A DNA stretch of 64,000 nt from Synechococcus sp. CBW1108 (lineage in GTDB: Bacteria; Cyanobacteriota; Cyanobacteriia; PCC-6307; Cyanobiaceae). This document shows, piece by piece, positions 1 to 64,000 of this stretch; within the stretch, counting starts at the first letter, position 1, and each line of letters starts with the position of its first letter. The translations under genes and the position numbers were made by a program. Below the pieces are notes generated by a model, which was not told the origin of the DNA, did not search any database, and saw only the letters and a list, made by a program, of their open reading frames with translations. Where the stretch lies: NCBI RefSeq assembly GCF_015840335.1, contig NZ_CP060395.1, positions 2,889,277 to 2,953,276 of the forward strand. Reading direction: 5' to 3'.

Positions 1-566
1 TGATCAACGACGACACGATTGCCGCTGGGCGCGGCTTTGGGATGCATCCCCACAGCGACATGGAAATCATCACCGTGCTGGTGGAAGGCCAACTCCACCA
101 TCGCGACTCCCTGGGCCATGCCGAGGTGCTGCGGGCCGGTGAGGTGCAGTGCATGAGCGCCGGCAGCGGGGTGAGGCACAGCGAAGTAAATGGGGGCAGG
201 GTTCCCTGCCGGTTGTTACAGATCTGGATTGAGCCCAGCAGCACTGGCATCGCCCCGGCCTACGAGCAGAGGCCCTACCCAATTGGCAAGGCCTGGACTG
301 CCCTGCTCGATCCGCTCAGAGTTGATGGTGCCATGGCGATTCACCGACCGGTGCGGCTATGGAGGGCCCAGCCAGAAGCTGGCGACAAGCTGGGCCTGGC
401 AATCGCTGCCGGCAGCCAGGGCTGGATTCAGCTGATCAACGGCTCGGGACTAGCCGATGGCCAGGCACTCCAGCGGGGCGATGGTCTCGGCTTCGGCGCC
501 GGAACCGTGGAAGCCTTCAGGGCTGGGTCCAGCGGAGCCGACCTACTGCTGTTTGAGCTGGGCTGA
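1..566 (+). CDS. Pirin family protein, 5'-truncated by window edge
   Basis: The reading frame is open from base 3 and already carries the pirin signature GRGFGMHPHSDMEII, so the true start lies left of the window; the ATG at 42 is internal. Pirins are double-cupin iron proteins; some have quercetinase activity and others bind transcription factors. The HPH pair and the later RHSEVN segment are where pirins place their metal ligands. The second half (about residues 100-185) is the degenerate second cupin. The stop is at 564-566. The family call is secure; the substrate is unknown. Confidence 0.9.
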   Translation, partial: INDDTIAAGRGFGMHPHSDMEIITVLVEGQLHHRDSLGHAEVLRAGEVQCMSAGSGVRHSEVNGGRVPCRLLQIWIEPSSTGIAPAYEQRPYPIGKAWTALLDPLRVDGAMAIHRPVRLWRAQPEAGDKLGLAIAAGSQGWIQLINGSGLADGQALQRGDGLGFGAGTVEAFRAGSSGADLLLFELG

Positions 567-583
567 TGCTCGGTTTTTGATCA

Positions 584-889
584 TTGGTTTTTGATAAGCC
601 CAGAACTGCGCCAGAATCGCCATGGGCCAAGAAGGATTCCTCGCCTGTCAATTTCTCGCCTTTCAATTTCTTGCCGCTAGATAGACCCGATCCAGCCGAT
701 CAAGCCAAGGCGCTAGGAGCTAAATCCCCCTGGCTCGGATCTGGCATGTTGCTCCCCTGGCCCCGCTGCTGCCCCTGGCTACTGATCCTGGCCGGGGTAG
801 CCCTTGGCTTCGTGCTGGGTTTCAGCCCTTGGCTGTTCTTGCTGATCGGTGTCTTCTGCCTGCTGAGCGGCATGATTGGCAAGGCCTGA
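584..889 (+). CDS. Small hypothetical membrane protein
   Basis: A 101-codon frame from a TTG at 584, or only 47 residues from the internal ATG at 746. The N-terminal half is polar and proline-rich; the C-terminal half is a hydrophobic hairpin rich in Leu, Phe and Gly (two probable membrane segments) ending SGMIGKA. It overlaps the 3' end of the convergent TauE/SafE gene by 111 bases. The opposite frame there is polar and repetitive, as expected of an antisense shadow, which favours this strand. No family is recognised. It may be real only from the ATG at 746. Confidence 0.4.
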
Positions 890-1648
890 GTGGCGGCGCC
901 AGGCTTCCCCGGCGGTGAGCAGGGCCGATCCCATCAGCAGCGCCGCAAAGCCCCGACGCAGCAGGCGGTCGGAAAGTTTTGGTGCCAGCCGCTGGCCTAT
1001 TAGGGCACCCATGAAGCCCCCGATCAACAGGGGGAACAGCAGCGGCAGGCCGGCGGCGGGCCAGCTGCCCAGGGCTGCCATGGCCACAAGACTGTTGAGG
1101 GCGATCAGCAGCAGGCTGGTGCCGCTGGCCAGCTGCATGGGCAGACCAGCCAGGAGCACCAGGGCAGGCACGATCGCAAAGCCGCCGCCCACCCCGGCAA
1201 TACCCGTAAGTAGGCCAATCAGTATCCCCTGGCCGCCGAGTAACACCCCACCGTGCCTTACCACTGGTTTGTGGCTGGAGACGGGCCGGGTGAGCAGCCA
1301 GGCGGCCAGCAGCGCCGCAATGGTGAACACCCCAAGCTGCACCGGTTCGCTCAGGTGGCCTGCCTTGACAAAACTGCCGCCGATCCAGCTGCCGGCCAGG
1401 GCAGGCAAGCCGAGGATCAGGGCCGGTTTGGCAGCCACCTGGCCACGCCGCAGGTAGGGGCCCAGGTTGCCCAGGGCCATCAGGGTGACCACCAGCAACG
1501 AAAGGGGTACGGCCTCCCGCACCGACAGGGCTGCGCCGCTGATCAACAGGGGCATCAGCAGGATCGAGCCGCCGGCACCGAGTACGGCGAGCAGAAAACC
1601 GATCAGGGCCCCGCCTGCCCACAGCAGCAACACCAGCGAGACGATCAC
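779..1648 (-). CDS. TauE/SafE family sulfite/organosulfonate exporter
   Basis: A polytopic membrane protein with the Gly-rich repeats of this family: [20 protein letters not shown] near the N terminus and [15 protein letters not shown] in the second half, each starting a four-helix bundle. The family exports sulfite, thiosulfate or sulfonates. The gene lies 40 bases behind the persulfide dioxygenase-rhodanese gene on the same strand, which fits removal of sulfite or thiosulfate formed during sulfide oxidation. The last 37 residues, after the final helix (GEAWRR), are polar and antisense to the small plus-strand frame, so the functional protein probably ends near base 890. Confidence 0.88.
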
Positions 1649-1688
1649 TTGGCCACCTTGTTCCAGGTCATGGGCCCAGCTGGGGCCT

Positions 1689-2810
1689 TCATGCTGCGGC
1701 TACTCCCTCCAGCGGGTAGCCGGCAGATGCCCACTGACTCAGCCCGCCGCGCAAATTGGCCACGCGTAAGTGGCCCGCCTTGAGCAGTTGCTGGGTGGCC
1801 AGGGCCGAACGACTGCCGGAATGGCACACCAATACCAGCGGGCGATCGAGGGGTATCTCGCCGGAGCGGGCCTCCAACTCGGGCAGGGGGATCAGCAGGC
1901 TGCCGGCCAGCCGACCATCCGGGCCCTGGTATTCCTCGGCGGAGCGCACATCCAGGAGAGTGACCTCCCCGCCATGGGCGGCCACCCAGGCCGGATCGAG
2001 CTCGGGCAGGCCGGCATAACTGAGCTCCACCGGAGCCCAGGAGGGCGTCGCCTGGGTTGATCGGGGCTTGCCGGAGCGCATGTTGCCGGGCAGGGCCTCG
2101 GCAATTCTGTGGGGGTGGGGAAGCTTCATGTTCTGCATGTAGCCGACAAAATCGCGCTCGGTGGCAGCAGCGCCGAGACGGGGATTGAAGGCGAGCTCCT
2201 CGGCAACTGAGGTGATGTTGCGGCCCGAGTAGTCGTGGCCGGGATAGAGCAGGCAGGGCCCAGGCAGGGAGTAGATCTGCTCGGTGATCGATGTCCAAAG
2301 CGTGTGGGCATCGCCCTGCTGGAAGTCACAGCGGCCACAGCCCCGCACCAACAGGGCGTCCCCGGTGAAGGCCATTGACAGATCGTCCAGCACGAAGGTG
2401 AGGCAGCCGTTGGTGTGGCCAGGGGTACTGCGCACTTCCAGGTGGCGGGCACCGAAGTTCAACCGATCGCCGTGGTGCAGGGGCAGGCTGACGTTGACGG
2501 CGCCGGCGGCGGCGGCCAGAGCGATGGCGCAGCCTGTGGCCTCGTGCATCAGCCAGCTGCCGGTGACGTGGTCGGCGTGGGCATGGGTGTCGATCGAGGC
2601 CACCAGTTCGATACCCAGCTCGCGGATCAAGGAGAGGTCGCGGCCGTGCTGCTCGAAGACCGAATCAATCAGCACCCCTGAACGGCTGGCGACATCGGCG
2701 AGCAGATAGGTGAAGGTGCCTGTCTCGCCATCGAACAGCTGGCGAAACAGAAGCGGGCCGCCCCCAGCGGCAGCAGCCAAGCAAAAGTGAGATGGGGCGG
2801 CGGACTGCAT
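1689..2810 (-). CDS. Persulfide dioxygenase-like MBL hydrolase fused to rhodanese
   Basis: Residues about 1-240 are a metallo-beta-lactamase fold with the THAHADH metal motif, the later STPGHTNG and FTGDALLVRGCGRCDFQ segments and the LYPGHDY histidine, the set seen in ETHE1-type persulfide dioxygenases. A rhodanese domain follows (about residues 265-370) with DVRSAEEY and the active-site loop VCHSGSRSA, whose Cys carries the persulfide. Such fusions oxidise glutathione persulfide to sulfite and can form thiosulfate. It is divergent from an ArsR regulator and probably cotranscribed with the TauE/SafE exporter. Start: ATG at 2810 with a plausible N terminus. Confidence 0.9.
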   Translation of the reverse strand: MQSAAPSHFCLAAAAGGGPLLFRQLFDGETGTFTYLLADVASRSGVLIDSVFEQHGRDLSLIRELGIELVASIDTHAHADHVTGSWLMHEATGCAIALAAAAGAVNVSLPLHHGDRLNFGARHLEVRSTPGHTNGCLTFVLDDLSMAFTGDALLVRGCGRCDFQQGDAHTLWTSITEQIYSLPGPCLLYPGHDYSGRNITSVAEELAFNPRLGAAATERDFVGYMQNMKLPHPHRIAEALPGNMRSGKPRSTQATPSWAPVELSYAGLPELDPAWVAAHGGEVTLLDVRSAEEYQGPDGRLAGSLLIPLPELEARSGEIPLDRPLVLVCHSGSRSALATQQLLKAGHLRVANLRGGLSQWASAGYPLEGVAAA

Positions 2811-2830
2811 GGCAACCGATTACTTTCTAC

Positions 2831-2847
2831 TATGAGCTTACGCGCAT
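2831..2847. promoter_or_regulatory. Candidate ArsR operator (imperfect palindrome)
   Basis: In the 118-base divergent intergenic region an imperfect inverted repeat reads TATGAGC-TTA-CGCGCATA (arms TATGAGC and, reverse-complemented, TATGCGC). It lies 20 bases upstream of the dioxygenase start, where a repressor would block transcription. Assignment to the neighbouring ArsR protein is inference from position and symmetry only. Confidence 0.35.
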
Positions 2848-2928
2848 AAAAGGCAAGGCGAGCCCTATGGGCCTGGCGGAGGCCAACTCCGACCAGGCAG
2901 AATGCTTTTAACGTCATAAGGTTTTTTA

Positions 2929-3276
2929 ATGGACTACCCCACACCTGGCTCCCCACCAACCCCTGAGCTTCTCGATGAGCTCAGCCAGTTCTTCCGGTTG
3001 CTGAGTGAGCCGGCCAGGCTGCAGCTGTTGTGCCAGTTGGAGCATCAGGGGCCCATGGATGTGGCAGCCCTGATCGAGGCCACAGGCTTCAGTCAGTCCC
3101 ACATCAGCCGCCAGTTGGGGCAGCTGCAGCGTGCCGGTCTGGTGCGGAACCAGCGGGAAGGGGTGCGGCTCACCTACGCAGTGGCAGATCCGCTGGTGCC
3201 CCAACTGTGCAATCTGGTGCAGACGAGCCTCAGGCAACGCCTGGAGCAACAGCTGCAGCTTTTGCAGTCCGCTTGA
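2929..3276 (+). CDS. ArsR family regulator, candidate persulfide sensor
   Basis: A 115-residue winged-helix repressor. FFRLLSEPARLQLLCQL opens the DNA-binding domain, SQSHISRQLGQLQRAGLV is the recognition region and REGVRLTYAVADP the wing. It lacks the metal-binding ELCVCDL-type motif of ArsR/SmtB sensors. It has exactly two cysteines, Cys35 in helix 2 and Cys94 in the C-terminal helix, resembling BigR/SqrR regulators that form a polysulfide bridge between two such cysteines. Cys94 is about one helical turn earlier than I expect for SqrR. Its divergent partners are sulfur-oxidation genes, so persulfide sensing is likely but inferred. Confidence 0.85.
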   Translation: MDYPTPGSPPTPELLDELSQFFRLLSEPARLQLLCQLEHQGPMDVAALIEATGFSQSHISRQLGQLQRAGLVRNQREGVRLTYAVADPLVPQLCNLVQTSLRQRLEQQLQLLQSA

Positions 3277-3291
3277 GCCAGCCTATCCGCC

Positions 3292-3453
3292 ATGCCCCAC
3301 CACGCCGATCGAGACAGCAAGCTGTGCGCCGTCTGCGGGCGGCGTTTTGAATGGCGCAAAAAGTGGAAAGACGTCTGGCAGGAGGTGCGCTACTGCTCGG
3401 AACGCTGCCGCCGCCGGCGCAGTGTCAGCGACCAGCAGCAATCGGCTTGCTGA
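3292..3453 (+). CDS. DUF2256 small zinc-ribbon-like protein
   Basis: A 53-residue protein starting at ATG 3292, 15 bases after the ArsR stop. It has CAVCGRRFEWRKKW in the first half and YCSERCRRRR in the second, the CxxC...CxxxC pattern of DUF2256, a short metal-binding protein common in cyanobacteria and proteobacteria. Function is unknown. Its last 29 bases overlap the convergent methyltransferase gene. It probably shares the ArsR transcript. Confidence 0.85.
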   Translation: MPHHADRDSKLCAVCGRRFEWRKKWKDVWQEVRYCSERCRRRRSVSDQQQSAC

Positions 3454-4279
3454 AGCTAAGAATCCTGTAGCGCAGCCAGCCCCAGCGGCTCAGCTGCTCG
3501 ATCCGGGCCGTATCGCGCACCGCACTCGCCGCACCCATGGCATCAAACAGTTCCCGCACCACCGCATAGGTGGGCAGGGTGTGGGAGGTGATATCCGCAT
3601 CTTTGCGGAGCTCCAGGCCGTGGAGCCTGGCTTGAGAGGTATAGCGGCGTTGATCCCAGCGGCAGTCGATCGGTCCGTAGGTGCCATTGCTAAACGGCGC
3701 CCCCCGCAGGCTCTGCAGCACCCGCAGCAGGATTGCCAGCGGACGGCAAGGCACAAAATCACTCAGCACCAGGCGCCCCCCCGGCCGCAGCACCCGCTGG
3801 ACTTCCTGCAGAAAGGCCTGACGGCTTGGGAAGTGAAAGATGCACTCCACCGCCAGCACCAGGTCCACACTGGCTGGGGCCAGGGGCAGGGCACAGGCGT
3901 CAGCCACTATCCAGTCAATCGTGTTTGCCGCTCGCGGCTGCACAAGCTGGCGAGCCCGCTCGATCTGGCGGCCATCGAGATTGAGGCCCGTAAGGGCAAG
4001 GCCATCCCAGTTCTGGTTGAGGCTGGCAATGGTTCCCCCGAAGCCACAACCCACATCCAGCACGCTCTGGCCGGCCTGGAGATGGGCCTGATCCAGGAGC
4101 AAATGGGTCAGGGCTTCGGCGGCCTGGGGAAATTCCTGCCGGGCACGGCGGGCGCAGGTGTGGGGATCTTGCCAGTATCCCCAGTGCACATGGTTGCCGA
4201 AGCAGCGCTCAAGCTGGGCATCGCCGGCCGCAAGTCGCCGCAGCACCTGGTCGAAATAGGGGAGGGCAGGGGCTGGCAT
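3425..4279 (-). CDS. Class I SAM-dependent methyltransferase
   Basis: The start chosen is the ATG at 4279 (MPAPALPYFDQVL), which leaves 29 bases to the upstream gene; an in-frame ATG at 4339 would overlap that gene. Motif I is VLDVGCGFGG, followed by the acidic loop LTGLNLD, VADACALPL (motif II) and VLRPGGRLVLSDFV (motif III/post-II), typical of small-molecule methyltransferases of the UbiE/Methyltransf_11 type. The N-terminal HVHWGYW resembles gamma-tocopherol and other terpenoid methyltransferases. The substrate is not evident. It follows the DUF6880 gene on the same strand. Confidence 0.85.
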   Translation of the reverse strand: MPAPALPYFDQVLRRLAAGDAQLERCFGNHVHWGYWQDPHTCARRARQEFPQAAEALTHLLLDQAHLQAGQSVLDVGCGFGGTIASLNQNWDGLALTGLNLDGRQIERARQLVQPRAANTIDWIVADACALPLAPASVDLVLAVECIFHFPSRQAFLQEVQRVLRPGGRLVLSDFVPCRPLAILLRVLQSLRGAPFSNGTYGPIDCRWDQRRYTSQARLHGLELRKDADITSHTLPTYAVVRELFDAMGAASAVRDTARIEQLSRWGWLRYRILSFSKPIAAGR

Positions 4280-4308
4280 GACAAGGCCATCAAAGGGATA
4301 CCAGCAAA

Positions 4309-5649
4309 TCAATGATCTACCAATTTCCAGAACCCCCACTTAGTGCCAAACAGTTCGACCAGGCGCAACACGAAGGCGTCATGGTCTTGATGGCCCTGCC
4401 AGTCGTCAATGCGGCAAGCCAATTGGTCGCAACTGCGCAGATGGTCTGCCGCATGGCGATAGCGCCTGGCGTTGCCAGTCCATAGGGCAAAGAAGACCAT
4501 CGGCCGCAGCAGCAGCGTCGCCGCCAGGGGGAATTTGGCGCTGAGGCGATCGGCTGCGGCCGTGTGGATTTCAAAAGCATCTCCATCCCACTCCTGCCAA
4601 TGGGCGAGCACATGGCTTGCGGCTCTGGCCAAAGCAGGCCATCCCACCAGAAAGTGCAGCCCCAGCAGTGTGACTGGATGGCCTTCGGCCTGCTGCAGGG
4701 CGCGCTCCTCAGCTTCTGCGTCTTCAAAGGCAGCGAGACGCTTTAGGTAGTCGCGCAGGTGGGGAATGGAAAGGCTTTTGCTGAACCACTGCCAGCGCAG
4801 CTGCTGGGCCTCGCTGGTGCGATTGAGGGCATCGAGCACGGCAATGCGGCAGTCAAGCGAATCGATCTGGGGCCAACCGTCCGTGTCTTCTGTGGCTCCA
4901 TCGAGGATCTCCAGGGCCTGCTCGGCCCGCCCAGAGGCCAGCAGGTGCGTGGCCACGCTGGCGGCAGTTTCGCGCCAGCGCAGGTCTTCCGCACTGAACT
5001 GGGCCAGATAACCATCCACATCCCCCCGGGCGACAGCAACCTGCAACAGATAGGTGCTGCCATCGGCGGCGCCGTGCTGGCGGATGTAGCTACCCAGCAA
5101 CTTCAATCCCCAATCCCCAAGGGCGTCCTTAAGGGCTGGCACCAGCCCATCAAACTGCCCATAGCTGTTCTCAGCCAGCAGTTCGGCTGCCTGCTCGGCC
5201 AGGGTTTCAGGCCCCAGCTGGGCAGCCTGGCAAATCGGGCCCCAGCCCTGGGCGGCGCGACCAAAGAAGGCCAGCAGTGCACCACTGCTGTCAAAACAGC
5301 GGCCCAGCACCCCCTCTGACAATTCGAGCAAGCGCAGCAAAAGCTCGCAGGCCTGGCTGGGATCAGCGGCTGCAATTGGGCCTGAGATGGCCTGCAGCTG
5401 GGCCTCGAGATCGCTGAGCAACGCCTTGCGCTTGGCCGCATCCAAAAAAGTGCTGGAGCGGTCAATCGCTGCCAGCCGTTTGCGCACTTCCTGGGCGGCA
5501 CTGCCAACCCCTTCCGCCGCGGCCAGGGCGAGGCGCAACCGTCGCTGGATCACGGCGTTGCCTGCACTCACCTCGATCAGCAGCTCGGCCAATACCTCCG
5601 GGCCTAGGGCTGCAAGGTTTTGGGGGTTGAGGGTGCGCTTACTGGCCAT
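4309..5649 (-). CDS. DUF6880 family protein
   Basis: The protein starts MASKRTLNPQNLAALGPEVL at ATG 5649; this N terminus and the RRLRLALAA...EVRKRLAAIDRSSTFLD segment match what I recall of DUF6880, large helical proteins of about 450 residues. The rest is alpha-helical, TPR-like repeat sequence (for example ASGRAEQALEILDGA), suggesting a protein-interaction scaffold. No catalytic motif is visible. The frame is open further upstream to 5760 but that extension is not family-like. No function is known. Confidence 0.75.
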   Translation of the reverse strand: MASKRTLNPQNLAALGPEVLAELLIEVSAGNAVIQRRLRLALAAAEGVGSAAQEVRKRLAAIDRSSTFLDAAKRKALLSDLEAQLQAISGPIAAADPSQACELLLRLLELSEGVLGRCFDSSGALLAFFGRAAQGWGPICQAAQLGPETLAEQAAELLAENSYGQFDGLVPALKDALGDWGLKLLGSYIRQHGAADGSTYLLQVAVARGDVDGYLAQFSAEDLRWRETAASVATHLLASGRAEQALEILDGATEDTDGWPQIDSLDCRIAVLDALNRTSEAQQLRWQWFSKSLSIPHLRDYLKRLAAFEDAEAEERALQQAEGHPVTLLGLHFLVGWPALARAASHVLAHWQEWDGDAFEIHTAAADRLSAKFPLAATLLLRPMVFFALWTGNARRYRHAADHLRSCDQLACRIDDWQGHQDHDAFVLRLVELFGTKWGFWKLVDH

Positions 5650-5689
5650 CACCTGGCTCCCCAAATATGGGTTTTCTAGGAGGCGAGGG

Positions 5690-5821
5690 CTAGATGCGGC
5701 AGCCCAGCCTGATTCCTCCTTGATCGAGGAGGTGGCCCTGCTCAGCCAGCACCCAGTCAATTTCGTTCTGGGTAATTACTCCAGAACTGAGAACCTCAAG
5801 GAAAAGCTCGCCTGGCACCAT
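5690..5821 (-). CDS. Short conserved-looking cyanobacterial protein
   Basis: Forty-three residues from ATG 5821 (MVPGELFLEVLSSGVITQNE then IDWVL... ending IRLGCRI). From memory, picocyanobacteria carry small proteins with a similar GVIT-x-x-E-(I/V)-DWV segment and a C-terminal LGCR(I/L), usually with about 15 more residues between them; if so this copy has an internal in-frame deletion. The frame is open further upstream without an obvious start. It sits alone between DUF6880 and the divergent DoxX gene. The recognition is weak and the product unknown. Confidence 0.4.
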   Translation of the reverse strand: MVPGELFLEVLSSGVITQNEIDWVLAEQGHLLDQGGIRLGCRI

Positions 5822-5991
5822 GACGCATGTAACGAAATTGTTACATTCCGCACCCCTGGCGCCCCTGTCGCGAGCCACCTTCCGTGGCACGCCGCCCGAG
5901 AGTCCCTGGAGCAACAGCCCAGGCCTGGTTGCGCCCCTGGCTTCACGTTTCTTAATCCAGCCTGCCAAAATCTCATAAAGGCTCTTCCGCC

Positions 5992-6654
5992 ATGACCTCT
6001 CCCCTCCTGCTTGAGCTGTTCGGTGGCTTCGCAGGCGCATGCTTCGCGCTCTGGCTGGCAACCCAGAGCCTGCCCTCCCCAAATTTCTCCATACTCGCCC
6101 CCTTGCAGCGGCTTAAGCCCCTCCTGCTGGCCTATCTGCGGAGGCCAGGGGTGGTTGCTTCGGCTGGGCTGCTACTGCTGCGCCTGAGCATCGGCGTGAT
6201 GATGATTCACCACGGCCAGGAGAAGTTGGCCGATCCCCAGCAGTTTGCCGATACCTACGTTGTGTCCCTGCACCTGCCCTTCCCCCTCTTCTTTGCCTAC
6301 GCAGCTGGCTTTTCCGAACTGATCGGCAGTTGGCTGGTGATCTTCGGGCTGTTCACACCCCTGGGAGCCCTAGCTCTGACCGGCACCATGGCCACGGCGG
6401 CCTATCAACACATCCTCACCGCTGGCCTCAACATTTACGTTCTCGAGCTAGTTGTGCTCTATCTCGGCGGCAGCCTGGCGCTATTACTCAATGGTCCTGG
6501 GCGTTTCTCCTTTGACGCCGGCATGGCTGGGGAGATGCTCTCCGAGCTTGAGCCCGGCACCCCAGCCCAAGAGACAGGCATCCAAGCAGGAAATCAAACC
6601 GGTTGGGTTGGACCCGCAGACAGCTTGCCAACTCCGATAAAAATCAACTTTTAG
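5992..6654 (+). CDS. DoxX family membrane protein
   Basis: A 220-residue protein with an N-terminal membrane segment, then a DoxX-type four-helix core starting at LLLLRLSIGVMMIHHGQEKL and containing the family features FAYAAGFSELIGSWLVIFGL and LNIYVLELVVLYLGGSLALL. DoxX proteins are small quinone-linked or redox-associated membrane proteins whose function in cyanobacteria is not settled. The final 45 residues are polar and variable. A hairpin 42 bases after the stop may end the transcript. Confidence 0.85.
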   Translation: MTSPLLLELFGGFAGACFALWLATQSLPSPNFSILAPLQRLKPLLLAYLRRPGVVASAGLLLLRLSIGVMMIHHGQEKLADPQQFADTYVVSLHLPFPLFFAYAAGFSELIGSWLVIFGLFTPLGALALTGTMATAAYQHILTAGLNIYVLELVVLYLGGSLALLLNGPGRFSFDAGMAGEMLSELEPGTPAQETGIQAGNQTGWVGPADSLPTPIKINF

Positions 6655-6696
6655 GCAAGTAAACAGCAGTCAGCAGGGGACCTCACAGCGAACAGC

Positions 6697-6723
6697 CCCT
6701 TTGGCTATTTCTTAACCAAAGGG
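6697..6723 (+). terminator. Stem-loop downstream of doxX-like gene
   Basis: An 8-bp perfect stem, CCCTTTGG pairing with CCAAAGGG across an 11-base loop, 42 bases after the DoxX stop and 95 bases before the next start. It is not followed by a strong T run, so it may be a weak terminator or a processing hairpin. Confidence 0.4.
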
Positions 6724-6818
6724 CCTTCGATTTGCTTCAGAGTGCTGGAGAAGTAATCACCTGTTTCTACAGGGTCAAGGCCACCGGCGTAGACATTGAA
6801 TCGATTTGATAACTAACC

Positions 6819-7797
6819 ATGGAGTTACCTTCCGCCAACATCCTTCCCTGCCCACTTTCTGCCGGCTGGGAGGTTGTTGAGCAGCGGCAGATCGAGCCGA
6901 GCCAGGGGGGCGGCTTTTCGGCCGGAGCTTACCGACCAGAACTCGATGAATTGTGGCTGCTGAGCGATGCGACCAGCGGCAGCATCAGCCGGTGGCGTGG
7001 CTTACGTGATCGCGGCCTCGGCGGGCTTGAGCCGTTGCCGCCGCTCCGCCTGAATCAACCCCAGCCGATGGATGGCGAAGGCCTCGTGCTTGATGGGCCC
7101 AACATCTGGGTGGCAAGCGAGGGGCGACTACAGCCGGCCCATGCCGCGGGCCTGCTGCGCTACGACATCGGTACGGGGATGCTCAGGCAGAGCCAGGCCC
7201 TTCCGCCGGCCTGGCAGCTGCAGACCAATCGGGGCCTGCGCAGCAACGGCGGGCCCGAGTCGCTCACGCGCCTAGGCCACTGGCGGCGACCTGCTGATGG
7301 CGGCAGAGATGCCCCTGCTGCAGGATCCGCCTGAGCGTGTCCGACTGCTGCGTTGGCAGAGGGATGACCGGGGCACGCTGCAGCCCCGGAGCCTGCGCCC
7401 TCTGGCCCTGCCGGCAGAGGGCTGGGGGCTTACCGATCTGCTGGCCAGCGAGCAGGAATTACTCGGGCTGTGGCGCCGCTTCACAGCTCCAGATCAGTGG
7501 CAGGCGCGCCTAGTGCTCTACCCCGCGGAAGCCATGGCCGCTGGGCCCAGCAGCGACCCCGCTGGCAGACCGGTGACGCCGCTGGTCAGCTGGAATCTGC
7601 TGCAACTCGGCCTGCCCGCCGACAACTGGGAGGTGGTGCTGGCAACGCCCCCCATGCCCGATGGCCGCCCAAGCGTACTTCTGGCGACTGATGACAACTT
7701 CAATCCCCGGCAACGTTCACTGGTGGCACGGCTGGTGCCACGCCAGATTGCGGGCTGCCGTTCCACTGGCCAACGCAGTTTCAAAAGCGAACCATGA
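6819..7797 (+). pseudogene. Esterase-like-of-phytase domain protein, one-base frameshift
   Basis: The first frame (6819 onward) gives beta-propeller-like sequence (ELDELWLLSDATSGSISRW, DGEGLVLDGPNIWVASEG, NRGLRSNGGPESLTRL) typical of the phytase-like esterase domain. It stops making sense after about base 7274, while a second frame carries the expected continuation from base 7278 (ATGGDLLMAAEMPLLQDP) to the stop at 7797. Removing one G from the GG at 7275-7276 joins the halves as TRLATGGDLLMAAE, so a single inserted base breaks the gene. The stop overlaps the next ATG (ATGA at 7794-7797), so the two genes form an operon. It could be a real mutation or a sequencing error. Confidence 0.75.
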
Positions 7798-10064
7798 ACC
7801 GCTCCTCGCTCAAGCGTCGCAAGTTGCTGCAGCTGCTGGGGATCGGGGCAGGCGGTGGCGCCGCCGCCCTGATCTCCCCCCTGCTTGGGGCCCATGCCAG
7901 CGGCAGCGCAGGGAAGGCTGCCCTGCCTTTCGTGCCTGTACGGGCCCCCCCTGCCTTTGCCAAGCGATGGCCTCAGCGCCGCCGAGCAGAGGCAGGTATA
8001 TCGGGAACTCAGCGTCGAAGACAAACTGCTGGTTCCCGACGGCTACCGGGCCGACCTGATCGCCAGCTGGGGGGGGCCGAGCAGAGGCAGGTATATCGGG
8101 AACTCAGCGTCGAAGACAAACTGCTGGTTCCCGACGGCTACCGGGCCGACCTGATCGCCAGCTGGGGGGATCGTCTCCCCGCAGGGCGCTTCGGTTTCAA
8201 CAACGATTACCTGGCCTTGCTGCCGCTGACCAACACCAGGGCCCTGCTGAGCGTCAACTTCGAATACATCAGCCCGCGCAGCTGGGCGGCTGGCTACGGC
8301 GAAGCGGTCGGCACGGCCCTGCCCCTGGACCCCCTTCAGCAGGCCCTGGCGAGCCGCGGGGGCAGTATCGATGTTGCCAACTTGGCGGCGGATGATCCGC
8401 TACGCCAGCTGATCGAGGCCGTGGCCCGGGCCGCGATGGCCGATTTGGGCATCGGCGTAATCGAGCTCGAGCGGGGCAGCGAAGGCTGGCGGCAGCTCCG
8501 CGGCAGCCGCTTTGAGCGGCGCATTGATGGCCTCAGCGGGCTCAGCCAGCCAGGTCAGGCCCTGCGCTGCAGCGGCCCGGCGGCGGCGGTGTTTAGCCAC
8601 AGCCAGCCGCTCGGCTACCGCGATGGCCTGGGTGAGCAAATCGTTGGCACCTTTGCCAACTGCGGTGGCGGCACCACCCCTTGGGGCACGGTGCTGAGCG
8701 CCGAGGAAAACTTCCAATCCCAGGTGCCCGAAGCCGTATTTGCCGATGGGTCGGCGAGCGCTCCAGCAGCGCGACCGTTCCGCTGGGATGGCTCCCGCCT
8801 CGATGGGCTCGGCAATCCCTTCGGCTTGGCCGGCAACAAATACGGCTGGATGGTGGAATTCGATCCCCGTCAGCCCCATCGGGCCGCGGTCAAGCACAGC
8901 CTGCTGGGCCGCTTTCGCCACGAAGCCGTCGCCGTTGTGGCGCGGCCGGGGGAACCACTGGTGGTGTATTCCGGCTGCGATCGCCACGGCGGCCACCTTT
9001 ACCGATTCGTCAGCGCGGGTTTGGTGCGCGACCCAGGCGACCCTGCCAATTCAAAGCTTTTTGAAACTGGGCGGCTGGAGGCTGCCCGCCTTGAAGCCGA
9101 TGGCAGCGGCCGCTGGATTGCGCTGGAGGCCGCCACTCCGGTGCAGCCCAAACCCCCCAGTGACTTCGAGCGCTTTGGCTGGCAGCAACCAACCGTGCTG
9201 CCCCACAGCGACCGCCAGCGCAGCGGCAGTGAAGCGCTCGCCAGCGATGCCGAGCTGCAGGCCTATTGCAAGCGCTACCAGAAGCTGGCCGATCTCTACC
9301 CCAGCAGCGGCCAGGATGCAGCCGCGCGGCTACGCCAGCAGGGGGCGATTTTGATCGATGCCCACCTCGCTGCCAACGCGGCGGGCGCCAGCGGCTGCCC
9401 TCGGCCCGAAGACACCGATATCGATCCAATCAATGGTGACCTGGTGATCGCCTTCACGGCGGCGGGCCGCGATGACGGCGGCAGCAGCGATCCGGCGATC
9501 TTCAGCGGTCCTAAGGGCCAGCCCCTCTGGCCCCACGGCTGGGTGATGCGACTGAGCGATGGCGATGCCAGCCGGGGGGCCCGTTTCCGCTGGCGCATGG
9601 TGGCCCTTGGGGGCGCTCCTTGGGAGGGGGGTCTGGGCTTCAGCAACCCAGACAACCTGGCCTTTGACCCGGCTGGCAACCTGTGGCTGGTGACCGATCG
9701 CTCTGGCGGGGATGTGTTCGGCAACAACAGTTGCTGGCTACTGCCCCGCGCCGGCCCGGAGGCCGGCCAGGCACTCTGCTTTGCGATCGGGCCGATGGAG
9801 TGTGAGCTGTGCGGGCCCTGCTTCGATGCCGGGGGCCACACGTTGTTTCTGGCGGTGCAGCACCCCGGCGAGGGCCAGGGAGTGCGCCTGGGCAAGGCGA
9901 TGGAAGCCCAGGCCCACAGCCTGGTAGACCGCAGCGGTCAGCGCTTTGAGCAGTTGCGCTGGGTGCCGATCGGCTCCAACTGGCCCTCGGGCGTGCCTGG
10001 CAGGCCACCGAGGCCGGGGGTTGTCGCCATCCGACGTCTCGATGGCAAACCCCTGCTCAGCTGA
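7794..10064 (+). CDS. PhoX/DUF839 family phosphatase-like protein
   Basis: The N terminus has a twin-arginine-like signal (LKRRKLLQLLGIGAGGGAAA). The body carries PhoX-family segments: NCGGGTTPWGTVLSAEENF, KYGWMVEFDP, GRFRHEAVAVV, YSGCDRHGGHLYRFVS, CPRPEDTDIDPINGDLVIAF and FSNPDNLAFDPAGNLWLVTD. PhoX enzymes are Ca/Fe-dependent periplasmic alkaline phosphatases; this divergent, longer relative may act on another ester. Residues about 53-85 are aberrant: a run of seven C near 7945 shifts the frame, and a 95-bp tandem duplication shifts it back, so 32 extra residues are present but the downstream frame is intact. It is coupled to the phytase-like gene upstream, suggesting joint phosphate acquisition. 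Confidence 0.82.
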   Translation: MNRSSLKRRKLLQLLGIGAGGGAAALISPLLGAHASGSAGKAALPFVPVRAPPAFAKRWPQRRRAEAGISGTQRRRQTAGSRRLPGRPDRQLGGAEQRQVYRELSVEDKLLVPDGYRADLIASWGDRLPAGRFGFNNDYLALLPLTNTRALLSVNFEYISPRSWAAGYGEAVGTALPLDPLQQALASRGGSIDVANLAADDPLRQLIEAVARAAMADLGIGVIELERGSEGWRQLRGSRFERRIDGLSGLSQPGQALRCSGPAAAVFSHSQPLGYRDGLGEQIVGTFANCGGGTTPWGTVLSAEENFQSQVPEAVFADGSASAPAARPFRWDGSRLDGLGNPFGLAGNKYGWMVEFDPRQPHRAAVKHSLLGRFRHEAVAVVARPGEPLVVYSGCDRHGGHLYRFVSAGLVRDPGDPANSKLFETGRLEAARLEADGSGRWIALEAATPVQPKPPSDFERFGWQQPTVLPHSDRQRSGSEALASDAELQAYCKRYQKLADLYPSSGQDAAARLRQQGAILIDAHLAANAAGASGCPRPEDTDIDPINGDLVIAFTAAGRDDGGSSDPAIFSGPKGQPLWPHGWVMRLSDGDASRGARFRWRMVALGGAPWEGGLGFSNPDNLAFDPAGNLWLVTDRSGGDVFGNNSCWLLPRAGPEAGQALCFAIGPMECELCGPCFDAGGHTLFLAVQHPGEGQGVRLGKAMEAQAHSLVDRSGQRFEQLRWVPIGSNWPSGVPGRPPRPGVVAIRRLDGKPLLS
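7981..8169 (+). repeat. 95-bp tandem duplication inside the PhoX-like gene
   Basis: Bases 7981-8074 are repeated exactly at 8076-8169. The offset, 95, is 3n+2, so the two copies are read in different frames: copy 1 gives Arg-rich nonsense and copy 2 gives the family-like VYRELSVEDKLLVPDGYRAD. The junction is a run of eight G. Confidence 0.97.
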
Positions 10065-10114
10065 CGCTTTTCAGTTAAAGCTGTCTAGTTAAGGAGTGGG
10101 AAAGTTTCCTGGAT

Positions 10115-10564
10115 TCAGCGGTTGATTCGCTGCATCTGCCAGGTCACCAGGGTGCCAACCGGACTCCAGAGCAGATAGGGAATCAACAACCCCACCGCGA
10201 CAACTGAATGGGGCCAGATCACCACGGCCAGTGCCACCCCCCAGACCCAGCCCATAAGGCCAACGGCGGTGCCATTGGCCAAGCAGCGGGTGGAGCAGAT
10301 CAACCAGGTGTAGCTCTGAACCAGCAGCAGCAGGCCCAGGTAGCCCCCCATCAGACCCCAGCTCCAGCTGGCGTTCCAGCACAACAGGGCCGAAGCATAA
10401 AAACATGCATAGATGCTGATCCAGATCAGTGGGATCAAACCCTCAAAAGTGAGCCAGGCTGGGCGCCTTAGCCGCAGAAACCAATCGAACTGCTGCCTGC
10501 TGGGGTTGATTACCAGTCCCACCCCGACCATCACCACAAGGATCAACAGAGCGGCAACCATCAA
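10115..10564 (-). CDS. TspO/MBR family membrane protein
   Basis: A 149-residue protein with five predicted membrane helices. FDWFLRLRRPAWLTFEGLIP matches the WYxxLxKPxWxPP entry motif of TspO (degenerate), and LLIPYLLWSPVGTLVTWQM corresponds to the last helix (LxPYxxWxxFAxxLN). TspO binds tetrapyrroles and is linked to stress and porphyrin handling in photosynthetic bacteria. The missing consensus Trp/Pro residues place it among divergent cyanobacterial members. It is convergent with the PhoX-like gene. Confidence 0.8.
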   Translation of the reverse strand: MMVAALLILVVMVGVGLVINPSRQQFDWFLRLRRPAWLTFEGLIPLIWISIYACFYASALLCWNASWSWGLMGGYLGLLLLVQSYTWLICSTRCLANGTAVGLMGWVWGVALAVVIWPHSVVAVGLLIPYLLWSPVGTLVTWQMQRINR

Positions 10565-10935
10565 TTTTGTGGCAGGTCTTCCCAGCCTGGCGGGGCGAGG
10601 GTTGGCCGATCGGTTACTGACACCAATTTCATAGGCAGACCTGAAGCCGCCTGAAATAATCGTGAACTAGGTCAACTGACGGGCTCGTAGGCTATGACCT
10701 TAAAAATTACTGGCATCCTGCTAGCCCTAGCAGAAGAGATGCGCTTGCCAATAGCGCCAATTTGATCGCCGACCTGCACAGCCCCAATCAATAGGGCCGG
10801 GCAGTAACCAAAGCCCAATTATGACCAAGCCTGTACGCTTGTACGGGGAAGGCCGGTGTCTTCTTGATTCATTTTTTGACGCCTTTTTGCCAGGTTTTTT
10901 TACCTGTTTAACAGCCGATGCCAAGCCAGCTCAAA
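10565..10935. other. Intergenic region, no gene seen
   Basis: About 370 bases between the TspO gene and the 3' end of the histidine kinase gene. Frames are short and unlike protein; no tRNA-like fold and no strong hairpin was found. The stretch is more AT-rich than its surroundings and may hold the TspO promoter. Confidence 0.5.
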
Positions 10936-12297
10936 TCAATCAGCGCATGGCAGCGTCACACAGAAGCAGCTCCCAGCCCCGGGTTTGGATTGCACACTGA
11001 TCCCACCGCCGTGGCGACGAGCAATGGCCTGGGCAATCGCCAATCCCAGGCCCGTCCCCCCCTGGCTGCGGGAGCGGGCTGGATCCAGGCGGGTAAAACG
11101 ATCAAAAATGCGTTGCCTCTGGGCCGCTGGAATACCTGGGCCGCTGTCGTGGATGGAGAGCTTGATCTCCCGGCCCCGTTGCTCCAGGCTTACTTCGATT
11201 CGGCCGCCTACCGGACTGTGTTGAATCGCGTTGCTGACCAGGTTGATCAGCAAACGGCCCAATTCCGCCTCGTTGCCGTGCACCCTGGCAGGGGTAATCC
11301 ACCGGTTCTGCTCCAGGCTTACCTGGGCTGCGGCAGCCGCCTCGCCGCACTCCTCCAGCACGTCGGCACTGATTTCGGCCAGGCTGCACACCTGCTTCTG
11401 GCTCTGGGGAATGGGTCGCTCCAGGTTGGCCAGCAAAAGCAGGTCAGCGATCAGCTGTTGGAGGCGCCGGCCCTGGCCCAGGACCCGATCCAGGCTTTTT
11501 GCTATTCGGCTCGGGGGTAGCTCGGCGATGGTGCTGCGTTCGACCTCCACCAGGGCCAGCAGGTTGGCGAGGGGAGTGCGCAACTCATGGGCCACATCGG
11601 CACTGAATTGCTCCTGGCGCCGGTAGGCCTCTACCAGCGGAGCCATGGCCAACCCCGCCAGCCACCAGCTGGCCAGGGCCATCACCAGCATCGCCAGGGA
11701 GAAAACAGCGTGGCCAAGCAACCACAACCGATCTGCCTCAGCATCGAGCTCGGCCAGGCTGCGAGAGACCTGCAGATAGCCCCAGATCGCTTCACCAGGA
11801 GCTTGGGCGTGGTGAAGATGGATCGTGTAGGTGCCCCAGCGCCCGGCGGCCCGGTCGCCGGCCAGAACCCAGCCCGTCTGGCCCGGTGTCGTTTCCAGGG
11901 GCAGGGTGCCGGGGGAGCGGGCAATAAGGCCGCCGTGGAGATCCAGCACCCGCAGCTTGAATCGATCTGGATCGGAGGCGCTGATGCCATGGCGATGGAT
12001 CAGATCCGCCGGTGGACGGCAGGGCTCCCGCACCGGACAGAGGCCGGGCAGCACCGCAGCGATGTTGAGGGAGGCCGGTCCGTATTCGGGCAGGGAGGGT
12101 CTGAGGCTGTCATGCAGGGTGCCGGCGATGGCCTCCAACTCCCGCTGGATTGCCCCCTGCTTGGTTTGCAGCAGCAGCCGCCCCATGGCCCAGCCAGCGC
12201 CGTAGAGCAAGCTGCCCATCACCAGCAGTGACAGGCCGGCCAAGCGCAGGCGCGCGCGCCAGAGCAACCCGGGCACTGGGGAACGCTCAGGCATCAC
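10936..12297 (-). CDS. Sensor histidine kinase (NrsS/RppB-like)
   Basis: Domains in order: transmembrane helix (about 17-40), a periplasmic sensor region of some 150 residues, a second helix (about 193-215), HisKA with the phosphoacceptor in FSADVAHELRTPLANL (His237), and a HATPase with N box INLVSNAIQHSP, G1 DSGPGIP, F box RIFDRF and G2 GGTGLGLAIA. The sensor has two Cys (CPVREPC) and several His that could bind metal. It overlaps the response regulator by 4 bases (ATGA). The divergent RND metal-efflux operon makes metal sensing likely, as for cyanobacterial nickel-responsive NrsRS; the metal itself is not shown. Confidence 0.9.
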   Translation of the reverse strand: MMPERSPVPGLLWRARLRLAGLSLLVMGSLLYGAGWAMGRLLLQTKQGAIQRELEAIAGTLHDSLRPSLPEYGPASLNIAAVLPGLCPVREPCRPPADLIHRHGISASDPDRFKLRVLDLHGGLIARSPGTLPLETTPGQTGWVLAGDRAAGRWGTYTIHLHHAQAPGEAIWGYLQVSRSLAELDAEADRLWLLGHAVFSLAMLVMALASWWLAGLAMAPLVEAYRRQEQFSADVAHELRTPLANLLALVEVERSTIAELPPSRIAKSLDRVLGQGRRLQQLIADLLLLANLERPIPQSQKQVCSLAEISADVLEECGEAAAAAQVSLEQNRWITPARVHGNEAELGRLLINLVSNAIQHSPVGGRIEVSLEQRGREIKLSIHDSGPGIPAAQRQRIFDRFTRLDPARSRSQGGTGLGLAIAQAIARRHGGGISVQSKPGAGSCFCVTLPCAD

Positions 12298-13028
12298 GTT
12301 TGCTGGGCTTGCTGCTGAGCTGGCTGGCTCGCTGGAGGATGCGCGAATCGATAGCCCCGGGTCGGCAAGGTTTCGATTGGTGAGGGCAGGCCATGGGCTG
12401 CCAACTTGCGCCGCAACAGCCGCACCTGGGCCGCCACCACATTGCTCACCGGATCCTGATGCAGGTTCCAGAGTTGGTTGCGCAGCCGCGAACCCGGAAT
12501 GATCTGACCGGGGTGTTCAAGGAAATAGGCCAGCAACTGGCGCTCCTTGGCCGAGAGCACCACCCAAACGTCACCGCTTGCGGTGTGGACCCGCAAGCTG
12601 CCAGTGGCGGGGTCGAGGCGGTAACAGCCGGCCTCCAGCTGGGGCTCGCGATAACCCGGGGGACGGCGCCGCAGGGCCCGGATCCGCGCCAGCAGCTCCT
12701 CCATGGCAAAGGGTTTGCTGAGGTAGTCATCGGCACCGGCATCGAGGCCCTCTACCCGATCGGTCGTTGCAAAGCGGGCGCTGAGCAACAGCAGGGGCAG
12801 GCCCAGTCCAGCGGCCCGGGCACGCCGGCAGATTTCGATGCCGCTCAGATCCGGCAGCATCCAATCGAGGATCGCCAGGTCGTAGTTGGCCAGCTCACCG
12901 CTCAATAGTGTCCAGCCCTCCTGGCCCCCTGGGCAGTGATCCACCACATGGCCCTGACGCTGCAGCACCTCCTGGATGGCTGCGGCCAGGGGTACCTCGT
13001 CTTCCACCAGCAGGATCCGCAATGGCAT
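12294..13028 (-). CDS. OmpR-type response regulator (NrsR/RppA-like)
   Basis: A receiver domain (residues 1-120) with acidic Asp10, phosphoacceptor Asp55 (AILDWMLPD) and the conserved SKPF lysine, followed by an OmpR-type winged helix (WVVLSAKERQLLAYFLEHPG, then VSNVVAAQVRLLRRKL and ETLPTRGYRF). The Gln-rich tail after residue 230 is not conserved. It is translationally coupled to the kinase and transcribed away from the efflux genes; the 70-base gap between the two start regions must contain both promoters. Confidence 0.92.
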   Translation of the reverse strand: MPLRILLVEDEVPLAAAIQEVLQRQGHVVDHCPGGQEGWTLLSGELANYDLAILDWMLPDLSGIEICRRARAAGLGLPLLLLSARFATTDRVEGLDAGADDYLSKPFAMEELLARIRALRRRPPGYREPQLEAGCYRLDPATGSLRVHTASGDVWVVLSAKERQLLAYFLEHPGQIIPGSRLRNQLWNLHQDPVSNVVAAQVRLLRRKLAAHGLPSPIETLPTRGYRFAHPPASQPAQQQAQQT

Positions 13029-13098
13029 GGGATTTCACCTGGTTTTCATCCCGGTTGGGCCATCCTGCGCCCATCCGTTGATCCTGTAGATCTTGCCC

Positions 13099-13663
13099 GT
13101 GCGAATCCTGCGACTTACCGCCCGTGTCAGCCTCTCGGCGGCAACCCTGCTGGCCATCGCCACGGCGGCTCCGGCGGCCCTGGGCCACGCCGGTCACGGC
13201 GATGAGTTCAAGCCCCAGGGGGATGCCCGCCAGGTGCGGCGCCAGGCCGAGAGCGATGGACTGCTGGGGGTGGCAACGGCCAGGCCCGCCCAGGGCTCCG
13301 ACGGCCTCACGGTGCCGTCAACGGCGCTGGTGGATGCCAACGGCAAGCCCCTGCTGTTCGTGCAGATGGAGAAGACCTACGACCCTGTATTTGTGCAGAC
13401 CGGCGCCAGCCAGGGCGACCGGGTTGTGGTGACCAAGGGAATCGATCCCACCGATGAGGTGGTGATCTCCGGCGCCCTTTCGCTCTACGCCGAGTCGCTG
13501 AAAACCCAGCCGGCCGAGCAGGCAGCTGAAACCAAAACCCCGGCGGCGGTTGCAGTAACTAATTCGAAAGCAGGCGGCGGCCTGCCCGTGCCAGCCCTGG
13601 CGGCTGGAGCTGTAGTGCTGCTTGGCGGCGGGGCCATCTGGCTGGCTCGCCGCCAAAAGAGAG

Positions 13664-13671
<8 letters not shown>
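13099..13671 (+). CDS. Small periplasmic protein with CusB-like C-terminal domain
   Basis: Start is GTG 13099, or TTG 13093 two codons earlier. A signal peptide ends near LGHAGHGDEF, a His-rich mature N terminus. The middle (about residues 70-140: VPSTALVDANGKPLLFVQ, FVQTGASQGDRVVVTKGI, DEVVISGALSLYAESLK) matches only the membrane-proximal part of RND periplasmic adaptors of the CusB/CzcB type; the hairpin and lipoyl parts are missing. A C-terminal membrane helix followed by RRQKRD could anchor it. Its end overlaps the RND pump gene by 8 bases. It may be a metal-binding accessory subunit, as a complete adaptor is encoded after the pump. Confidence 0.75.
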
Positions 13672-16791
<3,120 letters not shown>

Positions 16792-16795
<4 letters not shown>

Positions 16796-17922
16796 AAGTG
16801 CTACTTGGTATGGCAATTGCCGGATCTTTGCTGCTGGGACTTGGCCTGGGGCGCCTCAGCGGCCGGCTTTCGCCAGCTCCCCCTGAAGTGCCCCCAGGGC
16901 GGATCGAAGCCAAAGACAGGATCACACTCAGTGAGGAGCAATTGCGGCGCTCCGGGCTAAGCATCATTCGCCCCGAACTCAGCACGGGAACCGAACGGCC
17001 GATTTCGGGCTTTGTCGAAGCTGCTGTTGGGGCCCGCTCGAGCGTGGCCATACCCGTGGCGGGAAGGTTGGTGCGGCTGCTGGTGGCTCCCGGGATGGCC
17101 GTGCGCGCCGGTGAGGTGATCGCTGAGGTGCGAAGCCCGGAAGCTGCTGTGGTGCAGGCGGAGGCTGGGGCGGCTCAGGCAACGGCCCAATCGCTGGCCT
17201 ATCAATACCGCCTGGCAATACCAATGGCCCGCCAGGGTGCCCTCTCGGCGCAGGAACTGGAGAGCCGCCGCCTTGCCAGTGTGACTGCTGCCAGCAGTGC
17301 CCGGGCGACGGCGGCAAAGGCAGCAGCGATCGGTCAACCGGATGCCAGGGGAGGGCTGCTGATCAGGAGCCCCAGCAGCGGGCAGGTCACCGTGGTGAAG
17401 GCCTACCCAGGCGCCGTGTTGCGGGAGGGGGAGGAAGTGGCCCAGATCAGCGATGCCCGTGGCAGTGAAATGCGTTTCCTGGTGTCTCCCCTGCTGGCCG
17501 CCAATCTGAAGAGCGGCCAGTTGCTGCGGGTGAAAGCAGGTGCGCAGGAGCTGCGGGCCCGGGTGGTCGCAGTGGCGGCCGACGGTGATGGCGGCAGGCG
17601 GTTCACCGTGGTGCGCGCCCAGTCGGTGGATGGTCCCATGCCACCGGCAGGAACAGCGGTAACCGCCTTTTTGCTGGTTGCTTCAGCAGAGCAGCGCTTC
17701 ACGGTTCCGGCCGAGGCTGTGCAGATGGTCAAGGGCACCCCGGTGGTGTTCCGTTACCAGCGAGGCGGCGCAGAGCCGATGCCAGTGGTAATCGGCAAGC
17801 AGTCGGGCGGCCGGGTAGAAATTGCCCAGGGCCTGCGTGGCGGGGAAAGACTTCTCAGTGGCAACACCGGGCCGCTGAGTCTGGCCATCAGCAGGGAAGA
17901 TCGGCTGGATTATCAGCAATAA
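16792..17922 (+). CDS. RND efflux periplasmic adaptor subunit (HlyD/CzcB-like)
   Basis: A 376-residue membrane-fusion protein: N-terminal signal-anchor, barrel-sandwich halves around SVAIPVAGRLVRLLVAPGM and RSPSSGQVTVVKAYPGAVLR, separated by a short Ala-rich alpha hairpin, then a beta-barrel and a membrane-proximal domain ending in VEIAQGLRGGERLLSGN. It bridges the inner-membrane pump to an outer-membrane channel. The ATG overlaps the pump stop (ATGA). No outer-membrane channel gene lies next to it, so a TolC-type partner must be encoded elsewhere. Confidence 0.88.
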
Positions 17923-17964
17923 AGCAAATGGCTGGATTGATTGGTTGACTGGATTGGTATGAGC

Positions 17965-18294
17965 TCAGGCGTTTTCATCAACGCTGCCCTGGGCACTGCC
18001 CTCCACTTTGCCGAAGACATGGCCCCATATGTCGCCCTTTACATCTCCCCAAACACTGCCCTCAATATTGCCATTGACATTCCCTAAAACGTGGCGTCCT
18101 ACGTTGGCGCCGACGTCGCGACCCACATAACCCTCCACACTCCCCTCCACATCTCCGTAGATATCACCTTGAACACTGCCCTGGATATTCCCCTTAACGT
18201 CGCCCCATACATTTGCATTGACTTGCAAAATCCGCAGTTTTCCATCCACAAGGCCAAAAGTCACAAGCTTATTAATCTCTTCAATCTCAGACAT
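17965..18294 (-). CDS. Glycine-(hydrophobic) repeat protein, probable beta-solenoid
   Basis: A 109-residue protein. A short head (MSEIEEINKLVTFGLVDGKL) leads into about 18 near-continuous four-residue units of the form G-x-(V/I)-x, for example GDVKGNIQGSVQGDIYGDVE, running to the C terminus. Such regular G-x-V-x repeats suggest a narrow right-handed beta-solenoid, as in bactofilin-like or phage-tip proteins; which applies cannot be told here. There is no signal peptide or membrane helix. The antisense frame is also open, a side effect of the repeat. It lies alone, convergent with the efflux operon. Function unknown. Confidence 0.6.
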   Translation of the reverse strand: MSEIEEINKLVTFGLVDGKLRILQVNANVWGDVKGNIQGSVQGDIYGDVEGSVEGYVGRDVGANVGRHVLGNVNGNIEGSVWGDVKGDIWGHVFGKVEGSAQGSVDENA

Positions 18295-18454
18295 GGGCTT
18301 GGTTGATAAATTCGATAATCCATCCTAACCCCGCCCCGACGCAAGGGCGCCGGGGGCGCCGCAGAAATGACCATTACGACTAATTAATATGTGTGCCGCA
18401 TTACAGACAAGCAGCCCAAGGGCTAGCCATGGTGAATCCAAAAGATAGCCGGCT

Positions 18455-18724
18455 ATGTGGATGCAGATTTCAACCAGCCTGGGCGCTGACCTGCAGGTTG
18501 GGCGCTGCTACCGCCTGATTGATGGCAGCTGTGAGCCGCACCGGGAACTCGATGCCTATTACAGCAGTCTTGACGAGGCCATCGCAGATGCCATTGCCTG
18601 GGTTGAACCAATCGCTCAAAACAATCACCAGGGACCGCTGATCGGCGTGGAAGTATCAACCACCAGAGGGGAATGGCGCACCTGCCGCATACCCGGCCCC
18701 CTGCTCTGCCCGCTACCCCGTTAG
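18455..18724 (+). CDS. Conserved hypothetical cyanobacterial protein
   Basis: Eighty-nine residues from ATG 18455 (or ATG 18461). The sequence is compact and protein-like: VGRCYRLIDGSCEPHRELDA, then DEAIADAIAWVE, then IGVEVSTTRGEWRTCRIPG. I recall similar small proteins in marine and freshwater Synechococcus, without known function. There is no signal peptide or membrane helix. It stands between the repeat-protein gene and the IS1182-type transposase. The opposite-strand frame of similar length has no such character. Confidence 0.6.
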   Translation: MWMQISTSLGADLQVGRCYRLIDGSCEPHRELDAYYSSLDEAIADAIAWVEPIAQNNHQGPLIGVEVSTTRGEWRTCRIPGPLLCPLPR

Positions 18725-18919
18725 TCGACCGCCGCCAGAACGCCATTTGGCGATCCTGCTGGTGCTGGTTGGGGCTGAGTTTCCCTAGCTAGGAGTGTGT
18801 CGCTCGTAGCGCCGCCGCTCACGCCATCCAGCGCAGCTCGGCACTTCTTTCTTTACCGTCTTCCTTTGAATTTCGGACGCGGTTCGCTGACTTCTGCTCA
18901 GCCGTGGGGGTCTGCCCCC

Positions 18920-20479
18920 CTATCCCGTTGCCATCGCCTCCTGCAGCCTCTGTTTCTTCAGGTGGCGCCACAGCTTGTTGAGGTTGTGGGTTGTTCCCCA
19001 GAGCATCCATTCCCCATTCACCTTGGCCAGCCCGCGCAGCAGGAAGCGCCGCAGCCCTCGCACTTCTTTGGTTTGACCAAACACCGGCTCCACGATCGTT
19101 TTGCGCTTGGCGTAGATCTCTCGGCCTTCTTTCTTGCGTAGCTTGCGGGCCATCTTGCCTTTGGCATCCAGCCCCTTGGGGATCGGGCCATAGATCGGTG
19201 GTAATGGCTGACCGTGCGGCAGCCTGCCCGTCGCGATGTGGGGGTCGGTGCCTCGCTTTTCGCAGGCAGAAACGTTGTCCTCACTCCAGTAGCCCGCATC
19301 AGCAATGAACGTCCTGGGCACCTGGGTGGTGTTGGCCATGGTGCGCTCCAGCATGGGCACCAGGTGCTCTGGATCCGGCGGTTGGTTGCTGACGCCCATC
19401 GCCACGATCACCTGGTGATCGCCATCGACGGCCGCTTGGCAGTTGTAGCCCTGCAGCAGGTTGCCGTCGCTTTTCATGATGTGGCTGTCTGGATCCGTGT
19501 AGTTCCGCTGCGCAGCGGCTGTGGGGCTGCCATCGGCCCGATGGGCCAGGCCGCGATAAGGCATGGCGTCAGCCGGCTGAGGATCCAATCCTTCCGGCTC
19601 AAGGCCTGCCTCCTGGGCCTTCTCGATCGCTAGCTCCTTGGCGGCCTCTGCTTTCTCCTGCGCCTTGGCTGCTTTGCCAGCCAGCTTCTGCTGTTCGCTG
19701 GCATCCGCTACTGCGGCATCGGCAGCAGCAGCAGCATCCGCCACCGCAGCTTCTGCCTCTGCTGCCTGCTTGGCGCGATCACGGGCAGCGGCGGCCGCTG
19801 CTTCTGCCTCCAACGCTTGTCGGGCATGGCGGATCTTCTTCAGCCGGTCCTCGCGCCGCCGCAGCTCCTTGGGCAGATCACTGCCCAGCTTGCCTTTGCC
19901 GTACTTGCCGTCTTCCTGCGCATCAAGGATCTCGGCCCGGCGCATCAGCTCCTTGATCTCCTTCTCGAGCTGCGCCTCGGCTTTGAGCATCCGCTCGTGG
20001 CTCATCGCTTTGTGTTTGGAGGCATTGGCCTGCACCTTGGTGCCGTCCAGCGCCACATGGCCCAGGCTGACCATGCCGGCCGCCTGACAGAGGCGCAGGA
20101 TCTGAACGAACAGCTCGCTCAGGGCCTCAAGGTTGCGGCGCCGGAACTCACTGATCCGGCTGTGGTCCGGCTGCTGGTTGCCGGTAAGCACCCGGAAGGC
20201 CAGATCCTCGTAGCAGGCCCGCTCAATCTTCCGGGAGGAGACCGTGCCCACGCAGTAGGCGTAAAGCAGCAATAGCGTCATCATCCTGGGGTCGAAACCC
20301 TTCTCGCCACGGGGATCTTTGCTCTGGGCAGGGATCACGATCGCCGACAGATCCAGCTCATCGACCAGATCGAGCAGGAAATACACCTGATGGTCAGCGG
20401 TCAGCCAGTCACTCGGTGAGGCCGGCAGCAAGGAGGTCTGCTCCGGCTGCCAGGGACGAAAGGTCTTGCGCTTCTGCAT
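18920..20479 (-). CDS. IS1182 family transposase
   Basis: A 519-residue DDE transposase beginning KTFRPWQPEQTSLLPASPSDWL, the usual IS1182 N terminus. Catalytic Asp candidates lie in VALDGTKVQANAS and TFIADAGYWSE, and the Glu in KTIVEPVFGQTKEVRG. Between the first two is an unusual Ala/Glu-rich coiled-coil insert (about residues 215-300), a known variable zone of the family. The frame is intact, so the element may be active. I could not identify terminal inverted repeats; the element should span roughly 18.8-20.57 kb. It sits just after the 3' end of the Lhr-type helicase gene. Confidence 0.9.
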   Translation of the reverse strand: MQKRKTFRPWQPEQTSLLPASPSDWLTADHQVYFLLDLVDELDLSAIVIPAQSKDPRGEKGFDPRMMTLLLLYAYCVGTVSSRKIERACYEDLAFRVLTGNQQPDHSRISEFRRRNLEALSELFVQILRLCQAAGMVSLGHVALDGTKVQANASKHKAMSHERMLKAEAQLEKEIKELMRRAEILDAQEDGKYGKGKLGSDLPKELRRREDRLKKIRHARQALEAEAAAAAARDRAKQAAEAEAAVADAAAAADAAVADASEQQKLAGKAAKAQEKAEAAKELAIEKAQEAGLEPEGLDPQPADAMPYRGLAHRADGSPTAAAQRNYTDPDSHIMKSDGNLLQGYNCQAAVDGDHQVIVAMGVSNQPPDPEHLVPMLERTMANTTQVPRTFIADAGYWSEDNVSACEKRGTDPHIATGRLPHGQPLPPIYGPIPKGLDAKGKMARKLRKKEGREIYAKRKTIVEPVFGQTKEVRGLRRFLLRGLAKVNGEWMLWGTTHNLNKLWRHLKKQRLQEAMATG

Positions 20480-20578
20480 GCCCCATTTTATCGCCCAGAT
20501 CCACTGCTGTCACTGGGATCAGGGCAGATTTGGATACGTCTGTGGAGTGTCGCTGGGTGATCTACGCGCAACAGCCTC

Positions 20579-23083
20579 CTAGGAGCCAGGAGGGCCCCCT
20601 TCGGCGCGTTCAGCTTCCTGGCGCAGGCGCTCCAGGCGCTGCAGCAGGGACTCATTGCTCATCCGGTTGTTGAGGCGCTCGGCCAGCAAGGGAAAGGCCA
20701 GGGGCCCAGGCCGGGGGGTACGCTCCAGCTGCAGGGTGCACCGCCGCAGGCGCTGCAGGGCGACGGTGATCCGGGGCAGATCCAGCTGTTCGCTGAGCAC
20801 TTCCGATCTGGCCTGGGCCAAGAGGCGGTTTGAGGGTTCGTGGCGACTGAATACGTCGTAGAGCAGGGCGGCACTGATCTGGAGTTGGCCGCCCGATTTG
20901 GCCTGGCCGGGAAAGCCGTTCAGCACCAAGCCACTGATCTGGGCAATGGCGCGGAAACGCCTCCGGCAGAGTTCTGAAAGATTGATTGCCTGCTCCAGGT
21001 CGTCCTTGAGATCGGCGCCGGCGAGCAGTTCTGCGGCGTGCAGTTCAAACAACTCTTCAAATGGGTAGTTTTTCGGGGCTAGCAGTTCAAAGCCGTAGTC
21101 GTTTACCGACACCGTGATCGTGCTGGCTTGGTGCCGGGCCAGGCGCCAGGCCCAGAGAAAACCCAGCCCTTCGTGCACAAAGCGCCCTTCAAATGGATAG
21201 GCATAGAGGTGGCTGCCCTCGCGGCTGTTGCAAACCTCCACCAGCAATTCATGCTCCCTTGGCAGCCGGGAGAGCTGCACCTGGCGCTGCAGCAGGGGCT
21301 CGAGCGCCACAAGCTCGGGGCTGTCGAGTGTGGCCTGCCCCGCCAGGGCGCGGGCACAACAATCCACCTCGGCGCGCAGGTGGCGGCTGAGCAGGTCGGA
21401 GAGGGCCATCTGGCCGCCTGCCCAGGCGGGCACGGTGTTGCTTTTTTTGGAGCTGGCCTTCACCTGGGCCGTCATTTCCCGCAGGCGCACAAACTCCAAC
21501 TGCCGGCCCGCGAAGAAAAACACATCGCCGGCCTTCAGCCGGCCGATGAAGGCCTCTTCCACATGGCCGAGCACGGCGCCGCGCACAAAGCGCACGGTTA
21601 CGGCCCGGTCGGCGGTGATGGTGCCGATGTGCAGGCGATGCATCCGGGCGATCGCCTTTTCCTTCACCAGCAGGCGGCCGTCTTCACGCTCGAGCTTGCG
21701 GTAGCGCGGATAGGCGCCGAGGCAGTCGCCGCCGTGCTCGAGGAAGCGCAGGCACCATTGCCAGTCGCTATCGCTGAGCTGGCGGTAACTCCAGGCGCTG
21801 CGCACCGCCGCCAGTTCGCTTTCGGCCTGGAAGCCGGGCCCGCAGGCCAGGCTAGTGAGGTGCTGGAGCAGAACGTCGATCGGGGCGTTCGGCTGGCGCC
21901 TTTCCTCCACCAAGCCAGCCGCCAGGCCGCGCCGCAGGGCACTGAGCTCCAGCAATTCGAGGGCATGGGTGGGCATAAACAGCACCTGGGAGGTGCCGCC
22001 GGGGATGTGGGCGCTGCGGCCAGCTCGCTGCAGCAGCCGGGCCACATTTTTAGCTGAGCCGATCTGCACCACCCGCTCCACCGGCTGGAAATCCACGCCT
22101 AGATCGAGGGAGCTGGTGCACACCACCCAACGCAGATCGCCTGCTTTCACCCCGGCTTCGATCGCCTCGCGCTCAGCCCGGTCGATGGCGCTGTGGTGAA
22201 GGGCCAGGGCGCCCTCCATCTCAGGGCAGGCGTAGCGAAGGCACTGGTGCCAGCGCTCGGCCTGGTTGCGGGTGTTGGTGAACAGCAGGGTCGAGACGGC
22301 GGGCTCCAGGGCCGCCACCAGATCCTCATAGCGGCGCAACCCGAGGTGGCCGGCCCAAGGAAAGCCATCGATCGTCTCGGGTAGCAGGCTGCGGATCTCC
22401 GTGGCCCGGGCAATCGGTGCGGTGATCAGGCGGGGTTCGCTGGCGGCGCCAAGGGCGCTGCGGGCCGCCTCGTCGAGATTGCCGATGGTGGCGCTGATCG
22501 CCCAGGTGCGCAGACCGGGCCGCTGGCTGCGCAGCCAGCTCAGGCAGAGCTCGGTTTGGCTGCCCCGCTTGCTGCCCATCAACTCGTGCCACTCATCTAT
22601 CACCACCGCCCGTAGGCCGGCAAAGAGGGCAGGCGCCTTGGGGTTTGCCAGCAGCAGGCTGAGCGATTCCGGCGTGGTGATGAGGATTTCGGGCGGGCTG
22701 CGCAGTTGCTTGCCGCGCTCGTAGCTGGAGGTGTCGCCATTGCGGATACCCACCCGCAGCGGCCAGCCCATCGCCGCGATCGGCTGCTGGATCGCCAGGG
22801 CCAGATCCCTGCTCAGGGCCCGCAGGGGGGTGAGATAGAGCAGCCGCAGGGCGGGGCTGGGCTCGGCCAGGAACTCGGCAATCGGACCCATCACGGCGGC
22901 ATAGGTTTTGCCCGAGCCAGTGGGCACCTGGATCAGGCCGCTCTCGCCGGCCAGGTAGGCCTGCCAGCACTGGCGTTGGAACGGCAGGGGCGTCCAGCCC
23001 TGACGCTCAAACCAGGCTTCGATCGGGGCGAGCAGCGTGCCGGGGAGATCCGATCGCCTGACCTGGCCCACCGGAATCATCAA
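20579..23083 (-). CDS. Ligase-associated DEXH-box (Lhr-Core) DNA helicase
   Basis: An 834-residue superfamily 2 helicase: Q-motif region TPLPFQRQCWQAYLAGESG, Walker A VPTGSGKTYA, motif Ib TPESLSLLL, Walker B VIDEWHELMG, motif III WAISATIG, motif V TSSLDLGVDF and motif VI QRAGRSAHIPGG, then the winged-helix and Lhr-core C-terminal domains. This subtype (about 800-850 residues) is encoded with an ATP-dependent ligase, an MBL exonuclease and PdeM in a conserved DNA-damage locus; the other three members are at 25.8-29.9 kb on the same strand. Here 2.7 kb of low-GC cassette-like DNA separates it from the ligase gene. Confidence 0.92.
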   Translation of the reverse strand: MMIPVGQVRRSDLPGTLLAPIEAWFERQGWTPLPFQRQCWQAYLAGESGLIQVPTGSGKTYAAVMGPIAEFLAEPSPALRLLYLTPLRALSRDLALAIQQPIAAMGWPLRVGIRNGDTSSYERGKQLRSPPEILITTPESLSLLLANPKAPALFAGLRAVVIDEWHELMGSKRGSQTELCLSWLRSQRPGLRTWAISATIGNLDEAARSALGAASEPRLITAPIARATEIRSLLPETIDGFPWAGHLGLRRYEDLVAALEPAVSTLLFTNTRNQAERWHQCLRYACPEMEGALALHHSAIDRAEREAIEAGVKAGDLRWVVCTSSLDLGVDFQPVERVVQIGSAKNVARLLQRAGRSAHIPGGTSQVLFMPTHALELLELSALRRGLAAGLVEERRQPNAPIDVLLQHLTSLACGPGFQAESELAAVRSAWSYRQLSDSDWQWCLRFLEHGGDCLGAYPRYRKLEREDGRLLVKEKAIARMHRLHIGTITADRAVTVRFVRGAVLGHVEEAFIGRLKAGDVFFFAGRQLEFVRLREMTAQVKASSKKSNTVPAWAGGQMALSDLLSRHLRAEVDCCARALAGQATLDSPELVALEPLLQRQVQLSRLPREHELLVEVCNSREGSHLYAYPFEGRFVHEGLGFLWAWRLARHQASTITVSVNDYGFELLAPKNYPFEELFELHAAELLAGADLKDDLEQAINLSELCRRRFRAIAQISGLVLNGFPGQAKSGGQLQISAALLYDVFSRHEPSNRLLAQARSEVLSEQLDLPRITVALQRLRRCTLQLERTPRPGPLAFPLLAERLNNRMSNESLLQRLERLRQEAERAEGGPPGS

Positions 23084-23720
23084 TGCACACGCTAAACCTA
23101 ATCACCGGGGGGTGATGGCGCAGGGAGGGCCGCCCTTGGCGCGGGGGATTGCTTGCCGCTGCGGCTCTTGTGCACCCCATGATGGAGGTGAGTCGCAAGG
23201 TGAGTGACTCGCTGCTGATTGGCGTGGCCTCATAGGGATATGCAGGCACGATGGGCGCATTTGAAGCCAGAAATAGACTGACGTCGATGGAGTGCTGGGC
23301 TAAGCCGCGACATGGGCGTATTCGCTGGACTGAATCCATCATGCGCAGATAAATCAATCAAAGACCCAGCCATTCAACGTTGCGTTAAGTCTGCGAATGA
23401 GTTGGGAATCGAGGGGGTGTATCCGCTCAATGCGTATGCCTTTAGAGCAACTCGCCTCGCGACATGAAAGCAGCAAGCAATCCAGTTGGACCAATAAATG
23501 ATAAGTTGCTCCGGTATTACGGGAGCAACGCGATTGAGATCTTTGCCTGTTGGGCTGCCCACTGCGAACCAAAGCGCTGAGGCTTGGATTGCGAAATGAT
23601 CGGCAAGTTAGTGATGGGCATTGGGACAACAAAGAATGGACGACAGAAGTATCTACTTGCAAATGGATACCAAACGGGATTAGTTCTGGCAGCCGCAAGT
23701 GTGACTTGTCGAAAGCTTGC
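23084..23720. other. Low-GC stretch without a recognisable gene
   Basis: About 640 bases upstream of the helicase gene with lower GC than the neighbours. No frame looks like protein. It contains one 8-bp hairpin (GTTGCTCC paired with GGAGCAAC, 23505-23529). It may be decayed cassette or foreign DNA, and its right part may hold the helicase promoter. Confidence 0.5.
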
Positions 23721-23726
23721 CATCAA

Positions 23727-23797
23727 CAGGCAGGCAAGAACTTGAGGTGCCGAGGCAGCGAGCTGGTGGTGGCCTGTCCACTCGAGGAGCTTGTTTG
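23727..23797 (-). other. Degenerate attC-like half-site
   Basis: This segment is clearly related to the attC-like site at 24756-24848: the arm GGCCTGTCCACTC is identical and the intervening bases are about 70% alike. It lies at the 3' end of the minus-strand DUF4334 gene, where an integron cassette would carry its attC. The second arm diverges after GCAGGC, so the hairpin is no longer complete. Confidence 0.45.
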
Positions 23798-23883
23798 GCT
23801 ATAGAGACTAGAAGGTTGGGCCAAGTATGCATATATCTAGATACAACAAACTCCTCGCTGCTGCCGCGTAGCTGCTGGAGCGA

Positions 23884-24459
23884 TCACGACCGCGAGGCGA
23901 CGTCGCTGCCCTCGCGCCGCAGGATGAAGAAGAAGGGCTGGGATATTCCCCGCGCGTCCATCACCCCTAGCAGGGTGTGCTCATCGAGGCGGCGGAAGAC
24001 ATCGACAATCGGCAGGTGGTCATACAGCATCGCCGCGCTGGCCACGCCACGGTGCTTCACCACCCGCAGGCGGGCCTGCGGGTGGTGGGTGATCCACAGA
24101 GGCAGCGCCAGCCGCTGGAATAGGTTCCCGGCGGCGGCGGTGCCCAACCAGGGCCAGCGCTCTAGCCAGCGAGGATCCGGCAGCAGCGTGGCCCGCAGCG
24201 GCACCACGGCGCCACCGGCGGTGCGAAACAGCAGCGGATCCACGTCATCGGGGCCGCGGAAGGCCTTGCCATACCAGTGAAAGGTCTCCAGCACCCCATC
24301 GAGGGGATGGCCCGTGGCGAAGCTGCCGCCAAGCCAGCGACCCAGCAGCTCGGTGAGCTCCACCGCCGGCAGCCGGTCGAACAGGGCCAGCGCCTCCTCC
24401 GGCCCGGCGGCGGCGGTGGAGGCTGGATGGTCCGCCGGTGCGGTGGTTTGCATGGTCAC
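23884..24459 (-). CDS. GXWXG / DUF4334 domain protein
   Basis: A 191-residue protein with an N-terminal GXWXG domain (ELTELLGRWLGGSFATGHPL, then LETFHWYGKAFRGPDDVDPL) and a C-terminal DUF4334 domain (ARLRVVKHRGVASAAMLYDH, LPIVDVFRR, LLGVMDARG, PFFFILRRE). This two-domain arrangement is standard for the family, which has no established activity. GC content is high, unlike the flanking DNA. An attC-like half-site follows its 3' end and a full attC-like hairpin lies about 300 bases upstream of its start, so it may be an integron-type cassette gene. Confidence 0.85.
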   Translation of the reverse strand: MTMQTTAPADHPASTAAAGPEEALALFDRLPAVELTELLGRWLGGSFATGHPLDGVLETFHWYGKAFRGPDDVDPLLFRTAGGAVVPLRATLLPDPRWLERWPWLGTAAAGNLFQRLALPLWITHHPQARLRVVKHRGVASAAMLYDHLPIVDVFRRLDEHTLLGVMDARGISQPFFFILRREGSDVASRS

Positions 24460-24755
24460 GAGATACGCGGGTTCTCAGGCTGGCATTTCATCGAGAAGAT
24501 CATTTGCGTCGCAGGCTGCTGCTGCATCTGCCCAGCCTGCCCTTGGGTGAATGGAAGGTCTGATTATCAGTACGCCCGGTGCAGCATCTCTTTCAACCTC
24601 ATCTGCCAGACCCCCAACCTCAAGCAGCAGCTTGGGGAGGCGGATGCCATGCGAATTCCCCATTTTTGAAAAGCTTGGCTCGCACTGGAGTTACCTCCTG
24701 CAAGCAGATCTACATTGTGCTCAGGCCATGGGGAGCTATCCATTCACTCCGCGCC
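24460..24755. other. Upstream region of the DUF4334 gene, no gene seen
   Basis: About 300 bases between the DUF4334 start and the attC-like hairpin. Frames on both strands are short and not protein-like. It presumably holds the DUF4334 promoter and may be the 5' part of that cassette. Confidence 0.4.
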
Positions 24756-24848
24756 AGCTAACGCTGCCCTTGAGTGGCAGGCAGGGAATTTGAGGTGGCG
24801 AAGCAAAGTTGCAAGTGGGGGCCTGTCCACTCAAGGGGCCGGTTAGAC
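24756..24848 (-). other. attC-like integron recombination site
   Basis: A 93-base imperfect inverted repeat with integron attC layout. On the minus strand it begins GTCTAAC (fits RYYYAAC) and ends GTTAGCT (one deviation from GTTRRRY). Between them CCCCTTGAGTGGACAGGC faces GCCTGCCACTCAAGGG, pairing perfectly except for one unpaired A, the kind of extrahelical base that sets strand choice in attC hairpins. It overlaps the antitoxin stop codon, the usual attC position at a cassette 3' end. No integrase gene is in the window. Confidence 0.7.
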
Positions 24849-25151
24849 AGCCATCTTCGCCTTGTCAGTAGCAGTCACATGCAGTTCCAAACCCAACGCC
24901 GAGATCACCTTCAATATTGTTGCCAGCTCAGGATTTCCCGAAGGCGATAAAGACTTATACAGACTCTCCCTGCCTAGGCCAGCATCACGTGCAACTTGGC
25001 TCATACCTTTGGCCCTGGCTATATCACCTAAGGCAGCTGCAACCAGCTGAGGATCGCCATCCTGAAGTGCAGCCTCCAAATAAGCTGCGACATCATCAGA
25101 CGTGGTGAGGTGTGCGGCTGGATCCCAGATTGTCGTGGTGGTTTTAGTCAT
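24843..25151 (-). CDS. HigA-like antitoxin (addiction module antidote)
   Basis: A 102-residue protein. A flexible N-terminal half (TTTTIWDPAAHLTTSDDVAAY, EAALQDGDPQLVAAALGDIA) precedes a Cro/CI-type helix-turn-helix (KGMSQVARDAGLGRESLYKS, LSPSGNPELATILKVISALG). This is the HI1420-type antidote, which neutralises the RelE-fold toxin and represses the operon. It lies 9 bases behind the toxin gene; toxin first, antitoxin second is the normal order for this family. Its stop lies in the attC-like hairpin. Confidence 0.9.
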   Translation of the reverse strand: MTKTTTTIWDPAAHLTTSDDVAAYLEAALQDGDPQLVAAALGDIARAKGMSQVARDAGLGRESLYKSLSPSGNPELATILKVISALGLELHVTATDKAKMAV

Positions 25152-25160
25152 TGGCTTCTC

Positions 25161-25451
25161 CTAGAGATTTCGAGCAAGTTCCTTGGCGAGACGAATGTCC
25201 TGGTCTTGAGAATTCTTATCGCCACCTGAGAGCAGAATGACTACGGTATCTCCTTGTCTTGTCAGATAGATCCGATAACCGGGGCCGTAATAGATCTGCA
25301 GCTCTGATACGCCCTCTCCGACAGAGCGGATATCGCCTGAGTTGCCCAAGGAGAGACGTCTAAGCCGAATATCGATGCGAGCTTTGGCAGTCCGATCACG
25401 CAGGCCAGTGAACCACGCGGCATAGGCAGACGCCTCCCGAATTTCGATCAT
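25161..25451 (-). CDS. HigB-like RelE/ParE superfamily toxin
   Basis: Ninety-six residues with the HI1419-type pattern: an N-terminal ASAYAAWFTGLRDRTAKARI DIRLRRL helix pair, GDIRSVGEGVSELQIYYGPG and YRIYLTRQGDTVVILLSGGDK, and a C-terminal helix. Toxins of this group cleave ribosome-bound mRNA. The start is ATG 25451, only 5 bases after a good -10 element, so the message is probably leaderless. The pair is in a cassette-like setting bounded by an attC-like site. Confidence 0.9.
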   Translation of the reverse strand: MIEIREASAYAAWFTGLRDRTAKARIDIRLRRLSLGNSGDIRSVGEGVSELQIYYGPGYRIYLTRQGDTVVILLSGGDKNSQDQDIRLAKELARNL

Positions 25452-25456
25452 GCCTC

Positions 25457-25485
25457 ATTGTATCCTAAGAGATACGCGCAGGCAA
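25457..25485 (-). promoter_or_regulatory. Promoter and operator of the toxin-antitoxin operon
   Basis: Minus strand: TTGCCT (-35, 25485-25480), 17 bases, TACAAT (-10, 25462-25457). Transcription would begin at or beside the toxin ATG (25451). An inverted repeat GTATC-tcttag-GATAC (25475-25460) overlaps the spacer and -10, a likely binding site for autorepression by the antitoxin complex. Confidence 0.7.
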
Positions 25486-25757
25486 CGGCCGTTTGGTCTG
25501 CCCAACGCTTATTGGGCGGGTCCGTTAACCATTTTTGGGAGTCTGTTTTATCCGCACAACGCCTACTCCTATCCAGGCCCCGGCTCCGTGAGTTTTGTTG
25601 GTCTACAGGTTTAGAGCCGCTCGCTCCTGAATGCTCAGATCTTATAGGGATCCGATGACCACCTGATTCTTGAAGCACACACGTCTTGGTGCGGCAGACG
25701 CCGACCCAATTAGCTTGCATATTGCTATACATATTGCGAGTGCCAAGCCTGCCCCAA
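25486..25757. other. Cassette boundary region upstream of the toxin gene
   Basis: Low-GC, no credible gene. On the minus strand GCGTTGGGC (25508-25500) contains GTTGGGC, an exact match to the GTTRRRY core where a cassette would begin, 49 bases upstream of the toxin start. I did not find a convincing pairing arm, so a full attC is not claimed here. Confidence 0.4.
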
Positions 25758-27401
25758 TTACTGCTCCAGTAACTCCAGCGCGCTGGCCAGGGTGTCCGCC
25801 TCTGCGGCTGGTTTGTCCTGGCGCCATCGGGCGATGCGGGGGAAGCGCACGGCGATGCCGCTCTTGTGGCGGCTGGAGCGCTGCAGCCCCTCAAAGGCCA
25901 GCTCAAATACCTGCAGGGGCTGCACGGCCCGCACCGGCCCGAAGCGCTCAGAGGTGTGGCTGCGGATCCAGCGATCCAGCGCCGTGATCTCGCCATCGTT
26001 GAGGCCGGAGTAGGCCTTGGCGAAACTCACCAACTCGCCCTCCGCATTCCAGAGCCCAAAGGTGTAATCGGTGAACAGGTTTGCGCGGCGGCCACTGCCG
26101 GCCTGGGCGTAGAGCAGCACCGCATCGAGCGTAAATGGATCGCGTTTGTGCTTCCACCAGTGGCCCCGCCTGCGGCCCGCCAGGTAGGGCGAAGCGAGGG
26201 CCTTGAGCATCAGCCCTTCGGCGGCGGCGCTGGCGGCCTGCTGGCGCAGCGGCTCCAGCTGCTCCCAGGCCGTTAGGTGCAGGCGGGGGGAAAGGCGCAG
26301 GAGCCCGGCTGCGGGAGCGGAAGCCGCCTGGGGCAGTGACTGGAGCAGCTCCTCCAGGGCTGAACGGCGCTGGCTCAGGGGTCGTTGGCGCAGGTCGTCG
26401 CCCCCCAGTTCGAGCAAGTCGTAGGCCACAAAGGTCGCCGGACACTCGGCCAGCAGCTTGCGCCCTGGTGCCTTGCGGCCAAGGCGGCGCTGCAGCTGGG
26501 CGAAGGGGGCCGGCTGGTCGGAACCGGCTGGCCACACCAGGATCTCGCCGTCGAGCACGGTGCCGTTTGCCAGGCACCTTGCCGCATCAAGCAATTCGGG
26601 GAAGGCTGCACCTATCAACTCTTCGCCGCGGCTCCACAAATAAAACTCGTTGGCGCGGCGGATCAGCTGGCCGCGGATGCCGTCGAACTTCCACTCCGCT
26701 TGCCAGTCGCTGGCGGGGCCGGCCGGTTGCTGCTCCAGGGGTGAGGCCAAAAAGAAGGGATAGGGCCGGCTGGGCACGGTGGCGGCCTGGTCGGCGGGGG
26801 CCAACAAAGCCCCATAGGCAAAGGGGCTGGGGGTGAACCCACCCATCAGCCGGTGCTGCAGCAGCGCTTGCTCCAGCCCGCTGAACTGGGCCAGGGCCCG
26901 CAGCACCAGCCCCTGTCCCACCCCCACCCGCAGGCCGCCGGTGAGCAACTTGTTGGCCACCAGCAGTTCGGCCGGGCTCAGGCCCCGCCAGAGGTGGCGC
27001 ACCGCATCGGCCTGGGCATCGCCTTCGAGGGCGGCGGCGGCGGGTAGCAGCTGCTCCATCCAGCTGTGCAGCGGAGCGGCGGCGACATCACTCCCCCCTG
27101 GGGCCTCCGCTGCCTCTGGCGCCAGCTGCCGCCAGAGCAGGGCGATGGTTTCGGCCGAATCGCCCACCTGGGCATAGCAGTCGTCGAAGAGCCACTCCGG
27201 CAGGGGGGAGCCCTCCAGGCAGATCTGTCGCAGGCGGCGGCCAGTGATCAGGCGCTTGCCCTGCTTCCCCAGCAGCACATGCAGGGCCCAGGCGGCATCG
27301 GGGGCATCCACCTCGCTGAAGTAAGCAACAAGGGCCTGCACCCTGGCGTTGGAGCCGCTGCTGCCATCCAGTGCTGTGTAGAGGGCGGCAAAACGGCGCA
27401 T
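25758..27401 (-). CDS. ATP-dependent DNA ligase (ligase-associated repair locus)
   Basis: A 547-residue ATP-dependent ligase: N-terminal DNA-binding domain, adenylation domain with the active-site Lys238 in AEWKFDGIRGQ, then GEELIGAAFPEL, LDGEILVW (motif IIIa region), EGLMLKAL (motif IV) and HWWKHKRD (motif V), and an OB-fold domain. The first residues MRRFAALYTALDGSSGSNAR match the subtype encoded with Lhr-type helicase, MBL exonuclease and PdeM. It follows the phytochelatin synthase gene by 5 bases, so those genes are probably cotranscribed. Confidence 0.92.
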   Translation of the reverse strand: MRRFAALYTALDGSSGSNARVQALVAYFSEVDAPDAAWALHVLLGKQGKRLITGRRLRQICLEGSPLPEWLFDDCYAQVGDSAETIALLWRQLAPEAAEAPGGSDVAAAPLHSWMEQLLPAAAALEGDAQADAVRHLWRGLSPAELLVANKLLTGGLRVGVGQGLVLRALAQFSGLEQALLQHRLMGGFTPSPFAYGALLAPADQAATVPSRPYPFFLASPLEQQPAGPASDWQAEWKFDGIRGQLIRRANEFYLWSRGEELIGAAFPELLDAARCLANGTVLDGEILVWPAGSDQPAPFAQLQRRLGRKAPGRKLLAECPATFVAYDLLELGGDDLRQRPLSQRRSALEELLQSLPQAASAPAAGLLRLSPRLHLTAWEQLEPLRQQAASAAAEGLMLKALASPYLAGRRRGHWWKHKRDPFTLDAVLLYAQAGSGRRANLFTDYTFGLWNAEGELVSFAKAYSGLNDGEITALDRWIRSHTSERFGPVRAVQPLQVFELAFEGLQRSSRHKSGIAVRFPRIARWRQDKPAAEADTLASALELLEQ

Positions 27402-27406
27402 GGCTC

Positions 27407-28156
27407 TCAGATGCGTCTAACCACCACCAAGCCGCGGCTGCGGCCGGAGCTGCTGTCGGTGCTTCGAATGGCCTGCCAGAGATCGGCCAGGGGCACCCAC
27501 ACCGAGGGATAGCGATAGCGGGCTACATCGAGGATCAGCACCCGATCCGTGGCCGCGTGATAAGCGGCTATCGGCGAAATGTGACCGCCGCCGGCCTGCC
27601 CCAGGGACTGGCGGTCGTAGTTCACTAAAAGTCGATCCGATGGATCACTGAGGTTGCTGCGCAACAGCAGGCGGAACTGGGCCTGGCTGAGCCGGTCGCC
27701 GTGGATGGCCCGGGCCTGTAGCCCATGGCTGGCCAGCAGGGCCCGCAGCTGCTCCAGGGTCATGCCCTGGCGGGCTACAAGCTGGGGAGCCAGCACTGCC
27801 CGAGTGCTGGCGGATTCGAACACGTTCTGCTGGGTCCAGAAGCGATAGCTGCCGTAACCCGCCGCCGCCGGGGCCGGCACCGCCAGGCTGTTGAGCACCA
27901 TCACCATGCTGGCCACGCCGCAGTAGGCCAGGTTGGCCTGGGTGAGGAACTGCTCGGCCAAGGGGCCGTAGTCGGCCCGGTCGACGCTCTGCAACAGCAG
28001 GGCCTGGCCCTCGCGCTCCGGCAGGGGAATGGTTCTGGCTGGCTGGGCCAGGGCGGCGGGGGCAGGGGCCAGCAGCGTCAGCAAAGCGAAGCCGAGGCCG
28101 CTGCAGAGGTTGAGAGTTCGCCCCTGAGCTGTTGTTGTTTGGAGTTGCGGCAGCAC
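27407..28156 (-). CDS. Phytochelatin synthase-like cysteine peptidase, secreted
   Basis: A 249-residue protein with a signal peptide ending near AALAQ. The catalytic triad of the family is visible: Cys79 in NLAYCGVASMVMVLNSL, His192 in GGGHISPIAAY and Asp210 in LILDVARY. This is the short, single-domain bacterial form, which in Nostoc mainly hydrolyses glutathione to gamma-Glu-Cys and makes little phytochelatin. It lies between the exonuclease and ligase genes (27 and 5 bases apart) in the DNA-repair operon, an unusual place; a GST gene also heads that operon. Export implies action on periplasmic glutathione or metals. Confidence 0.88.
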   Translation of the reverse strand: MLPQLQTTTAQGRTLNLCSGLGFALLTLLAPAPAALAQPARTIPLPEREGQALLLQSVDRADYGPLAEQFLTQANLAYCGVASMVMVLNSLAVPAPAAAGYGSYRFWTQQNVFESASTRAVLAPQLVARQGMTLEQLRALLASHGLQARAIHGDRLSQAQFRLLLRSNLSDPSDRLLVNYDRQSLGQAGGGHISPIAAYHAATDRVLILDVARYRYPSVWVPLADLWQAIRSTDSSSGRSRGLVVVRRI

Positions 28157-28183
28157 GGTTGGGGATTGGGCGCTCGCCGCTGA

Positions 28184-29182
28184 TCATGGCCCCCTTTGCC
28201 CCTCCAGCGGCTCGGCGCAGATCCCTTCCACCTCGTTCAGGTAGCGGGCCAGACCGTCGCTGTTGCCGTGGGTTACATACACCTGGCGGGCGCCACTCTG
28301 CTGGACGCTGCGGATAAGGCCAGGCCAGTCCGCGTGGTCGCTCATCACAAAGCCGCGCTCATAGCCCCGGCGGCGGCGGGCGCCGCGCACCGCCATCCAG
28401 CCGCTCACGAAGGCCGTTTGCGGCAGCTTGAAGCGCTTCATCCACAGCGAGCGGTGGGCTGAGGGCGGCGCGATCACGAGGCGGCCTGCCAGCGATTCCC
28501 CCTTGGCAATGGCGCTCACCGGCAGGGTGGGCGGCAGCCGCACCCCCGCCTCCCGGTAGGCCGGCATCAGCGCTTCCACGGCGCCGTGCAGCAACACCTC
28601 GTTGGTCACGCCGATGGCGGCGAGTTCGGCCAGCAGCCGCTGGGCCTTGCCGAAGGCATAGGCAAACAGGAGCGAGGGCCGCTCCGGCGCCGCCTGCCAC
28701 CACTGCAGGATTTCCCGCGCCACCTCGGCGCCGCTCTGCCAGCGGTAGATCGGCAGGCCGAAGGTGGCTTCAGTGATAAATACGTCTGCCTGCACCGGCT
28801 CAAACGGAGCGCAACTCGGGTCGGCGCAGCGTTTGTAATCGCCGCTCACCAGCCAGCTCTCGCCGCCGGCCTCCAGCCGGATCTGGGCGCTGCCGAGCAC
28901 GTGACCGGCGCTGTGGAAAGACACGCGGGCCTCGCCGATGCGGTGCAGGGTGCCGTAATCGACCGGGATCAGGTTGATCGTGGCCCCCAGGCGCTGGCGC
29001 AGGATTGCCTCGCTGGCGCCCACCGCCCAATATTCGCCGCAGCCGGGCCGGGCGTGGTCGGCGTGGGCGTGGGTGATCAGAGCCCGGGGCACGGGCCGCA
29101 CGGGGTCGATCCAGGCTGCCGCCGCCCGGCAGTAGAGCCCCTGGGGGGTGTGCTCAAGCAGGCTGCCGGGGGGTAGGGCCAT
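28184..29182 (-). CDS. Ligase-associated MBL-fold DNA exonuclease (SNM1-like)
   Basis: Start chosen is ATG 29182 (MALPPGSLLEHTPQGLYC); an upstream in-frame start at 29233 lies deep in the PdeM gene. Metallo-beta-lactamase motifs: ALITHAHADHARPG, FHSAGHVLGSAQ, WLVSGDYKR and later FVMSDHADW, VYVTHGN of the beta-CASP region. This is the exonuclease member of the ligase-helicase-PdeM damage locus. Its start overlaps the PdeM end by 29 bases, indicating translational coupling. Confidence 0.92.
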   Translation of the reverse strand: MALPPGSLLEHTPQGLYCRAAAAWIDPVRPVPRALITHAHADHARPGCGEYWAVGASEAILRQRLGATINLIPVDYGTLHRIGEARVSFHSAGHVLGSAQIRLEAGGESWLVSGDYKRCADPSCAPFEPVQADVFITEATFGLPIYRWQSGAEVAREILQWWQAAPERPSLLFAYAFGKAQRLLAELAAIGVTNEVLLHGAVEALMPAYREAGVRLPPTLPVSAIAKGESLAGRLVIAPPSAHRSLWMKRFKLPQTAFVSGWMAVRGARRRRGYERGFVMSDHADWPGLIRSVQQSGARQVYVTHGNSDGLARYLNEVEGICAEPLEGQRGP

Positions 29183-29876
29183 GGCAGCAGTCTGGCTGAG
29201 AGAAACCGGGCAGGCGTCCCGCAGCCCAAGCAATCACGGCCCCTTCGGCCACCAGCCAGAGCCGTTCCCGCCGGGAGCAGGGATGACCTCCGGTCAGGCG
29301 GCCGAAGGCGGGCAGGGCGAGCCGGCCGCTGGTTTGGCAGTAGCTGAAGCAGGGCAGGCGCAACCGATCAGCCCCACGCCCCACCTGGGCCACTGGATGG
29401 AGGTGGCCGCAAAGGTTGAGGAGGCCGGCCCGGGGCTCGGGCATGTGGCTCAGCCACCAAGGGCCCAGCTCCTGGGAGGGTTCATGGGGCAGTCCTTCGA
29501 TCCAGCTGCCCTGTTCGTGGTTCCCGCCGATCAGGCGCAGCTGGCAGCCCAGCAGCTCCGGCAGGGCCGCCAGCTTGGAGCGAAGTTCAGCGGTTAACCC
29601 CAGGCGACTGTGGATCAGGTCGCCTAGCACGACAACCTGCTGGGGCAGCAGCTGATGGGCCAGGTCCAGGAGGCCGTTAAGGGTGGCTGCATCGCCATCA
29701 CTGGGCATGGGAATGCCGTGGACCTGGAAGGTTTCCGCCTTACCCAGATGGAGATCGGCGACGAACAAAACCTGGCGCTGGGGATCCCACACCGCCTTGG
29801 CAGCCAACAGCTCGAGGGGGTGGCCCTGCCAGTCGAAGGTGGCACTTGGGACGGCACCACCCGTGGCGACAGGCAT
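29154..29876 (-). CDS. pdeM: Ligase-associated endonuclease PdeM (metallophosphoesterase)
   Basis: 240 residues from ATG 29876. Calcineurin-like phosphoesterase motifs in order: LFVADLHLGKAETF, VVLGDLIHSR, LIGGNHEQ, and LNLCGHLHPV. The family is a Mn-dependent single-strand endonuclease paired with the Lhr-type helicase. The ATG shares one base with the GST stop (TGATG read on the minus strand), so GST and PdeM are translationally coupled. The C-terminal 35 residues are variable and overlap the exonuclease start. Confidence 0.9.
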   Translation of the reverse strand: MPVATGGAVPSATFDWQGHPLELLAAKAVWDPQRQVLFVADLHLGKAETFQVHGIPMPSDGDAATLNGLLDLAHQLLPQQVVVLGDLIHSRLGLTAELRSKLAALPELLGCQLRLIGGNHEQGSWIEGLPHEPSQELGPWWLSHMPEPRAGLLNLCGHLHPVAQVGRGADRLRLPCFSYCQTSGRLALPAFGRLTGGHPCSRRERLWLVAEGAVIAWAAGRLPGFSQPDCCHGPTPRQPA

Positions 29877-30490
29877 CAAATTTTGCCCATGCCGCGTTGA
29901 TAGGCATCCCTTGCCTGGGTGGCCGCGATCGTAGCCTGCACGTTTGGGTATGGGGTGAGATCGATCTGGGGGAAGAAGACCGGCAGATAGGCCAGATAGG
30001 CGTTTACGGCGCAATCGGCGACGCTCCAGAGCGGATCTCCCCAGGGACCTGCCAACAAGGAACTCCCACCAGCCAGAAGGCCATCGAGCACAGTCATCAA
30101 TTGGGGGAATTCCCTCTCCCGGTTGGCCGGCACAAACAGGGCGACAGCCAGAGTGGAATTGGCAAATAGAACCCACTGGGTTGCCAGCGCGCGCTGGGCA
30201 GCTACCTGGTCTGCAGTGCCAGTGAATTCGTGGGCGTGGTGGTCGGCCAGATGCAGCAGGATGGCGCCACTTTCAAATAGCTGCAGTGGTTCTCCGCCTG
30301 GAGCCCTCAGTGTTTGATCAACAAGGGCCGGCACCTTGGCGAAGGGATTGATTGCGGCAAAAGCATCGGTTTTGTGCTCTCCAGCCTGCATATCGAGCTG
30401 TACCCACTCGTAGGGGATATCCCTTTCCTCCAGATACCAACGGGGAATTGAGGCGCGGCTGCGGGCGCCGCCATAGAGCTTCAGGGTCAT
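29876..30490 (-). CDS. Glutathione S-transferase family protein
   Basis: From ATG 30490 (MTLKLYGGARSRASIPRWYL): a thioredoxin-fold N-terminal domain with the Ser/Arg-rich active-site loop, INPFAKVPALVDQ (cis-Pro) and LFESGAILLHLAD (glutathione gamma-Glu contact), then a helical C-terminal domain with WSVADCAVNAYLAYLPVF. It heads the repair operon and overlaps pdeM by one base. Its substrate is unknown. With the phytochelatin synthase gene, it is the second glutathione-linked gene in this transcript. Confidence 0.88.
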   Translation of the reverse strand: MTLKLYGGARSRASIPRWYLEERDIPYEWVQLDMQAGEHKTDAFAAINPFAKVPALVDQTLRAPGGEPLQLFESGAILLHLADHHAHEFTGTADQVAAQRALATQWVLFANSTLAVALFVPANREREFPQLMTVLDGLLAGGSSLLAGPWGDPLWSVADCAVNAYLAYLPVFFPQIDLTPYPNVQATIAATQARDAYQRGMGKI

Positions 30491-30555
30491 GAACTGGGAC
30501 TGGAGGGCCAACAGAGTCGCCCCTGTTTAGCCGACCTAGACCCCATCCAGGGGCA

Positions 30556-30804
30556 TTAGGAGGCCTGCTTGTACAGCTCTTCTAGCCGCTCGCGGCTCAG
30601 ATCGATGTAAAGCACCTCCTCGCCGGGATCTGGGGCTTCTGGATGGGGCTTGGGGCTGGAGCCACGAACCGGTACGGGGGCAAGGGCAGCGGCACCACGC
30701 AGGTTTTGGGTCATCAAGGCGAAGGCTCCACCAGCGATGGCCGCAAAACAGATCAGATAGATAGCAGCCAGGAGGTCATCCAAGGGTGGAAACGCTTTTG
30801 TCAA
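30556..30804 (-). CDS. Small cyanobacterial membrane protein
   Basis: 82 residues from a TTG at 30804. One membrane helix (LLAAIYLICFAAIAGGAFAL), a Pro-rich linker, and a conserved-looking tail VLYIDLSRERLEELYKQAS. I recall similar tails in small picocyanobacterial proteins of unknown role. It lies 65 bases upstream of the GST gene on the same strand and may belong to the same transcript. Confidence 0.6.
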   Translation of the reverse strand: MTKAFPPLDDLLAAIYLICFAAIAGGAFALMTQNLRGAAALAPVPVRGSSPKPHPEAPDPGEEVLYIDLSRERLEELYKQAS

Positions 30805-30859
30805 CCTTAGTGTGAAGAACTGTTAACCGTGGCCGCTCGCTCGCTGGAGAGGCGCGGAT

Positions 30860-31090
30860 TCAGCCCCCAATTTTTCGATCCAGCCACTGGGTCAACACAT
30901 AGACCCCGATGAACATGGGCAGGTAGGCAACCCACATGTTGGGGAGATTGAGCTCTGAATTGTTGATCAGAACAAGACCCCCGTAGCTGGCAGCTGCGTA
31001 AATCAAGGCCCTGCGCAGGGGCGCGGTGATCTTTTTCAAGCAAAAGGGAACTTCGGGCTCTTCTCCAGGGTATGCCCAGGAAACCTGCAT
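30860..31090 (-). CDS. Small hypothetical membrane protein
   Basis: 76 residues from ATG 31090 (MQVSWAYPGEEPEVPFCLKK); an upstream ATG at 31105 would overlap the EamA gene. Two membrane segments follow the polar head: ALIYAAASYGGLVLINNSEL and MWVAYLPMFIGVYVLTQWLD. It sits directly behind the EamA-type gene. No family is recognised. Confidence 0.6.
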   Translation of the reverse strand: MQVSWAYPGEEPEVPFCLKKITAPLRRALIYAAASYGGLVLINNSELNLPNMWVAYLPMFIGVYVLTQWLDRKIGG

Positions 31091-31095
31091 GGGGC

Positions 31096-31524
31096 CTACA
31101 CCCACGCAACTAAGGCAGCGCCTAATGCCATTAACAGCACCCCCAGCCAGGCCCTGAGATCGAGCTGCTCGCCTAACAGCACAAGAGCTAGCAGGGCAAT
31201 CACCACCACGCTGAGCTTGTCAAGAGCCGCAACCCCTGCCACCGGACCCAGCTGCAAGGCACGGCTATAGCAAAACCACGACAAGCCGGTGGCCACACCG
31301 GAGAGGGCGAGGGCGCCGAGGCCTGGGAGCGACAGTTGCCGCAGCTCCTGCCAGTCCAGCCGGCCGGTGGCCAGCAACACCAGGGCAAGCACAATCGCCA
31401 CCGCCAGAGTGCGGAATAGGGTCGCCATACCTGCATCAACCCCCTGCACCCCAACCTTGATCAACAAGGCAGTGAGGGCCGCGAAAAAGGCCGCCGCCGA
31501 AGCCCAAAGCTGCCAGTTCTGCAC
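31096..31524 (-). CDS. Half-size EamA/DMT-type transporter
   Basis: 142 residues from GTG 31524 with about five membrane helices, one EamA unit: AAAFFAALTALLIKVGVQGV, FRTLAVAIVLALVLL, WFCYSRALQLGPVAGVAALD, VVVIALLALVLLGEQLDLRA and WLGVLLMALGAALVAWV. Classical DMT exporters have two such units; half-size members work as dimers. The substrate is unknown. The gene ends 5 bases before the next small membrane gene starts. Confidence 0.82.
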   Translation of the reverse strand: MQNWQLWASAAAFFAALTALLIKVGVQGVDAGMATLFRTLAVAIVLALVLLATGRLDWQELRQLSLPGLGALALSGVATGLSWFCYSRALQLGPVAGVAALDKLSVVVIALLALVLLGEQLDLRAWLGVLLMALGAALVAWV

Positions 31525-31692
31525 GGGACCTAATGCGTTGGACTGGGGGAATCCAAGGCTAGGGACATGCGAAGCACGACAAGGGCCCTACAAACGAATC
31601 CTCAAGCCAAGCTGAGCTCCCCTATTGGATAATGATGAATTAGCCCGACGGGCATCCCGTATTGCTGAAGGCTGAAGATCAAAGAGTCGCCG

Positions 31693-31797
31693 ATGCCAAA
31701 GCCAATCGTGATGAACATGCAGGAACATTTATTACGGGTCGCTAATGAAATAACCTGGCTGCGGATCGAGGGCGATTACTTGAGCCCACTGGCATAG
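31693..31797 (+). CDS. Possible 34-residue small protein
   Basis: ATG 31693 to TAG 31797 encodes MPKPIVMNMQEHLLRVANEI and a further 14 residues ending LSPLA. The middle would form an amphipathic helix. It lies in a 250-base gap and overlaps the convergent sterol desaturase gene by 22 bases. There is no clear Shine-Dalgarno sequence. It is unrecognised and listed because its composition is more protein-like than chance frames here. Confidence 0.25.
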   Translation: MPKPIVMNMQEHLLRVANEITWLRIEGDYLSPLA

Positions 31798-32525
31798 CCG
31801 CCATCTTGCGTGCCGCAAACCCTATCCCAGAAGGTGAAGTAGAGGCCGAAGTGCACCGAAACTCGGCGGTGATGCAGGGAGTGGTGAGACGGTCCGATCA
31901 CCCAGCGGCCCAACAGGCGGTGGGGAAACTGGCGCGGCAGACATTCGAGGTCTAGGTGGTTGACGATCGCCCATACGGTCATGGTGCTGAGCACGGCCAC
32001 CAGGGTGGCCAGATGCAGGGGGATCAACATCACAATTCCCACCAGAAAAAGCGCCTGTACCAGGGCCTCGAGCGGATCGAATGCGAAGGAGGTCCAGGGT
32101 GTGGGCCGGAGGGAGCGGTGGTGGCCCCGGTGGAAGGCGGCGTACAGGGCTGGGTGATGGAAAAGGCGATGGGTGGCGTAGAACATCCCGTCCTGCAGGA
32201 TCAGCACCGAGAAATAACTGACAGCCAAATACCACCAGGTGTTTGCATCCGCTCCGGTGTACAGCCGGGTTATGCCGTGGGCCTGCAGCCACAGCACCGC
32301 TGCGGCCGCCAGGGCAAACACCGCCGCCGAAAACACCGACAGGCGAATGTCATGGCGTATCCCGTCGCGAATCTGCTGGCCTTGTCGCGCAGCAGACCCC
32401 GTTTTCGCGTGGGGCCAACAGACACGTACGAGCCACCAACATCCGCCGGCGGCAAGAAAATAGCGGGCCAGAATGATCAGAAATAGGGCGAGGCTGTCGG
32501 CTCCAAAGGAATGGCCCAGCCACAA
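31776..32525 (-). CDS. Sterol desaturase / fatty acid hydroxylase family protein
   Basis: About 249 residues with several membrane helices and the di-iron His clusters of the family: HRLFHHP, HRGHHRS and HHSLHHRR. These oxidise lipids or carotenoids; cyanobacterial members include carotenoid and sterol-like hydroxylases. The assigned start is a TTG at 32525, preceded by polar, non-family sequence, so the true start is uncertain. It stands alone, convergent with the small frame at 31693. Confidence 0.85.
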   Translation of the reverse strand: MWLGHSFGADSLALFLIILARYFLAAGGCWWLVRVCWPHAKTGSAARQGQQIRDGIRHDIRLSVFSAAVFALAAAAVLWLQAHGITRLYTGADANTWWYLAVSYFSVLILQDGMFYATHRLFHHPALYAAFHRGHHRSLRPTPWTSFAFDPLEALVQALFLVGIVMLIPLHLATLVAVLSTMTVWAIVNHLDLECLPRQFPHRLLGRWVIGPSHHSLHHRRVSVHFGLYFTFWDRVCGTQDGGYASGLK

Positions 32526-32681
32526 GTGCCCTGGCCCCTCAAGCCCAAGGCGAGGGTTGGGTGGGGCCTGGAATATGCCGATACAAGTGCTGATGAAGCT
32601 GCTGATGCATGTGACGATGTCGCTGCCCGCTACTTCGGTAAGTCCAGGCTAGGGACAACCAGCCCCGAAAGCGTCATCAGC

Positions 32682-33266
32682 TCAAGGGTTGAGCCAATGC
32701 TCTGCCCAGCCTTGATCGGCCCGCCAGCGGCGGCGCTGATGGGGATGGCCTTTGAGTTCCAGCAGCTCCACCTGGCTGATCTGGATCCTCAGCAGTTCGA
32801 AGCACTCCGGTAGGTGCGAGCCATCTGCCAGTTCGGAGGGGAAGGCCGCTGCTGGTTCGAAGGGAGCTCCTGGCGGGGGCCAACCCCAAAGGGCCCGGGC
32901 TCCGGGGCTGAGTTGGTGCCAGTGACGCCGGCGTTGCTGGGCTTCGGCCTCGGCATTCAGCCTGAGCCGATCGCCCCGCAGCCGAAACTGGCAGCGGGCC
33001 TTGGGCAGCAACCAACACAGCTCCAGCCGTGGTTCTGCCTGTAGTTCAGCGGCCTTATTGCTGCGGCCATCGGTGAATAGATCCAGGCTGTGGGCATCTA
33101 CCCAGCAGCGAAAAACCAGGGTGCGCACCCGTGGAGCCCCATCCAGGCCCAGGCTGGCGAGCTGTAGCCAGCGGGCATGGGGGGAGCGACCCTCGCGCCT
33201 TTGAGCCGCCTTGAGCAGGGGGCGCCAGGGGGGCAAGGCGCCCGGGGTTGGGCCACTCAGGCCCAT
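32682..33266 (-). CDS. Pyridoxamine 5'-phosphate oxidase-related FMN-binding protein
   Basis: A 194-residue split-barrel flavin-binding protein: RWLQLASLGLDGAPRVRTLV (strand and FMN-phosphate contact), FTDGRSNKAAELQAEPRLEL and CWLLPKARCQFRLRGDRLRL, then a C-terminal part ending QRRRWRADQGWAEHWLNP. This matches the cyanobacterial/plant group annotated as Alr4036-like PNPOx-related. The activity is unproven. It overlaps the upstream secreted-protein gene by 10 bases, so the two are probably coexpressed. Confidence 0.82.
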   Translation of the reverse strand: MGLSGPTPGALPPWRPLLKAAQRREGRSPHARWLQLASLGLDGAPRVRTLVFRCWVDAHSLDLFTDGRSNKAAELQAEPRLELCWLLPKARCQFRLRGDRLRLNAEAEAQQRRRHWHQLSPGARALWGWPPPGAPFEPAAAFPSELADGSHLPECFELLRIQISQVELLELKGHPHQRRRWRADQGWAEHWLNP

Positions 33267-33634
33267 GGCTCAGGCTCGCAGCGGTATTGCTGCACATCAC
33301 CGCGCAGCTGGGCGAATTCGGGGTGATCGGGGTCGAGGGCCTGCCACCACCAGCGGCCATCGGTGTAGCTGGGTACGCCGGCGTTGTTGGTGCGCGGCAG
33401 CTGCAGGGTCCGATTGCGCCAGCGAAGCACCAGAAAGGCCCCGGGCAGGGTGCCGCCGCTGCTGTTAGGGATGTCCTCCGCATCGACCGGCCCATTGAAG
33501 GCGATTGCCTCCAGCGGTTCACCGCCACAGAGGTAGTGCTTAGCTCGATCGTTGCTGGCCAGCGCGGTAGGAACCGACACCAACATCACCAAAATGATGG
33601 CGAAAAAACCAAGCTTGCTAAGCAGTTGGATCAC
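33257..33634 (-). CDS. Secreted small protein, MliC (lysozyme inhibitor)-like
   Basis: 125 residues from GTG 33634 with a clear signal peptide (LGFFAIILVMLVSVPTALAS). The mature part starts RAKHYLCGG and ends VQQYRCEPEPW with an intervening LVLRWRNRTLQLPR, SYTDGRWWWQAL; this YxC...YxC frame around a small beta barrel resembles MliC/PliC lysozyme inhibitors. The match is by pattern only. It is translationally coupled to the PNPOx-like gene. Confidence 0.6.
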   Translation of the reverse strand: MIQLLSKLGFFAIILVMLVSVPTALASNDRAKHYLCGGEPLEAIAFNGPVDAEDIPNSSGGTLPGAFLVLRWRNRTLQLPRTNNAGVPSYTDGRWWWQALDPDHPEFAQLRGDVQQYRCEPEPWA

Positions 33635-33750
33635 GGCCTGGGAGGGGGCAAATCACAAGGGGGAAAATCACAAGGGGCAAAGTGGGCGACATAGCACTTT
33701 CGGCCCCTGCGCGGCCAAGCCAAGCTGGGAAGATCAGTATTGCCAAAACC

Positions 33751-34014
33751 ATGGCCTGTTCCCAATGCGGCAGCTGGACCATTCGCGCCGACCGCAGCCT
33801 GGCAGGTCGAATGGTTTGTGGCCGCTGCGGTACCCCCATCAAGGGGGGTAAAAACCTGCCATCACGGCGGCGAAGCCCATGGCGCCTAGTAGCACTGGCT
33901 GTAGTGGCAACAGCAGCAGCTCTGGCGACCCTGGAACCGGCTAACCGCCAGCCCCAGCGGCTCAATGGCCCCCTAGAGCAGCCAGAGGAACACGGGGCCA
34001 GCTGGTCATCCTGA
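33751..34014 (+). CDS. Small zinc-ribbon membrane protein
   Basis: 87 residues from ATG 33751. The N terminus is a four-Cys zinc ribbon (CSQCGSWTIRADRSLAGRMV followed by CGRCG), then a basic stretch KNLPSRRRSPW and one membrane helix (LVALAVVATAAALATLE). The tail is polar. This arrangement (cytoplasmic ribbon plus anchor) is common in small cyanobacterial proteins of unknown role. Confidence 0.65.
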   Translation: MACSQCGSWTIRADRSLAGRMVCGRCGTPIKGGKNLPSRRRSPWRLVALAVVATAAALATLEPANRQPQRLNGPLEQPEEHGASWSS

Positions 34015-34178
34015 AGCTGAAGCACGCGGCAAGGGAAGGCCGAGCTTCCCAGCAATGATGATTGGTTGGCTGACGACTTTGCTGGGTGCGAGGGAATTGA
34101 ACAAGGTGCCCATTCGAACCTGTTGCGATCAAAAGCTAGCCATACCCTGGGCGCCAGTTGAATTGATCTGATATCAGT

Positions 34179-34214
34179 ACGGGTCGGGTTATTGAAACGG
34201 GTCGGGGTATTGAA
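34179..34214 (+). repeat. 18-bp direct tandem repeat
   Basis: Two adjacent 18-base units, acgggtcggGttattgaa and acgggtcggGgtattgaa, differing at one base, followed by a partial third (acgg). It lies in a gene-free 260-base gap (34015-34278) in which I see nothing else clear. Confidence 0.85.
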
Positions 34215-34278
34215 ACGGCCTACCCAGGCAAGCGAAATTAATCCATCCATCCTGCTCAATCAAAAGTGAACCAGCTGT

Positions 34279-34467
34279 TCAGCCCATCGATTTAGGTCGC
34301 TGATCCGGCATCTCAGGCGGCGGAGCCGGAATCAGCAGCGGGGCGATGCTGCTGATTCCGAGCATGAGGAACGACAAAGCTCCTAATAGCGCCAACAAAC
34401 GCAGCCCCAGGCCACGGCCTCGATCGACCGGGAGCTCGTCATCGTCTTCGTTCTGGATTTGGGACAT
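34279..34467 (-). CDS. Small single-span membrane protein
   Basis: 62 residues from ATG 34467 (MSQIQNEDDDELPVDRGRGL). An acidic N terminus, one membrane helix (RLLALLGALSFLMLGISSIA) and a Pro-rich tail. Similar small proteins with RGLGLRLLAL before the helix are, as I recall, common in picocyanobacteria. Function unknown. Confidence 0.6.
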   Translation of the reverse strand: MSQIQNEDDDELPVDRGRGLGLRLLALLGALSFLMLGISSIAPLLIPAPPPEMPDQRPKSMG

Positions 34468-34533
34468 GCAGAAGGTTGGCCGGATCGGCAGCATCAAAAG
34501 TCGCTGGTAGGGTTGATGAATTAAGCCATACGC

Positions 34534-34728
34534 ATGGAGAAGCTAGGTCGTTTTCTGCTGCGCGGCCTGCGCATCGGCGCCAGCACTATTGCGATCGTCG
34601 AGCTTGTTCGGAACGACTGGACCGGTGGGATCAGTGCCGCCCTGGCCTGGCTGGTGTTTCTACAGGTAGAGCGGCGATTGCCACCCAACTCCGCGGATCC
34701 AGCTGTGCAGGAAGGTGAGCGCCCTTGA
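34534..34728 (+). CDS. Small hypothetical protein (paralogue at window end)
   Basis: 64 residues from ATG 34534: MEKLGRFLLRGLRIGASTIA, then IVELVRNDWTGGISAALAWL and VFLQVERRLP. A closely related segment (GISAGVAWLVFLQVERRLP) is encoded on the minus strand at the right end of the window (63942-64000), which supports this being a real family. One or two helices; function unknown. Confidence 0.6.
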   Translation: MEKLGRFLLRGLRIGASTIAIVELVRNDWTGGISAALAWLVFLQVERRLPPNSADPAVQEGERP

Positions 34729-34824
34729 CCCAGATTCCTTAGGGAGGCTGCGGAACACACAACCCCGGGCCCCGCCAAAACTGTTCACATCCTGTTGCAT
34801 CTCCCGTAACACTTCGAAACATTG

Positions 34825-35080
34825 ATGGTTGACTCCTCTTCTTGCTTCGGTTTCGTCGCATTCGCTGAGAACTGGAACGGCCGCCTGGGGGCATCCTCTC
34901 CCAAATTGGCCTGGGCTGACCAACACGCCTGCCATCAACGGTCAATTTCAGAAGCCTGCTGAACACTTCAATGGTCGTGCCGCGATGGTTGGGGTCGTAA
35001 GCGGCGTCGTAGTTGAAGGCCTTACCGGCTTTGGTACTGCCCATCAAATTGGTCTTGGCGCCCTAGTGGATGGTAAATAG
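34825..35080 (+). pseudogene. High-light-inducible protein (HLIP) gene, frame-broken and IS-truncated
   Basis: Frame 1 starts at ATG 34825 with a typical HLIP beginning (SSCFGFVAFAENWNGRLG, chlorophyll-motif ExxNGR) and stops at 34962. Frame 2 carries a second HLIP core (NGQFQKPAEHFNGRAAMVGV, GLTGFGTAHQIGLGALVDGK) to a TAG at 35078-35080; it has no ATG upstream of its core, only TTG 34829 or CTG 34916. This looks like two HLIP genes merged by a deletion with frame loss. The TAG itself is created by the IS that begins at 35081. HLIPs bind chlorophyll and carotenoid and protect photosystem assembly. Frame 2 alone might still be translated. Confidence 0.7.
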
Positions 35081-36836
35081 GGCTTGCTGAGGAACCGATA
35101 TCCATTGCGCCGCAGTTGATTCCAGGGATGGTCTCACGTTAAAATGAGCCTAATGGAGCCATTCCTGGCTTAGAACAATCTGCTGACACGCCAATGTACG
35201 TTTTTCAGCACGCAGGTCAGCTATCGATCGAGGAGTTTTACACGCCCTTCGGCGGCAAACTAGATCCTAATAATCGCTGGGTTCTGCTTCGTAACCTGAT
35301 TCCATGGATACCGCTGGAAAGCCAGTATGCACCCCAATTCAGTGCCAAGACAGGAGCACCGGCCAAGCCGTTTCAGATGGCGTTCGGTGCGCTGTACATC
35401 CAGCAACGCCTGGGAGTGACAGACCGCGAAACAGTTCAGCTGATCACGGAATCACCGTATCTACAATTTTTCATTGGCTTGAGTGCATACCAGGCAATGC
35501 CCCCGTTTGATCCATCGATGATGGTGCATTTTCGTAAGCGCATTGGCCCTGATCTGATCAAGATCTGCAATGACATGACCAAGGCCAATGGCGTTGCGAT
35601 GATTAAAGAGATGCTGGTTTCGGCGGAGGAGGATGATAGCGAACAAGAAGAGGAGCAACAGCTTGCTGCCATCGACGAAGCGCTAGGGGTGAAGCCTGCA
35701 ACGTTGGATCCTGAAAGTAACTGGGGTACTCTGATTCTTGATGCAACCTGCGTGCCTGATGACATTCCCTACCCAGTAGATCTGAGGTTGCTCAACGAAG
35801 CGAGAGAGGCCACTGAGAAGATCATCGACGAACTGTTCAAGCAGTTGCAGGGAAAGATCAATCGTAAACCCCGCTGCAACCGGGATAAAGCTCGGAATCG
35901 GTTTCTGGCGATCATCAAGAAGAAAAAGCCCAAATGCGCCGAGATCCGTGAAGTCAAGCGCTTTCAGCTCAACGAGATCCGGAGAAACCTCAGAGCAATT
36001 GATCAGATGATCCATTGCGGTGCCATGCTTTTGGAGCTTGGAACCCAGCTCTACCGCAAGCTGCTGATCACCAGTGAACTGTACCGGCAGCAGCAGGAGA
36101 TGTATGACGCTGATAGCCGGCGCATCGACGATCGGATTGTCAATTTGTCAAAACCACACGTGCGGCCGATCGTGAGGGGCAAGGCGGGAAGGCGAACAGA
36201 GTTCGGTGCGAAGATCTCAATATCAGATGATAATGGCTTTGTCGATGTGGATCGAATCAGCTGGGACAACTACAATGAAGCCAACGACCTGATCGCACGT
36301 ACCAAGCAATACAAGGAAGAGCGAGGGTACTATCCAGCACGAATCTGTGCCGATTCAATCTATATGACATTAGGCAACAAGAAGTTCTGCGCAGAAAATA
36401 ACATCAGACTCAGTGGCCGTCCACGCAAGAAGCAGGTAGAGGCCGAGGTGCAGACAGCAGAGCAACAAGAGCTTTTTAAATCAGACTTGAGAAAGCGTTC
36501 CGTGATCGAGGGAAGAATCGGAACGAGCAAACGGAAATATGGACTGGATCGGATCATGACCAAGCTGATTGAAACATCAAGAACGGTGATCACGATGGCG
36601 TTCTTTGTGATGAATGCCGAGAAGGTTCTCAGGCTACTGCGCCTCTTATTCTCTATTCTTGTCTCTGTGTACATCCTGATGCTCTATTTGCTCGCCTCCT
36701 GGCGCCGTCCAGCGCTTCTGTGGGCTGCTTAGTCAGCTTCTAGGAGAAAATTGAGGTCACCAGCGCTTGGCGCTGCAGGCTGAGATCGCGGCCCTTGGCG
36801 CGGACGAAAAACCCGCGAATGAAATTCAGCAAGCCC
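35081..36836 (+). mobile_element. IS element (IS5-type DDE), complete, TSD taaata
   Basis: Ends are inverted: GGGCTTGCTGA at 35081 and its complement TCAGCAAGCCC ending at 36836. The 6 bases on both sides are taaata (35075-35080 and 36837-36842), a target duplication. It contains one intact 512-residue transposase. The element interrupts the 3' end of the HLIP gene; without it that frame would run on for 23 more codons after VDGK. Confidence 0.8.
35194..36732 (+). CDS. IS5-type DDE transposase, 512 aa
   Basis: The N-terminal domain has GQLSIEEFYTPFGGKLDPNN, QMAFGALYIQQRLGVTDRET and FFIGLSAYQAMPPFDPSMMV. The catalytic part includes TLILDATCVPDDIPYP (first Asp), RICADSIYMTLGNKKFC (second Asp) and KRSVIEGRIGTSKRKYGLDR (Glu), ending in a hydrophobic tail after NAEKVLRLLRLLF. 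The reading frame is intact. A shrunken relative of the same protein is at 52111-52500. Confidence 0.9.
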   Translation: MYVFQHAGQLSIEEFYTPFGGKLDPNNRWVLLRNLIPWIPLESQYAPQFSAKTGAPAKPFQMAFGALYIQQRLGVTDRETVQLITESPYLQFFIGLSAYQAMPPFDPSMMVHFRKRIGPDLIKICNDMTKANGVAMIKEMLVSAEEDDSEQEEEQQLAAIDEALGVKPATLDPESNWGTLILDATCVPDDIPYPVDLRLLNEAREATEKIIDELFKQLQGKINRKPRCNRDKARNRFLAIIKKKKPKCAEIREVKRFQLNEIRRNLRAIDQMIHCGAMLLELGTQLYRKLLITSELYRQQQEMYDADSRRIDDRIVNLSKPHVRPIVRGKAGRRTEFGAKISISDDNGFVDVDRISWDNYNEANDLIARTKQYKEERGYYPARICADSIYMTLGNKKFCAENNIRLSGRPRKKQVEAEVQTAEQQELFKSDLRKRSVIEGRIGTSKRKYGLDRIMTKLIETSRTVITMAFFVMNAEKVLRLLRLLFSILVSVYILMLYLLASWRRPALLWAA

Positions 36837-36930
36837 TAAATACCTCCTGCCGCACCCAATTTCTGCCCTTCTGTTTCTTAATTTCTGTTCCTTAATTTCT
36901 CAACGCAATTAGCGCGCCCACAGAGGGGAA

Positions 36931-37188
36931 TCAGCGGCCCTCGCAGTGCTGGACAGCTTTTAAGTAGATCAACTTGCCAGGGCCGCCCTGCCCAGCGAGG
37001 TTGCTTGTATGTCTGAGGCTAACCTGCTCATCAATGCATAGGTTGTAACGATGGTGTTTGACCGCTGCGGGAATCTGTAGAACAGCGATGCAAACCAAGC
37101 TCAGGCTGCTAATCGCTGCCAGTGCAGGATAAGCATGGGCCCGCACCATCTCTCGGGCAGTGAGCTGTTGACTGTTGTGATCACCCAT
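36931..37188 (-). CDS. Hypothetical membrane-anchored small protein
   Basis: 85 residues from ATG 37188 (MGDHNSQQLTAREMVRAHAY). One membrane helix (PALAAISSLSLVCIAVLQIP) then an extracytoplasmic-looking tail with two Cys (YNLCIDEQVSLRHTSNL, LKAVQHCEGR) that could form a disulfide. It follows the small membrane gene at 37196-37510 with 7 bases between. Unrecognised. Confidence 0.5.
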   Translation of the reverse strand: MGDHNSQQLTAREMVRAHAYPALAAISSLSLVCIAVLQIPAAVKHHRYNLCIDEQVSLRHTSNLAGQGGPGKLIYLKAVQHCEGR

Positions 37189-37195
37189 CTGACGA

Positions 37196-37510
37196 TCAAG
37201 CCACTGAAGAGCGGCGCTGCTGGTTTTTGTAGATCGCTGTTCCTGCGGCTGCGAGCACCAGCCCACCCCCAACGGCAAGGAAGGCCAAGGTTTGCAACAG
37301 CAACAGGAAGATACCCAGGGTCGAGCCGGCGACGATCTGCACCCGGGCCTTGATCAAGAGGGTGAGCAGCAGCAGAACCGTGGCCTTGAGAGCTAGCAGC
37401 TTGGCGACGCAGAAGGGACAGAAGGGGATCAATTTCACGGGGGAGGTGTTCTGTTGAGCCCATGCTGGCAGTCGGGCGACGGAGCGGTGGGTCAAGGAAA
37501 AGGATGACAA
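37196..37510 (-). CDS. Hypothetical small membrane protein
   Basis: 104 residues at most, from a start at 37510. Two long hydrophobic stretches (LLALKATVLLLLTLLIKARV and LGIFLLLLQTLAFLAVGGGL) with CPFC near the first. The first 15-20 residues look non-native, so the true start is probably internal. A competing frame on the same strand has no such membrane character. No family is recognised. Confidence 0.5.
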   Translation of the reverse strand: MSSFSLTHRSVARLPAWAQQNTSPVKLIPFCPFCVAKLLALKATVLLLLTLLIKARVQIVAGSTLGIFLLLLQTLAFLAVGGGLVLAAAGTAIYKNQQRRSSVA

Positions 37511-37611
37511 CCAGGATGATGGCCAAGATGACGGTCAGGTGGAAGCTGCCGCATCGCTGTTCTTACGGTATCGATCCGCCAACATGGCGGAGTATTGATG
37601 CTCCCTTTCTG

Positions 37612-37881
37612 ATGTCACGTCTCTCGGGTGCATGGGCTGCGCTGGCCATCTGTTGCGGCGGAGCCCTGGCCGCTGGAACCGCTGTTGCACCGGCCCAAGC
37701 CGTTCCAGCGGCAGGGATCTACTGCACGGCCCCTGGAGTGCCAGTGGGCTGCGTGGGCAGGCCGGCGGTTAGAGCCGTCACCCCAGGTGTGGGCGCCCCA
37801 GGTGCTGGGATGCGGCCAGCGGCAGGCCTTGGTGCCGGGCCAAACATGGGCGGACCGGCTAACCGTGGCGGTATGCGCTGA
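37612..37881 (+). CDS. Secreted Gly/Pro/Ala-rich small protein
   Basis: 89 residues from ATG 37612. A signal peptide (MSRLSGAWAALAICCGGALA, cleavage near AQA) is followed by a low-complexity mature part with two Cys (IYCTAPGVPVGCVGRP) and a Gly/Pro/Met-rich tail ending NRGGMR. Such short secreted proteins are frequent in cyanobacteria. The 3' end overlaps the convergent SDR gene by 23 bases. Confidence 0.6.
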   Translation: MSRLSGAWAALAICCGGALAAGTAVAPAQAVPAAGIYCTAPGVPVGCVGRPAVRAVTPGVGAPGAGMRPAAGLGAGPNMGGPANRGGMR

Positions 37882-38866
37882 GTCTTACTGGGGGCTGAGT
37901 CCACTGGGCGCTGAGATCCCATAGCTGCCGGGCCAGGCTGTCTGAGCAGGCATCGGCACTGGGTTTAGTTACCTCAAAACGCAGCCGACCGGGGCCCAAC
38001 ACCCGGTTGCTCCAATATTCGAAGCCACTCGCCTGTGGAACCCTGCTGGCCAACCCAGCCAGCAGGGCTCCGGCCCTCTGGGGGGTTTCGGTGAGCCGCA
38101 GCAGGTCGCGGGCAACCATGGCAAAGAGAGCCTGGCCAAAGGGGTTGTGGCTGCGGCTATAGCGAAAGAAGCCTCCGTCGCTACGTGGGATCACCAGCCC
38201 GGGGCTCCAGGCGAGCACCGGCAGCAGCATGCCCTGCTCCCTGAGCAGCCGCTCCGCCTCCCTTGCCATCAGAAGGTTGCAGAGTTTGCTGTCTTTGTAG
38301 GCCTTCTCGGCATTAAAGCTGCTGCTGCCATCGAGCATCAGCGCGCCAGGGCCCTGGCGCAAACCAGCAAGATCCCCTAGGCCGGCCGGCAGCCCCACCT
38401 TCCCTCCGGCGCTAGTGGGGTCATGCACCTCTGAGGAGGTGACCACCAGCCGAGGTGCTGTGCCCCGCAGCAGCAAAGGCAAGAGCAGCTGCAGCAGAGC
38501 CTGGTGGCCCAGGTGGTTCACGGCGATGGTGAGTTCAAACCCCTGGGCCGACCAGCGGGGCTTGGCTTCGCCGCTGTACTGCAGGCCGGCGTTGAGCACC
38601 AATGTGTCGATCGGCTCCCCGGCTGCCAGCAGGGATTGGGCGCAGAGCTCGATGCTGGACAGATCAGCCAGATCGCAGATGGGGGTATCAATCGGGCCGC
38701 TCAGACGCTCGCGCAGACCTGAGGCGCTGCTCCCATCCCGGCAGGGCAAGGTGAGGCGGTGACCGGCCTGAAGCAGCAGGGCCGCTGCCTGAAAACCAAT
38801 CCCGGAGCTGCCACCGGTGAGCAGGATGTGGCGGCTCGCTTCGGCACTGGGCTCCTTGTCCGCCAT
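37859..38866 (-). CDS. Short-chain dehydrogenase, protochlorophyllide reductase-like
   Basis: 335 residues from ATG 38866 (MADKEPSAEASRHILLTGGS). The Rossmann start is LLTGGSSGIGFQAAALLL, NAG is in LVLNAGLQYSG, and the catalytic YxxxK is in EKAYKDSKLCNLLMAREAER, the exact POR-type context. The C terminus (FEYWSNRVLGPGRLRFEV, then LARQLWDLSAQW) follows the POR layout too. It diverges from photosynthetic POR elsewhere, so a POR-related SDR acting on another substrate is more likely. Upstream lies a P450 gene 59 bases away on the same strand. Confidence 0.82.
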   Translation of the reverse strand: MADKEPSAEASRHILLTGGSSGIGFQAAALLLQAGHRLTLPCRDGSSASGLRERLSGPIDTPICDLADLSSIELCAQSLLAAGEPIDTLVLNAGLQYSGEAKPRWSAQGFELTIAVNHLGHQALLQLLLPLLLRGTAPRLVVTSSEVHDPTSAGGKVGLPAGLGDLAGLRQGPGALMLDGSSSFNAEKAYKDSKLCNLLMAREAERLLREQGMLLPVLAWSPGLVIPRSDGGFFRYSRSHNPFGQALFAMVARDLLRLTETPQRAGALLAGLASRVPQASGFEYWSNRVLGPGRLRFEVTKPSADACSDSLARQLWDLSAQWTQPPVRLSAYRHG

Positions 38867-38925
38867 GGCTCCTGTTCCCGGCACCATCTCATTTTGTTGA
38901 CCCAGCTGTTGGCCCAGCAACTCGC

Positions 38926-40305
38926 TCAGCGCAGACACGGCCGCACCAGAAGACCATCCTGCGGGGATGGGCTGGGAATGACCTTGAGCGTCATGTCTTG
39001 ATCCGGCTCCAGCACCAGGGTCAGCTGTTTGAGCAGTCCCACCGCCAGCAGGCGTATCTCCAGCTCGGCCAGAGCCTTGCCCAGGCAAACCCGCTCCCCA
39101 CCGCCGAAGGGCAGCAGGGCGGCTGTGCTTTCTCCGCCGAGATGGCGCTGGGGCCGGAAGGCCTCCAGATCCTCTTCTTTGCTGCCATAGCGGTGGCTGG
39201 CGGTGATGCTCACCTGCACCACCAGATCGGCCGGAATCTGCACATCCGCCAGCACAATCGGCTCCCGGGTGCGACGAAAGAAGCCACCCACCGGCGGAGC
39301 CAGACGCATCACTTCTTTGAGCACCGCATCGAGACGCGGTGCGCGGCTGGCGTCGTAGGCGGTTAGTTCCTCCCCCTGGGCCGGGGGCCAAGCCAGGCCG
39401 TCGAGCTCCTGCTGCAGCCAGACCAAGTCAGAGGGATTTTGCAGCAGGCTCAGCAGCAGACAACTCAGGGAAGATGCGGTGGTTTCGTAGCCGGCGAACA
39501 GCAGCAGGAGCAGCTGCTCGGCTACGTCGTCGTCTTCCAGGGGCAGACCGGCTTCATCCAGGCCACCAGATAGCAGATCGAGCCCGCCAGCTGCCAGGGG
39601 TACTCCGGCTGCCGCGGCGCCCTGGGCCTTCTCGAGCACGGCACCCAGGCGGCGCAGCAGGCCTTGGCGGGCCTGAAGAGCTCGCGCGTAGGGGCTGCCA
39701 GGCAGGGCAAAGGGCAAGGAGAAGAGGCCCCGGCACCAGGTTTCGAAATCGTCAAATAAAACCTCGCGATCGACACCATCGAGCCCCAGCACCGTGCTGG
39801 CAATCACGCTGAAGGCAAAGCGTCTCAGCTTTGGCACCAGGGCCACGGGCGCTGGCTCAGCCAGCAGCTCCCGATTGAGATCATCGACCAGCTCAACGAT
39901 CGCCGGGCTGTAGCGCTTCAAGGCAGCTGCGGCGAACAGCTGGCCCACCACCCGCCGACGAGCTTTGTGATCGGCACCGTTGCGGTTTGCCAGGGACAGG
40001 GGGCCCAGCAGCTTGCGCACACTCTCCGGCCACCAGCCCTCAAGGGCATCTCCCTGGGCGAACAGGTCGTTGATCGCCCTCTGCCCCCGGATGAATACGG
40101 TGCGCTGCCCCAGCAGGGTGGTGCCGTAGACATCGCCATAGCGCTCGAAGCGGGAGCGGGCGAAATCGGGATCACGCAGGAAGGAGAGGGTTTCGAGCAC
40201 TCCGCTCACGGCAGGCGTGGTTGGCAAGGGCCGCAGGACGGCGGGATCGGGCGACAACCAGGCTTCTCCAGGGGGAACTCCAGGTTGTCGGATCGCAGCC
40301 GGCAT
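38926..40305 (-). CDS. Cytochrome P450 (CYP120-like)
   Basis: 459 residues from ATG 40305 (MPAAIRQPGVPPGEAWLSPD). The I-helix is LLLLLFAGYETTASSLSCLL (oxygen-activating Thr), the K-helix ExxR is in LKEVMRLAPP, and the heme loop is LLPFGGGERVCLGKALAELE with the axial Cys. The overall layout resembles CYP120, a cyanobacterial retinoic acid hydroxylase group. It is divergent from the plus-strand metabolite cluster with only 38 bases between starts, so it may modify the resorcinol-type product, though that is inference. Confidence 0.9.
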   Translation of the reverse strand: MPAAIRQPGVPPGEAWLSPDPAVLRPLPTTPAVSGVLETLSFLRDPDFARSRFERYGDVYGTTLLGQRTVFIRGQRAINDLFAQGDALEGWWPESVRKLLGPLSLANRNGADHKARRRVVGQLFAAAALKRYSPAIVELVDDLNRELLAEPAPVALVPKLRRFAFSVIASTVLGLDGVDREVLFDDFETWCRGLFSLPFALPGSPYARALQARQGLLRRLGAVLEKAQGAAAAGVPLAAGGLDLLSGGLDEAGLPLEDDDVAEQLLLLLFAGYETTASSLSCLLLSLLQNPSDLVWLQQELDGLAWPPAQGEELTAYDASRAPRLDAVLKEVMRLAPPVGGFFRRTREPIVLADVQIPADLVVQVSITASHRYGSKEEDLEAFRPQRHLGGESTAALLPFGGGERVCLGKALAELEIRLLAVGLLKQLTLVLEPDQDMTLKVIPSPSPQDGLLVRPCLR

Positions 40306-40343
40306 CGCGCCACGATGGACGCTCCTTGAACGCCCCAATCCCC

Positions 40344-41117
40344 GTGACCAGCACCGAATCAAGCCCTAGTACGCCTGGCGTCGAGGCAAGACCCAGGGCT
40401 GCCGCAGAGCTGCTGGAGCGCCTGGCTGGCGTGGCGGGGATGGGGCCGGGCCAGCGCCGCCTGGTGGTGCTACTACCCCAGTTGGGGGATTTCGACAGCA
40501 TCGAATACGCCCAGGCCCTGGTCCCCGCCTTGCCACAGCTGGCGTCTGCCGCCATCACCGTGCTGGCGATCGGCATCGGCCAGGCCGCCGGAGCCGATCG
40601 CTTTTGCCAGTTCACAGGCTTTCCCCGCGAGCGCTTGCTGGTAGACGCAGACCCGCAGTTGCACCGTGCCCTGGGCCTCTACGAAGGCCTGCAGCAGATC
40701 GGCGGCCCCTGGCCGAACCTTCTGTTGATGTGCGCCGGCATCGGCTCCCCCGGCACCCTGGCCGAGGTGCTGCGCGGCTACACGGGCGATCGAGCAGCTC
40801 CCCAGCGAATCGCCGACGATGAGACCATCCAGGCCGGCCCCCTGCCGCCGATCAAGGGCTCGTTTTTCGCCAGGGCGGGCGGGACAGGATTCCAGCGCCC
40901 ATTCGAGCTGGCCACAGTGCGACTGCGCAACATGGGCGAAGTGCTGGGCCACTGGCGCACCTACGTGCCATGCGACGACTTCCTCACCCAGCGCGGCGGC
41001 ACCTTCCTGCTGGAAAAGGACGACACCTTGCTCTACAGCTTTAAAGACCGCGGCATCCTCGGCTTTTCGGCAACCATGGCCAGGCCGCTCAGCTTCCTGG
41101 ATCCTTACCTCGCCTGA
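40344..41117 (+). CDS. Peroxiredoxin-like (AhpC/TSA_2) protein lacking the usual Cys
   Basis: 257 residues from GTG 40344 (MTSTESSPSTPGVEARPRAA). A thioredoxin-like fold is indicated by RRLVVLLPQLGDFDSIEYAQ, ITVLAIGIGQAAGADRFCQF and FPRERLLVDADPQLHRALGL. Where related PRXL2-type proteins have a redox Cys after the first strand, this one reads LGDFDSIEYA with no Cys. The C-terminal half (QRGGTFLLEKDDTLLYSFKD) matches the same family. It may be a non-redox scaffold or use Cys in DRFCQF. It is 58 bases upstream of the methyltransferase, probably in one operon. Confidence 0.7.
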   Translation: MTSTESSPSTPGVEARPRAAAELLERLAGVAGMGPGQRRLVVLLPQLGDFDSIEYAQALVPALPQLASAAITVLAIGIGQAAGADRFCQFTGFPRERLLVDADPQLHRALGLYEGLQQIGGPWPNLLLMCAGIGSPGTLAEVLRGYTGDRAAPQRIADDETIQAGPLPPIKGSFFARAGGTGFQRPFELATVRLRNMGEVLGHWRTYVPCDDFLTQRGGTFLLEKDDTLLYSFKDRGILGFSATMARPLSFLDPYLA

Positions 41118-41175
41118 TCCCCAGCTGCCCCATCGGCGGAACCGCCTGCAGCGCCAGCGCTCATAGGCTTGGGTC

Positions 41176-41976
41176 GTGACAGGAACCCACCTGGAGAGTT
41201 TGGAGCGCAAGTCCCCTGATCTCCAGTCGGCCCTGGCGGTGCCACTGCCCCAGTTGTGGGGTGGCCTGGGCCAACGGCAGCTGAGGCCTGAGCTGATGGA
41301 TCAGCCTGGCCTCGATCCCCAGGCCCATCAGGCAGCCCTGCTTGGCCTGGCCCGCATCAATGCACTCACCCGCAGTGCCGCCTGCTTCTTCCCCGCCATC
41401 CGGCGCCTGGCGAGCCAGCTGCCATCGAAGCGGTTGCGCCTCCTGGATGTGGCCTGCGGTGGGGGCGACACGGTGCGGGCCATCGCTCGCCTGGGGCGCA
41501 GGGAGGGTCTCGATCTGGAGGTACACGGCTGCGACATCAGCGCCGAAGCCGTCGCCCTCGCCAGCGCAGCGGCCGAGGCGGAGGGCCTCGAGGCCCATTT
41601 CTTCCAGGCCGATGCGATCGGGGCCCCACTCCCAGGCGGGTATCACCTAATCACCACGTCCCTGTTTCTGCATCACCTCAGGGAGGCCGATGCGGAAGCC
41701 CTACTGCGCTCCATGGCAGCAGCCACGCTCGATCAGCTGTTGGTGCACGACCTAATCCGCAGCCATTTAGACCTGCTGCTCACCTGGGCCGGCACCCGGC
41801 TGCTGAGTCGCTCGCCGATCGTGCGGATCGATGGACCACTCTCTGTAGGTGGGGCCTTTGAGCTCGAGGAAGTGGCCCAGCTGGCGAGGGCAGCTGGACT
41901 AACTGACGCGCGGATCAGCCGTTTCTGGCCGGAGCGCTTCCTGCTCTCCTGGAGCCGCAATGCACCCAGCTCCTGA
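41176..41976 (+). CDS. SAM-dependent methyltransferase of type III PKS cluster
   Basis: 266 residues from GTG 41176. SAM-binding motif I is LRLLDVACGGGDTVRAIARL; HGCDISAEAVALAS, FFQADAIGAPLP and ITTSLFLHHL follow as motifs I-post, II and III. It overlaps the flavoprotein gene by 17 bases. In type III PKS clusters such methyltransferases methylate alkylresorcinols or their hydroxylated forms, as in streptomycete srs clusters and the hierridin cluster of Cyanobium. Confidence 0.88.
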   Translation: MTGTHLESLERKSPDLQSALAVPLPQLWGGLGQRQLRPELMDQPGLDPQAHQAALLGLARINALTRSAACFFPAIRRLASQLPSKRLRLLDVACGGGDTVRAIARLGRREGLDLEVHGCDISAEAVALASAAAEAEGLEAHFFQADAIGAPLPGGYHLITTSLFLHHLREADAEALLRSMAAATLDQLLVHDLIRSHLDLLLTWAGTRLLSRSPIVRIDGPLSVGGAFELEEVAQLARAAGLTDARISRFWPERFLLSWSRNAPSS

Positions 41977-43141
41977 GCCACTGCTGGAGCAGATCGCGCC
42001 CTGCTGGGATGTGGTGGTGGTGGGTGCTGGACCGGCCGGCGCCCTGGCGGCCCATGGCCTGGCCAGTCTCGGCGTAAGGGTACTGCTGGTGGAGCAGCGG
42101 AATTTCCCCCGCTGGAAGGTCTGTGGGGCCTGCCTCAGCCCCCAGGCCCTGGCTGCCCTTAGGGCCGCTGGCCTGGCCGAGCTGGTGGCAGCAGAGGGGG
42201 GCATTCATCTGCAGCAACTGCAGTTGGGGTTGGCTGGCCTGGTGAACCCGATCGCCCTAGGAGGAGGCCGGGTTCTGTCCCGCGCACGCCTGGATCTGGC
42301 GCTGCTGCAAGCGGCTAAAGCTGCCGGCGCCACGGTGCTGACGGGCACCCGGGCCATGCTGGGCGCGCCAGCCGCTGGCTTAGGGCCATGGCGGGAGGTG
42401 GTGCTGCAAAAAGGCAACGCTCGCCGGAGTGTCAACGCCAAGGTGGTGTTGATTGCGGCGGGTCTCACCCACCGCGCCCTGGGGGGCGAGGCGGAGATAA
42501 ACACCAAGATCGAACCCCATAGTCGGATGGGGGCCGGGTGTGAGCTGCCCGGGGAAGCTGCCGCCCTTACGCGCGGTGTGCTGCAGATGGCCGTGGGCCG
42601 GGGCGGCTATGTGGGCCTGGTGCGGGTGGAGGGCGGCGCGATCAACCTGGCCTGTGCCTTCGATCGGGCCTTGCTGCAGCGCAGCGGCGGGGCGGCCGGG
42701 GCCTGCCAGCAGATCCTGGCGGAGGCGGGCTTTGCGCCACTGCCCGCCCTGGAGGAAGCGGCCTGGCAGCTCACCGCAGCGCTCAGCCGGCGCACACGCC
42801 CCCTCGCAAGCCACCGCCTGCTGCTGCTGGGGGATGCCGCCGGCTACGTGGAGCCCTTTACGGGCGAAGGCATGGGCTGGGCCCTGACCTGCTCCCTGGC
42901 AGCACTGCCCCTAGTGCTGCGCGCAATGGAGCACTGGGATAGCTCCATCGAGTCAGACTGGCGCCGCCTTCACCACCGCTGGGTGACGCAGCGGCAGACC
43001 TTCTGCCGAGCTCTGGCGCAGCTGTTGCGGCACCCCGGAGCCAGCTGGGGGCTGCACAGGCTGGCTGGGACCTTTCCCTCGATCGCCGGCTCCATGATTG
43101 GGCTTCTGCAAAGGCCCGCCCTGCCCTGCTCGACGGCCTGA
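41960..43141 (+). CDS. FAD-dependent oxidoreductase of type III PKS cluster
   Basis: 393 residues. The dinucleotide-binding start is WDVVVVGAGPAGALAAHGLA, then FPRWKVCGACLSPQAL (geranylgeranyl-reductase/halogenase-type second motif), and the FAD ribityl motif LLLLGDAAGYVEPFTGEGMG. It is probably a flavin monooxygenase or dehydrogenase that hydroxylates the resorcinol ring. It ends 6 bases before the type III PKS start. It lacks the WxWxIP halogenase motif. Confidence 0.9.
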   Translation: MHPAPEPLLEQIAPCWDVVVVGAGPAGALAAHGLASLGVRVLLVEQRNFPRWKVCGACLSPQALAALRAAGLAELVAAEGGIHLQQLQLGLAGLVNPIALGGGRVLSRARLDLALLQAAKAAGATVLTGTRAMLGAPAAGLGPWREVVLQKGNARRSVNAKVVLIAAGLTHRALGGEAEINTKIEPHSRMGAGCELPGEAAALTRGVLQMAVGRGGYVGLVRVEGGAINLACAFDRALLQRSGGAAGACQQILAEAGFAPLPALEEAAWQLTAALSRRTRPLASHRLLLLGDAAGYVEPFTGEGMGWALTCSLAALPLVLRAMEHWDSSIESDWRRLHHRWVTQRQTFCRALAQLLRHPGASWGLHRLAGTFPSIAGSMIGLLQRPALPCSTA

Positions 43142-43147
43142 TCGCCC

Positions 43148-44206
43148 ATGCCCCTGTCCTTGATTGGTCTTGGCACAGCGGTGCCGCAGAGGCGCCTCAG
43201 CCAGCGGGAAACGCTGGAACTGGCACCGCAAATGCGCGATGCCAGCCCCCGCCAACAACTCCTGCTGGAGCGGATCTACCAGCGCTCGGGCGTGGCGCAT
43301 CGCCACTGCATCCCCCTGCCTGATGCCACCAACCCCTCCACAGCCGAGCGAATGAGGCGCTACCAGCCCGCGGCGCTGGAGCTGGCCCTGGGAGCTTCCC
43401 GCCTGGCCCTTGAGGATGCCGGCATCGAGCCAAGGGCGATCACTCACCTGATCACCGTGTCGTGCACGGGCTTCGGCGCCCCTGGTTTCGACCTGGCCCT
43501 AATAGCCAGCCTGCCGCTGGCGATGGATGTGGCCCGAACCCATGTGGGTTTTATGGGCTGCCACGGGGCGTTCAACGGACTGAGGGTGGCGCGGGCCTTT
43601 GTAGAGGCCGATCCCAGTGCCTGCGTGCTGCTGTGTGCGGTGGAACTGTGCAGCCTTCACCTGCAGGAGGGCTGGGACCCGGACCACATCGTGGCCAATG
43701 CCCTGTTCGCCGATGGGGCCGGTGCTGTGGTGGCGGTGGGTTCGGCAGGCGGTGGCGGCGGCTCGAGCAGGAACAAGGGATTGCAGCTGGTCAGCTCTGC
43801 CTCGACGGTGCTTCCTGGCAGCGAAGAGCTGATGGGATGGGTCATTGGGGATCATGGTTTTTCAATGGTGCTCTCGCCCAAAGTGCCCAGTCGCATCGCG
43901 GCCGATCTGATTCCATGGCTGGAGTGCTGGCTGGCGACCCAGGGCCTGGCCTTGCCTCAGGTGGAAACCTGGGCCGTGCATCCCGGCGGCCCCCGCATTC
44001 TCAGGGCGGTGCTCAAGAGCGCCGGGTTGGAACCGGCTCAAATCGATCTTTCCGCCGCGGTGTTGCGCCAATTCGGCAACATGTCATCGGCCACGATTCT
44101 GTTCATTCTGGAGCGACTACGCGCCACGGCCGGCCATGGACCATGTCTTGCCTTGGGCTTCGGGCCGGGCCTCACTGTTGAAGCGGCATTGCTTATGCGG
44201 CGGTAG
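43148..44206 (+). CDS. Type III polyketide synthase (alkylresorcinol/hierridin type)
   Basis: 352 residues. The Cys-His-Asn triad is present: Cys106 in ITVSCTGFGAPGFD, His278 in WAVHPGGPRIL and Asn311 in RQFGNMSSATILF. The GFGPGLTVE loop near the C terminus is also conserved. With a methyltransferase and a flavoprotein directly upstream, this matches picocyanobacterial alkylresorcinol clusters linked to hierridins. The enzyme should extend a fatty acyl-CoA or acyl-ACP starter with malonyl units and cyclise it. I assign no hid gene letters. Confidence 0.92.
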   Translation: MPLSLIGLGTAVPQRRLSQRETLELAPQMRDASPRQQLLLERIYQRSGVAHRHCIPLPDATNPSTAERMRRYQPAALELALGASRLALEDAGIEPRAITHLITVSCTGFGAPGFDLALIASLPLAMDVARTHVGFMGCHGAFNGLRVARAFVEADPSACVLLCAVELCSLHLQEGWDPDHIVANALFADGAGAVVAVGSAGGGGGSSRNKGLQLVSSASTVLPGSEELMGWVIGDHGFSMVLSPKVPSRIAADLIPWLECWLATQGLALPQVETWAVHPGGPRILRAVLKSAGLEPAQIDLSAAVLRQFGNMSSATILFILERLRATAGHGPCLALGFGPGLTVEAALLMRR

Positions 44207-44257
44207 CCCATCTGTTGGTGGGAATATCAAAGGGCCGCTATAAAAAGGGCCGCCAAT

Positions 44258-44283
44258 AAAAAAGCCCCTTCTTGCGAGGGGGC
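44258..44283 (-). terminator. Rho-independent terminator of psbA
   Basis: On the minus strand GCCCC-N10-GGGGC (44283-44264) is followed by six T (44263-44258), 47 bases after the psbA stop. It is also placed to protect against readthrough from the convergent PKS operon. Confidence 0.85.
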
Positions 44284-44329
44284 CGAGGGGATTCCGTTTA
44301 TGGGTTGGCGTTAGCCAGGTTGTAAAGCC

Positions 44330-45409
44330 TCAGCCAATAGCCGGTGCGGTCAGTGCCACGGGGGTGGCGGTGGCAGCAGCCAGGTCAAGCGGGAAGTTGT
44401 GAGCGTTGCGCTCGTGCATCACTTCCATACCCAGACCAGCGCGGTTCAGCACGTCTGCCCAGGTGTTCACCACGCGGCCTTGGCCGTCGAGGATCGACTG
44501 GTTGAAGTTGAAACCGTTCAGGTTGAAGGCCATCGTGCTCACGCCCAGGGCGGTGAACCAGATGCCAACCACGGGCCAGGCAGCCAGGAAGAAGTGGAGG
44601 CTGCGGCTGTTGTTGAACGAGGCGTATTGGAAGATCAGGCGACCGAAGTAACCGTGGGCAGCCACGATATTGTAGGTCTCTTCCTCTTGGCCAAACTTGT
44701 AGCCGTAGTTCTGGCTCTCGCTCTCGGTGGTCTCACGAACCAGCGAAGAAGTAACCAGCGAACCGTGCATGGCAGAGAACAGGCTGCCACCGAAGACACC
44801 AGCCACACCCAGCATGTGGAAGGGGTGCATCAGGATGTTGTGCTCAGCCTGGAACACCAACATGTAGTTGAAGGTGCCGGAGATACCCAGGGGCATGGCA
44901 TCCGAGAAGGAGCCCTGACCGAAGGGATACACCAGGAACACAGCAGACGCTGCTGCCACAGGGGCGCTGTAGGCAACGCAGATCCAGGGGCGCATGCCCA
45001 AGCGGTAGGAGAGTTCCCACTCGCGGCCCATGTAGGCGTAGATGCCGATCAGGAAGTGGAAGACCACCAGCTGGAAAGGCCCACCGTTGTACAGCCACTC
45101 ATCGAGGCTGGCGGCTTCCCAGATGGGGTAGAAGTGCAGGCCGATGGCGTTGCTGGAGGGCACAACGGCACCGGAGATGATGTTGTTGCCATACATCAGG
45201 GAGCCAGCTACGGGCTCACGGATGCCGTCGATGTCGACAGGGGGTGCGGCGATGAAGGCCACGATGAAGCAGATGGTGGCAGCCAGCAGGCAGGGGATCA
45301 TCAGCACACCGAACCAGCCCACGTAGAGGCGGTTGTTGGTGGAGGTGACCCAGTCGCAAAACTGGTTCCACGCAGAAGCGCCTTGGCGCTGCTGAATAGT
45401 GGTTGTCAT
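44330..45409 (-). CDS. psbA: Photosystem II D1 protein, Glu130 form
   Basis: The D1 reaction-centre subunit: 359 residues from ATG 45409 ([20 protein letters not shown]). Five membrane helices carry the ligands of the primary donor chlorophylls, pheophytin, QB and the Mn4CaO5 cluster. Position 130, which hydrogen-bonds the active pheophytin, is Glu ([12 protein letters not shown]), the high-light D1:2 form in cyanobacteria; the low-light form has Gln. The C-terminal extension after NFPLDLA is removed by CtpA. The frame is open upstream but D1 always starts at MTT(T/A). The leader has no clear Shine-Dalgarno sequence. Confidence 0.98.
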
Positions 45410-45604
45410 GAGAACGGATGGGGAAGTGCTCGCCAGATCTGGGCCGGAAGGCTCAGCAGGAAAGCGGTAGGTAGGTGCGGAGCAGGAAACCGCCCGCTCA
45501 TCTGAACTTAACACCTGTTCACACTTTCAAGTCATTTCCGGGCCACAATTGGCCAGCAGCAGGGCTGATGGCACCGATAAGCCCGGCTGATCACTCCCTA
45601 TCCG

Positions 45605-45870
45605 GTGGTAGTTGAACGTGTGCCCTTGGTCCTGTGCGCCCATCAGCGCCTTCTGGTTTTGCTGCAACTGGCGATGCTGGAGCAGTGGCGCGATCAACTA
45701 CCGGGTTGGCTGCAGTGGTTGGCCGAGCATCCGTTCTGGCTGAGGAACGCCGGCATCTGGCTGATCATCGGCCTCTCGCTGCTTATTCCACTCTGCCCAC
45801 CATCACCACGGTTCCCGTGGTGGCCATTGGTGATGTGCATGGCTGCGCCGAGTTGATCCAGCTTGGTAGC
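45605..45870 (+). pseudogene. Fused gene remnants incl. metallophosphoesterase N terminus
   Basis: The first part (GTG 45605 to about 45790) encodes a short membrane-like peptide (LEQWRDQLPGWLQWLAEHPF, then GIWLIIGLSLLIPL). Directly after it, in another frame, TVPVVAIGDVHGCAELIQLG is the start of a calcineurin-like phosphoesterase, cut off after some 25 residues. The two look like deletion leftovers at the edge of the mobile region. Confidence 0.5.
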
Positions 45871-45952
45871 GGCTGGAGTTCGGCAGCGAGATGCCACTAC
45901 TGCGGTGGAAGAAGCGATTAACCATCATTCAAAGACGTGATCTGAACAGCCT

Positions 45953-47239
45953 GTGGCCGAAATCCTTCTTCTGTCTGTCCCTGTATTAGGCCATGTCAAG
46001 CCGATGCTGGCCCTTGCCCGGGAGCTTGTTAGCCGTGGTCATCGAGTGCGCTGGCTGGCTGGCGCGGCCTTTCGGGACCGCGTTGAGAGTACGGGTGCTG
46101 AATTTTGTGGTTTCCAGCAGGGCTTTGATTACTCCCGCCCTGATCTTGTGCCCGAAAACCTGCAGGCTGATCGTGATCGACTGCGCGGTCTTGCCAAGTT
46201 GCGCTTTGATTTAGGGGCGTTCTTCATCGGTCCCTCCGAGGGCTTCTGCAGGGATCTGATCCACCTGCACGAGGAGTCTCCAGTTGACCTTCTGGTGTGC
46301 GACAGCTTTCTGATGGCGGGTGCCTGGTGGTCGGAATGCACCGGGCGTCCCTGGGTTCAGTTGTGTTGCACGGTCTTGACGTTGCCCAGTCGCGCGCTGG
46401 CACCGTTCGGGCTTTCATTGCCTCCGAATGATTCCTGGCTGGGCCGGATCCGCAACCGACTGCTGCAGGGTCTGGTCCGCAACGTGCTGTTCCGATCGCT
46501 GCGCCGCCGCGCTGATCAAGCCAGGGCAGCTCTGTCGCTGCCACCGAGGCGGCCCTGGCTGTTTGATGTTGTCTCACCGCACCTCGTTCTCAGCTGCACG
46601 GTGCGGAGCTTTGAGTATCCAAGGGCAGACTGTCCACGCCAGGTGCTCTTTGTAGGACCTCTGCTGGAGAACCATGAGGAGGCGTTCACACCTCCGCCGT
46701 GGTGGGGTGAACTCGATCACGCCACGGTGGTTCATGTCAGTCAGGGCACCATCAGCAATGATCCAGCTCAGCTCCTGCGCCCCACGCTTGAGGCACTTGC
46801 GGATGAGCCCGTGCTGGTTGTGGCCAGCACAGGCCGCCTTGATGGGGGACTTGATGCCCTCGGTCCACTGCCGCCCAATGCCAGGGCGGCGGGTTACATC
46901 CCCTATGGCGTACTGCTGCCGAAAGTCTCCGTGGTTGTGACCAACGGTGGGTTTCAGGGTGTGCAGGCGGCACTGCACCATGGGATTCCGATGGTCACCG
47001 CTGGTGAGAGCGAGGACAAGCCTGAGGTCTGTGCGCGATTGCAGCTGACCGGTGCATCGATTGATCTGGGAACGGCAACTCCGGAACCATCGGCCATTAG
47101 GTCTGCTGTCAGAAGAGTTTTGGAGCAGCCATCGTTTCGTATCTCGGCCGCAGCTCTCGCCCAGGAAGCTACTGAAGCCGGTGGAGCCCATGGAGCGGTG
47201 GATGCGATCGAAGTTGTACTCGCTTCCGCCAGGGAGTGA
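45953..47239 (+). CDS. GT1 family glycosyltransferase
   Basis: 428 residues from GTG 45953. The GT-B N-terminal start is EILLLSVPVLGHVKPMLALA; the C-terminal nucleotide-sugar region has VVHVSQGTISNDPAQLLRPT, AGYIPYGVLLPKVSVVVTNG and GGFQGVQAALHHGIPMVTAG, matching UGT/MGT macrolide-type enzymes where a His in the last motif contacts phosphate (here HHG). It probably glycosylates a lipid, carotenoid or polyketide. An IS5-type element begins 20 bases after its stop. Position next to fragments and IS suggests an acquired gene. Confidence 0.9.
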   Translation: MAEILLLSVPVLGHVKPMLALARELVSRGHRVRWLAGAAFRDRVESTGAEFCGFQQGFDYSRPDLVPENLQADRDRLRGLAKLRFDLGAFFIGPSEGFCRDLIHLHEESPVDLLVCDSFLMAGAWWSECTGRPWVQLCCTVLTLPSRALAPFGLSLPPNDSWLGRIRNRLLQGLVRNVLFRSLRRRADQARAALSLPPRRPWLFDVVSPHLVLSCTVRSFEYPRADCPRQVLFVGPLLENHEEAFTPPPWWGELDHATVVHVSQGTISNDPAQLLRPTLEALADEPVLVVASTGRLDGGLDALGPLPPNARAAGYIPYGVLLPKVSVVVTNGGFQGVQAALHHGIPMVTAGESEDKPEVCARLQLTGASIDLGTATPEPSAIRSAVRRVLEQPSFRISAAALAQEATEAGGAHGAVDAIEVVLASARE

Positions 47240-47338
47240 GTGGTCCAGCTGACATTAAGGGCACCTCGAAAAATACGACCAGCCCTTGCGTTGAGGCGAC
47301 AATAGCTTATAATTTGGATAGTTAATTGCATACCTGGT

Positions 47339-48415
47339 ATGGGCCAGAGAGGCTTCTGGGACGAGCAGCAGAGGGTTGAAAAGCTCAAAACTAAAAAACC
47401 TGTTCTTGAGCGACTTTCCCAGTCGATTCCTTGGGAATCATTTCGCCCACTGCTCGAAAGAGGTTATGCGCAAGAGCGGAAAAGCAATGCTGGTCGGCGG
47501 AGAATTGATCCTCTGATCTTCTTCAAAATGCTGGTGCTCCAACAGCTTTTCAATTTGAGCGATGATGACACTGAGTTCCAGGTAAATGATCGCCGTTCTT
47601 TTGAAGAGTTTGTTGGCTTAGGCGTAATGAACGATATTCCCGATGCTACTACTATCGCCTTTTTTAGAGAAAGGCTTCGTAAGGCTGGGGTAATCGAAGA
47701 GCTGTTTGAAAAGTTTGAGGCCTATCTCCGGTCCCAAGGCCTCGAAGCCCGTGGCGGGCAGATAATTGATGCAACGTTGGTTCCAGTGCCACGGCAGCGG
47801 AATAGCAGAGAAGACAACAAGGAGATTAAAGAGAATCGCATGCCTGAAGGATGGGACGAAAACCCAAATCGATTGCAGCAAAAGGACTTAGATGCGCGAT
47901 GGGTTAAAAAGAACGGCATCAATCACTATGGCTACAAGAACAGTATCTGTATCGACGTTGAACATGGATTTATCAGACGCTATGCCGTGACACCGGCCAA
48001 TATCCATGACAGTCAGATGCTGCCGATGCTCCTCGATCCTGAGAACACAGATGATTATGTTTGGGCAGATTCTGCCTTTGCAGGCGAGCGCTTTGAAGAC
48101 CTACTGGATCTTGGCGGTTTTGAAAGTTGCATTCACGAAAAAGGCAGCCGCAATCACCCGCTAAGCGACGCAGCCAAAGAGCGTAACCGTATTAAATCAG
48201 CAATTAGAGCTTGTGTGGAACATGTTTTTGGCTGCATGACCATGTCTATGGGTGGCAAGATGACTAGAAAGATTGGGCTTGAGAAAAACAAAGCATGGTG
48301 GGGTCTCAAGAATCTGACATTTAACTTCTTGCGATATCTTCTAAGAGCAAATCGTGGACCGCGTCCCTTTGCGTGGTGTAAAACCCGAGGCCCGAATGCC
48401 CTGATCAGAGGGTGA
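47339..48415 (+). pseudogene. IS5-type transposase, 3' end replaced by nested IS
   Basis: A DDE transposase starting MGQRGFWDEQQRVEKLKTKK with IIDATLVPVPRQRN (first Asp), YVWADSAFAGERFEDLL (second Asp) and SAIRACVEHVFGCMTMSMGG (Glu). The first 339 residues match copy 2. From there the frame enters the IS256 end and adds 19 foreign residues (GPRPFAWCKTRGPNALIRG), replacing only five native ones. All catalytic residues are kept, so the hybrid protein might still act. Confidence 0.85.
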
Positions 48416-50088
48416 ACAGGGTGGAATGACGGGCTGTCATTCCGGAGGCGCAGATGCACCTCGTTTTTTCACCTTGAATCAAGGGCGATTGACTTGTCAA
48501 GTCTTTCGCCCGATCGCGGATGTGTTGTGTTCTGGAGTGGCTGGCACCAGCCACAGGTTGTTGCCCCGGCCCCCGGGCGGCGATCAAGACCGCTGCGCCC
48601 TGTAGAGGCGCTGCAGCCTCGATCACCTGGGGCCTGTTTCCTGCAGCTCTCAGGCGCCGGCGGCCTGGAGGGTAGGGGTGTCGCCCAGTTCGGGGATGGT
48701 CGCCATGCTCTCGGCGGAGAACATGCGGCGGCCCTCCAGCTGCCAGTGCTCGTGTTGCTCCAGCAACACCGCCCCGACTAGGCGGATGATCGCAGGGTCG
48801 TTGGGAAAAATGCCCACGACCCTGGTGCGGCGCTTGATCTCCTCGTTCACCCGCTCCAGCAGGTTGGTGCTCCAGATCTTGCGCCAGTGGTCCTTGGGGA
48901 AGTGGCGGAAAGCCAGCACGTCCTCCTTGGCCTCGTGCATGAGCGCAGCGGCCTTGGGGAAGCGCTCCGCCAGCGAGGCCGCCAGATCATCCCAGCGCGA
49001 CTCGATCTCCTCAGCGGTTTCTTGGGCGAACACGCTGCGCAGGGCAGCGGTGACCATGCCTTGGTGAGCCCTGGGAACACACTGCAGCAGGTTGCGGGCA
49101 AAATGCACCCGGCAGCGCTGCCAGACGCAGCCCTGCAATTGCCTGCGGATCGCCTTGGTGAGGCCGCTGTGGGCGTCAGAGATCACCAGCTTGACGCCAC
49201 CCAGACCCCGCTCTTTGAGGTGGGAGATGAACTCCGCCCAGAAGGGCTCGCTCTCACTGTTACCCACCTTGAGGCCCAGCAACTCCCGGCGCCCGTCCTC
49301 GTTGACCCCCATGGCGACGACGACAGCGCGGGAGCAGACCTGCTGGGCCTTGCCCAGGCGCCCCTTGAGGTAGGTGGCATCCAGGTAGACGTAGGCGTAG
49401 CTGCTGCTCTCCAGCGGCCGGCCCAGGAACGCCTGCACCTGCTGGTCGATGTCCTGACAGATGCGGCTCACCTGCGACTTGGAGATGCCGCTCTGGGAAC
49501 CCAGCGCCGCCACTAGGGAATCCACCTTGCGGGTCGAGACGCCACTGATGTAGGCCTCCATGATCACCGCGTACAGGGCCTGATCGACCCTGCGGCGGGG
49601 CTCGAGGATCGTGGGCAGGAAGCTGCCGGCTCGCAGTTTGGGGATCTGCAGGGCGAGATCCCCCACCTGGGTGGTCAGGGTGCGAGGCCGGTAGCCATTG
49701 CGTTGGTTGACCCGCTCCTCGCTGCGCTCATGGCGATCGGCACCGACCACAGCGGAGGCCTCCAGTTCGATCAGCTGCTGCAGGCCGTAGCGGGCCAGCT
49801 CGGGGATCAGCTCACCGGCGCTGCTGCCATCGAGTAGCGCCGCCAGTTCAGGCACGGCAGCATGGTGCTTGGGCATGGTTCGTCTGGTTGAGGTGGTACT
49901 CGAACCAGGGAAACGGGCCTGCCCACCCGGGGTCCCCACGAATCCAGCGCCCGAGGCGCTGAATTCGCGGGGTGCCCCGCCCCTTGCAACGCCAGCCGCT
50001 GAGCCGATCGCTTGAGGTGCGGACGCTCAGCCCCGGCTACGCCGGGGCTGAGGCCCAGGGGAATTACACCACTGCGGGGGACGCAGGC
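48357..50088 (-). mobile_element. IS256-type element copy 1 (complete, nested)
   Basis: 1732 bases. The ends are about 25-bp imperfect inverted repeats: GACCGCGTCCC...GTGGTGTAA at the left and, reverse-complemented, GCCTGCGTCCC...GTGGTGTAA at the right. The 8-base duplication aaatcgtg flanks it (48349-48356 and 50089-50096), as expected for IS256. It is inserted in the 3' end of the IS5-type transposase gene. Confidence 0.93.
48650..49876 (-). CDS. IS256 family (Mutator-type) transposase
   Basis: Start chosen at ATG 49876 (MPKHHAAVPELAALLDGSSA), 408 residues. Family features: VVGADRHERSEERVNQRNGY, RRVDQALYAVIMEAYISGVS, the first Asp in YAYVYLDATYLKGR, the second in VKLVISDAHSGLTKAIRR, a CxxH-type zone VWQRCRVHFARNLL and the Glu in LLERVNEEIKRRTRVVGIFP. 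The frame is intact, so the element is potentially active. Confidence 0.93.
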   Translation of the reverse strand: MPKHHAAVPELAALLDGSSAGELIPELARYGLQQLIELEASAVVGADRHERSEERVNQRNGYRPRTLTTQVGDLALQIPKLRAGSFLPTILEPRRRVDQALYAVIMEAYISGVSTRKVDSLVAALGSQSGISKSQVSRICQDIDQQVQAFLGRPLESSSYAYVYLDATYLKGRLGKAQQVCSRAVVVAMGVNEDGRRELLGLKVGNSESEPFWAEFISHLKERGLGGVKLVISDAHSGLTKAIRRQLQGCVWQRCRVHFARNLLQCVPRAHQGMVTAALRSVFAQETAEEIESRWDDLAASLAERFPKAAALMHEAKEDVLAFRHFPKDHWRKIWSTNLLERVNEEIKRRTRVVGIFPNDPAIIRLVGAVLLEQHEHWQLEGRRMFSAESMATIPELGDTPTLQAAGA

Positions 50089-50522
50089 AAATCGTGCATT
50101 TGCACTCGCATGAGTAATAATTTTCATGAGGCTGCCTGATTCAATTTAGTCGTTTTGTTGTGCAAATTATTAGATCGTTTGGCGCCGCAAGGCGTTTTTT
50201 TTGCAAGCGGCTGTAGGTGTGAAATTCTTGATTTTTCGAGGTCCCCTTAAGAAGCTCCTGCAGCACTGATGGTTTGGTGGGAAATCCATGGCCGCTGCGA
50301 ACGGGCCCAGAAGCCCTCAGATCTTCACCGCAGATGGGATGTGGCCAGAGACTGGTAAGCATTTATATCCCTACGTGGTCATGCCTCTGAAATGCTTCTG
50401 GGCTGGGCATGTGCCCGTGCTGATCGCTGCTGACATTCCAGATTGGCCACGGCGGCGATCAAAGACTCGTAAATGTGGAGCCGGTCGGGCCACCATGGTC
50501 AGAACGACTTGAGGGCTATGGC

Positions 50523-51746
50523 ATGGATCCAGCCACGGCCCTCGCCTGGGCGCTGCTGTCACTAGCCGCCGCCGCCGCCCTTGGCCTGCTGACTCTGATC
50601 GCCGGCCTGGCGCGGGGGTTTGAGCAGGCGCCCAGGCTGATGGAGCAGCCAGAGCCGGGAACTGAAGCGTCAGAGGCCCTGGCCAGCACCTCGCTCACTG
50701 TGGTGGTGCCCACCTACAACGAAGCGACCAACATCGCCGCCTGCCTCACCAGCCTACTGCGCAGCGAGAACCCCTGCGGCGACTGGCGGGTGTTGCTGGT
50801 GGACGATCGCTCCAGCGATGCCACGGTGGCGATCGCCGAGGCGGCGGCAGGAGCCTGCGGTGCCACGGAGCCCCGCTTCTCACTGCTCGACGCCGGGGCC
50901 CGGCCGGAGGACGAGCGCTGGGTGGGCAAGAACTGGGCCTGCAGCCGTGCCATTGAGCAGGTGAGCAGTGACTGGGTGCTGTTCGTAGATGCCGATGTGA
51001 GCCTGCAGCCAGCCACCCTGCGGCGCGCCCTAGCCCAGGCGAGTGCTGACGGGGCGGACCTGCTGAGCCTCGCGCCGCGACTGAGCTGCGGCTGCCTGGC
51101 GGAGTGGATGGTGCAGCCAATCATGGTCAGCCTGTTGGGGCTCGGCTTTCCGATTGAGGCCGCCAATGATCCCGCCAGTCCGGTGGCGTTCGCCGCCGGG
51201 CCGTTCATGCTGTTCCGCCGCAGCGCCTACGCGGCTATCGGCGGCCACAGGGCCCTGGCGGCGGAGGTGGTGGAGGACCTGGCTCTGGCGCGGCGGATCA
51301 AGCAAGGCGGCCATCGCCTGCGTTACCTGCTGGGGTTGGATGCGCTCGAGCTGCGCATGTACAGCGATTTCACCTCCCTGTGGGAGGGCTGGACCAAGAA
51401 CTGGCTGCTGGGCCTCGATGGTGATGTGGCCAGAGCCCTGGCGGCCTCCTCGGTGGTGCTGCTGATGTTCAGCGGCCCTTGGCTCATGACACCGGCTGCG
51501 GCCTTCGCCGCAGTGCTGCTGCCGAATCAGCGGCTGGTGCTGCTGGCCGCCCTGGCCCTCGCCCTGACGGGAATCGGCCTACAGCTGGTCCTGCGCCTGT
51601 GGACCCGCCGCCACTTCCAGGTGCCGCTGACCCTCTGGTGGCTGATTGGAGCCGGTGCCCTGGTGGTGGCCGCGATCGGCCCGGTGTCGGTATGGCGCAC
51701 CCTCAGCGGCCGCGGTTGGACCTGGAAGGGGCGGCCGTTGGCGTGA
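50523..51746 (+). CDS. GT2 family membrane glycosyltransferase
   Basis: 407 residues from ATG 50523 with an N-terminal helix, a GT-A domain (LTVVVPTYNEATNIAACLTS, LLVDDRSSDAT, WVLFVDADVSLQ as the DxD motif, AEVVEDLALARRIK as the base region) and three or four C-terminal helices. The layout resembles HpnB- and carotenoid-type lipid glycosyltransferases. It lies just right of the IS5/IS256 nest, and an IS remnant begins 258 bases downstream. The substrate is uncertain. Confidence 0.85.
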   Translation: MDPATALAWALLSLAAAAALGLLTLIAGLARGFEQAPRLMEQPEPGTEASEALASTSLTVVVPTYNEATNIAACLTSLLRSENPCGDWRVLLVDDRSSDATVAIAEAAAGACGATEPRFSLLDAGARPEDERWVGKNWACSRAIEQVSSDWVLFVDADVSLQPATLRRALAQASADGADLLSLAPRLSCGCLAEWMVQPIMVSLLGLGFPIEAANDPASPVAFAAGPFMLFRRSAYAAIGGHRALAAEVVEDLALARRIKQGGHRLRYLLGLDALELRMYSDFTSLWEGWTKNWLLGLDGDVARALAASSVVLLMFSGPWLMTPAAAFAAVLLPNQRLVLLAALALALTGIGLQLVLRLWTRRHFQVPLTLWWLIGAGALVVAAIGPVSVWRTLSGRGWTWKGRPLA

Positions 51747-52003
51747 ACGGCCACTGGAAATCCAGTGTCGGCAAATCGGGCGGCAGGTGATGCCGTTGCC
51801 CAGGTGCTCGGCGGCGAGCGGTTCATGAAGAGCCTTAGCCGCAGATCACAAGCGGTGGCCGCCTGGGAGGAGAAGCTTGCCTGCCCCCGAGACCGTCCGA
51901 TGGTGACTGCATCAACAACCGGGGTGAGCTCGGTCTGCTTCACGCTCGCTTCAGTCACGCCGAGCCAATTGGCCACCTGCACCTGCGCGGCGACAATCAG
52001 CTA

Positions 52004-52616
52004 GGGACTCCTGAAAAAGCCAGATCGACTGCAGCGCGGCTTGTTTCAGCGATCAAGGCCCGATTAACTTGCCTTGAGAAGGCAATCGACGATTGCTAAG
52101 TTGCTGAGCAATGCAGATGTACCGGAAACTCCATAACGGCCAGCTCTCAATCAAGGATTTTCATGTGCCTTTTGGCGGCACGCTGGACACGGACAACCGC
52201 TGGGTGATCTTCTCCTCCTTGATGCGAGAGAACAGCGCTCCTCAAAAGCTACAGCTAAGCGCAGACTAGCGGAGGCGAAACGAAGTGGAATGATGCTTTG
52301 GATCAGGGAAGAGAAAGTATTCACTAAGTTTAATTATGGCTTGGCTGAGCAAAGTTGCAGAGAACTCCATCTCCATGGCTTTTGTGGTGATGTGGGCAGA
52401 GAAGATCCGGAGGCCCCTCCGCCTATTTTTTTATCACTATTTTTGCCTGGTTATGCACCTGGAAATGGCCAGTTGCCTCTTGAGGGGCTCGGGAACATTT
52501 GGCGGCTTGAAACAAACGGATCACTGGCCACTGGATAACCGTGCATTTGAGCCGACTACGACCTGCTATTCGGCTGCAATCGGATCCTGCGGGCCGTTCG
52601 ACTTTTCAGGAGTCCC
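52004..52616 (+). mobile_element. Internally deleted IS remnant with intact ends
   Basis: Ends GGGACTCCTGAAAA (52004) and its complement TTTTCAGGAGTCCC (ending 52616) form a 14-bp perfect inverted repeat. Inside, 52111 onward encodes a transposase start (NGQLSIKDFHVPFGGTLDTD, NRWVIFSSLM) and, after a jump and stops, about 52350-52450 encodes the end (SISMAFVVMWAEKIRRPLRL). Both resemble the 35.2-kb transposase, but the catalytic core is gone. It could be moved only by a transposase in trans. The adjoining 51747-52003 and 52617-52863 hold no clear gene. Confidence 0.75.
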
Positions 52617-52863
52617 TCATTGGACAATGCTCAGTAGTCATACGGCGAGTGCCATGCCTCGCCCGCGCTACCGCCAGAACCCGCTCCCGCTGGGCAGTGA
52701 TGTCCCACCGACTGAGCTCTAAGGGGTGACCTCAATAGGGATTAAAGCTGGATATAAGAAGGCAAAAAATGACTTGACTTAGTGACTAAAATTGCCAATA
52801 TTTTTCCCTCCTCGCTCGTTCTAAGACTGCGTCAATCGAGGATCGTGGGCTGGACTTACATAG

Positions 52864-54112
52864 GGGCACCTCGAAAAATACGACCAGCCCTTGCGTTGAG
52901 GCGACAATAGCTTATAATTTGGATAGTTAATTGCATACCTGGTATGGGCCAGAGAGGCTTCTGGGACGAGCAGCAGAGGGTTGAAAAGCTCAAAACTAAA
53001 AAACCTGTTCTTGAGCGACTTTCCCAGTCGATTCCTTGGGAATCATTTCGCCCACTGCTCGAAAGAGGTTATGCGCAAGAGCGGAAAAGCAATGCTGGTC
53101 GGCGGAGAATTGATCCTCTGATCCTCTTCAAAATGCTGGTGCTCCAACAGCTTTTCAATTTGAGCGATGATGACACTGAGTTCCAGGTAAATGATCGCCG
53201 TTCTTTTGAAGAGTTTGTTGGCTTAGGCGTAATGAACGATATTCCCGATGCTACTACTATCGCCTTTTTTAGAGAAAGGCTTCGTAAGGCTGGGGTAATC
53301 GAAGAGCTGTTTGAAAAGTTTGAGGCCTATCTCCGGTCCCAAGGCCTCGAAGCCCGTGGCGGGCAGATAATTGATGCAACGTTGGTTCCAGTGCCACGGC
53401 AGCGGAATAGCAGAGAAGACAACAAGGAGATTAAAGAGAATCGCATGCCTGAAGGATGGGACGAAAACCCAAATCGATTGCAGCAAAAGGACTTAGATGC
53501 GCGATGGGTTAAAAAGAACGGCATCAATCACTATGGCTACAAGAACAGTATCTGTATCGACGTTGAACATGGATTTATCAGACGCTATGCCGTGACACCG
53601 GCCAATATCCATGACAGTCAGATGCTGCCGATGCTCCTCGATCCTGAGAACACAGATGATTATGTTTGGGCAGATTCTGCCTTTGCAGGCGAGCGCTTTG
53701 AAGACCTACTGGATCTTGGCGGTTTTGAAAGTTGCATTCACGAAAAAGGCAGCCGCAATCACCCGCTAAGCGACGCAGCCAAAGAGCGTAACCGTATTAA
53801 ATCAGCAATTAGAGCTTGTGTGGAACATGTTTTTGGCTGCATGACCATGTCTATGGGTGGCAAGATGACTAGAAAGATTGGGCTTGAGAAAAACAAAGCA
53901 TGGTGGGGTCTCAAGAATCTGACATTTAACTTCTTGCGATATATTCTAAGAGCAAATCGTGCATTTGCACTCGCATGAGTAATAATTTTCATGAGGCTGC
54001 CTGATTCAATTTAGTCGTTTTGTTGTGCAAATTATTAGATCGTTTGGCGCCGCAAGGCGTTTTTTTTTGCAAGCGGCTGTAGGTGTGAAATTCTTGATTT
54101 TTCGAGGTCCCC
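52864..54112 (+). mobile_element. IS5-type element copy 2 (complete)
   Basis: 1249 bases. It has the same 16-bp ends as copy 1 (47259-50246) and is flanked by ATAG on both sides (52860-52863, 54113-54116). It differs from copy 1 at only a few bases (for example Leu for Phe at residue 61, Ile for Leu at residue 335 and one extra T in a T-run), so the two transposed recently. Confidence 0.95.
52944..53978 (+). CDS. IS5-type transposase, intact copy
   Basis: 344 residues, MGQRGFWDEQQ to LRANRAFALA. N-terminal DUF772-type domain (DPLILFKMLVLQQLFNLSDD), DDE residues in IIDATLVPVP, YVWADSAFAG and SAIRACVEHVFGCM. This copy shows the native C terminus that copy 1 lost to the IS256 insertion. It is probably functional. 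Confidence 0.93.
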   Translation: MGQRGFWDEQQRVEKLKTKKPVLERLSQSIPWESFRPLLERGYAQERKSNAGRRRIDPLILFKMLVLQQLFNLSDDDTEFQVNDRRSFEEFVGLGVMNDIPDATTIAFFRERLRKAGVIEELFEKFEAYLRSQGLEARGGQIIDATLVPVPRQRNSREDNKEIKENRMPEGWDENPNRLQQKDLDARWVKKNGINHYGYKNSICIDVEHGFIRRYAVTPANIHDSQMLPMLLDPENTDDYVWADSAFAGERFEDLLDLGGFESCIHEKGSRNHPLSDAAKERNRIKSAIRACVEHVFGCMTMSMGGKMTRKIGLEKNKAWWGLKNLTFNFLRYILRANRAFALA

Positions 54113-54235
54113 ATAGGTTATACCCGATGGGGCGATGCCTGTGATCTGAAAGACCACCGGTTCATCTCTGGTTACAAGAAAGTGGTTGAGATTGGCGGGC
54201 TCAGTCCAGAAGCTGCCAGGCGGCAGGGCCTTCAG

Positions 54236-54577
54236 CTAAGAGGGGGCGAGGTGACTTCCGAAGCCCACATAAAGGGTTCCGGAGATCACGGTGTAAGTCC
54301 TATTCTCTGGATGGGAGTGTGGATAGTTGATGAAGTTGGCGGGATAGCTGACTCTCTGGACATAAAACCCTGGCTGTGTTCTGCTACCGATCAGGTCTGA
54401 GGCTTTTGCGCCAGCTGGGGCTGGCAATGCCTTCCATTCCATCTCGCTCGGTGTCAGCATCACCCTCTTGATCCCGACTTCCTGGGCGTGGGCAATCGGA
54501 ATCAATGCTGGCAGCAGCCCAAAGGCTGCAACGAGCGATGTGCAGCTAAGCAGGCGAGTGGTCTTTGGCTGATACAT
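54236..54577 (-). pseudogene. Secreted cupin protein, 3'-truncated
   Basis: From ATG 54577 (MYQPKTTRLLSCTSLVAAFG): a signal peptide ending near AHAQ, then cupin sequence PANFINYPHSHPENRTYTVI and SGTLYVGFG with the first metal-binding HSH...E motif. The protein stops six residues later, so the second cupin motif and the rest of the barrel (usually about 60 more residues) are missing. Immediately left (54113-54240, other strand) is another orphan segment (RWGDACDLKDHRFISGYKKV) cut by the IS, so this is a junction of two broken genes. Confidence 0.6.
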
Positions 54578-54620
54578 TGTTGCCCCTTGGTTTTCGTTAA
54601 CGGAAGATCTTGTTTGTTTT

Positions 54621-54884
54621 CTATCCTGCCCTTTCACTGACCCGCAGCCAATGGAGCTGAGCTGACAGCGTGGAGTCAGTCCCGGCCCCTCTCCCCATTC
54701 TCTGCATCACGTCTGCCTTCTGATACAGCCGCAAGCCTAAGAAACTCATCAAGCGCCACAGTGGGGCCAGGGCTGTCTCTAACTCCCCTGCCGCCTGATC
54801 CATTCCTGGCACCTTGCCGTAATCGGTGTTGCGCCGGGGGGCCCAGAGCCTAAAGCTGATGTCGTCGGTTGAATCTGTGACCAC
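54621..54884 (-). CDS. Hypothetical protein, doubtful
   Basis: 87 residues; the part LETALAPLWRLMSFLGLRLY QKADVMQRMG has some helix-like character, but there is no recognisable family and no good ribosome site. It is placed upstream of the broken cupin gene in a decaying region. Confidence 0.25.
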   Translation of the reverse strand: MVTDSTDDISFRLWAPRRNTDYGKVPGMDQAAGELETALAPLWRLMSFLGLRLYQKADVMQRMGRGAGTDSTLSAQLHWLRVSERAG

Positions 54885-55519
54885 ACAGGGCGCTGGCCAT
54901 GCCTCGGCTATCTGGCCGTGGTGGTCGAGCTGGTGGTGGGAAGCCGGGCTCTCGTGGTGGAGGTGCGTAGGGCGGTTTTGCCACTTGTCTAGTCATTTGG
55001 TTCCCCCTGGCGCAGCGGCGAGAATTATGTACGCGGCGGCGGTTGCCTAGTTGACACCTGGCAACCCGGCCTATGACGACCTACAAAACAAAACCCCTGA
55101 GGTAATCCTCAGGGGCGCTGGGTAAGAAAATTCAATTGGCGGCCGATAGAAGCTGCTGGCGTTGGCACCTGGGGCCATGCATTCCAGGTGTGCGGCGGAT
55201 GCTCCTCCTGTGGGCACCTGCGGCGGTGCGGCTGGAGTGTCGATCAGTCAGGCGCACAAGGTTGAGCTGCAGTGGGGAATGCTGCTCTCTTGCCCGGCTG
55301 AACGACCCGCCCAAAGATAAATAAAGACTGTTGGAGCAGGGGCCGGCAGTCAGCGTGCTTCTTGAACCTGGCGGGGTGGCGTGTCGTCCATGTTGGGCGC
55401 CTCCTGGGTTGATGAGCACAGCATCGCTGGGCCAGCGGCTCAGCACAATCGGCCTTTACACGCATTGCCTCTGGCTGCAGATCGGAGGAGAATGGAAATG
55501 TTTTGTGGCCTGCTGTAGC
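54885..55519. other. Gene-free region holding a terminator and duplicated block
   Basis: Frames here are short and composition-driven. Two segments (AGCTGCTGGCGTTGGCACCT at 55151 and TGTTGGAGCAGGGGCCGG at 55329) recur with few changes at 62672 and 62794, in the same order. With the minus-strand terminator at 55094-55115 this suggests a short minus-strand transcript, coding or not, present twice in the window. Confidence 0.45.
55094..55115 (-). terminator. Rho-independent terminator
   Basis: A 9-bp perfect stem (CCCCTGAGG with CCTCAGGGG, 4-base loop). On the minus strand it is followed by TTTTGTTTT (55093-55085). It would end a transcript coming from the right, where no protein gene is evident before 55.5 kb. 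Confidence 0.8.
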
Positions 55520-55645
55520 TCAGGCCATGGGCTTCTGAGTGCCGAGCTTGATCGCCTGCTCGCTCATCACTTCCCTGCAGCGCTCCGTGCCGTGCATGAG
55601 CTCTCCGAGGATCACCTCCTGTGCCTGGATCCAGCGGTCGTAGCG
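55520..55645 (-). pseudogene. DUF1651 fragment
   Basis: The C-terminal part of a DUF1651 protein: RYDRWIQAQEVILGELMHGT followed by REVMSEQAIKLGTQK. It aligns with the intact DUF1651 protein at 61380-61670 (RYDRWSQSLEGTFGEVMPGG, RRELMRDEAIKLWAKK). The N-terminal part is missing and the frame upstream is antisense to the CDGSH gene. Confidence 0.65.
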
Positions 55646-55661
55646 GAGGTCTTCGAGCCGC

Positions 55662-55928
55662 TCATCCCCATGGCCGCCACCAGGGCCTGGGTGCTGGTGC
55701 CCCATGGCTGCCGTCGCAGAGGGGGTAGCGGCGGGAGTGGCCGCAACTGCACATCGGTACCGTGGCGGGCTTGTTCAGCCGCAGCTCGTAGGAGACACGG
55801 CCGGTGCCCAGGTGGGTGCCATCGCAAAACCAGCCGTGATGGCTGCGGCCGCAGCTGCAGAGCTGGTGCACGCCAGCCGGCAGGTCCAACGGCTCGGGGC
55901 CAGGGGTGGGCGCTGCAGGCTCGGGCAT
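55662..55928 (-). CDS. Double CDGSH iron-sulfur domain protein
   Basis: 88 residues from ATG 55928. There are two complete CDGSH-type motifs: Cys24-x-Cys26...Cys35-DGT-His39 (CSCGRSHHGWFCDGTH) and Cys60-x-Cys62...Cys71-DGS-His75 (CSCGHSRRYPLCDGSH). Each should bind a redox-active 2Fe-2S cluster through three Cys and one His. Bacterial double-CDGSH proteins are small soluble proteins tied to iron or redox balance. It follows the mechanosensitive channel gene by 46 bases on the same strand. Confidence 0.92.
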   Translation of the reverse strand: MPEPAAPTPGPEPLDLPAGVHQLCSCGRSHHGWFCDGTHLGTGRVSYELRLNKPATVPMCSCGHSRRYPLCDGSHGAPAPRPWWRPWG

Positions 55929-55974
55929 GACGGGTTCTCTCCCCCATTAGGTATTAGGCCCAGTCTGGTGCTGT

Positions 55975-57606
55975 TCAGCAGCGGGGCGGAGTGGGGGGCG
56001 GGGTGCCAAAGGACTCGGCAGGCCAGGGGGGCACCGTGCTCCCGTTGCCGTTGCGCATGGCGTGGTAGCCGGGAGAGAGGATCTCGACGCCAGCGCCGGC
56101 GAACTGATCCTGGATGACCCCCAGCAGATCTGAGAGGGTGCTGCGGTAGGTGTCCACATCCTCCACGTAGGCGTTGAGCTCGTAGCTGATGTGGAAGTCG
56201 TTCAGTGAGGTCTGGAGCACGAACGGGGGCCTCTCCTGGCTGATGCCTGCTGTAGCGCCGGCCGCATCCAGCATCAGCCGGTGAACCTGGCGCCAGGGCA
56301 CGTCGTAGCCGATGGTGACGGTGGTGGCGATCACCACGGGCTCCGCGATCTCCCGGCGGGCCAGGCTGTAATTGATGATCGAGGCCCCCAGCACGGTGGC
56401 GTTGGGGATGCTCACCACCTCGTTGCGAGGTGTGCGCAGTCGGGTCACCAGCAGGGCGGAGTCGTGAACGATGCCTACGGTGCCGTTGATGCTGACCCGG
56501 TCGCCCTCCTGGTAGGCCCGGGTGTAGGTGAGCATCAACCCCCCGATCAGGTTGGCCGCCACGGCACTGGAGCCCAGGGCCGCCAGCAGCCCCACGAAGA
56601 GACCAGCGCCCTGGAAGGCCTTGCTGTTGGCCCCTGGGATGTAGGGGTAGGCCAACACAACGCCGAGCAGCAGAATGCCGATCCCCACCAGCCGGGCCGT
56701 GGGCCGGGCCCATTCCGGATAAAACCAGCTCAGGCGCAGGTTGCCCAACTCCACCGCCCGGAACCAGGCGTTGCTGGCCCGCATCAGCAGCACGCTGAGG
56801 GCCAGGATCGCCACCACGGAGATGAGGTCAGGAATGGCCCTCGAAAAGGCCTGGGCGCCGCCTACCACCAGGTCAGTGATCTGGCGCCGCAGGGTTTCGG
56901 ACAGCGCCTGGGTGGGGGGAAACAGCCCAAGGAATAGGGGAATGGAGAGGTAACTGACCAGCAGCAGCAAGGCTCCGTGAACGATCCGACGCAAGGGGTC
57001 GAGGAGGCTGCGCTCCTGATCGGCGGTGAGCCACTGGTTACCCCCCACCTGCAGCCCCCGGATCCGGCCATTGGTGGGATCGTTGATCCAGCGTTCCAGG
57101 CGCCGGTTAAGGGCGATCTGGCCGCGCAGCCAAAGGATGTAGAAAACCAGAGCGAGCAGGGCCAGGGCGGTTCCCCGCAACCAGTCCGACCGCCGGTGGG
57201 TTTGGCGGTGGCGCACGATCGCCGCGCGGATCTGCTCTAGGTAGCGCTGGGCCAGCTGCTGGCGGCTGAGCTGAAAGCGGGCCGCGTTGCGGTCATCCAC
57301 TGAGAGGCGGGGCTCAAACTTGCCGTCCCGCATTACGCCGATGGAGGTGTATGGCGGGTCCTCTTGCAGAACGATCTGCTCGGGCTTGATCGAATAGTTG
57401 GCGGCCAGCTCGGCCAGCCGCTGGCTGCCCATCCTCGCCACCTGCGCTGGGTTCTGGGCGCCGGCAGCGATACGGATCTCAAGTACCCGGCGGCCATCAA
57501 GTTCGATGTAGGCCGGGGTCGGGGCCTCATCCGCCCGGCTCAGGGGGGCCGCCAACAGCAACTGGGTCGCCAGCAGAGCGGCCAGCAGGGGGAAGAGGAA
57601 GCGCAC
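55975..57606 (-). CDS. MscS family mechanosensitive ion channel
   Basis: 543 residues if started at GTG 57606, which gives a good signal peptide (VRFLFPLLAALLATQLLLAA). A periplasmic domain (to about residue 150) is followed by several membrane helices, the pore helix region ALGSSAVAANLIGGLMLTYT and the MscS beta domain YQEGDRVSINGTVGIV, then PNATVLGASIINYS. The IS256-type copy 2 starts at 57621, only 14 bases upstream, so the native promoter and ribosome site are gone. The frame also runs into the IS to an ATG at 57723, which could supply a new start with 39 extra residues. Confidence 0.88.
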   Translation of the reverse strand: MRFLFPLLAALLATQLLLAAPLSRADEAPTPAYIELDGRRVLEIRIAAGAQNPAQVARMGSQRLAELAANYSIKPEQIVLQEDPPYTSIGVMRDGKFEPRLSVDDRNAARFQLSRQQLAQRYLEQIRAAIVRHRQTHRRSDWLRGTALALLALVFYILWLRGQIALNRRLERWINDPTNGRIRGLQVGGNQWLTADQERSLLDPLRRIVHGALLLLVSYLSIPLFLGLFPPTQALSETLRRQITDLVVGGAQAFSRAIPDLISVVAILALSVLLMRASNAWFRAVELGNLRLSWFYPEWARPTARLVGIGILLLGVVLAYPYIPGANSKAFQGAGLFVGLLAALGSSAVAANLIGGLMLTYTRAYQEGDRVSINGTVGIVHDSALLVTRLRTPRNEVVSIPNATVLGASIINYSLARREIAEPVVIATTVTIGYDVPWRQVHRLMLDAAGATAGISQERPPFVLQTSLNDFHISYELNAYVEDVDTYRSTLSDLLGVIQDQFAGAGVEILSPGYHAMRNGNGSTVPPWPAESFGTPPPTPPRC

Positions 57607-57620
57607 CCATTTGGGGCGTG

Positions 57621-59116
57621 GACCGCGTCCCTTTGCGTGGTGTAAAACCCGAGGCCCGAATGCCCTGATCAGAGGGTGAACAGGGTGGAATGACGGGCTG
57701 TCATTCCGGAGGCGCAGATGCACCTCGTTTTTTCACCTTGAATCAAGGGCGATTGACTTGTCAAGTCTTTCGCCCGATCGCGGATGTGTTGTGTTCTGGA
57801 GTGGCTGGCACCAGCCACAGGTTGTTGCCCCGGCCCCCGGGCGGCGATCAAGACCGCTGCGCCCTGTAGAGGCGCTGCAGCCTCGATCACCTGGGGCCTG
57901 TTTCCTGCAGCTCTCAGGCGCCGGCGGCCTGGAGGGTAGGGGTGTCGCCCAGTTCGGGGATGGTCGCCATGCTCTCGGCGGAGAACATGCGGCGGCCCTC
58001 CAGCTGCCAGTGCTCGTGTTGCTCCAGCAACACCGCCCCGACTAGGCGGATGATCGCAGGGTCGTTGGGAAAAATGCCCACGACCCTGGTGCGGCGCTTG
58101 ATCTCCTCGTTCACCCGCTCCAGCAGGTTGGTGCTCCAGATCTTGCGCCAGTGGTCCTTGGGGAAGTGGCGGAAAGCCAGCACGTCCTCCTTGGCCTCGT
58201 GCATGAGCGCAGCGGCCTTGGGGAAGCGCTCCGCCAGCGAGGCCGCCAGATCATCCCAGCGCGACTCGATCTCCTCAGCGGTTTCTTGGGCGAACACGCT
58301 GCGCAGGGCAGCGGTGACCATGCCTTGGTGAGCCCTGGGAACACACTGCAGCAGGTTGCGGGCAAAATGCACCCGGCAGCGCTGCCAGACGCAGCCCTGC
58401 AATTGCCTGCGGATCGCCTTGGTGAGGCCGCTGTGGGCGTCAGAGATCACCAGCTTGACGCCACCCAGACCCCGCTCTTTGAGGTGGGAGATGAACTCCG
58501 CCCAGAAGGGCTCGCTCTCACTGTTACCCACCTTGAGGCCCAGCAACTCCCGGCGCCCGTCCTCGTTGACCCCCATGGCGACGACGACAGCGCGGGAGCA
58601 GACCTGCTGGGCCTTGCCCAGGCGCCCCTTGAGGTAGGTGGCATCCAGGTAGACGTAGGCGTAGCTGCTGCTCTCCAGCGGCCGGCCCAGGAACGCCTGC
58701 ACCTGCTGGTCGATGTCCTGACAGATGCGGCTCACCTGCGACTTGGAGATGCCGCTCTGGGAACCCAGCGCCGCCACTAGGGAATCCACCTTGCGGGTCG
58801 AGACGCCACTGATGTAGGCCTCCATGATCACCGCGTACAGGGCCTGATCGACCCTGCGGCGGGGCTCGAGGATCGTGGGCAGGAAGCTGCCGGCTCGCAG
58901 TTTGGGGATCTGCAGGGCGAGATCCCCCACCTGGGTGGTCAGGGTGCGAGGCCGGTAGCCATTGCGTTGGTTGACCCGCTCCTCGCTGCGCTCATGGCGA
59001 TCGGCACCGACCACAGCGGAGGCCTCCAGTTCGATCAGCTGCTGCAGGCCGTAGCGGGCCAGCTCGGGGATCAGCTCACCGGCGCTGCTGCCATCGAGTA
59101 GCGCCGCCAGTTCAGG
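57621..59116 (-). mobile_element. IS256-type element copy 2, right end deleted
   Basis: 1496 bases identical or nearly so to copy 1 from the left inverted repeat (GACCGCGTCCC at 57621) to the start of the transposase gene (through TTCAGG at 59116). The remaining 236 bases, including the right inverted repeat and transposase promoter, are absent, so it cannot move by itself. Confidence 0.93.
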
Positions 59117-59206
59117 GGTGCGTTCTCTATTCAGGGGTTGGTGCGTAATGGTCAGTGTGGTTCCGATAGGCGGCAGCTTGAGGCGACCAGCCCAGTCGCC
59201 CCGCAA
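57914..59206 (-). pseudogene. IS256 transposase with replaced N terminus
   Basis: From PELAALLDGSSAGELIPELA onward it matches copy 1; the native first eight residues (MPKHHAAV) are lost and the frame extends 30 codons into flanking DNA. All DDE residues are present, so the protein could act on copy 1 if expressed. Confidence 0.85.
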
Positions 59207-59312
59207 GGGGCCCCATCAAGGGCACCCACCAAGGGCGGCGGCCAGAGCAGAACCCCTGGCACCAAGACCCATACCGTGCTAGTACAGGCGTACGCATGCA
59301 GCAGTCGCCAGG

Positions 59313-59588
59313 GTGCCACTCCCCCTCTCCCGCTTAGAGCCCTTCCGCAAGGAGGAGATCGAGGACTGGCCCTGGCTGGACCAGGCGGTGCTCCGCTCCA
59401 GCCGCAGCCGCCAGGTCTGCATGACCTGCCACTTCTTCCGCCACCACCCAGGGCCCGAGTGCATCCCACTGCTCACCTGCCACCTAAATCAGGGCCTAAT
59501 CGCCCACGGCGAGCACCTCATCAGCAGCTGCAGCGGCTGGACCGAGGACGTTCATCGCCAGCGGGGCTGGGCGCCGGAGGCGGCCTGA
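59313..59588 (+). CDS. Small Cys-rich conserved cyanobacterial protein
   Basis: 91 residues from ATG 59313. The Cys/His pattern (VCMTCHFFRHHPGPECIPLL, TCHLNQGLIAHGEHLISSC, then SGW and RGWAPEAA at the end) recalls small picocyanobacterial proteins with HGxHLxxxCxxW and a C-terminal GWAPE. It probably binds a metal ion through the five Cys. The stretch 59117-59312 before it has no clear gene. Confidence 0.65.
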   Translation: MPLPLSRLEPFRKEEIEDWPWLDQAVLRSSRSRQVCMTCHFFRHHPGPECIPLLTCHLNQGLIAHGEHLISSCSGWTEDVHRQRGWAPEAA

Positions 59589-59765
59589 AGATTCAGGAGC
59601 AGCTGGTCTGTTCTGGCTGCCACGGACGCGCTGGCATACATTTCGATGATGGTGATCAGCCCCCCGTAAGGCAGTCGAGCTCTGGTGCTGGCCAGCGGGC
59701 CGGCCGATGTCTTCTTGCCCTACTTCGCCCTTGAAGTGGGCGCCACGACTGATCTGTACCAACTG

Positions 59766-61304
59766 ATGACGTTCTCCCTCAAGGAGTGGTGGGGCCGACC
59801 CCACCGCGACATCCTCTCTGGCCTGGTGGTGGCCTTCGCGATGATTCCGGAGGCGATCGCCTTCTCCGGCATCGCCGGCGTCGATCCGCGCGTGGGCCTG
59901 TTCGGGGCCTTTCTGCTCTCAGTCACCCTTGCTGTGGTGGGTGGTCGCACGGCCATGATCACGTCGGCCACCGGCTCCACGGCCCTGCTGATGACCGGGC
60001 TGGTGCAGCAGGGCAATGCCCTCGGCCAGGGTCTGGGGTTGCAATACCTGCTGGCCGCAGGCATCCTCACCGGCCTCTTTCAGATCGCCTGGGGCTACCT
60101 ACGCCTCGCCCATCAGATGCGCTTCGTGCCCCAGCCAGTGATGGCGGGCTTCGTGAATGCGCTGGCAATCCTCATCATCCTGGCGCAGCTGCCGCAGCTG
60201 GGCCTCGATGTGTTTCATCCCGAGGCGGTGACGCTGATCGCTGGTCAGCTGCCAGTGGTGTGGGGCCTGATGGCGCTCACCCTGGCGATCATCTATCTGC
60301 TGCCGCGGCTCACCACCGCCGTACCCTCGGCCCTGGTGGCCATCCTGATCACCACCGGACTCTCCATTCAGCTGGGGCTCAAGATCCCCACTGTGGCTAG
60401 CCTCGGCACCCTCCCTGAAGGCCTGCCGCAACTGGGCCTGCCCCAGGTGCCATTCAACCTGCAGACCCTGGGGCTGATCCTGCCCACGGCACTGGCGATC
60501 TCGCTGGTGGGTCTGATGGAGACCTTCCTCACCCAGGACATCCTCGACGACCTCACCGACAGCTCCAGCTCCAAGAACTCCGAGGCGCGCGGCCAGGGCA
60601 TCGGCAACATCGTCAGCTCTCTGTTCGGCGGCATGGCCGGCTGCGCCCTGGTGGGCCAGTCGGTGATGAACGTGGGCTACGGCGGCCGCACCCGCCTCTC
60701 GACCCTCAGCTCCGGGGTGGCCTTGCTGGCGATGATCCTGCTGGCCAGCCGCTGGGTGAATCAGATTCCGATGGCCACCCTGGTGGGGGTGATGGTGATG
60801 ATCGCCATCAACACCGCCAACTGGAGTTCGATCCGCGCCATCCGCCGCATTCCCAAGAGCGACACAGCCGTGATGCTGCTGACGGTGGTAGTCACCGTGC
60901 TCACCCACAACCTGGCGGTGGGTCTGCTGGCGGGCGTGGCCCTGGCCGGAATCATGTTCAGCCGCAAGGTGGCCAAGGTGATTGCGGTGTCCAGCGAGGA
61001 GCTGGCGCCTGATCACCGCCTTTATCGGGTGCGCGGCCAGCTTTTCTTCGTGAGCAGCATCTATTTCCGTCAGGGTTTCGAGCTCCACGAACACCCGGCC
61101 CGGGTCACGATCGATATGGCCGAGGCCCATATCTGGGACCAGAGCGGCGTCACGGCCCTCGACCAGGTGATCCGCCGGCTCAAGCTCGGCGGCAGCGCCG
61201 TGGAGGTGCTGAACCTCAACCGAGATAGTACCGATCTCTTCGCCCGCATCGGCGTGGCCGAAGAAGCGGGCGGCCGCGGTGGCGATCTCGCCCTGGAGCA
61301 CTGA
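59766..61304 (+). CDS. SulP family anion transporter with STAS domain
   Basis: 512 residues from ATG 59766 ([20 protein letters not shown]); an in-frame GTG at 59685 would add 27. The signature [20 protein letters not shown] opens a 10-14 helix membrane domain, with [20 protein letters not shown] and NEVARGQG-like [20 protein letters not shown] following. A C-terminal STAS domain has [20 protein letters not shown]. SulP proteins carry sulfate, bicarbonate or other anions; BicA is a cyanobacterial bicarbonate member, but this sequence is nearer to the non-BicA type. It stands alone. Confidence 0.9.
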
Positions 61305-61379
61305 AGCGAGACCAGTGGCGTGAGCTGTTCCTCGAAGCCTTCATCCAGGCGTATCGCAAAGCCCTCCCCAATGCTCCCC

Positions 61380-61670
61380 ATGCACGTCAGTGACAGGAAG
61401 CAGCATCCGCCGCTCTCTCCGCAGGGGGGCTGGCTCAACGATGGCCGTCAGGTGCTCCATTTCCAGCCCTGCCGCTACGACCGCTGGAGTCAGAGCCTGG
61501 AAGGGACTTTTGGAGAGGTGATGCCCGGCGGGGAGCCACCACTGCTCAAACATCGCAGGGAGCTGATGCGAGATGAGGCGATCAAGCTCTGGGCCAAGAA
61601 GCGCAGATCCGGCTGGCAGGTCTGCACGCCGCAGTGGAACCCGCCGCCGCCCCTGAGTTCAAGGGATTGA
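61380..61670 (+). CDS. DUF1651 family protein
   Basis: 96 residues from ATG 61380. The family core is complete: GGWLNDGRQVLHFQPCRYDR WSQSLEGTFGEVMPGGEPPL, LKHRRELMRDEAIKLWAKKR. DUF1651 is almost restricted to marine and freshwater picocyanobacteria and has no known role. It lies 75 bases after the SulP gene and may share its transcript. Confidence 0.9.
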   Translation: MHVSDRKQHPPLSPQGGWLNDGRQVLHFQPCRYDRWSQSLEGTFGEVMPGGEPPLLKHRRELMRDEAIKLWAKKRRSGWQVCTPQWNPPPPLSSRD

Positions 61671-61731
61671 CAATGAGAAAGCGACCGACTGGCTCACTTT
61701 TCGATGTCGCCAGATCACGGCGACCCCGCGC

Positions 61732-62028
61732 TCAAAGCAGTGCCCGCACGCTGGCCACCTTGTCTTCCAGTATCTGCTCCTTGTCCGTGCGGGGGTTGAC
61801 TTTCACCGTTGTGTAAATCCGAGGGCAGCCCATGCCGTATACCGCCTGGTTGCAGGCATCAATCGCCTGGAACACCGGCTGCCACTCGCCCTCGATCGCC
61901 GTGCCGTTGGGATGCAGCTGGATCTTGAGGCCTGCTTCTGTGAGCACCGTCTCGCAGGCGGCGATGTAGGGAGCCAGGTGCACGCCCACCCCGATCGGCA
62001 CCACGCACAGATCCACGATCACCTTCAC
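61732..62028 (-). CDS. MTH1187/DUF77 family thiamine-binding protein
   Basis: 98 residues from GTG 62028 (VKVIVDLCVVPIGVGVHLAP). Family features: YIAACETVLTEAGLKIQLHP, NGTAIEGEWQPVFQAIDACN and GCPRIYTTVKVNPRTD. The fold is ferredoxin-like and some members bind thiamine or its precursor. It is divergent from the CopD-like gene with 53 bases between the starts. Confidence 0.88.
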   Translation of the reverse strand: MKVIVDLCVVPIGVGVHLAPYIAACETVLTEAGLKIQLHPNGTAIEGEWQPVFQAIDACNQAVYGMGCPRIYTTVKVNPRTDKEQILEDKVASVRALL

Positions 62029-62081
62029 AGCACAGCCCGCTCGATTGCACCCATCGTGGAAGCAGATGCCCGGGTGCTGCC

Positions 62082-62531
62082 GTGCCTGTGTTCCCGCTGC
62101 TGGTGATTGTTCATGCCCTGGCCGCCACGGTGTGGACCGGCGGGCATTTGGTGCTGGATCTGGGGGTGCTCCCCGGGGCCTTGCGAGCACAGAGCGCGGC
62201 CCAGGTCCGCGCCTTCGAGGAGGTGTTTGAGCCGCTCGGTCTCACGGCCCTGGCCATCCAGGTGGTCACCGGGCTGTGGATGGGCTGGATCTACCTGCCA
62301 GGCTTCCAGGGCCTGTTCAACCCGGCCAATTCGATCGGGCTGCTGGTGGGCGTCAAGCTGCTGCTGCTGGCCGCCACAGCTGCCCTGGCCATTCACGCCC
62401 GGCTGAGGCTGATCCCCCACCTCACCGACGCCAACCTGAGCAGCCTGGCCTGGCACATCCGCAGCATCACCGCCCTGGCGATCGCCTTTGTGGTGGTGGG
62501 TGCCCTGATCCGGCTTGGTGGGATGCTCTGA
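62082..62531 (+). CDS. CopD-like small membrane protein
   Basis: 149 residues from GTG 62082 with four helices: LLVIVHALAATVWTGGHLVL, PLGLTALAIQVVTGLWMGWI, SIGLLVGVKLLLLAATAALA and SITALAIAFVVVGALIRLGG. The His residues on helices (VIVHALAA, IHARLR, AWHIRS) fit heme- or copper-binding CopD-type membrane domains. Family assignment is by pattern. Confidence 0.75.
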   Translation: MPVFPLLVIVHALAATVWTGGHLVLDLGVLPGALRAQSAAQVRAFEEVFEPLGLTALAIQVVTGLWMGWIYLPGFQGLFNPANSIGLLVGVKLLLLAATAALAIHARLRLIPHLTDANLSSLAWHIRSITALAIAFVVVGALIRLGGML

Positions 62532-62554
62532 ACTGGCTCTATCCCCACAACAAA

Positions 62555-62576
62555 GCCCGGAGCGTTGGCCCCGGGC
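62555..62576. terminator. Stem-loop between convergent units
   Basis: GCCCGG pairs with CCGGGC across a 10-base loop, 24 bases after the CopD-like stop. On the minus strand it is followed by TTTGTTG, so it may terminate transcripts from either side. Confidence 0.55.
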
Positions 62577-63022
62577 GTTTGCCTGCTCAGCCGTGGTGCC
62601 GTCCCAAGGGGTGCGGGCTCAGCTGTGCGGTCGGTTGATCGTCAGATCAGGTGTTTTTCAGTTGTGGGCGGAGCTGCCGGCGCTGGCACCTGGGGCCAGG
62701 TGTCGAGGGTGACGTTCCACTGGGTCCGGGGCACCTAAGGCGATGCAGTGGACGGCCGTTCAAGCCAGGAACATCAGAGATCCGTTGAGAGTGTTGGAGC
62801 AGGGGCCGGATCGTCAGCGCGCTCCTATCTGCTGCTCAGGGGGGTGTCTTTCATCTGTGGAGCCTCCGAATCCCGTTGCAATCAGCATGGATCTGGCGGC
62901 AGGGCTGAGCAAGGGCTGAAAGGCGATCGACACCGCTCTTCACGGGAGGCAATGGGCCTTCATGAAGGGGGCTTCATGGCTGACGCCAGGATGCAGCGGC
63001 ACCTTCGTCCAGCTGGGCCCCA
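62577..63022. other. Gene-free region with the second duplicated block
   Basis: It holds the counterparts of two segments seen near 55.15-55.35 kb: AGCTGCCGGCGCTGGCACCT at 62672 and TGTTGGAGCAGGGGCCGG at 62794. As at 55 kb, a minus-strand terminator-like hairpin lies to the left. No frame is convincing as a protein gene. Confidence 0.45.
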
Positions 63023-63538
63023 GTGGCATCCCCCCTGCAGATCCGCCCCTATGAGGCGGCCGACTGGCCAGCGGTGTGGACGCTGCTGGAGCCGGTGTTC
63101 CGCGCCGGTGAAACCTTCCCCCACGACCCAGCCATCACCGAGGCCGCAGCCCGGGTGGCGTGGGTGGAGCAGAGCCAGGCGGTGATGGTGGCCGCCGATG
63201 CAGCTGGAAGCCTGGTAGGCACCTACTACCTGAGGCCTAACTCCCTGGCCCTCGGCGCTCATGTCGCCAACGCGGGCTACGTGGTGGCCGAGCACTGCCG
63301 CCGCCAGGGCATCGGTAGCCGGCTCTGCCAGCACTCTCTTAAGGCGGCGCGGCGGCTGGGCTTTCGCTCAATGCAGTTCAACCTGGTAGTGAGCACCAAC
63401 GCAGCAGCCATCCACTGCTGGCAGCGCAACGGCTTCCAGGTGGTCGGCACCCTGCCGGGGGCGTTCCGGCACAGACAGTTGGGTTACGTGGATGCCCTCG
63501 TGATGGTGCAGTCCCTGCTGGAGGGGCCCAATCGATGA
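63023..63538 (+). CDS. GNAT family N-acetyltransferase
   Basis: 171 residues from GTG 63023. GNAT core: IRPYEAADWPAVWTLLEPVF at the N terminus, VAAD AAGSLVGTYYLRPN strand pair, motif A ANAGYVVAEHCRRQGIGSRL with the Q/RxxGxG/A acetyl-CoA loop, and motif B NLVVSTNAAAIHCWQRNGF. The substrate is unknown. It overlaps the next gene by 4 bases (ATGA). Confidence 0.92.
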   Translation: MASPLQIRPYEAADWPAVWTLLEPVFRAGETFPHDPAITEAAARVAWVEQSQAVMVAADAAGSLVGTYYLRPNSLALGAHVANAGYVVAEHCRRQGIGSRLCQHSLKAARRLGFRSMQFNLVVSTNAAAIHCWQRNGFQVVGTLPGAFRHRQLGYVDALVMVQSLLEGPNR

Positions 63539-63939
63539 GGGTGGTGCCAATGCGCTTCAGCCCCGGCGACGACCTGCGCCTGGCGCTGGAAACCTGGATG
63601 GCTCAGCAGCAGGAGCAGGCTGGCTGCGTGATCAGCGCCGTTGGCAGCTTGTCGGTGCTCCAGCTGCGGCTGGCCGGCCAGCAGAAGAGCACCACGATCA
63701 CGGGCGACCTGGAGATCCTCAGCCTCGCGGGCACGCTCTCGCCCGATGGGGTTCACCTACATGTGGCAGTGGCCGACAGCCGCGGCACCGTGATCGGTGG
63801 CCATCTCTGCGCCGGCTCGCTGGTGCGCACCACCGCTGAGCTCGTGGTTGGCCTGCTGCCGGAGTGGCGCTTCTGCCGGCAGCTGGATCCGGCCACCGGC
63901 TATGCCGAACTGCGGATTCATCCTCGGGATCTGGGGTGA
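63535..63939 (+). CDS. PPC/DUF296 domain DNA-binding-like protein
   Basis: 134 residues from ATG 63535, overlapping the GNAT gene by 4 bases. The PCC/DUF296 fold is shown by MRFSPGDDLRLALETWMAQQ, CVISAVGSLSVLQLRLAGQ, LEILSLAGTLSPDGVHLHVA and GHLCAGSLVRTTAELVVG (the GG(H)L-x-G loop). In plants the domain accompanies AT-hooks; bacterial stand-alone forms are trimers of unknown function. Confidence 0.9.
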   Translation: MRVVPMRFSPGDDLRLALETWMAQQQEQAGCVISAVGSLSVLQLRLAGQQKSTTITGDLEILSLAGTLSPDGVHLHVAVADSRGTVIGGHLCAGSLVRTTAELVVGLLPEWRFCRQLDPATGYAELRIHPRDLG

Positions 63940-64000
63940 GTTGCGGCAGCCGCCGCTCCACCTGCAGAAACACCAGCCAGGCCACGCCTGCACTGATGCC
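63719..64000 (-). CDS. Partial gene, paralogue of the 34.5-kb small protein
   Basis: At the right edge the minus strand encodes GISAGVAWLVFLQVERRLPQ, closely matching GISAALAWLVFLQVERRLPP of the protein at 34534-34728. The 5' end is outside the window. The frame continues to a stop at 63719, antisense to the PPC gene, so the C terminus is probably shorter in reality or has lost its native stop. Confidence 0.45.
   Translation of the reverse strand, partial: GISAGVAWLVFLQVERRLPQLTPDPEDESAVRHSRWPDPAAGRSATPAAGQPRAQRWCAPASRRRDGHRSRCRGCRPLPHVGEPHRARACPRG

Follow-up and report, generated by a model that had tools for sequence, protein, structure and literature searches.

A putative hidABC-type alkylresorcinol operon and its P450, SDR and peroxiredoxin-like neighbours in Synechococcus sp. 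CBW1108

Results

Organization of the locus

The window, meaning the whole stretch of 64,000 nucleotides from Synechococcus sp. CBW1108 that was analyzed, carries the genes and context features listed in Table 1. The Pfam matches of the SDR, P450, Prx-like, MT, flavoprotein and PKS genes each exceeded their cut-off.

Table 1. Features of the locus, with positions in the window
Feature	Position	Strand	Evidence and reading
POR-like SDR	37859..38866	(-)	adh_short Pfam match; read as a neighbour, non-specific to the operon
Cytochrome P450	38926..40305	(-)	p450 Pfam, 147 bits, intact ORF; clade A in the tree; possible accessory
PF13911 peroxiredoxin-fold (Prx-like)	40344..41117	(+)	AhpC-TSA_2, 62.6 bits (cut-off 27); widespread family gene
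hidA-type methyltransferase (MT)	41176..41976	(+)	Methyltransf_25; PRK06202, 213.5 bits, under the cut-off of 243
hidB-type FAD oxidoreductase (OX)	41960..43141	(+)	FAD_binding_3; TIGR02032, 116.5 bits, under the cut-off of 158.8
hidC-type type III PKS	43148..44206	(+)	Chal_sti_synt_N/C; Cys138/His278/Asn311, gatekeeper Met240
psbA (D1, Glu at residue 130)	44330..45409	(-)	TIGR01151, 776 bits (scored with the longer ORF 44330-45514); context only
HLIP-like stretches	34825..35059	(+)	Upstream of a transposase; G000:C1:2924101-2924169 and 2924222-2924335; context only

The MT, OX and PKS genes lie on one strand in the order of hidA, hidB and hidC. As the earlier note had described, they overlap or nearly touch, with a 17-base overlap between the MT and flavoprotein genes and a 6-base gap between the flavoprotein and PKS genes. 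The same note had placed a P450 and a POR-like SDR divergently at a distance of 38 bases, and this was confirmed, since 38 bases separate the divergent starts of the P450 (ATG, 40305) and the Prx-like gene (GTG, 40344). A TTG at 40326 is conceivable as the Prx start as well; the MT start is likely a GTG, with TTG 41200 as the alternative. The spacing between the SDR and P450 genes is 59 bases. On the other side, psbA, one of four genomic copies, is convergent with the PKS gene. Transposases are located at 35194-36732, 47339-48415 and 48650-49939, and the HLIP-like ORF 34829-35080 scored 18.6 bits for Chloroa_b-bind, below the cut-off of 22.3. The glycosyltransferase at 45953-47239 was rejected as a part of the cluster; its relatives were clustered in two other fetched loci (L201 and L207), neither with a PKS on the same stretch.

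The putative hidABC-type operon and its PKS

The catalytic triad of the PKS and F187 were invariant in all 86 aligned PKS rows. Met240 was present in 85 of the 86, the sole exception being the unlike PKS of genome G081, which has Cys at this column and is of another type (36% identical, without MT or OX). Column 240 presumably corresponds to CHS Phe265. According to section 15 of PMC8086630, the gatekeeper Met marks the HidC clade; Met240 is common also to the planctomycete rows and hence not exclusive to that clade. The PKS set consisted of 72 matches, of which G074 and G080 were dropped as weak, leaving 70 with G081 kept; inclusion among the PKS genomes was based on the PKS match alone for G048, G083 and G128 (47-49%) and for G124, where the match is a piece of 126 residues.

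Of 80 named PKS loci, some of them planctomycete, 68 have whole or partial MT and OX genes adjoining the PKS, and the other 12 loci without both alongside include contigs ending there. In locus L160, MT/OX lie beside the PKS yet on the opposite strand. The identity of the MT and the flavoprotein stands at the level of Pfam matches. A quick tree placed the window PKS in its own branch of 16 rows (100% SH-aLRT), which groups with other cyanobacterial PKSs. The protein is mostly 53-63% identical to Cyanobiaceae PKSs outside the branch, reaching 68-73% in a few genomes of genus g31; within the branch, a PKS relative at 96% is that of Synechococcus sp. CS-1331 (L094). Given this separate position and these identities, the length of the chain it makes, or the chemistry of the ring, may deviate.

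Taken together, gene order, catalytic triad, gatekeeper Met and the PKS tree support the assignment of the three genes to a putative hidABC-type alkylresorcinol operon, which would form a branch of the known family, and bear out the hierridin-type PKS cluster proposed previously. The product of the operon is probably a lipid-like phenol (alkylresorcinol).

The SDR and Prx-like genes

The closest solved chain to the SDR was POR 6L1H (E 7e-36), and its score against the LPOR model, 124 bits, was far below the cut-off of 331. Of the 201 family genomes, 198 had SDR matches (E <= 1e-10), a count that takes in true POR, and close SDRs (71-84%) were found in G200, G137 and G087, none of which has a PKS match. 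Linkage of the SDR to the PKS was seen in g1, the genus of the window, only (7 of the 51 genomes holding both), and no linkage outside this genus appeared among the 61 of the 198 genomes with SDR positions.

Prx-like matches were obtained in 164 of 201 genomes, PKS-free ones among them. With positions covering 95 of the 164, linkage between this gene and the PKS was again confined to g1, where it was seen in 7 of the 64 genomes that carry the two. LGDFDS stands at the place where a redox Cys would be expected, and D-F-D-S was invariant in 8 of 8 aligned sequences, including that of the window; the redox Cys was absent from this place throughout the alignment, in agreement with the earlier description of a peroxiredoxin-fold protein lacking it ahead of the MT gene. 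A PDB search with the Prx-like protein returned no useful match. The idea of an antioxidant partner of the operon was rejected in view of this wide occurrence, the g1-only linkage among the positions compared and the lack of a Cys pair.

The SDR, Prx-like gene and operon occur together in seven g1 genomes, with the P450 in between in two; in G126, G045, G195, G106 and G183 the SDR and Prx-like genes are adjacent beside the operon with no P450 between them. The SDR-P450-Prx group lacks the operon alongside in G084, where the PKS is on another contig, and 8 genomes have the Prx-like and P450 genes in divergent orientation no more than 160 bases apart, in 6 of which the PKS is far off or on another contig. 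The tailoring idea is only partly supported: the SDR and Prx-like genes are best read as neighbours, and the P450 alone of the three shows a sign of pathway membership.

Distribution of the P450 and its linkage to the PKS

By sequence, the closest solved chain to the P450 was CYP120A1 (2VE3, E 1.8e-68), the two sharing 160 residues over an alignment of 426 (38%). 'CYP120-like' is right as to the nearest solved relative; as this identity is below the 40% of the CYP family rule, the protein need not be a CYP120.

Relatives of the P450 (at least 57% identity, some of them fragments) were found in 59 genomes without a PKS match among the 201 searched, and some of these 59 are incomplete. A rule that a group-A P450 means a PKS seemed perfect in the first 201 genomes, where it held for 37 of 37 clade-A tree rows (35 genomes), and was abandoned when broken by five genomes of a 400-genome sample and by G081, a mislabelled PKS-positive row that has a group-A P450 and a PKS of the other type. 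The five, all without a PKS match, are G208, G235, G243, G297 and G329; their P450s and that of G081, all of the window's own group, are 74-80% identical.

With P450 positions covering 118 genomes, some as fragments, 11 of the 59 genomes that have both genes showed the P450 no more than 10 kb from the PKS, where random placement in genomes of 2.8 Mb would give about 0.4. These 11 belong to genera g1, g10, g35, g38 and g47, with varied sides and strands, and include G045, which has a P450 remnant, and G103, in which the P450 was read in two frames. In a further genus, g19, the PKS end and the P450 are 1.8 kb apart on one contig (G018), and four additional g35 genomes (G204, G231, G246 and G321) have a P450 near the PKS. 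Physical linkage therefore reaches five other genera than that of the window, in different arrangements. The earlier note had proposed that the P450 and SDR, if co-regulated, would oxidize the product further than in known hierridins. This is mostly unsupported: the refuting observation named in that note, conservation of both genes in strains without the PKS, was made, and SDR linkage was confined to g1 among the positions covered. What speaks for the P450 part is its linkage in several genera.

The recurrent proximity, together with the restriction of SDR and Prx linkage to g1 (positions partly covered), would be accounted for if the P450, and neither the SDR nor the Prx-like protein, were a tailoring enzyme of the operon that hydroxylates the alkyl tail or the ring. 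In a stratified exact test, 27 of 33 group-A genomes had the operon against 21.9 expected (P = 0.010), the strata being 8 hand-made genera with both operon states and group A, with G081 taken as without operon and genera without group A left out. Two CYP213 P450s are listed within T3PKS clusters in Table 3 of PMC7014017. However, no association was detected in g6, the most densely sampled genus (42 genomes), where group A, set by identity (71% or more) and not by tree, was found in 16 of 29 genomes with the operon versus 5 of 13 without (P = 0.25; G291 at 33% and G261 at 35% were put among those without it, and the fragmentary P450 of G261 was disregarded). Moreover, 11 of 70 PKS genomes had no P450 of the window's kind, and a relative was on the stretch in just 5 of 80 named PKS loci. 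The linked genomes are not independent, and shared variable regions can yield linkage; the linked P450s in g35 belong to the sister group B, and the adjacency in the window can be inherited with the Prx-like gene. A binomial calculation on 6 of 17 genera used a guessed rate and was given no weight. On balance, a tailoring role of the P450 appears doubtful.

HLIP and psbA surroundings

An HLIP trio lies between the Prx-like and MT genes in G126, G045, G195 and G106, and the two HLIP-like genes of G126 just pass the Chloroa_b-bind cut-off; the trio is absent in the window and the sister strain G143. The idea that HLIP or psbA genes accompany the operon in general was not borne out, since matches were on the stretch in 9 of 15 loci of the window's branch (L094-L108) and 5 of 65 others, with differing stretch lengths.

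Around the P450, an HLIP match within 4 kb was found at 18 of the 41 loci of group A versus 5 of the 44 of group B (P = 0.0007), and HLIP or psbA at 22 of 41 versus 7 of 44 (P = 0.0002), with a lax HLIP threshold (E <= 1e-3), several flanks shorter than 4 kb and the remnants L210-L212 and L250-L252 left out. Seven loci from g6 and g38 have an HLIP-like match 73-489 bases downstream of the P450 on the same strand. CYP120A1 acts on retinoids and apocarotenoids (PMC7014017). These observations are consistent with a light-stress or pigment module of the group-A P450, SDR and Prx-like genes, for example in carotenoid or apocarotenoid oxidation, which would share its ground with HLIPs and psbA and be unrelated to the alkylresorcinol. 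Nevertheless, the loci are related, HLIP genes abound (the window's genome gave 16 matches), and any link of these enzymes to pigments is indirect. We give such a module somewhat less than an even chance.

The psbA and HLIP copies are also repeats where genes may be shuffled. Along with the transposons, they could have served as recombination sites that gathered unrelated genes, so that the placement would be due to chance. The coding DNA of the four psbA copies is 98.4-99.9% identical to the window's copy, with flanks alike over 0-200 bases only (ungapped comparison), and transposases lie at the three positions given above. Set against this are the co-occurrence of SDR, Prx-like gene and operon in seven g1 genomes and the recurrent P450-PKS linkage, and we consider chance placement rather unlikely.

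Discussion

The reading that we favour, and regard as probable, is that of an ordinary hid operon lying in a neighbourhood of photosystem-stress genes, with the P450 as a possible accessory and the SDR and Prx-like genes as neighbours. It is weakened by the P450-PKS linkage in several genera, which exceeds the expectation for an uninvolved neighbour. By analogy with homologues, the HidC-type PKS would load a long fatty acyl thioester, add three malonyl units and close the chain to a 5-alkylresorcinol, the HidB-type flavoprotein would hydroxylate the ring, and the HidA-type MT would methylate it to give a hierridin-like phenol or hydroquinone ether. Gene content and order, the key residues of the PKS and the distribution are observations; for the length of the starter acyl chain, for transcription, for how old the gene group is and for any role of the P450, as for the chemistry, we rely on homologues. 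In g1, the operon adjoins a presumably older group of SDR, Prx-like and HLIP genes, in several strains together with a psbA copy, and the P450, SDR and Prx-like genes would be members of that older group. Since the HLIP trio is absent in the window and in G143 and the spacing there is merely 58-59 bases, the Prx-like gene and hidA may share a transcript in these two strains.

Quite improbable, in our estimate, is a further reading in which the alkylresorcinol operon is part of a high-light response in the window's branch of picocyanobacteria. The hydroquinone-like lipid would protect thylakoids or act as a quinone analogue, be further oxidized by the group-A P450, and be controlled together with HLIPs, the Prx-like protein and the adjacent Glu130 psbA.

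Hierridins have no settled natural role in the literature consulted. Judged from listings, nothing relevant was found on links of P450 to hierridin, P450 to alkylresorcinol, HLIP to P450 or light to hierridin. The P450s recurring by the operon, and HLIP/psbA beside the P450 group and this operon branch, offer a testable lead on light response and P450-modified alkylresorcinols. Should these associations carry no meaning, what is left is an ordinary operon and a caution not to take neighbouring genes for members of a cluster.

Comparison with known systems

The hidABC hierridin cluster of Cyanobium sp. LEGE 06113 was reportedly the subject of Costa 2019. Its genes stand in the order hidA, hidB, hidC (PMC8086630, PMC10896814). 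Compared by published description, the window resembles it in the order and strand of the MT, oxidoreductase and type III PKS genes, the gatekeeper Met and the picocyanobacterial host, whereas it differs in the separate branch of its PKS within the family set and in the SDR, P450 and Prx-like neighbours.

An MT-oxidoreductase-type III PKS operon of Planctomycetota was shown by heterologous expression to produce alkylresorcinols (PMC10896814). It matches the window's operon in its three genes and their order, and planctomycete PKSs are 45-52% identical to that of the window; it comes from another phylum, and the G. maris methyltransferase probably C-methylates (PMC10896814). No relative of the window P450 was seen in the planctomycete stretches examined. 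Among solved structures, CYP120A1 of Synechocystis is nearest to the P450, differing in that identity is limited to the 38% given above, and light-dependent protochlorophyllide reductase is nearest to the SDR, which differs in its score against the LPOR model and is a separate paralogue.

Gene organization of the locus

The six genes at the locus were found where the earlier note had placed them, and Pfam and NCBIfam agreed with the families that it had named, with several NCBIfam matches lying below the curated cut-offs. The genes of the POR-like short-chain dehydrogenase (SDR) and the P450 are 59 bases apart, and 38 bases separate the P450 start from the divergent start of the gene for the PF13911 peroxiredoxin-fold (Prx-like) protein. 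The methyltransferase (MT) and flavoprotein (OX) genes overlap by 17 bases, and 6 bases lie between OX and the type III PKS start. The Prx-like protein indeed has no redox Cys motif, which is replaced by D-F-D-S in all eight aligned sequences, including that of the window.

Positions of genes and other features in the window
Feature	Position	Strand	Remark
HLIP-like stretch	34825-35059		below Pfam Chloroa_b-bind cut-off
Transposase, DDE_Tnp_1_2	35194-36732		Pfam; one side of region
SDR	37859-38866	minus	ORF; Pfam/NCBIfam
P450	38926-40305	minus	ORF; Pfam/NCBIfam
Prx-like	40344-41117	plus	ORF; Pfam/NCBIfam
MT	41176-41976	plus	ORF; Pfam/NCBIfam
OX	41960-43141	plus	ORF; Pfam/NCBIfam
Type III PKS	43148-44206	plus	ORF; Pfam/NCBIfam
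psbA	44330-45409
Macrolide-type glycosyltransferase	45953-47239		between psbA and transposase; TIGR01426 157 bits, cut-off 260
Transposase, DDE_Tnp_1	47339-48415		Pfam; other side of region
Transposase, Transposase_mut	48650-49939		Pfam; same side as DDE_Tnp_1

The hid-type operon

When named genomes were scanned, 68 of the best 80 of 230 PKS loci had MT and OX, complete or partial, adjoining the PKS gene, planctomycete and gemmatimonad records included. Across 86 aligned PKSs (that of the window, those of these 80 loci, four from genus g35 and that of genome G081) the catalytic triad was invariant and 85 had a gatekeeper Met, the sole exception being a Cys in the unlike PKS of G081. The window's PKS formed its own 16-row branch (100% SH-aLRT) within the cyanobacterial set. 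MT, OX and PKS thus form a real and ordinary hid-type operon, as had been proposed, and its product would be a hierridin-like phenol.

PKS relatives with adjoining MT and/or OX were also seen in records that bear the names Gemmatimonadota, Actinobacteria and Hydrogenedentota (L126, L161, L163, L167, L170 and L172). Some of these may be misbinned; L119, titled Bifidobacterium breve, groups with cyanobacterial rows. At L105 (8034-11035; genome G108) the operon is decaying: the flavoprotein is split in two, the PKS contains a single stop, and G108 has no match to the window's P450 among those listed.

Distribution and linkage of the neighbouring genes

Among 201 genomes of the family, matches to PKS and the Prx-like protein (E <= 0.001) were present in 72 and 164, and those to P450 and SDR (E <= 1e-10) in 137 and 198, true POR being counted in for SDR. 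After weak rows were dropped, PKS was absent from 59 of 118 P450-bearing genomes and P450 from 11 of 70 PKS-bearing genomes. Close SDRs (71-84% identity) occur in G200, G137 and G087, which have no PKS match. Both P450 and close SDRs are therefore found in genomes without PKS, the outcome that the earlier note had named as refuting its suggestion that these two are tailoring genes of the cluster, and that suggestion was mostly not upheld.

In a tree of 76 P450s, that of the window fell in clade A, which has 37 rows representing 35 genomes (support 100/100) and is not sorted by genus. All 37 rows come from genomes counted PKS-positive; in one such genome, G081, the PKS is of a different kind and MT and OX are missing. 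In a larger set, 187 of 400 genomes had P450 (E <= 1e-80) and 121 had PKS (E <= 1e-15). Group-A P450s, assigned by identity (74-80%), occurred there in five genomes that gave no PKS match, of which four are ~99% complete. Among the 42 genomes of genus g6, group A was present in 16 of the 29 that have the operon and in 5 of the 13 that lack it (P = 0.25); a within-genus exact test over eight genera, ignoring descent inside the genus, gave P = 0.010.

P450 lies within 10 kb of PKS in 11 of 59 genomes having both, against ~0.4 expected for random places. It is divergent from the operon with Prx in between in the window's genome and its sister strain G143, divergent and immediately adjoining MT in G082, upstream on the same strand in G077, G103 and G037, downstream on the same strand in G150, of group B and on the opposite strand in G075, G034 and G123 (g35), and a remnant in G045. 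Further linked cases are G018 (P450 downstream) and, in g35, G204, G231, G246 and G321. SDR-PKS and Prx-PKS linkage was confined to the window's genus in the lists compared. In this genus, the SDR/Prx pair adjoins the operon without P450 in G126, G045, G195, G106 and G183, and G084 has the SDR-P450/Prx set without the operon beside it; the window's layout can therefore be explained as an old set of genes that the operon adjoins. The SDR and Prx-like genes are neighbours of the operon, and the P450 is a possible, though rather unlikely, accessory.

HLIP-like and psbA genes

The Prx-MT gap is 58-59 bases in the window and G143 (62-63 between aligned ends), and 0.65-0.8 kb in G126, G045, G195 and G106, where it contains two HLIP-like genes and a ~37-residue protein; the two in G126 barely exceed the Pfam Chloroa_b-bind cut-off. 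This trio, whose ~37-residue protein has no Pfam match, was seen repeatedly close to genes of P450, Prx and the operon (34825-35059 in the window; L267 11630-12184). A same-strand HLIP-like match directly downstream of P450 (73-489 bases) was seen at L191, L193, L195, L198, L204, L209 and L263.

psbA is convergent with PKS in the window, G143, G126, G183 and G082, as a partial gene at contig ends in some. Of the P450 loci, 22 of 41 in group A and 7 of 44 in group B had HLIP or psbA no more than 4 kb away (P = 0.0002; some flanks are truncated and rows are related throughout). Near the operon, they occurred at 9 of 15 named loci of the window's branch but at only 5 of the 65 others among the best 80 of 230, and a light-response reading is thus limited. 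The window's genome has 16 HLIP-like matches and four psbA copies, whose coding DNA is 98.4-99.9% identical and whose flanks are alike for 0-200 bases only, so that shuffling at such repeats is a fair neutral explanation of the neighbourhood. The proteins of the psbA copies (L274-L277) are identical, with Glu at residue 130.

Comparison with known systems

By title and abstract start, an incomplete literature collection held no paper linking P450 to hierridin or Synechococcus alkylresorcinol, none linking HLIP with P450 in Synechococcus, and none on hierridin and high light or alkylresorcinol and photoprotection. Two CYP213 P450s are described inside T3PKS clusters (PMC7014017), in a paper whose main text does not contain the words hierridin and alkylresorcinol. 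As for the operon, 47 hierridin-like clusters have been described, with hidA>hidB>hidC as the more conserved order (PMC8086630), and pentadecyl- and heptadecylresorcinols are made by planctomycete PKSs, some from the same three-gene layout (PMC10896814).
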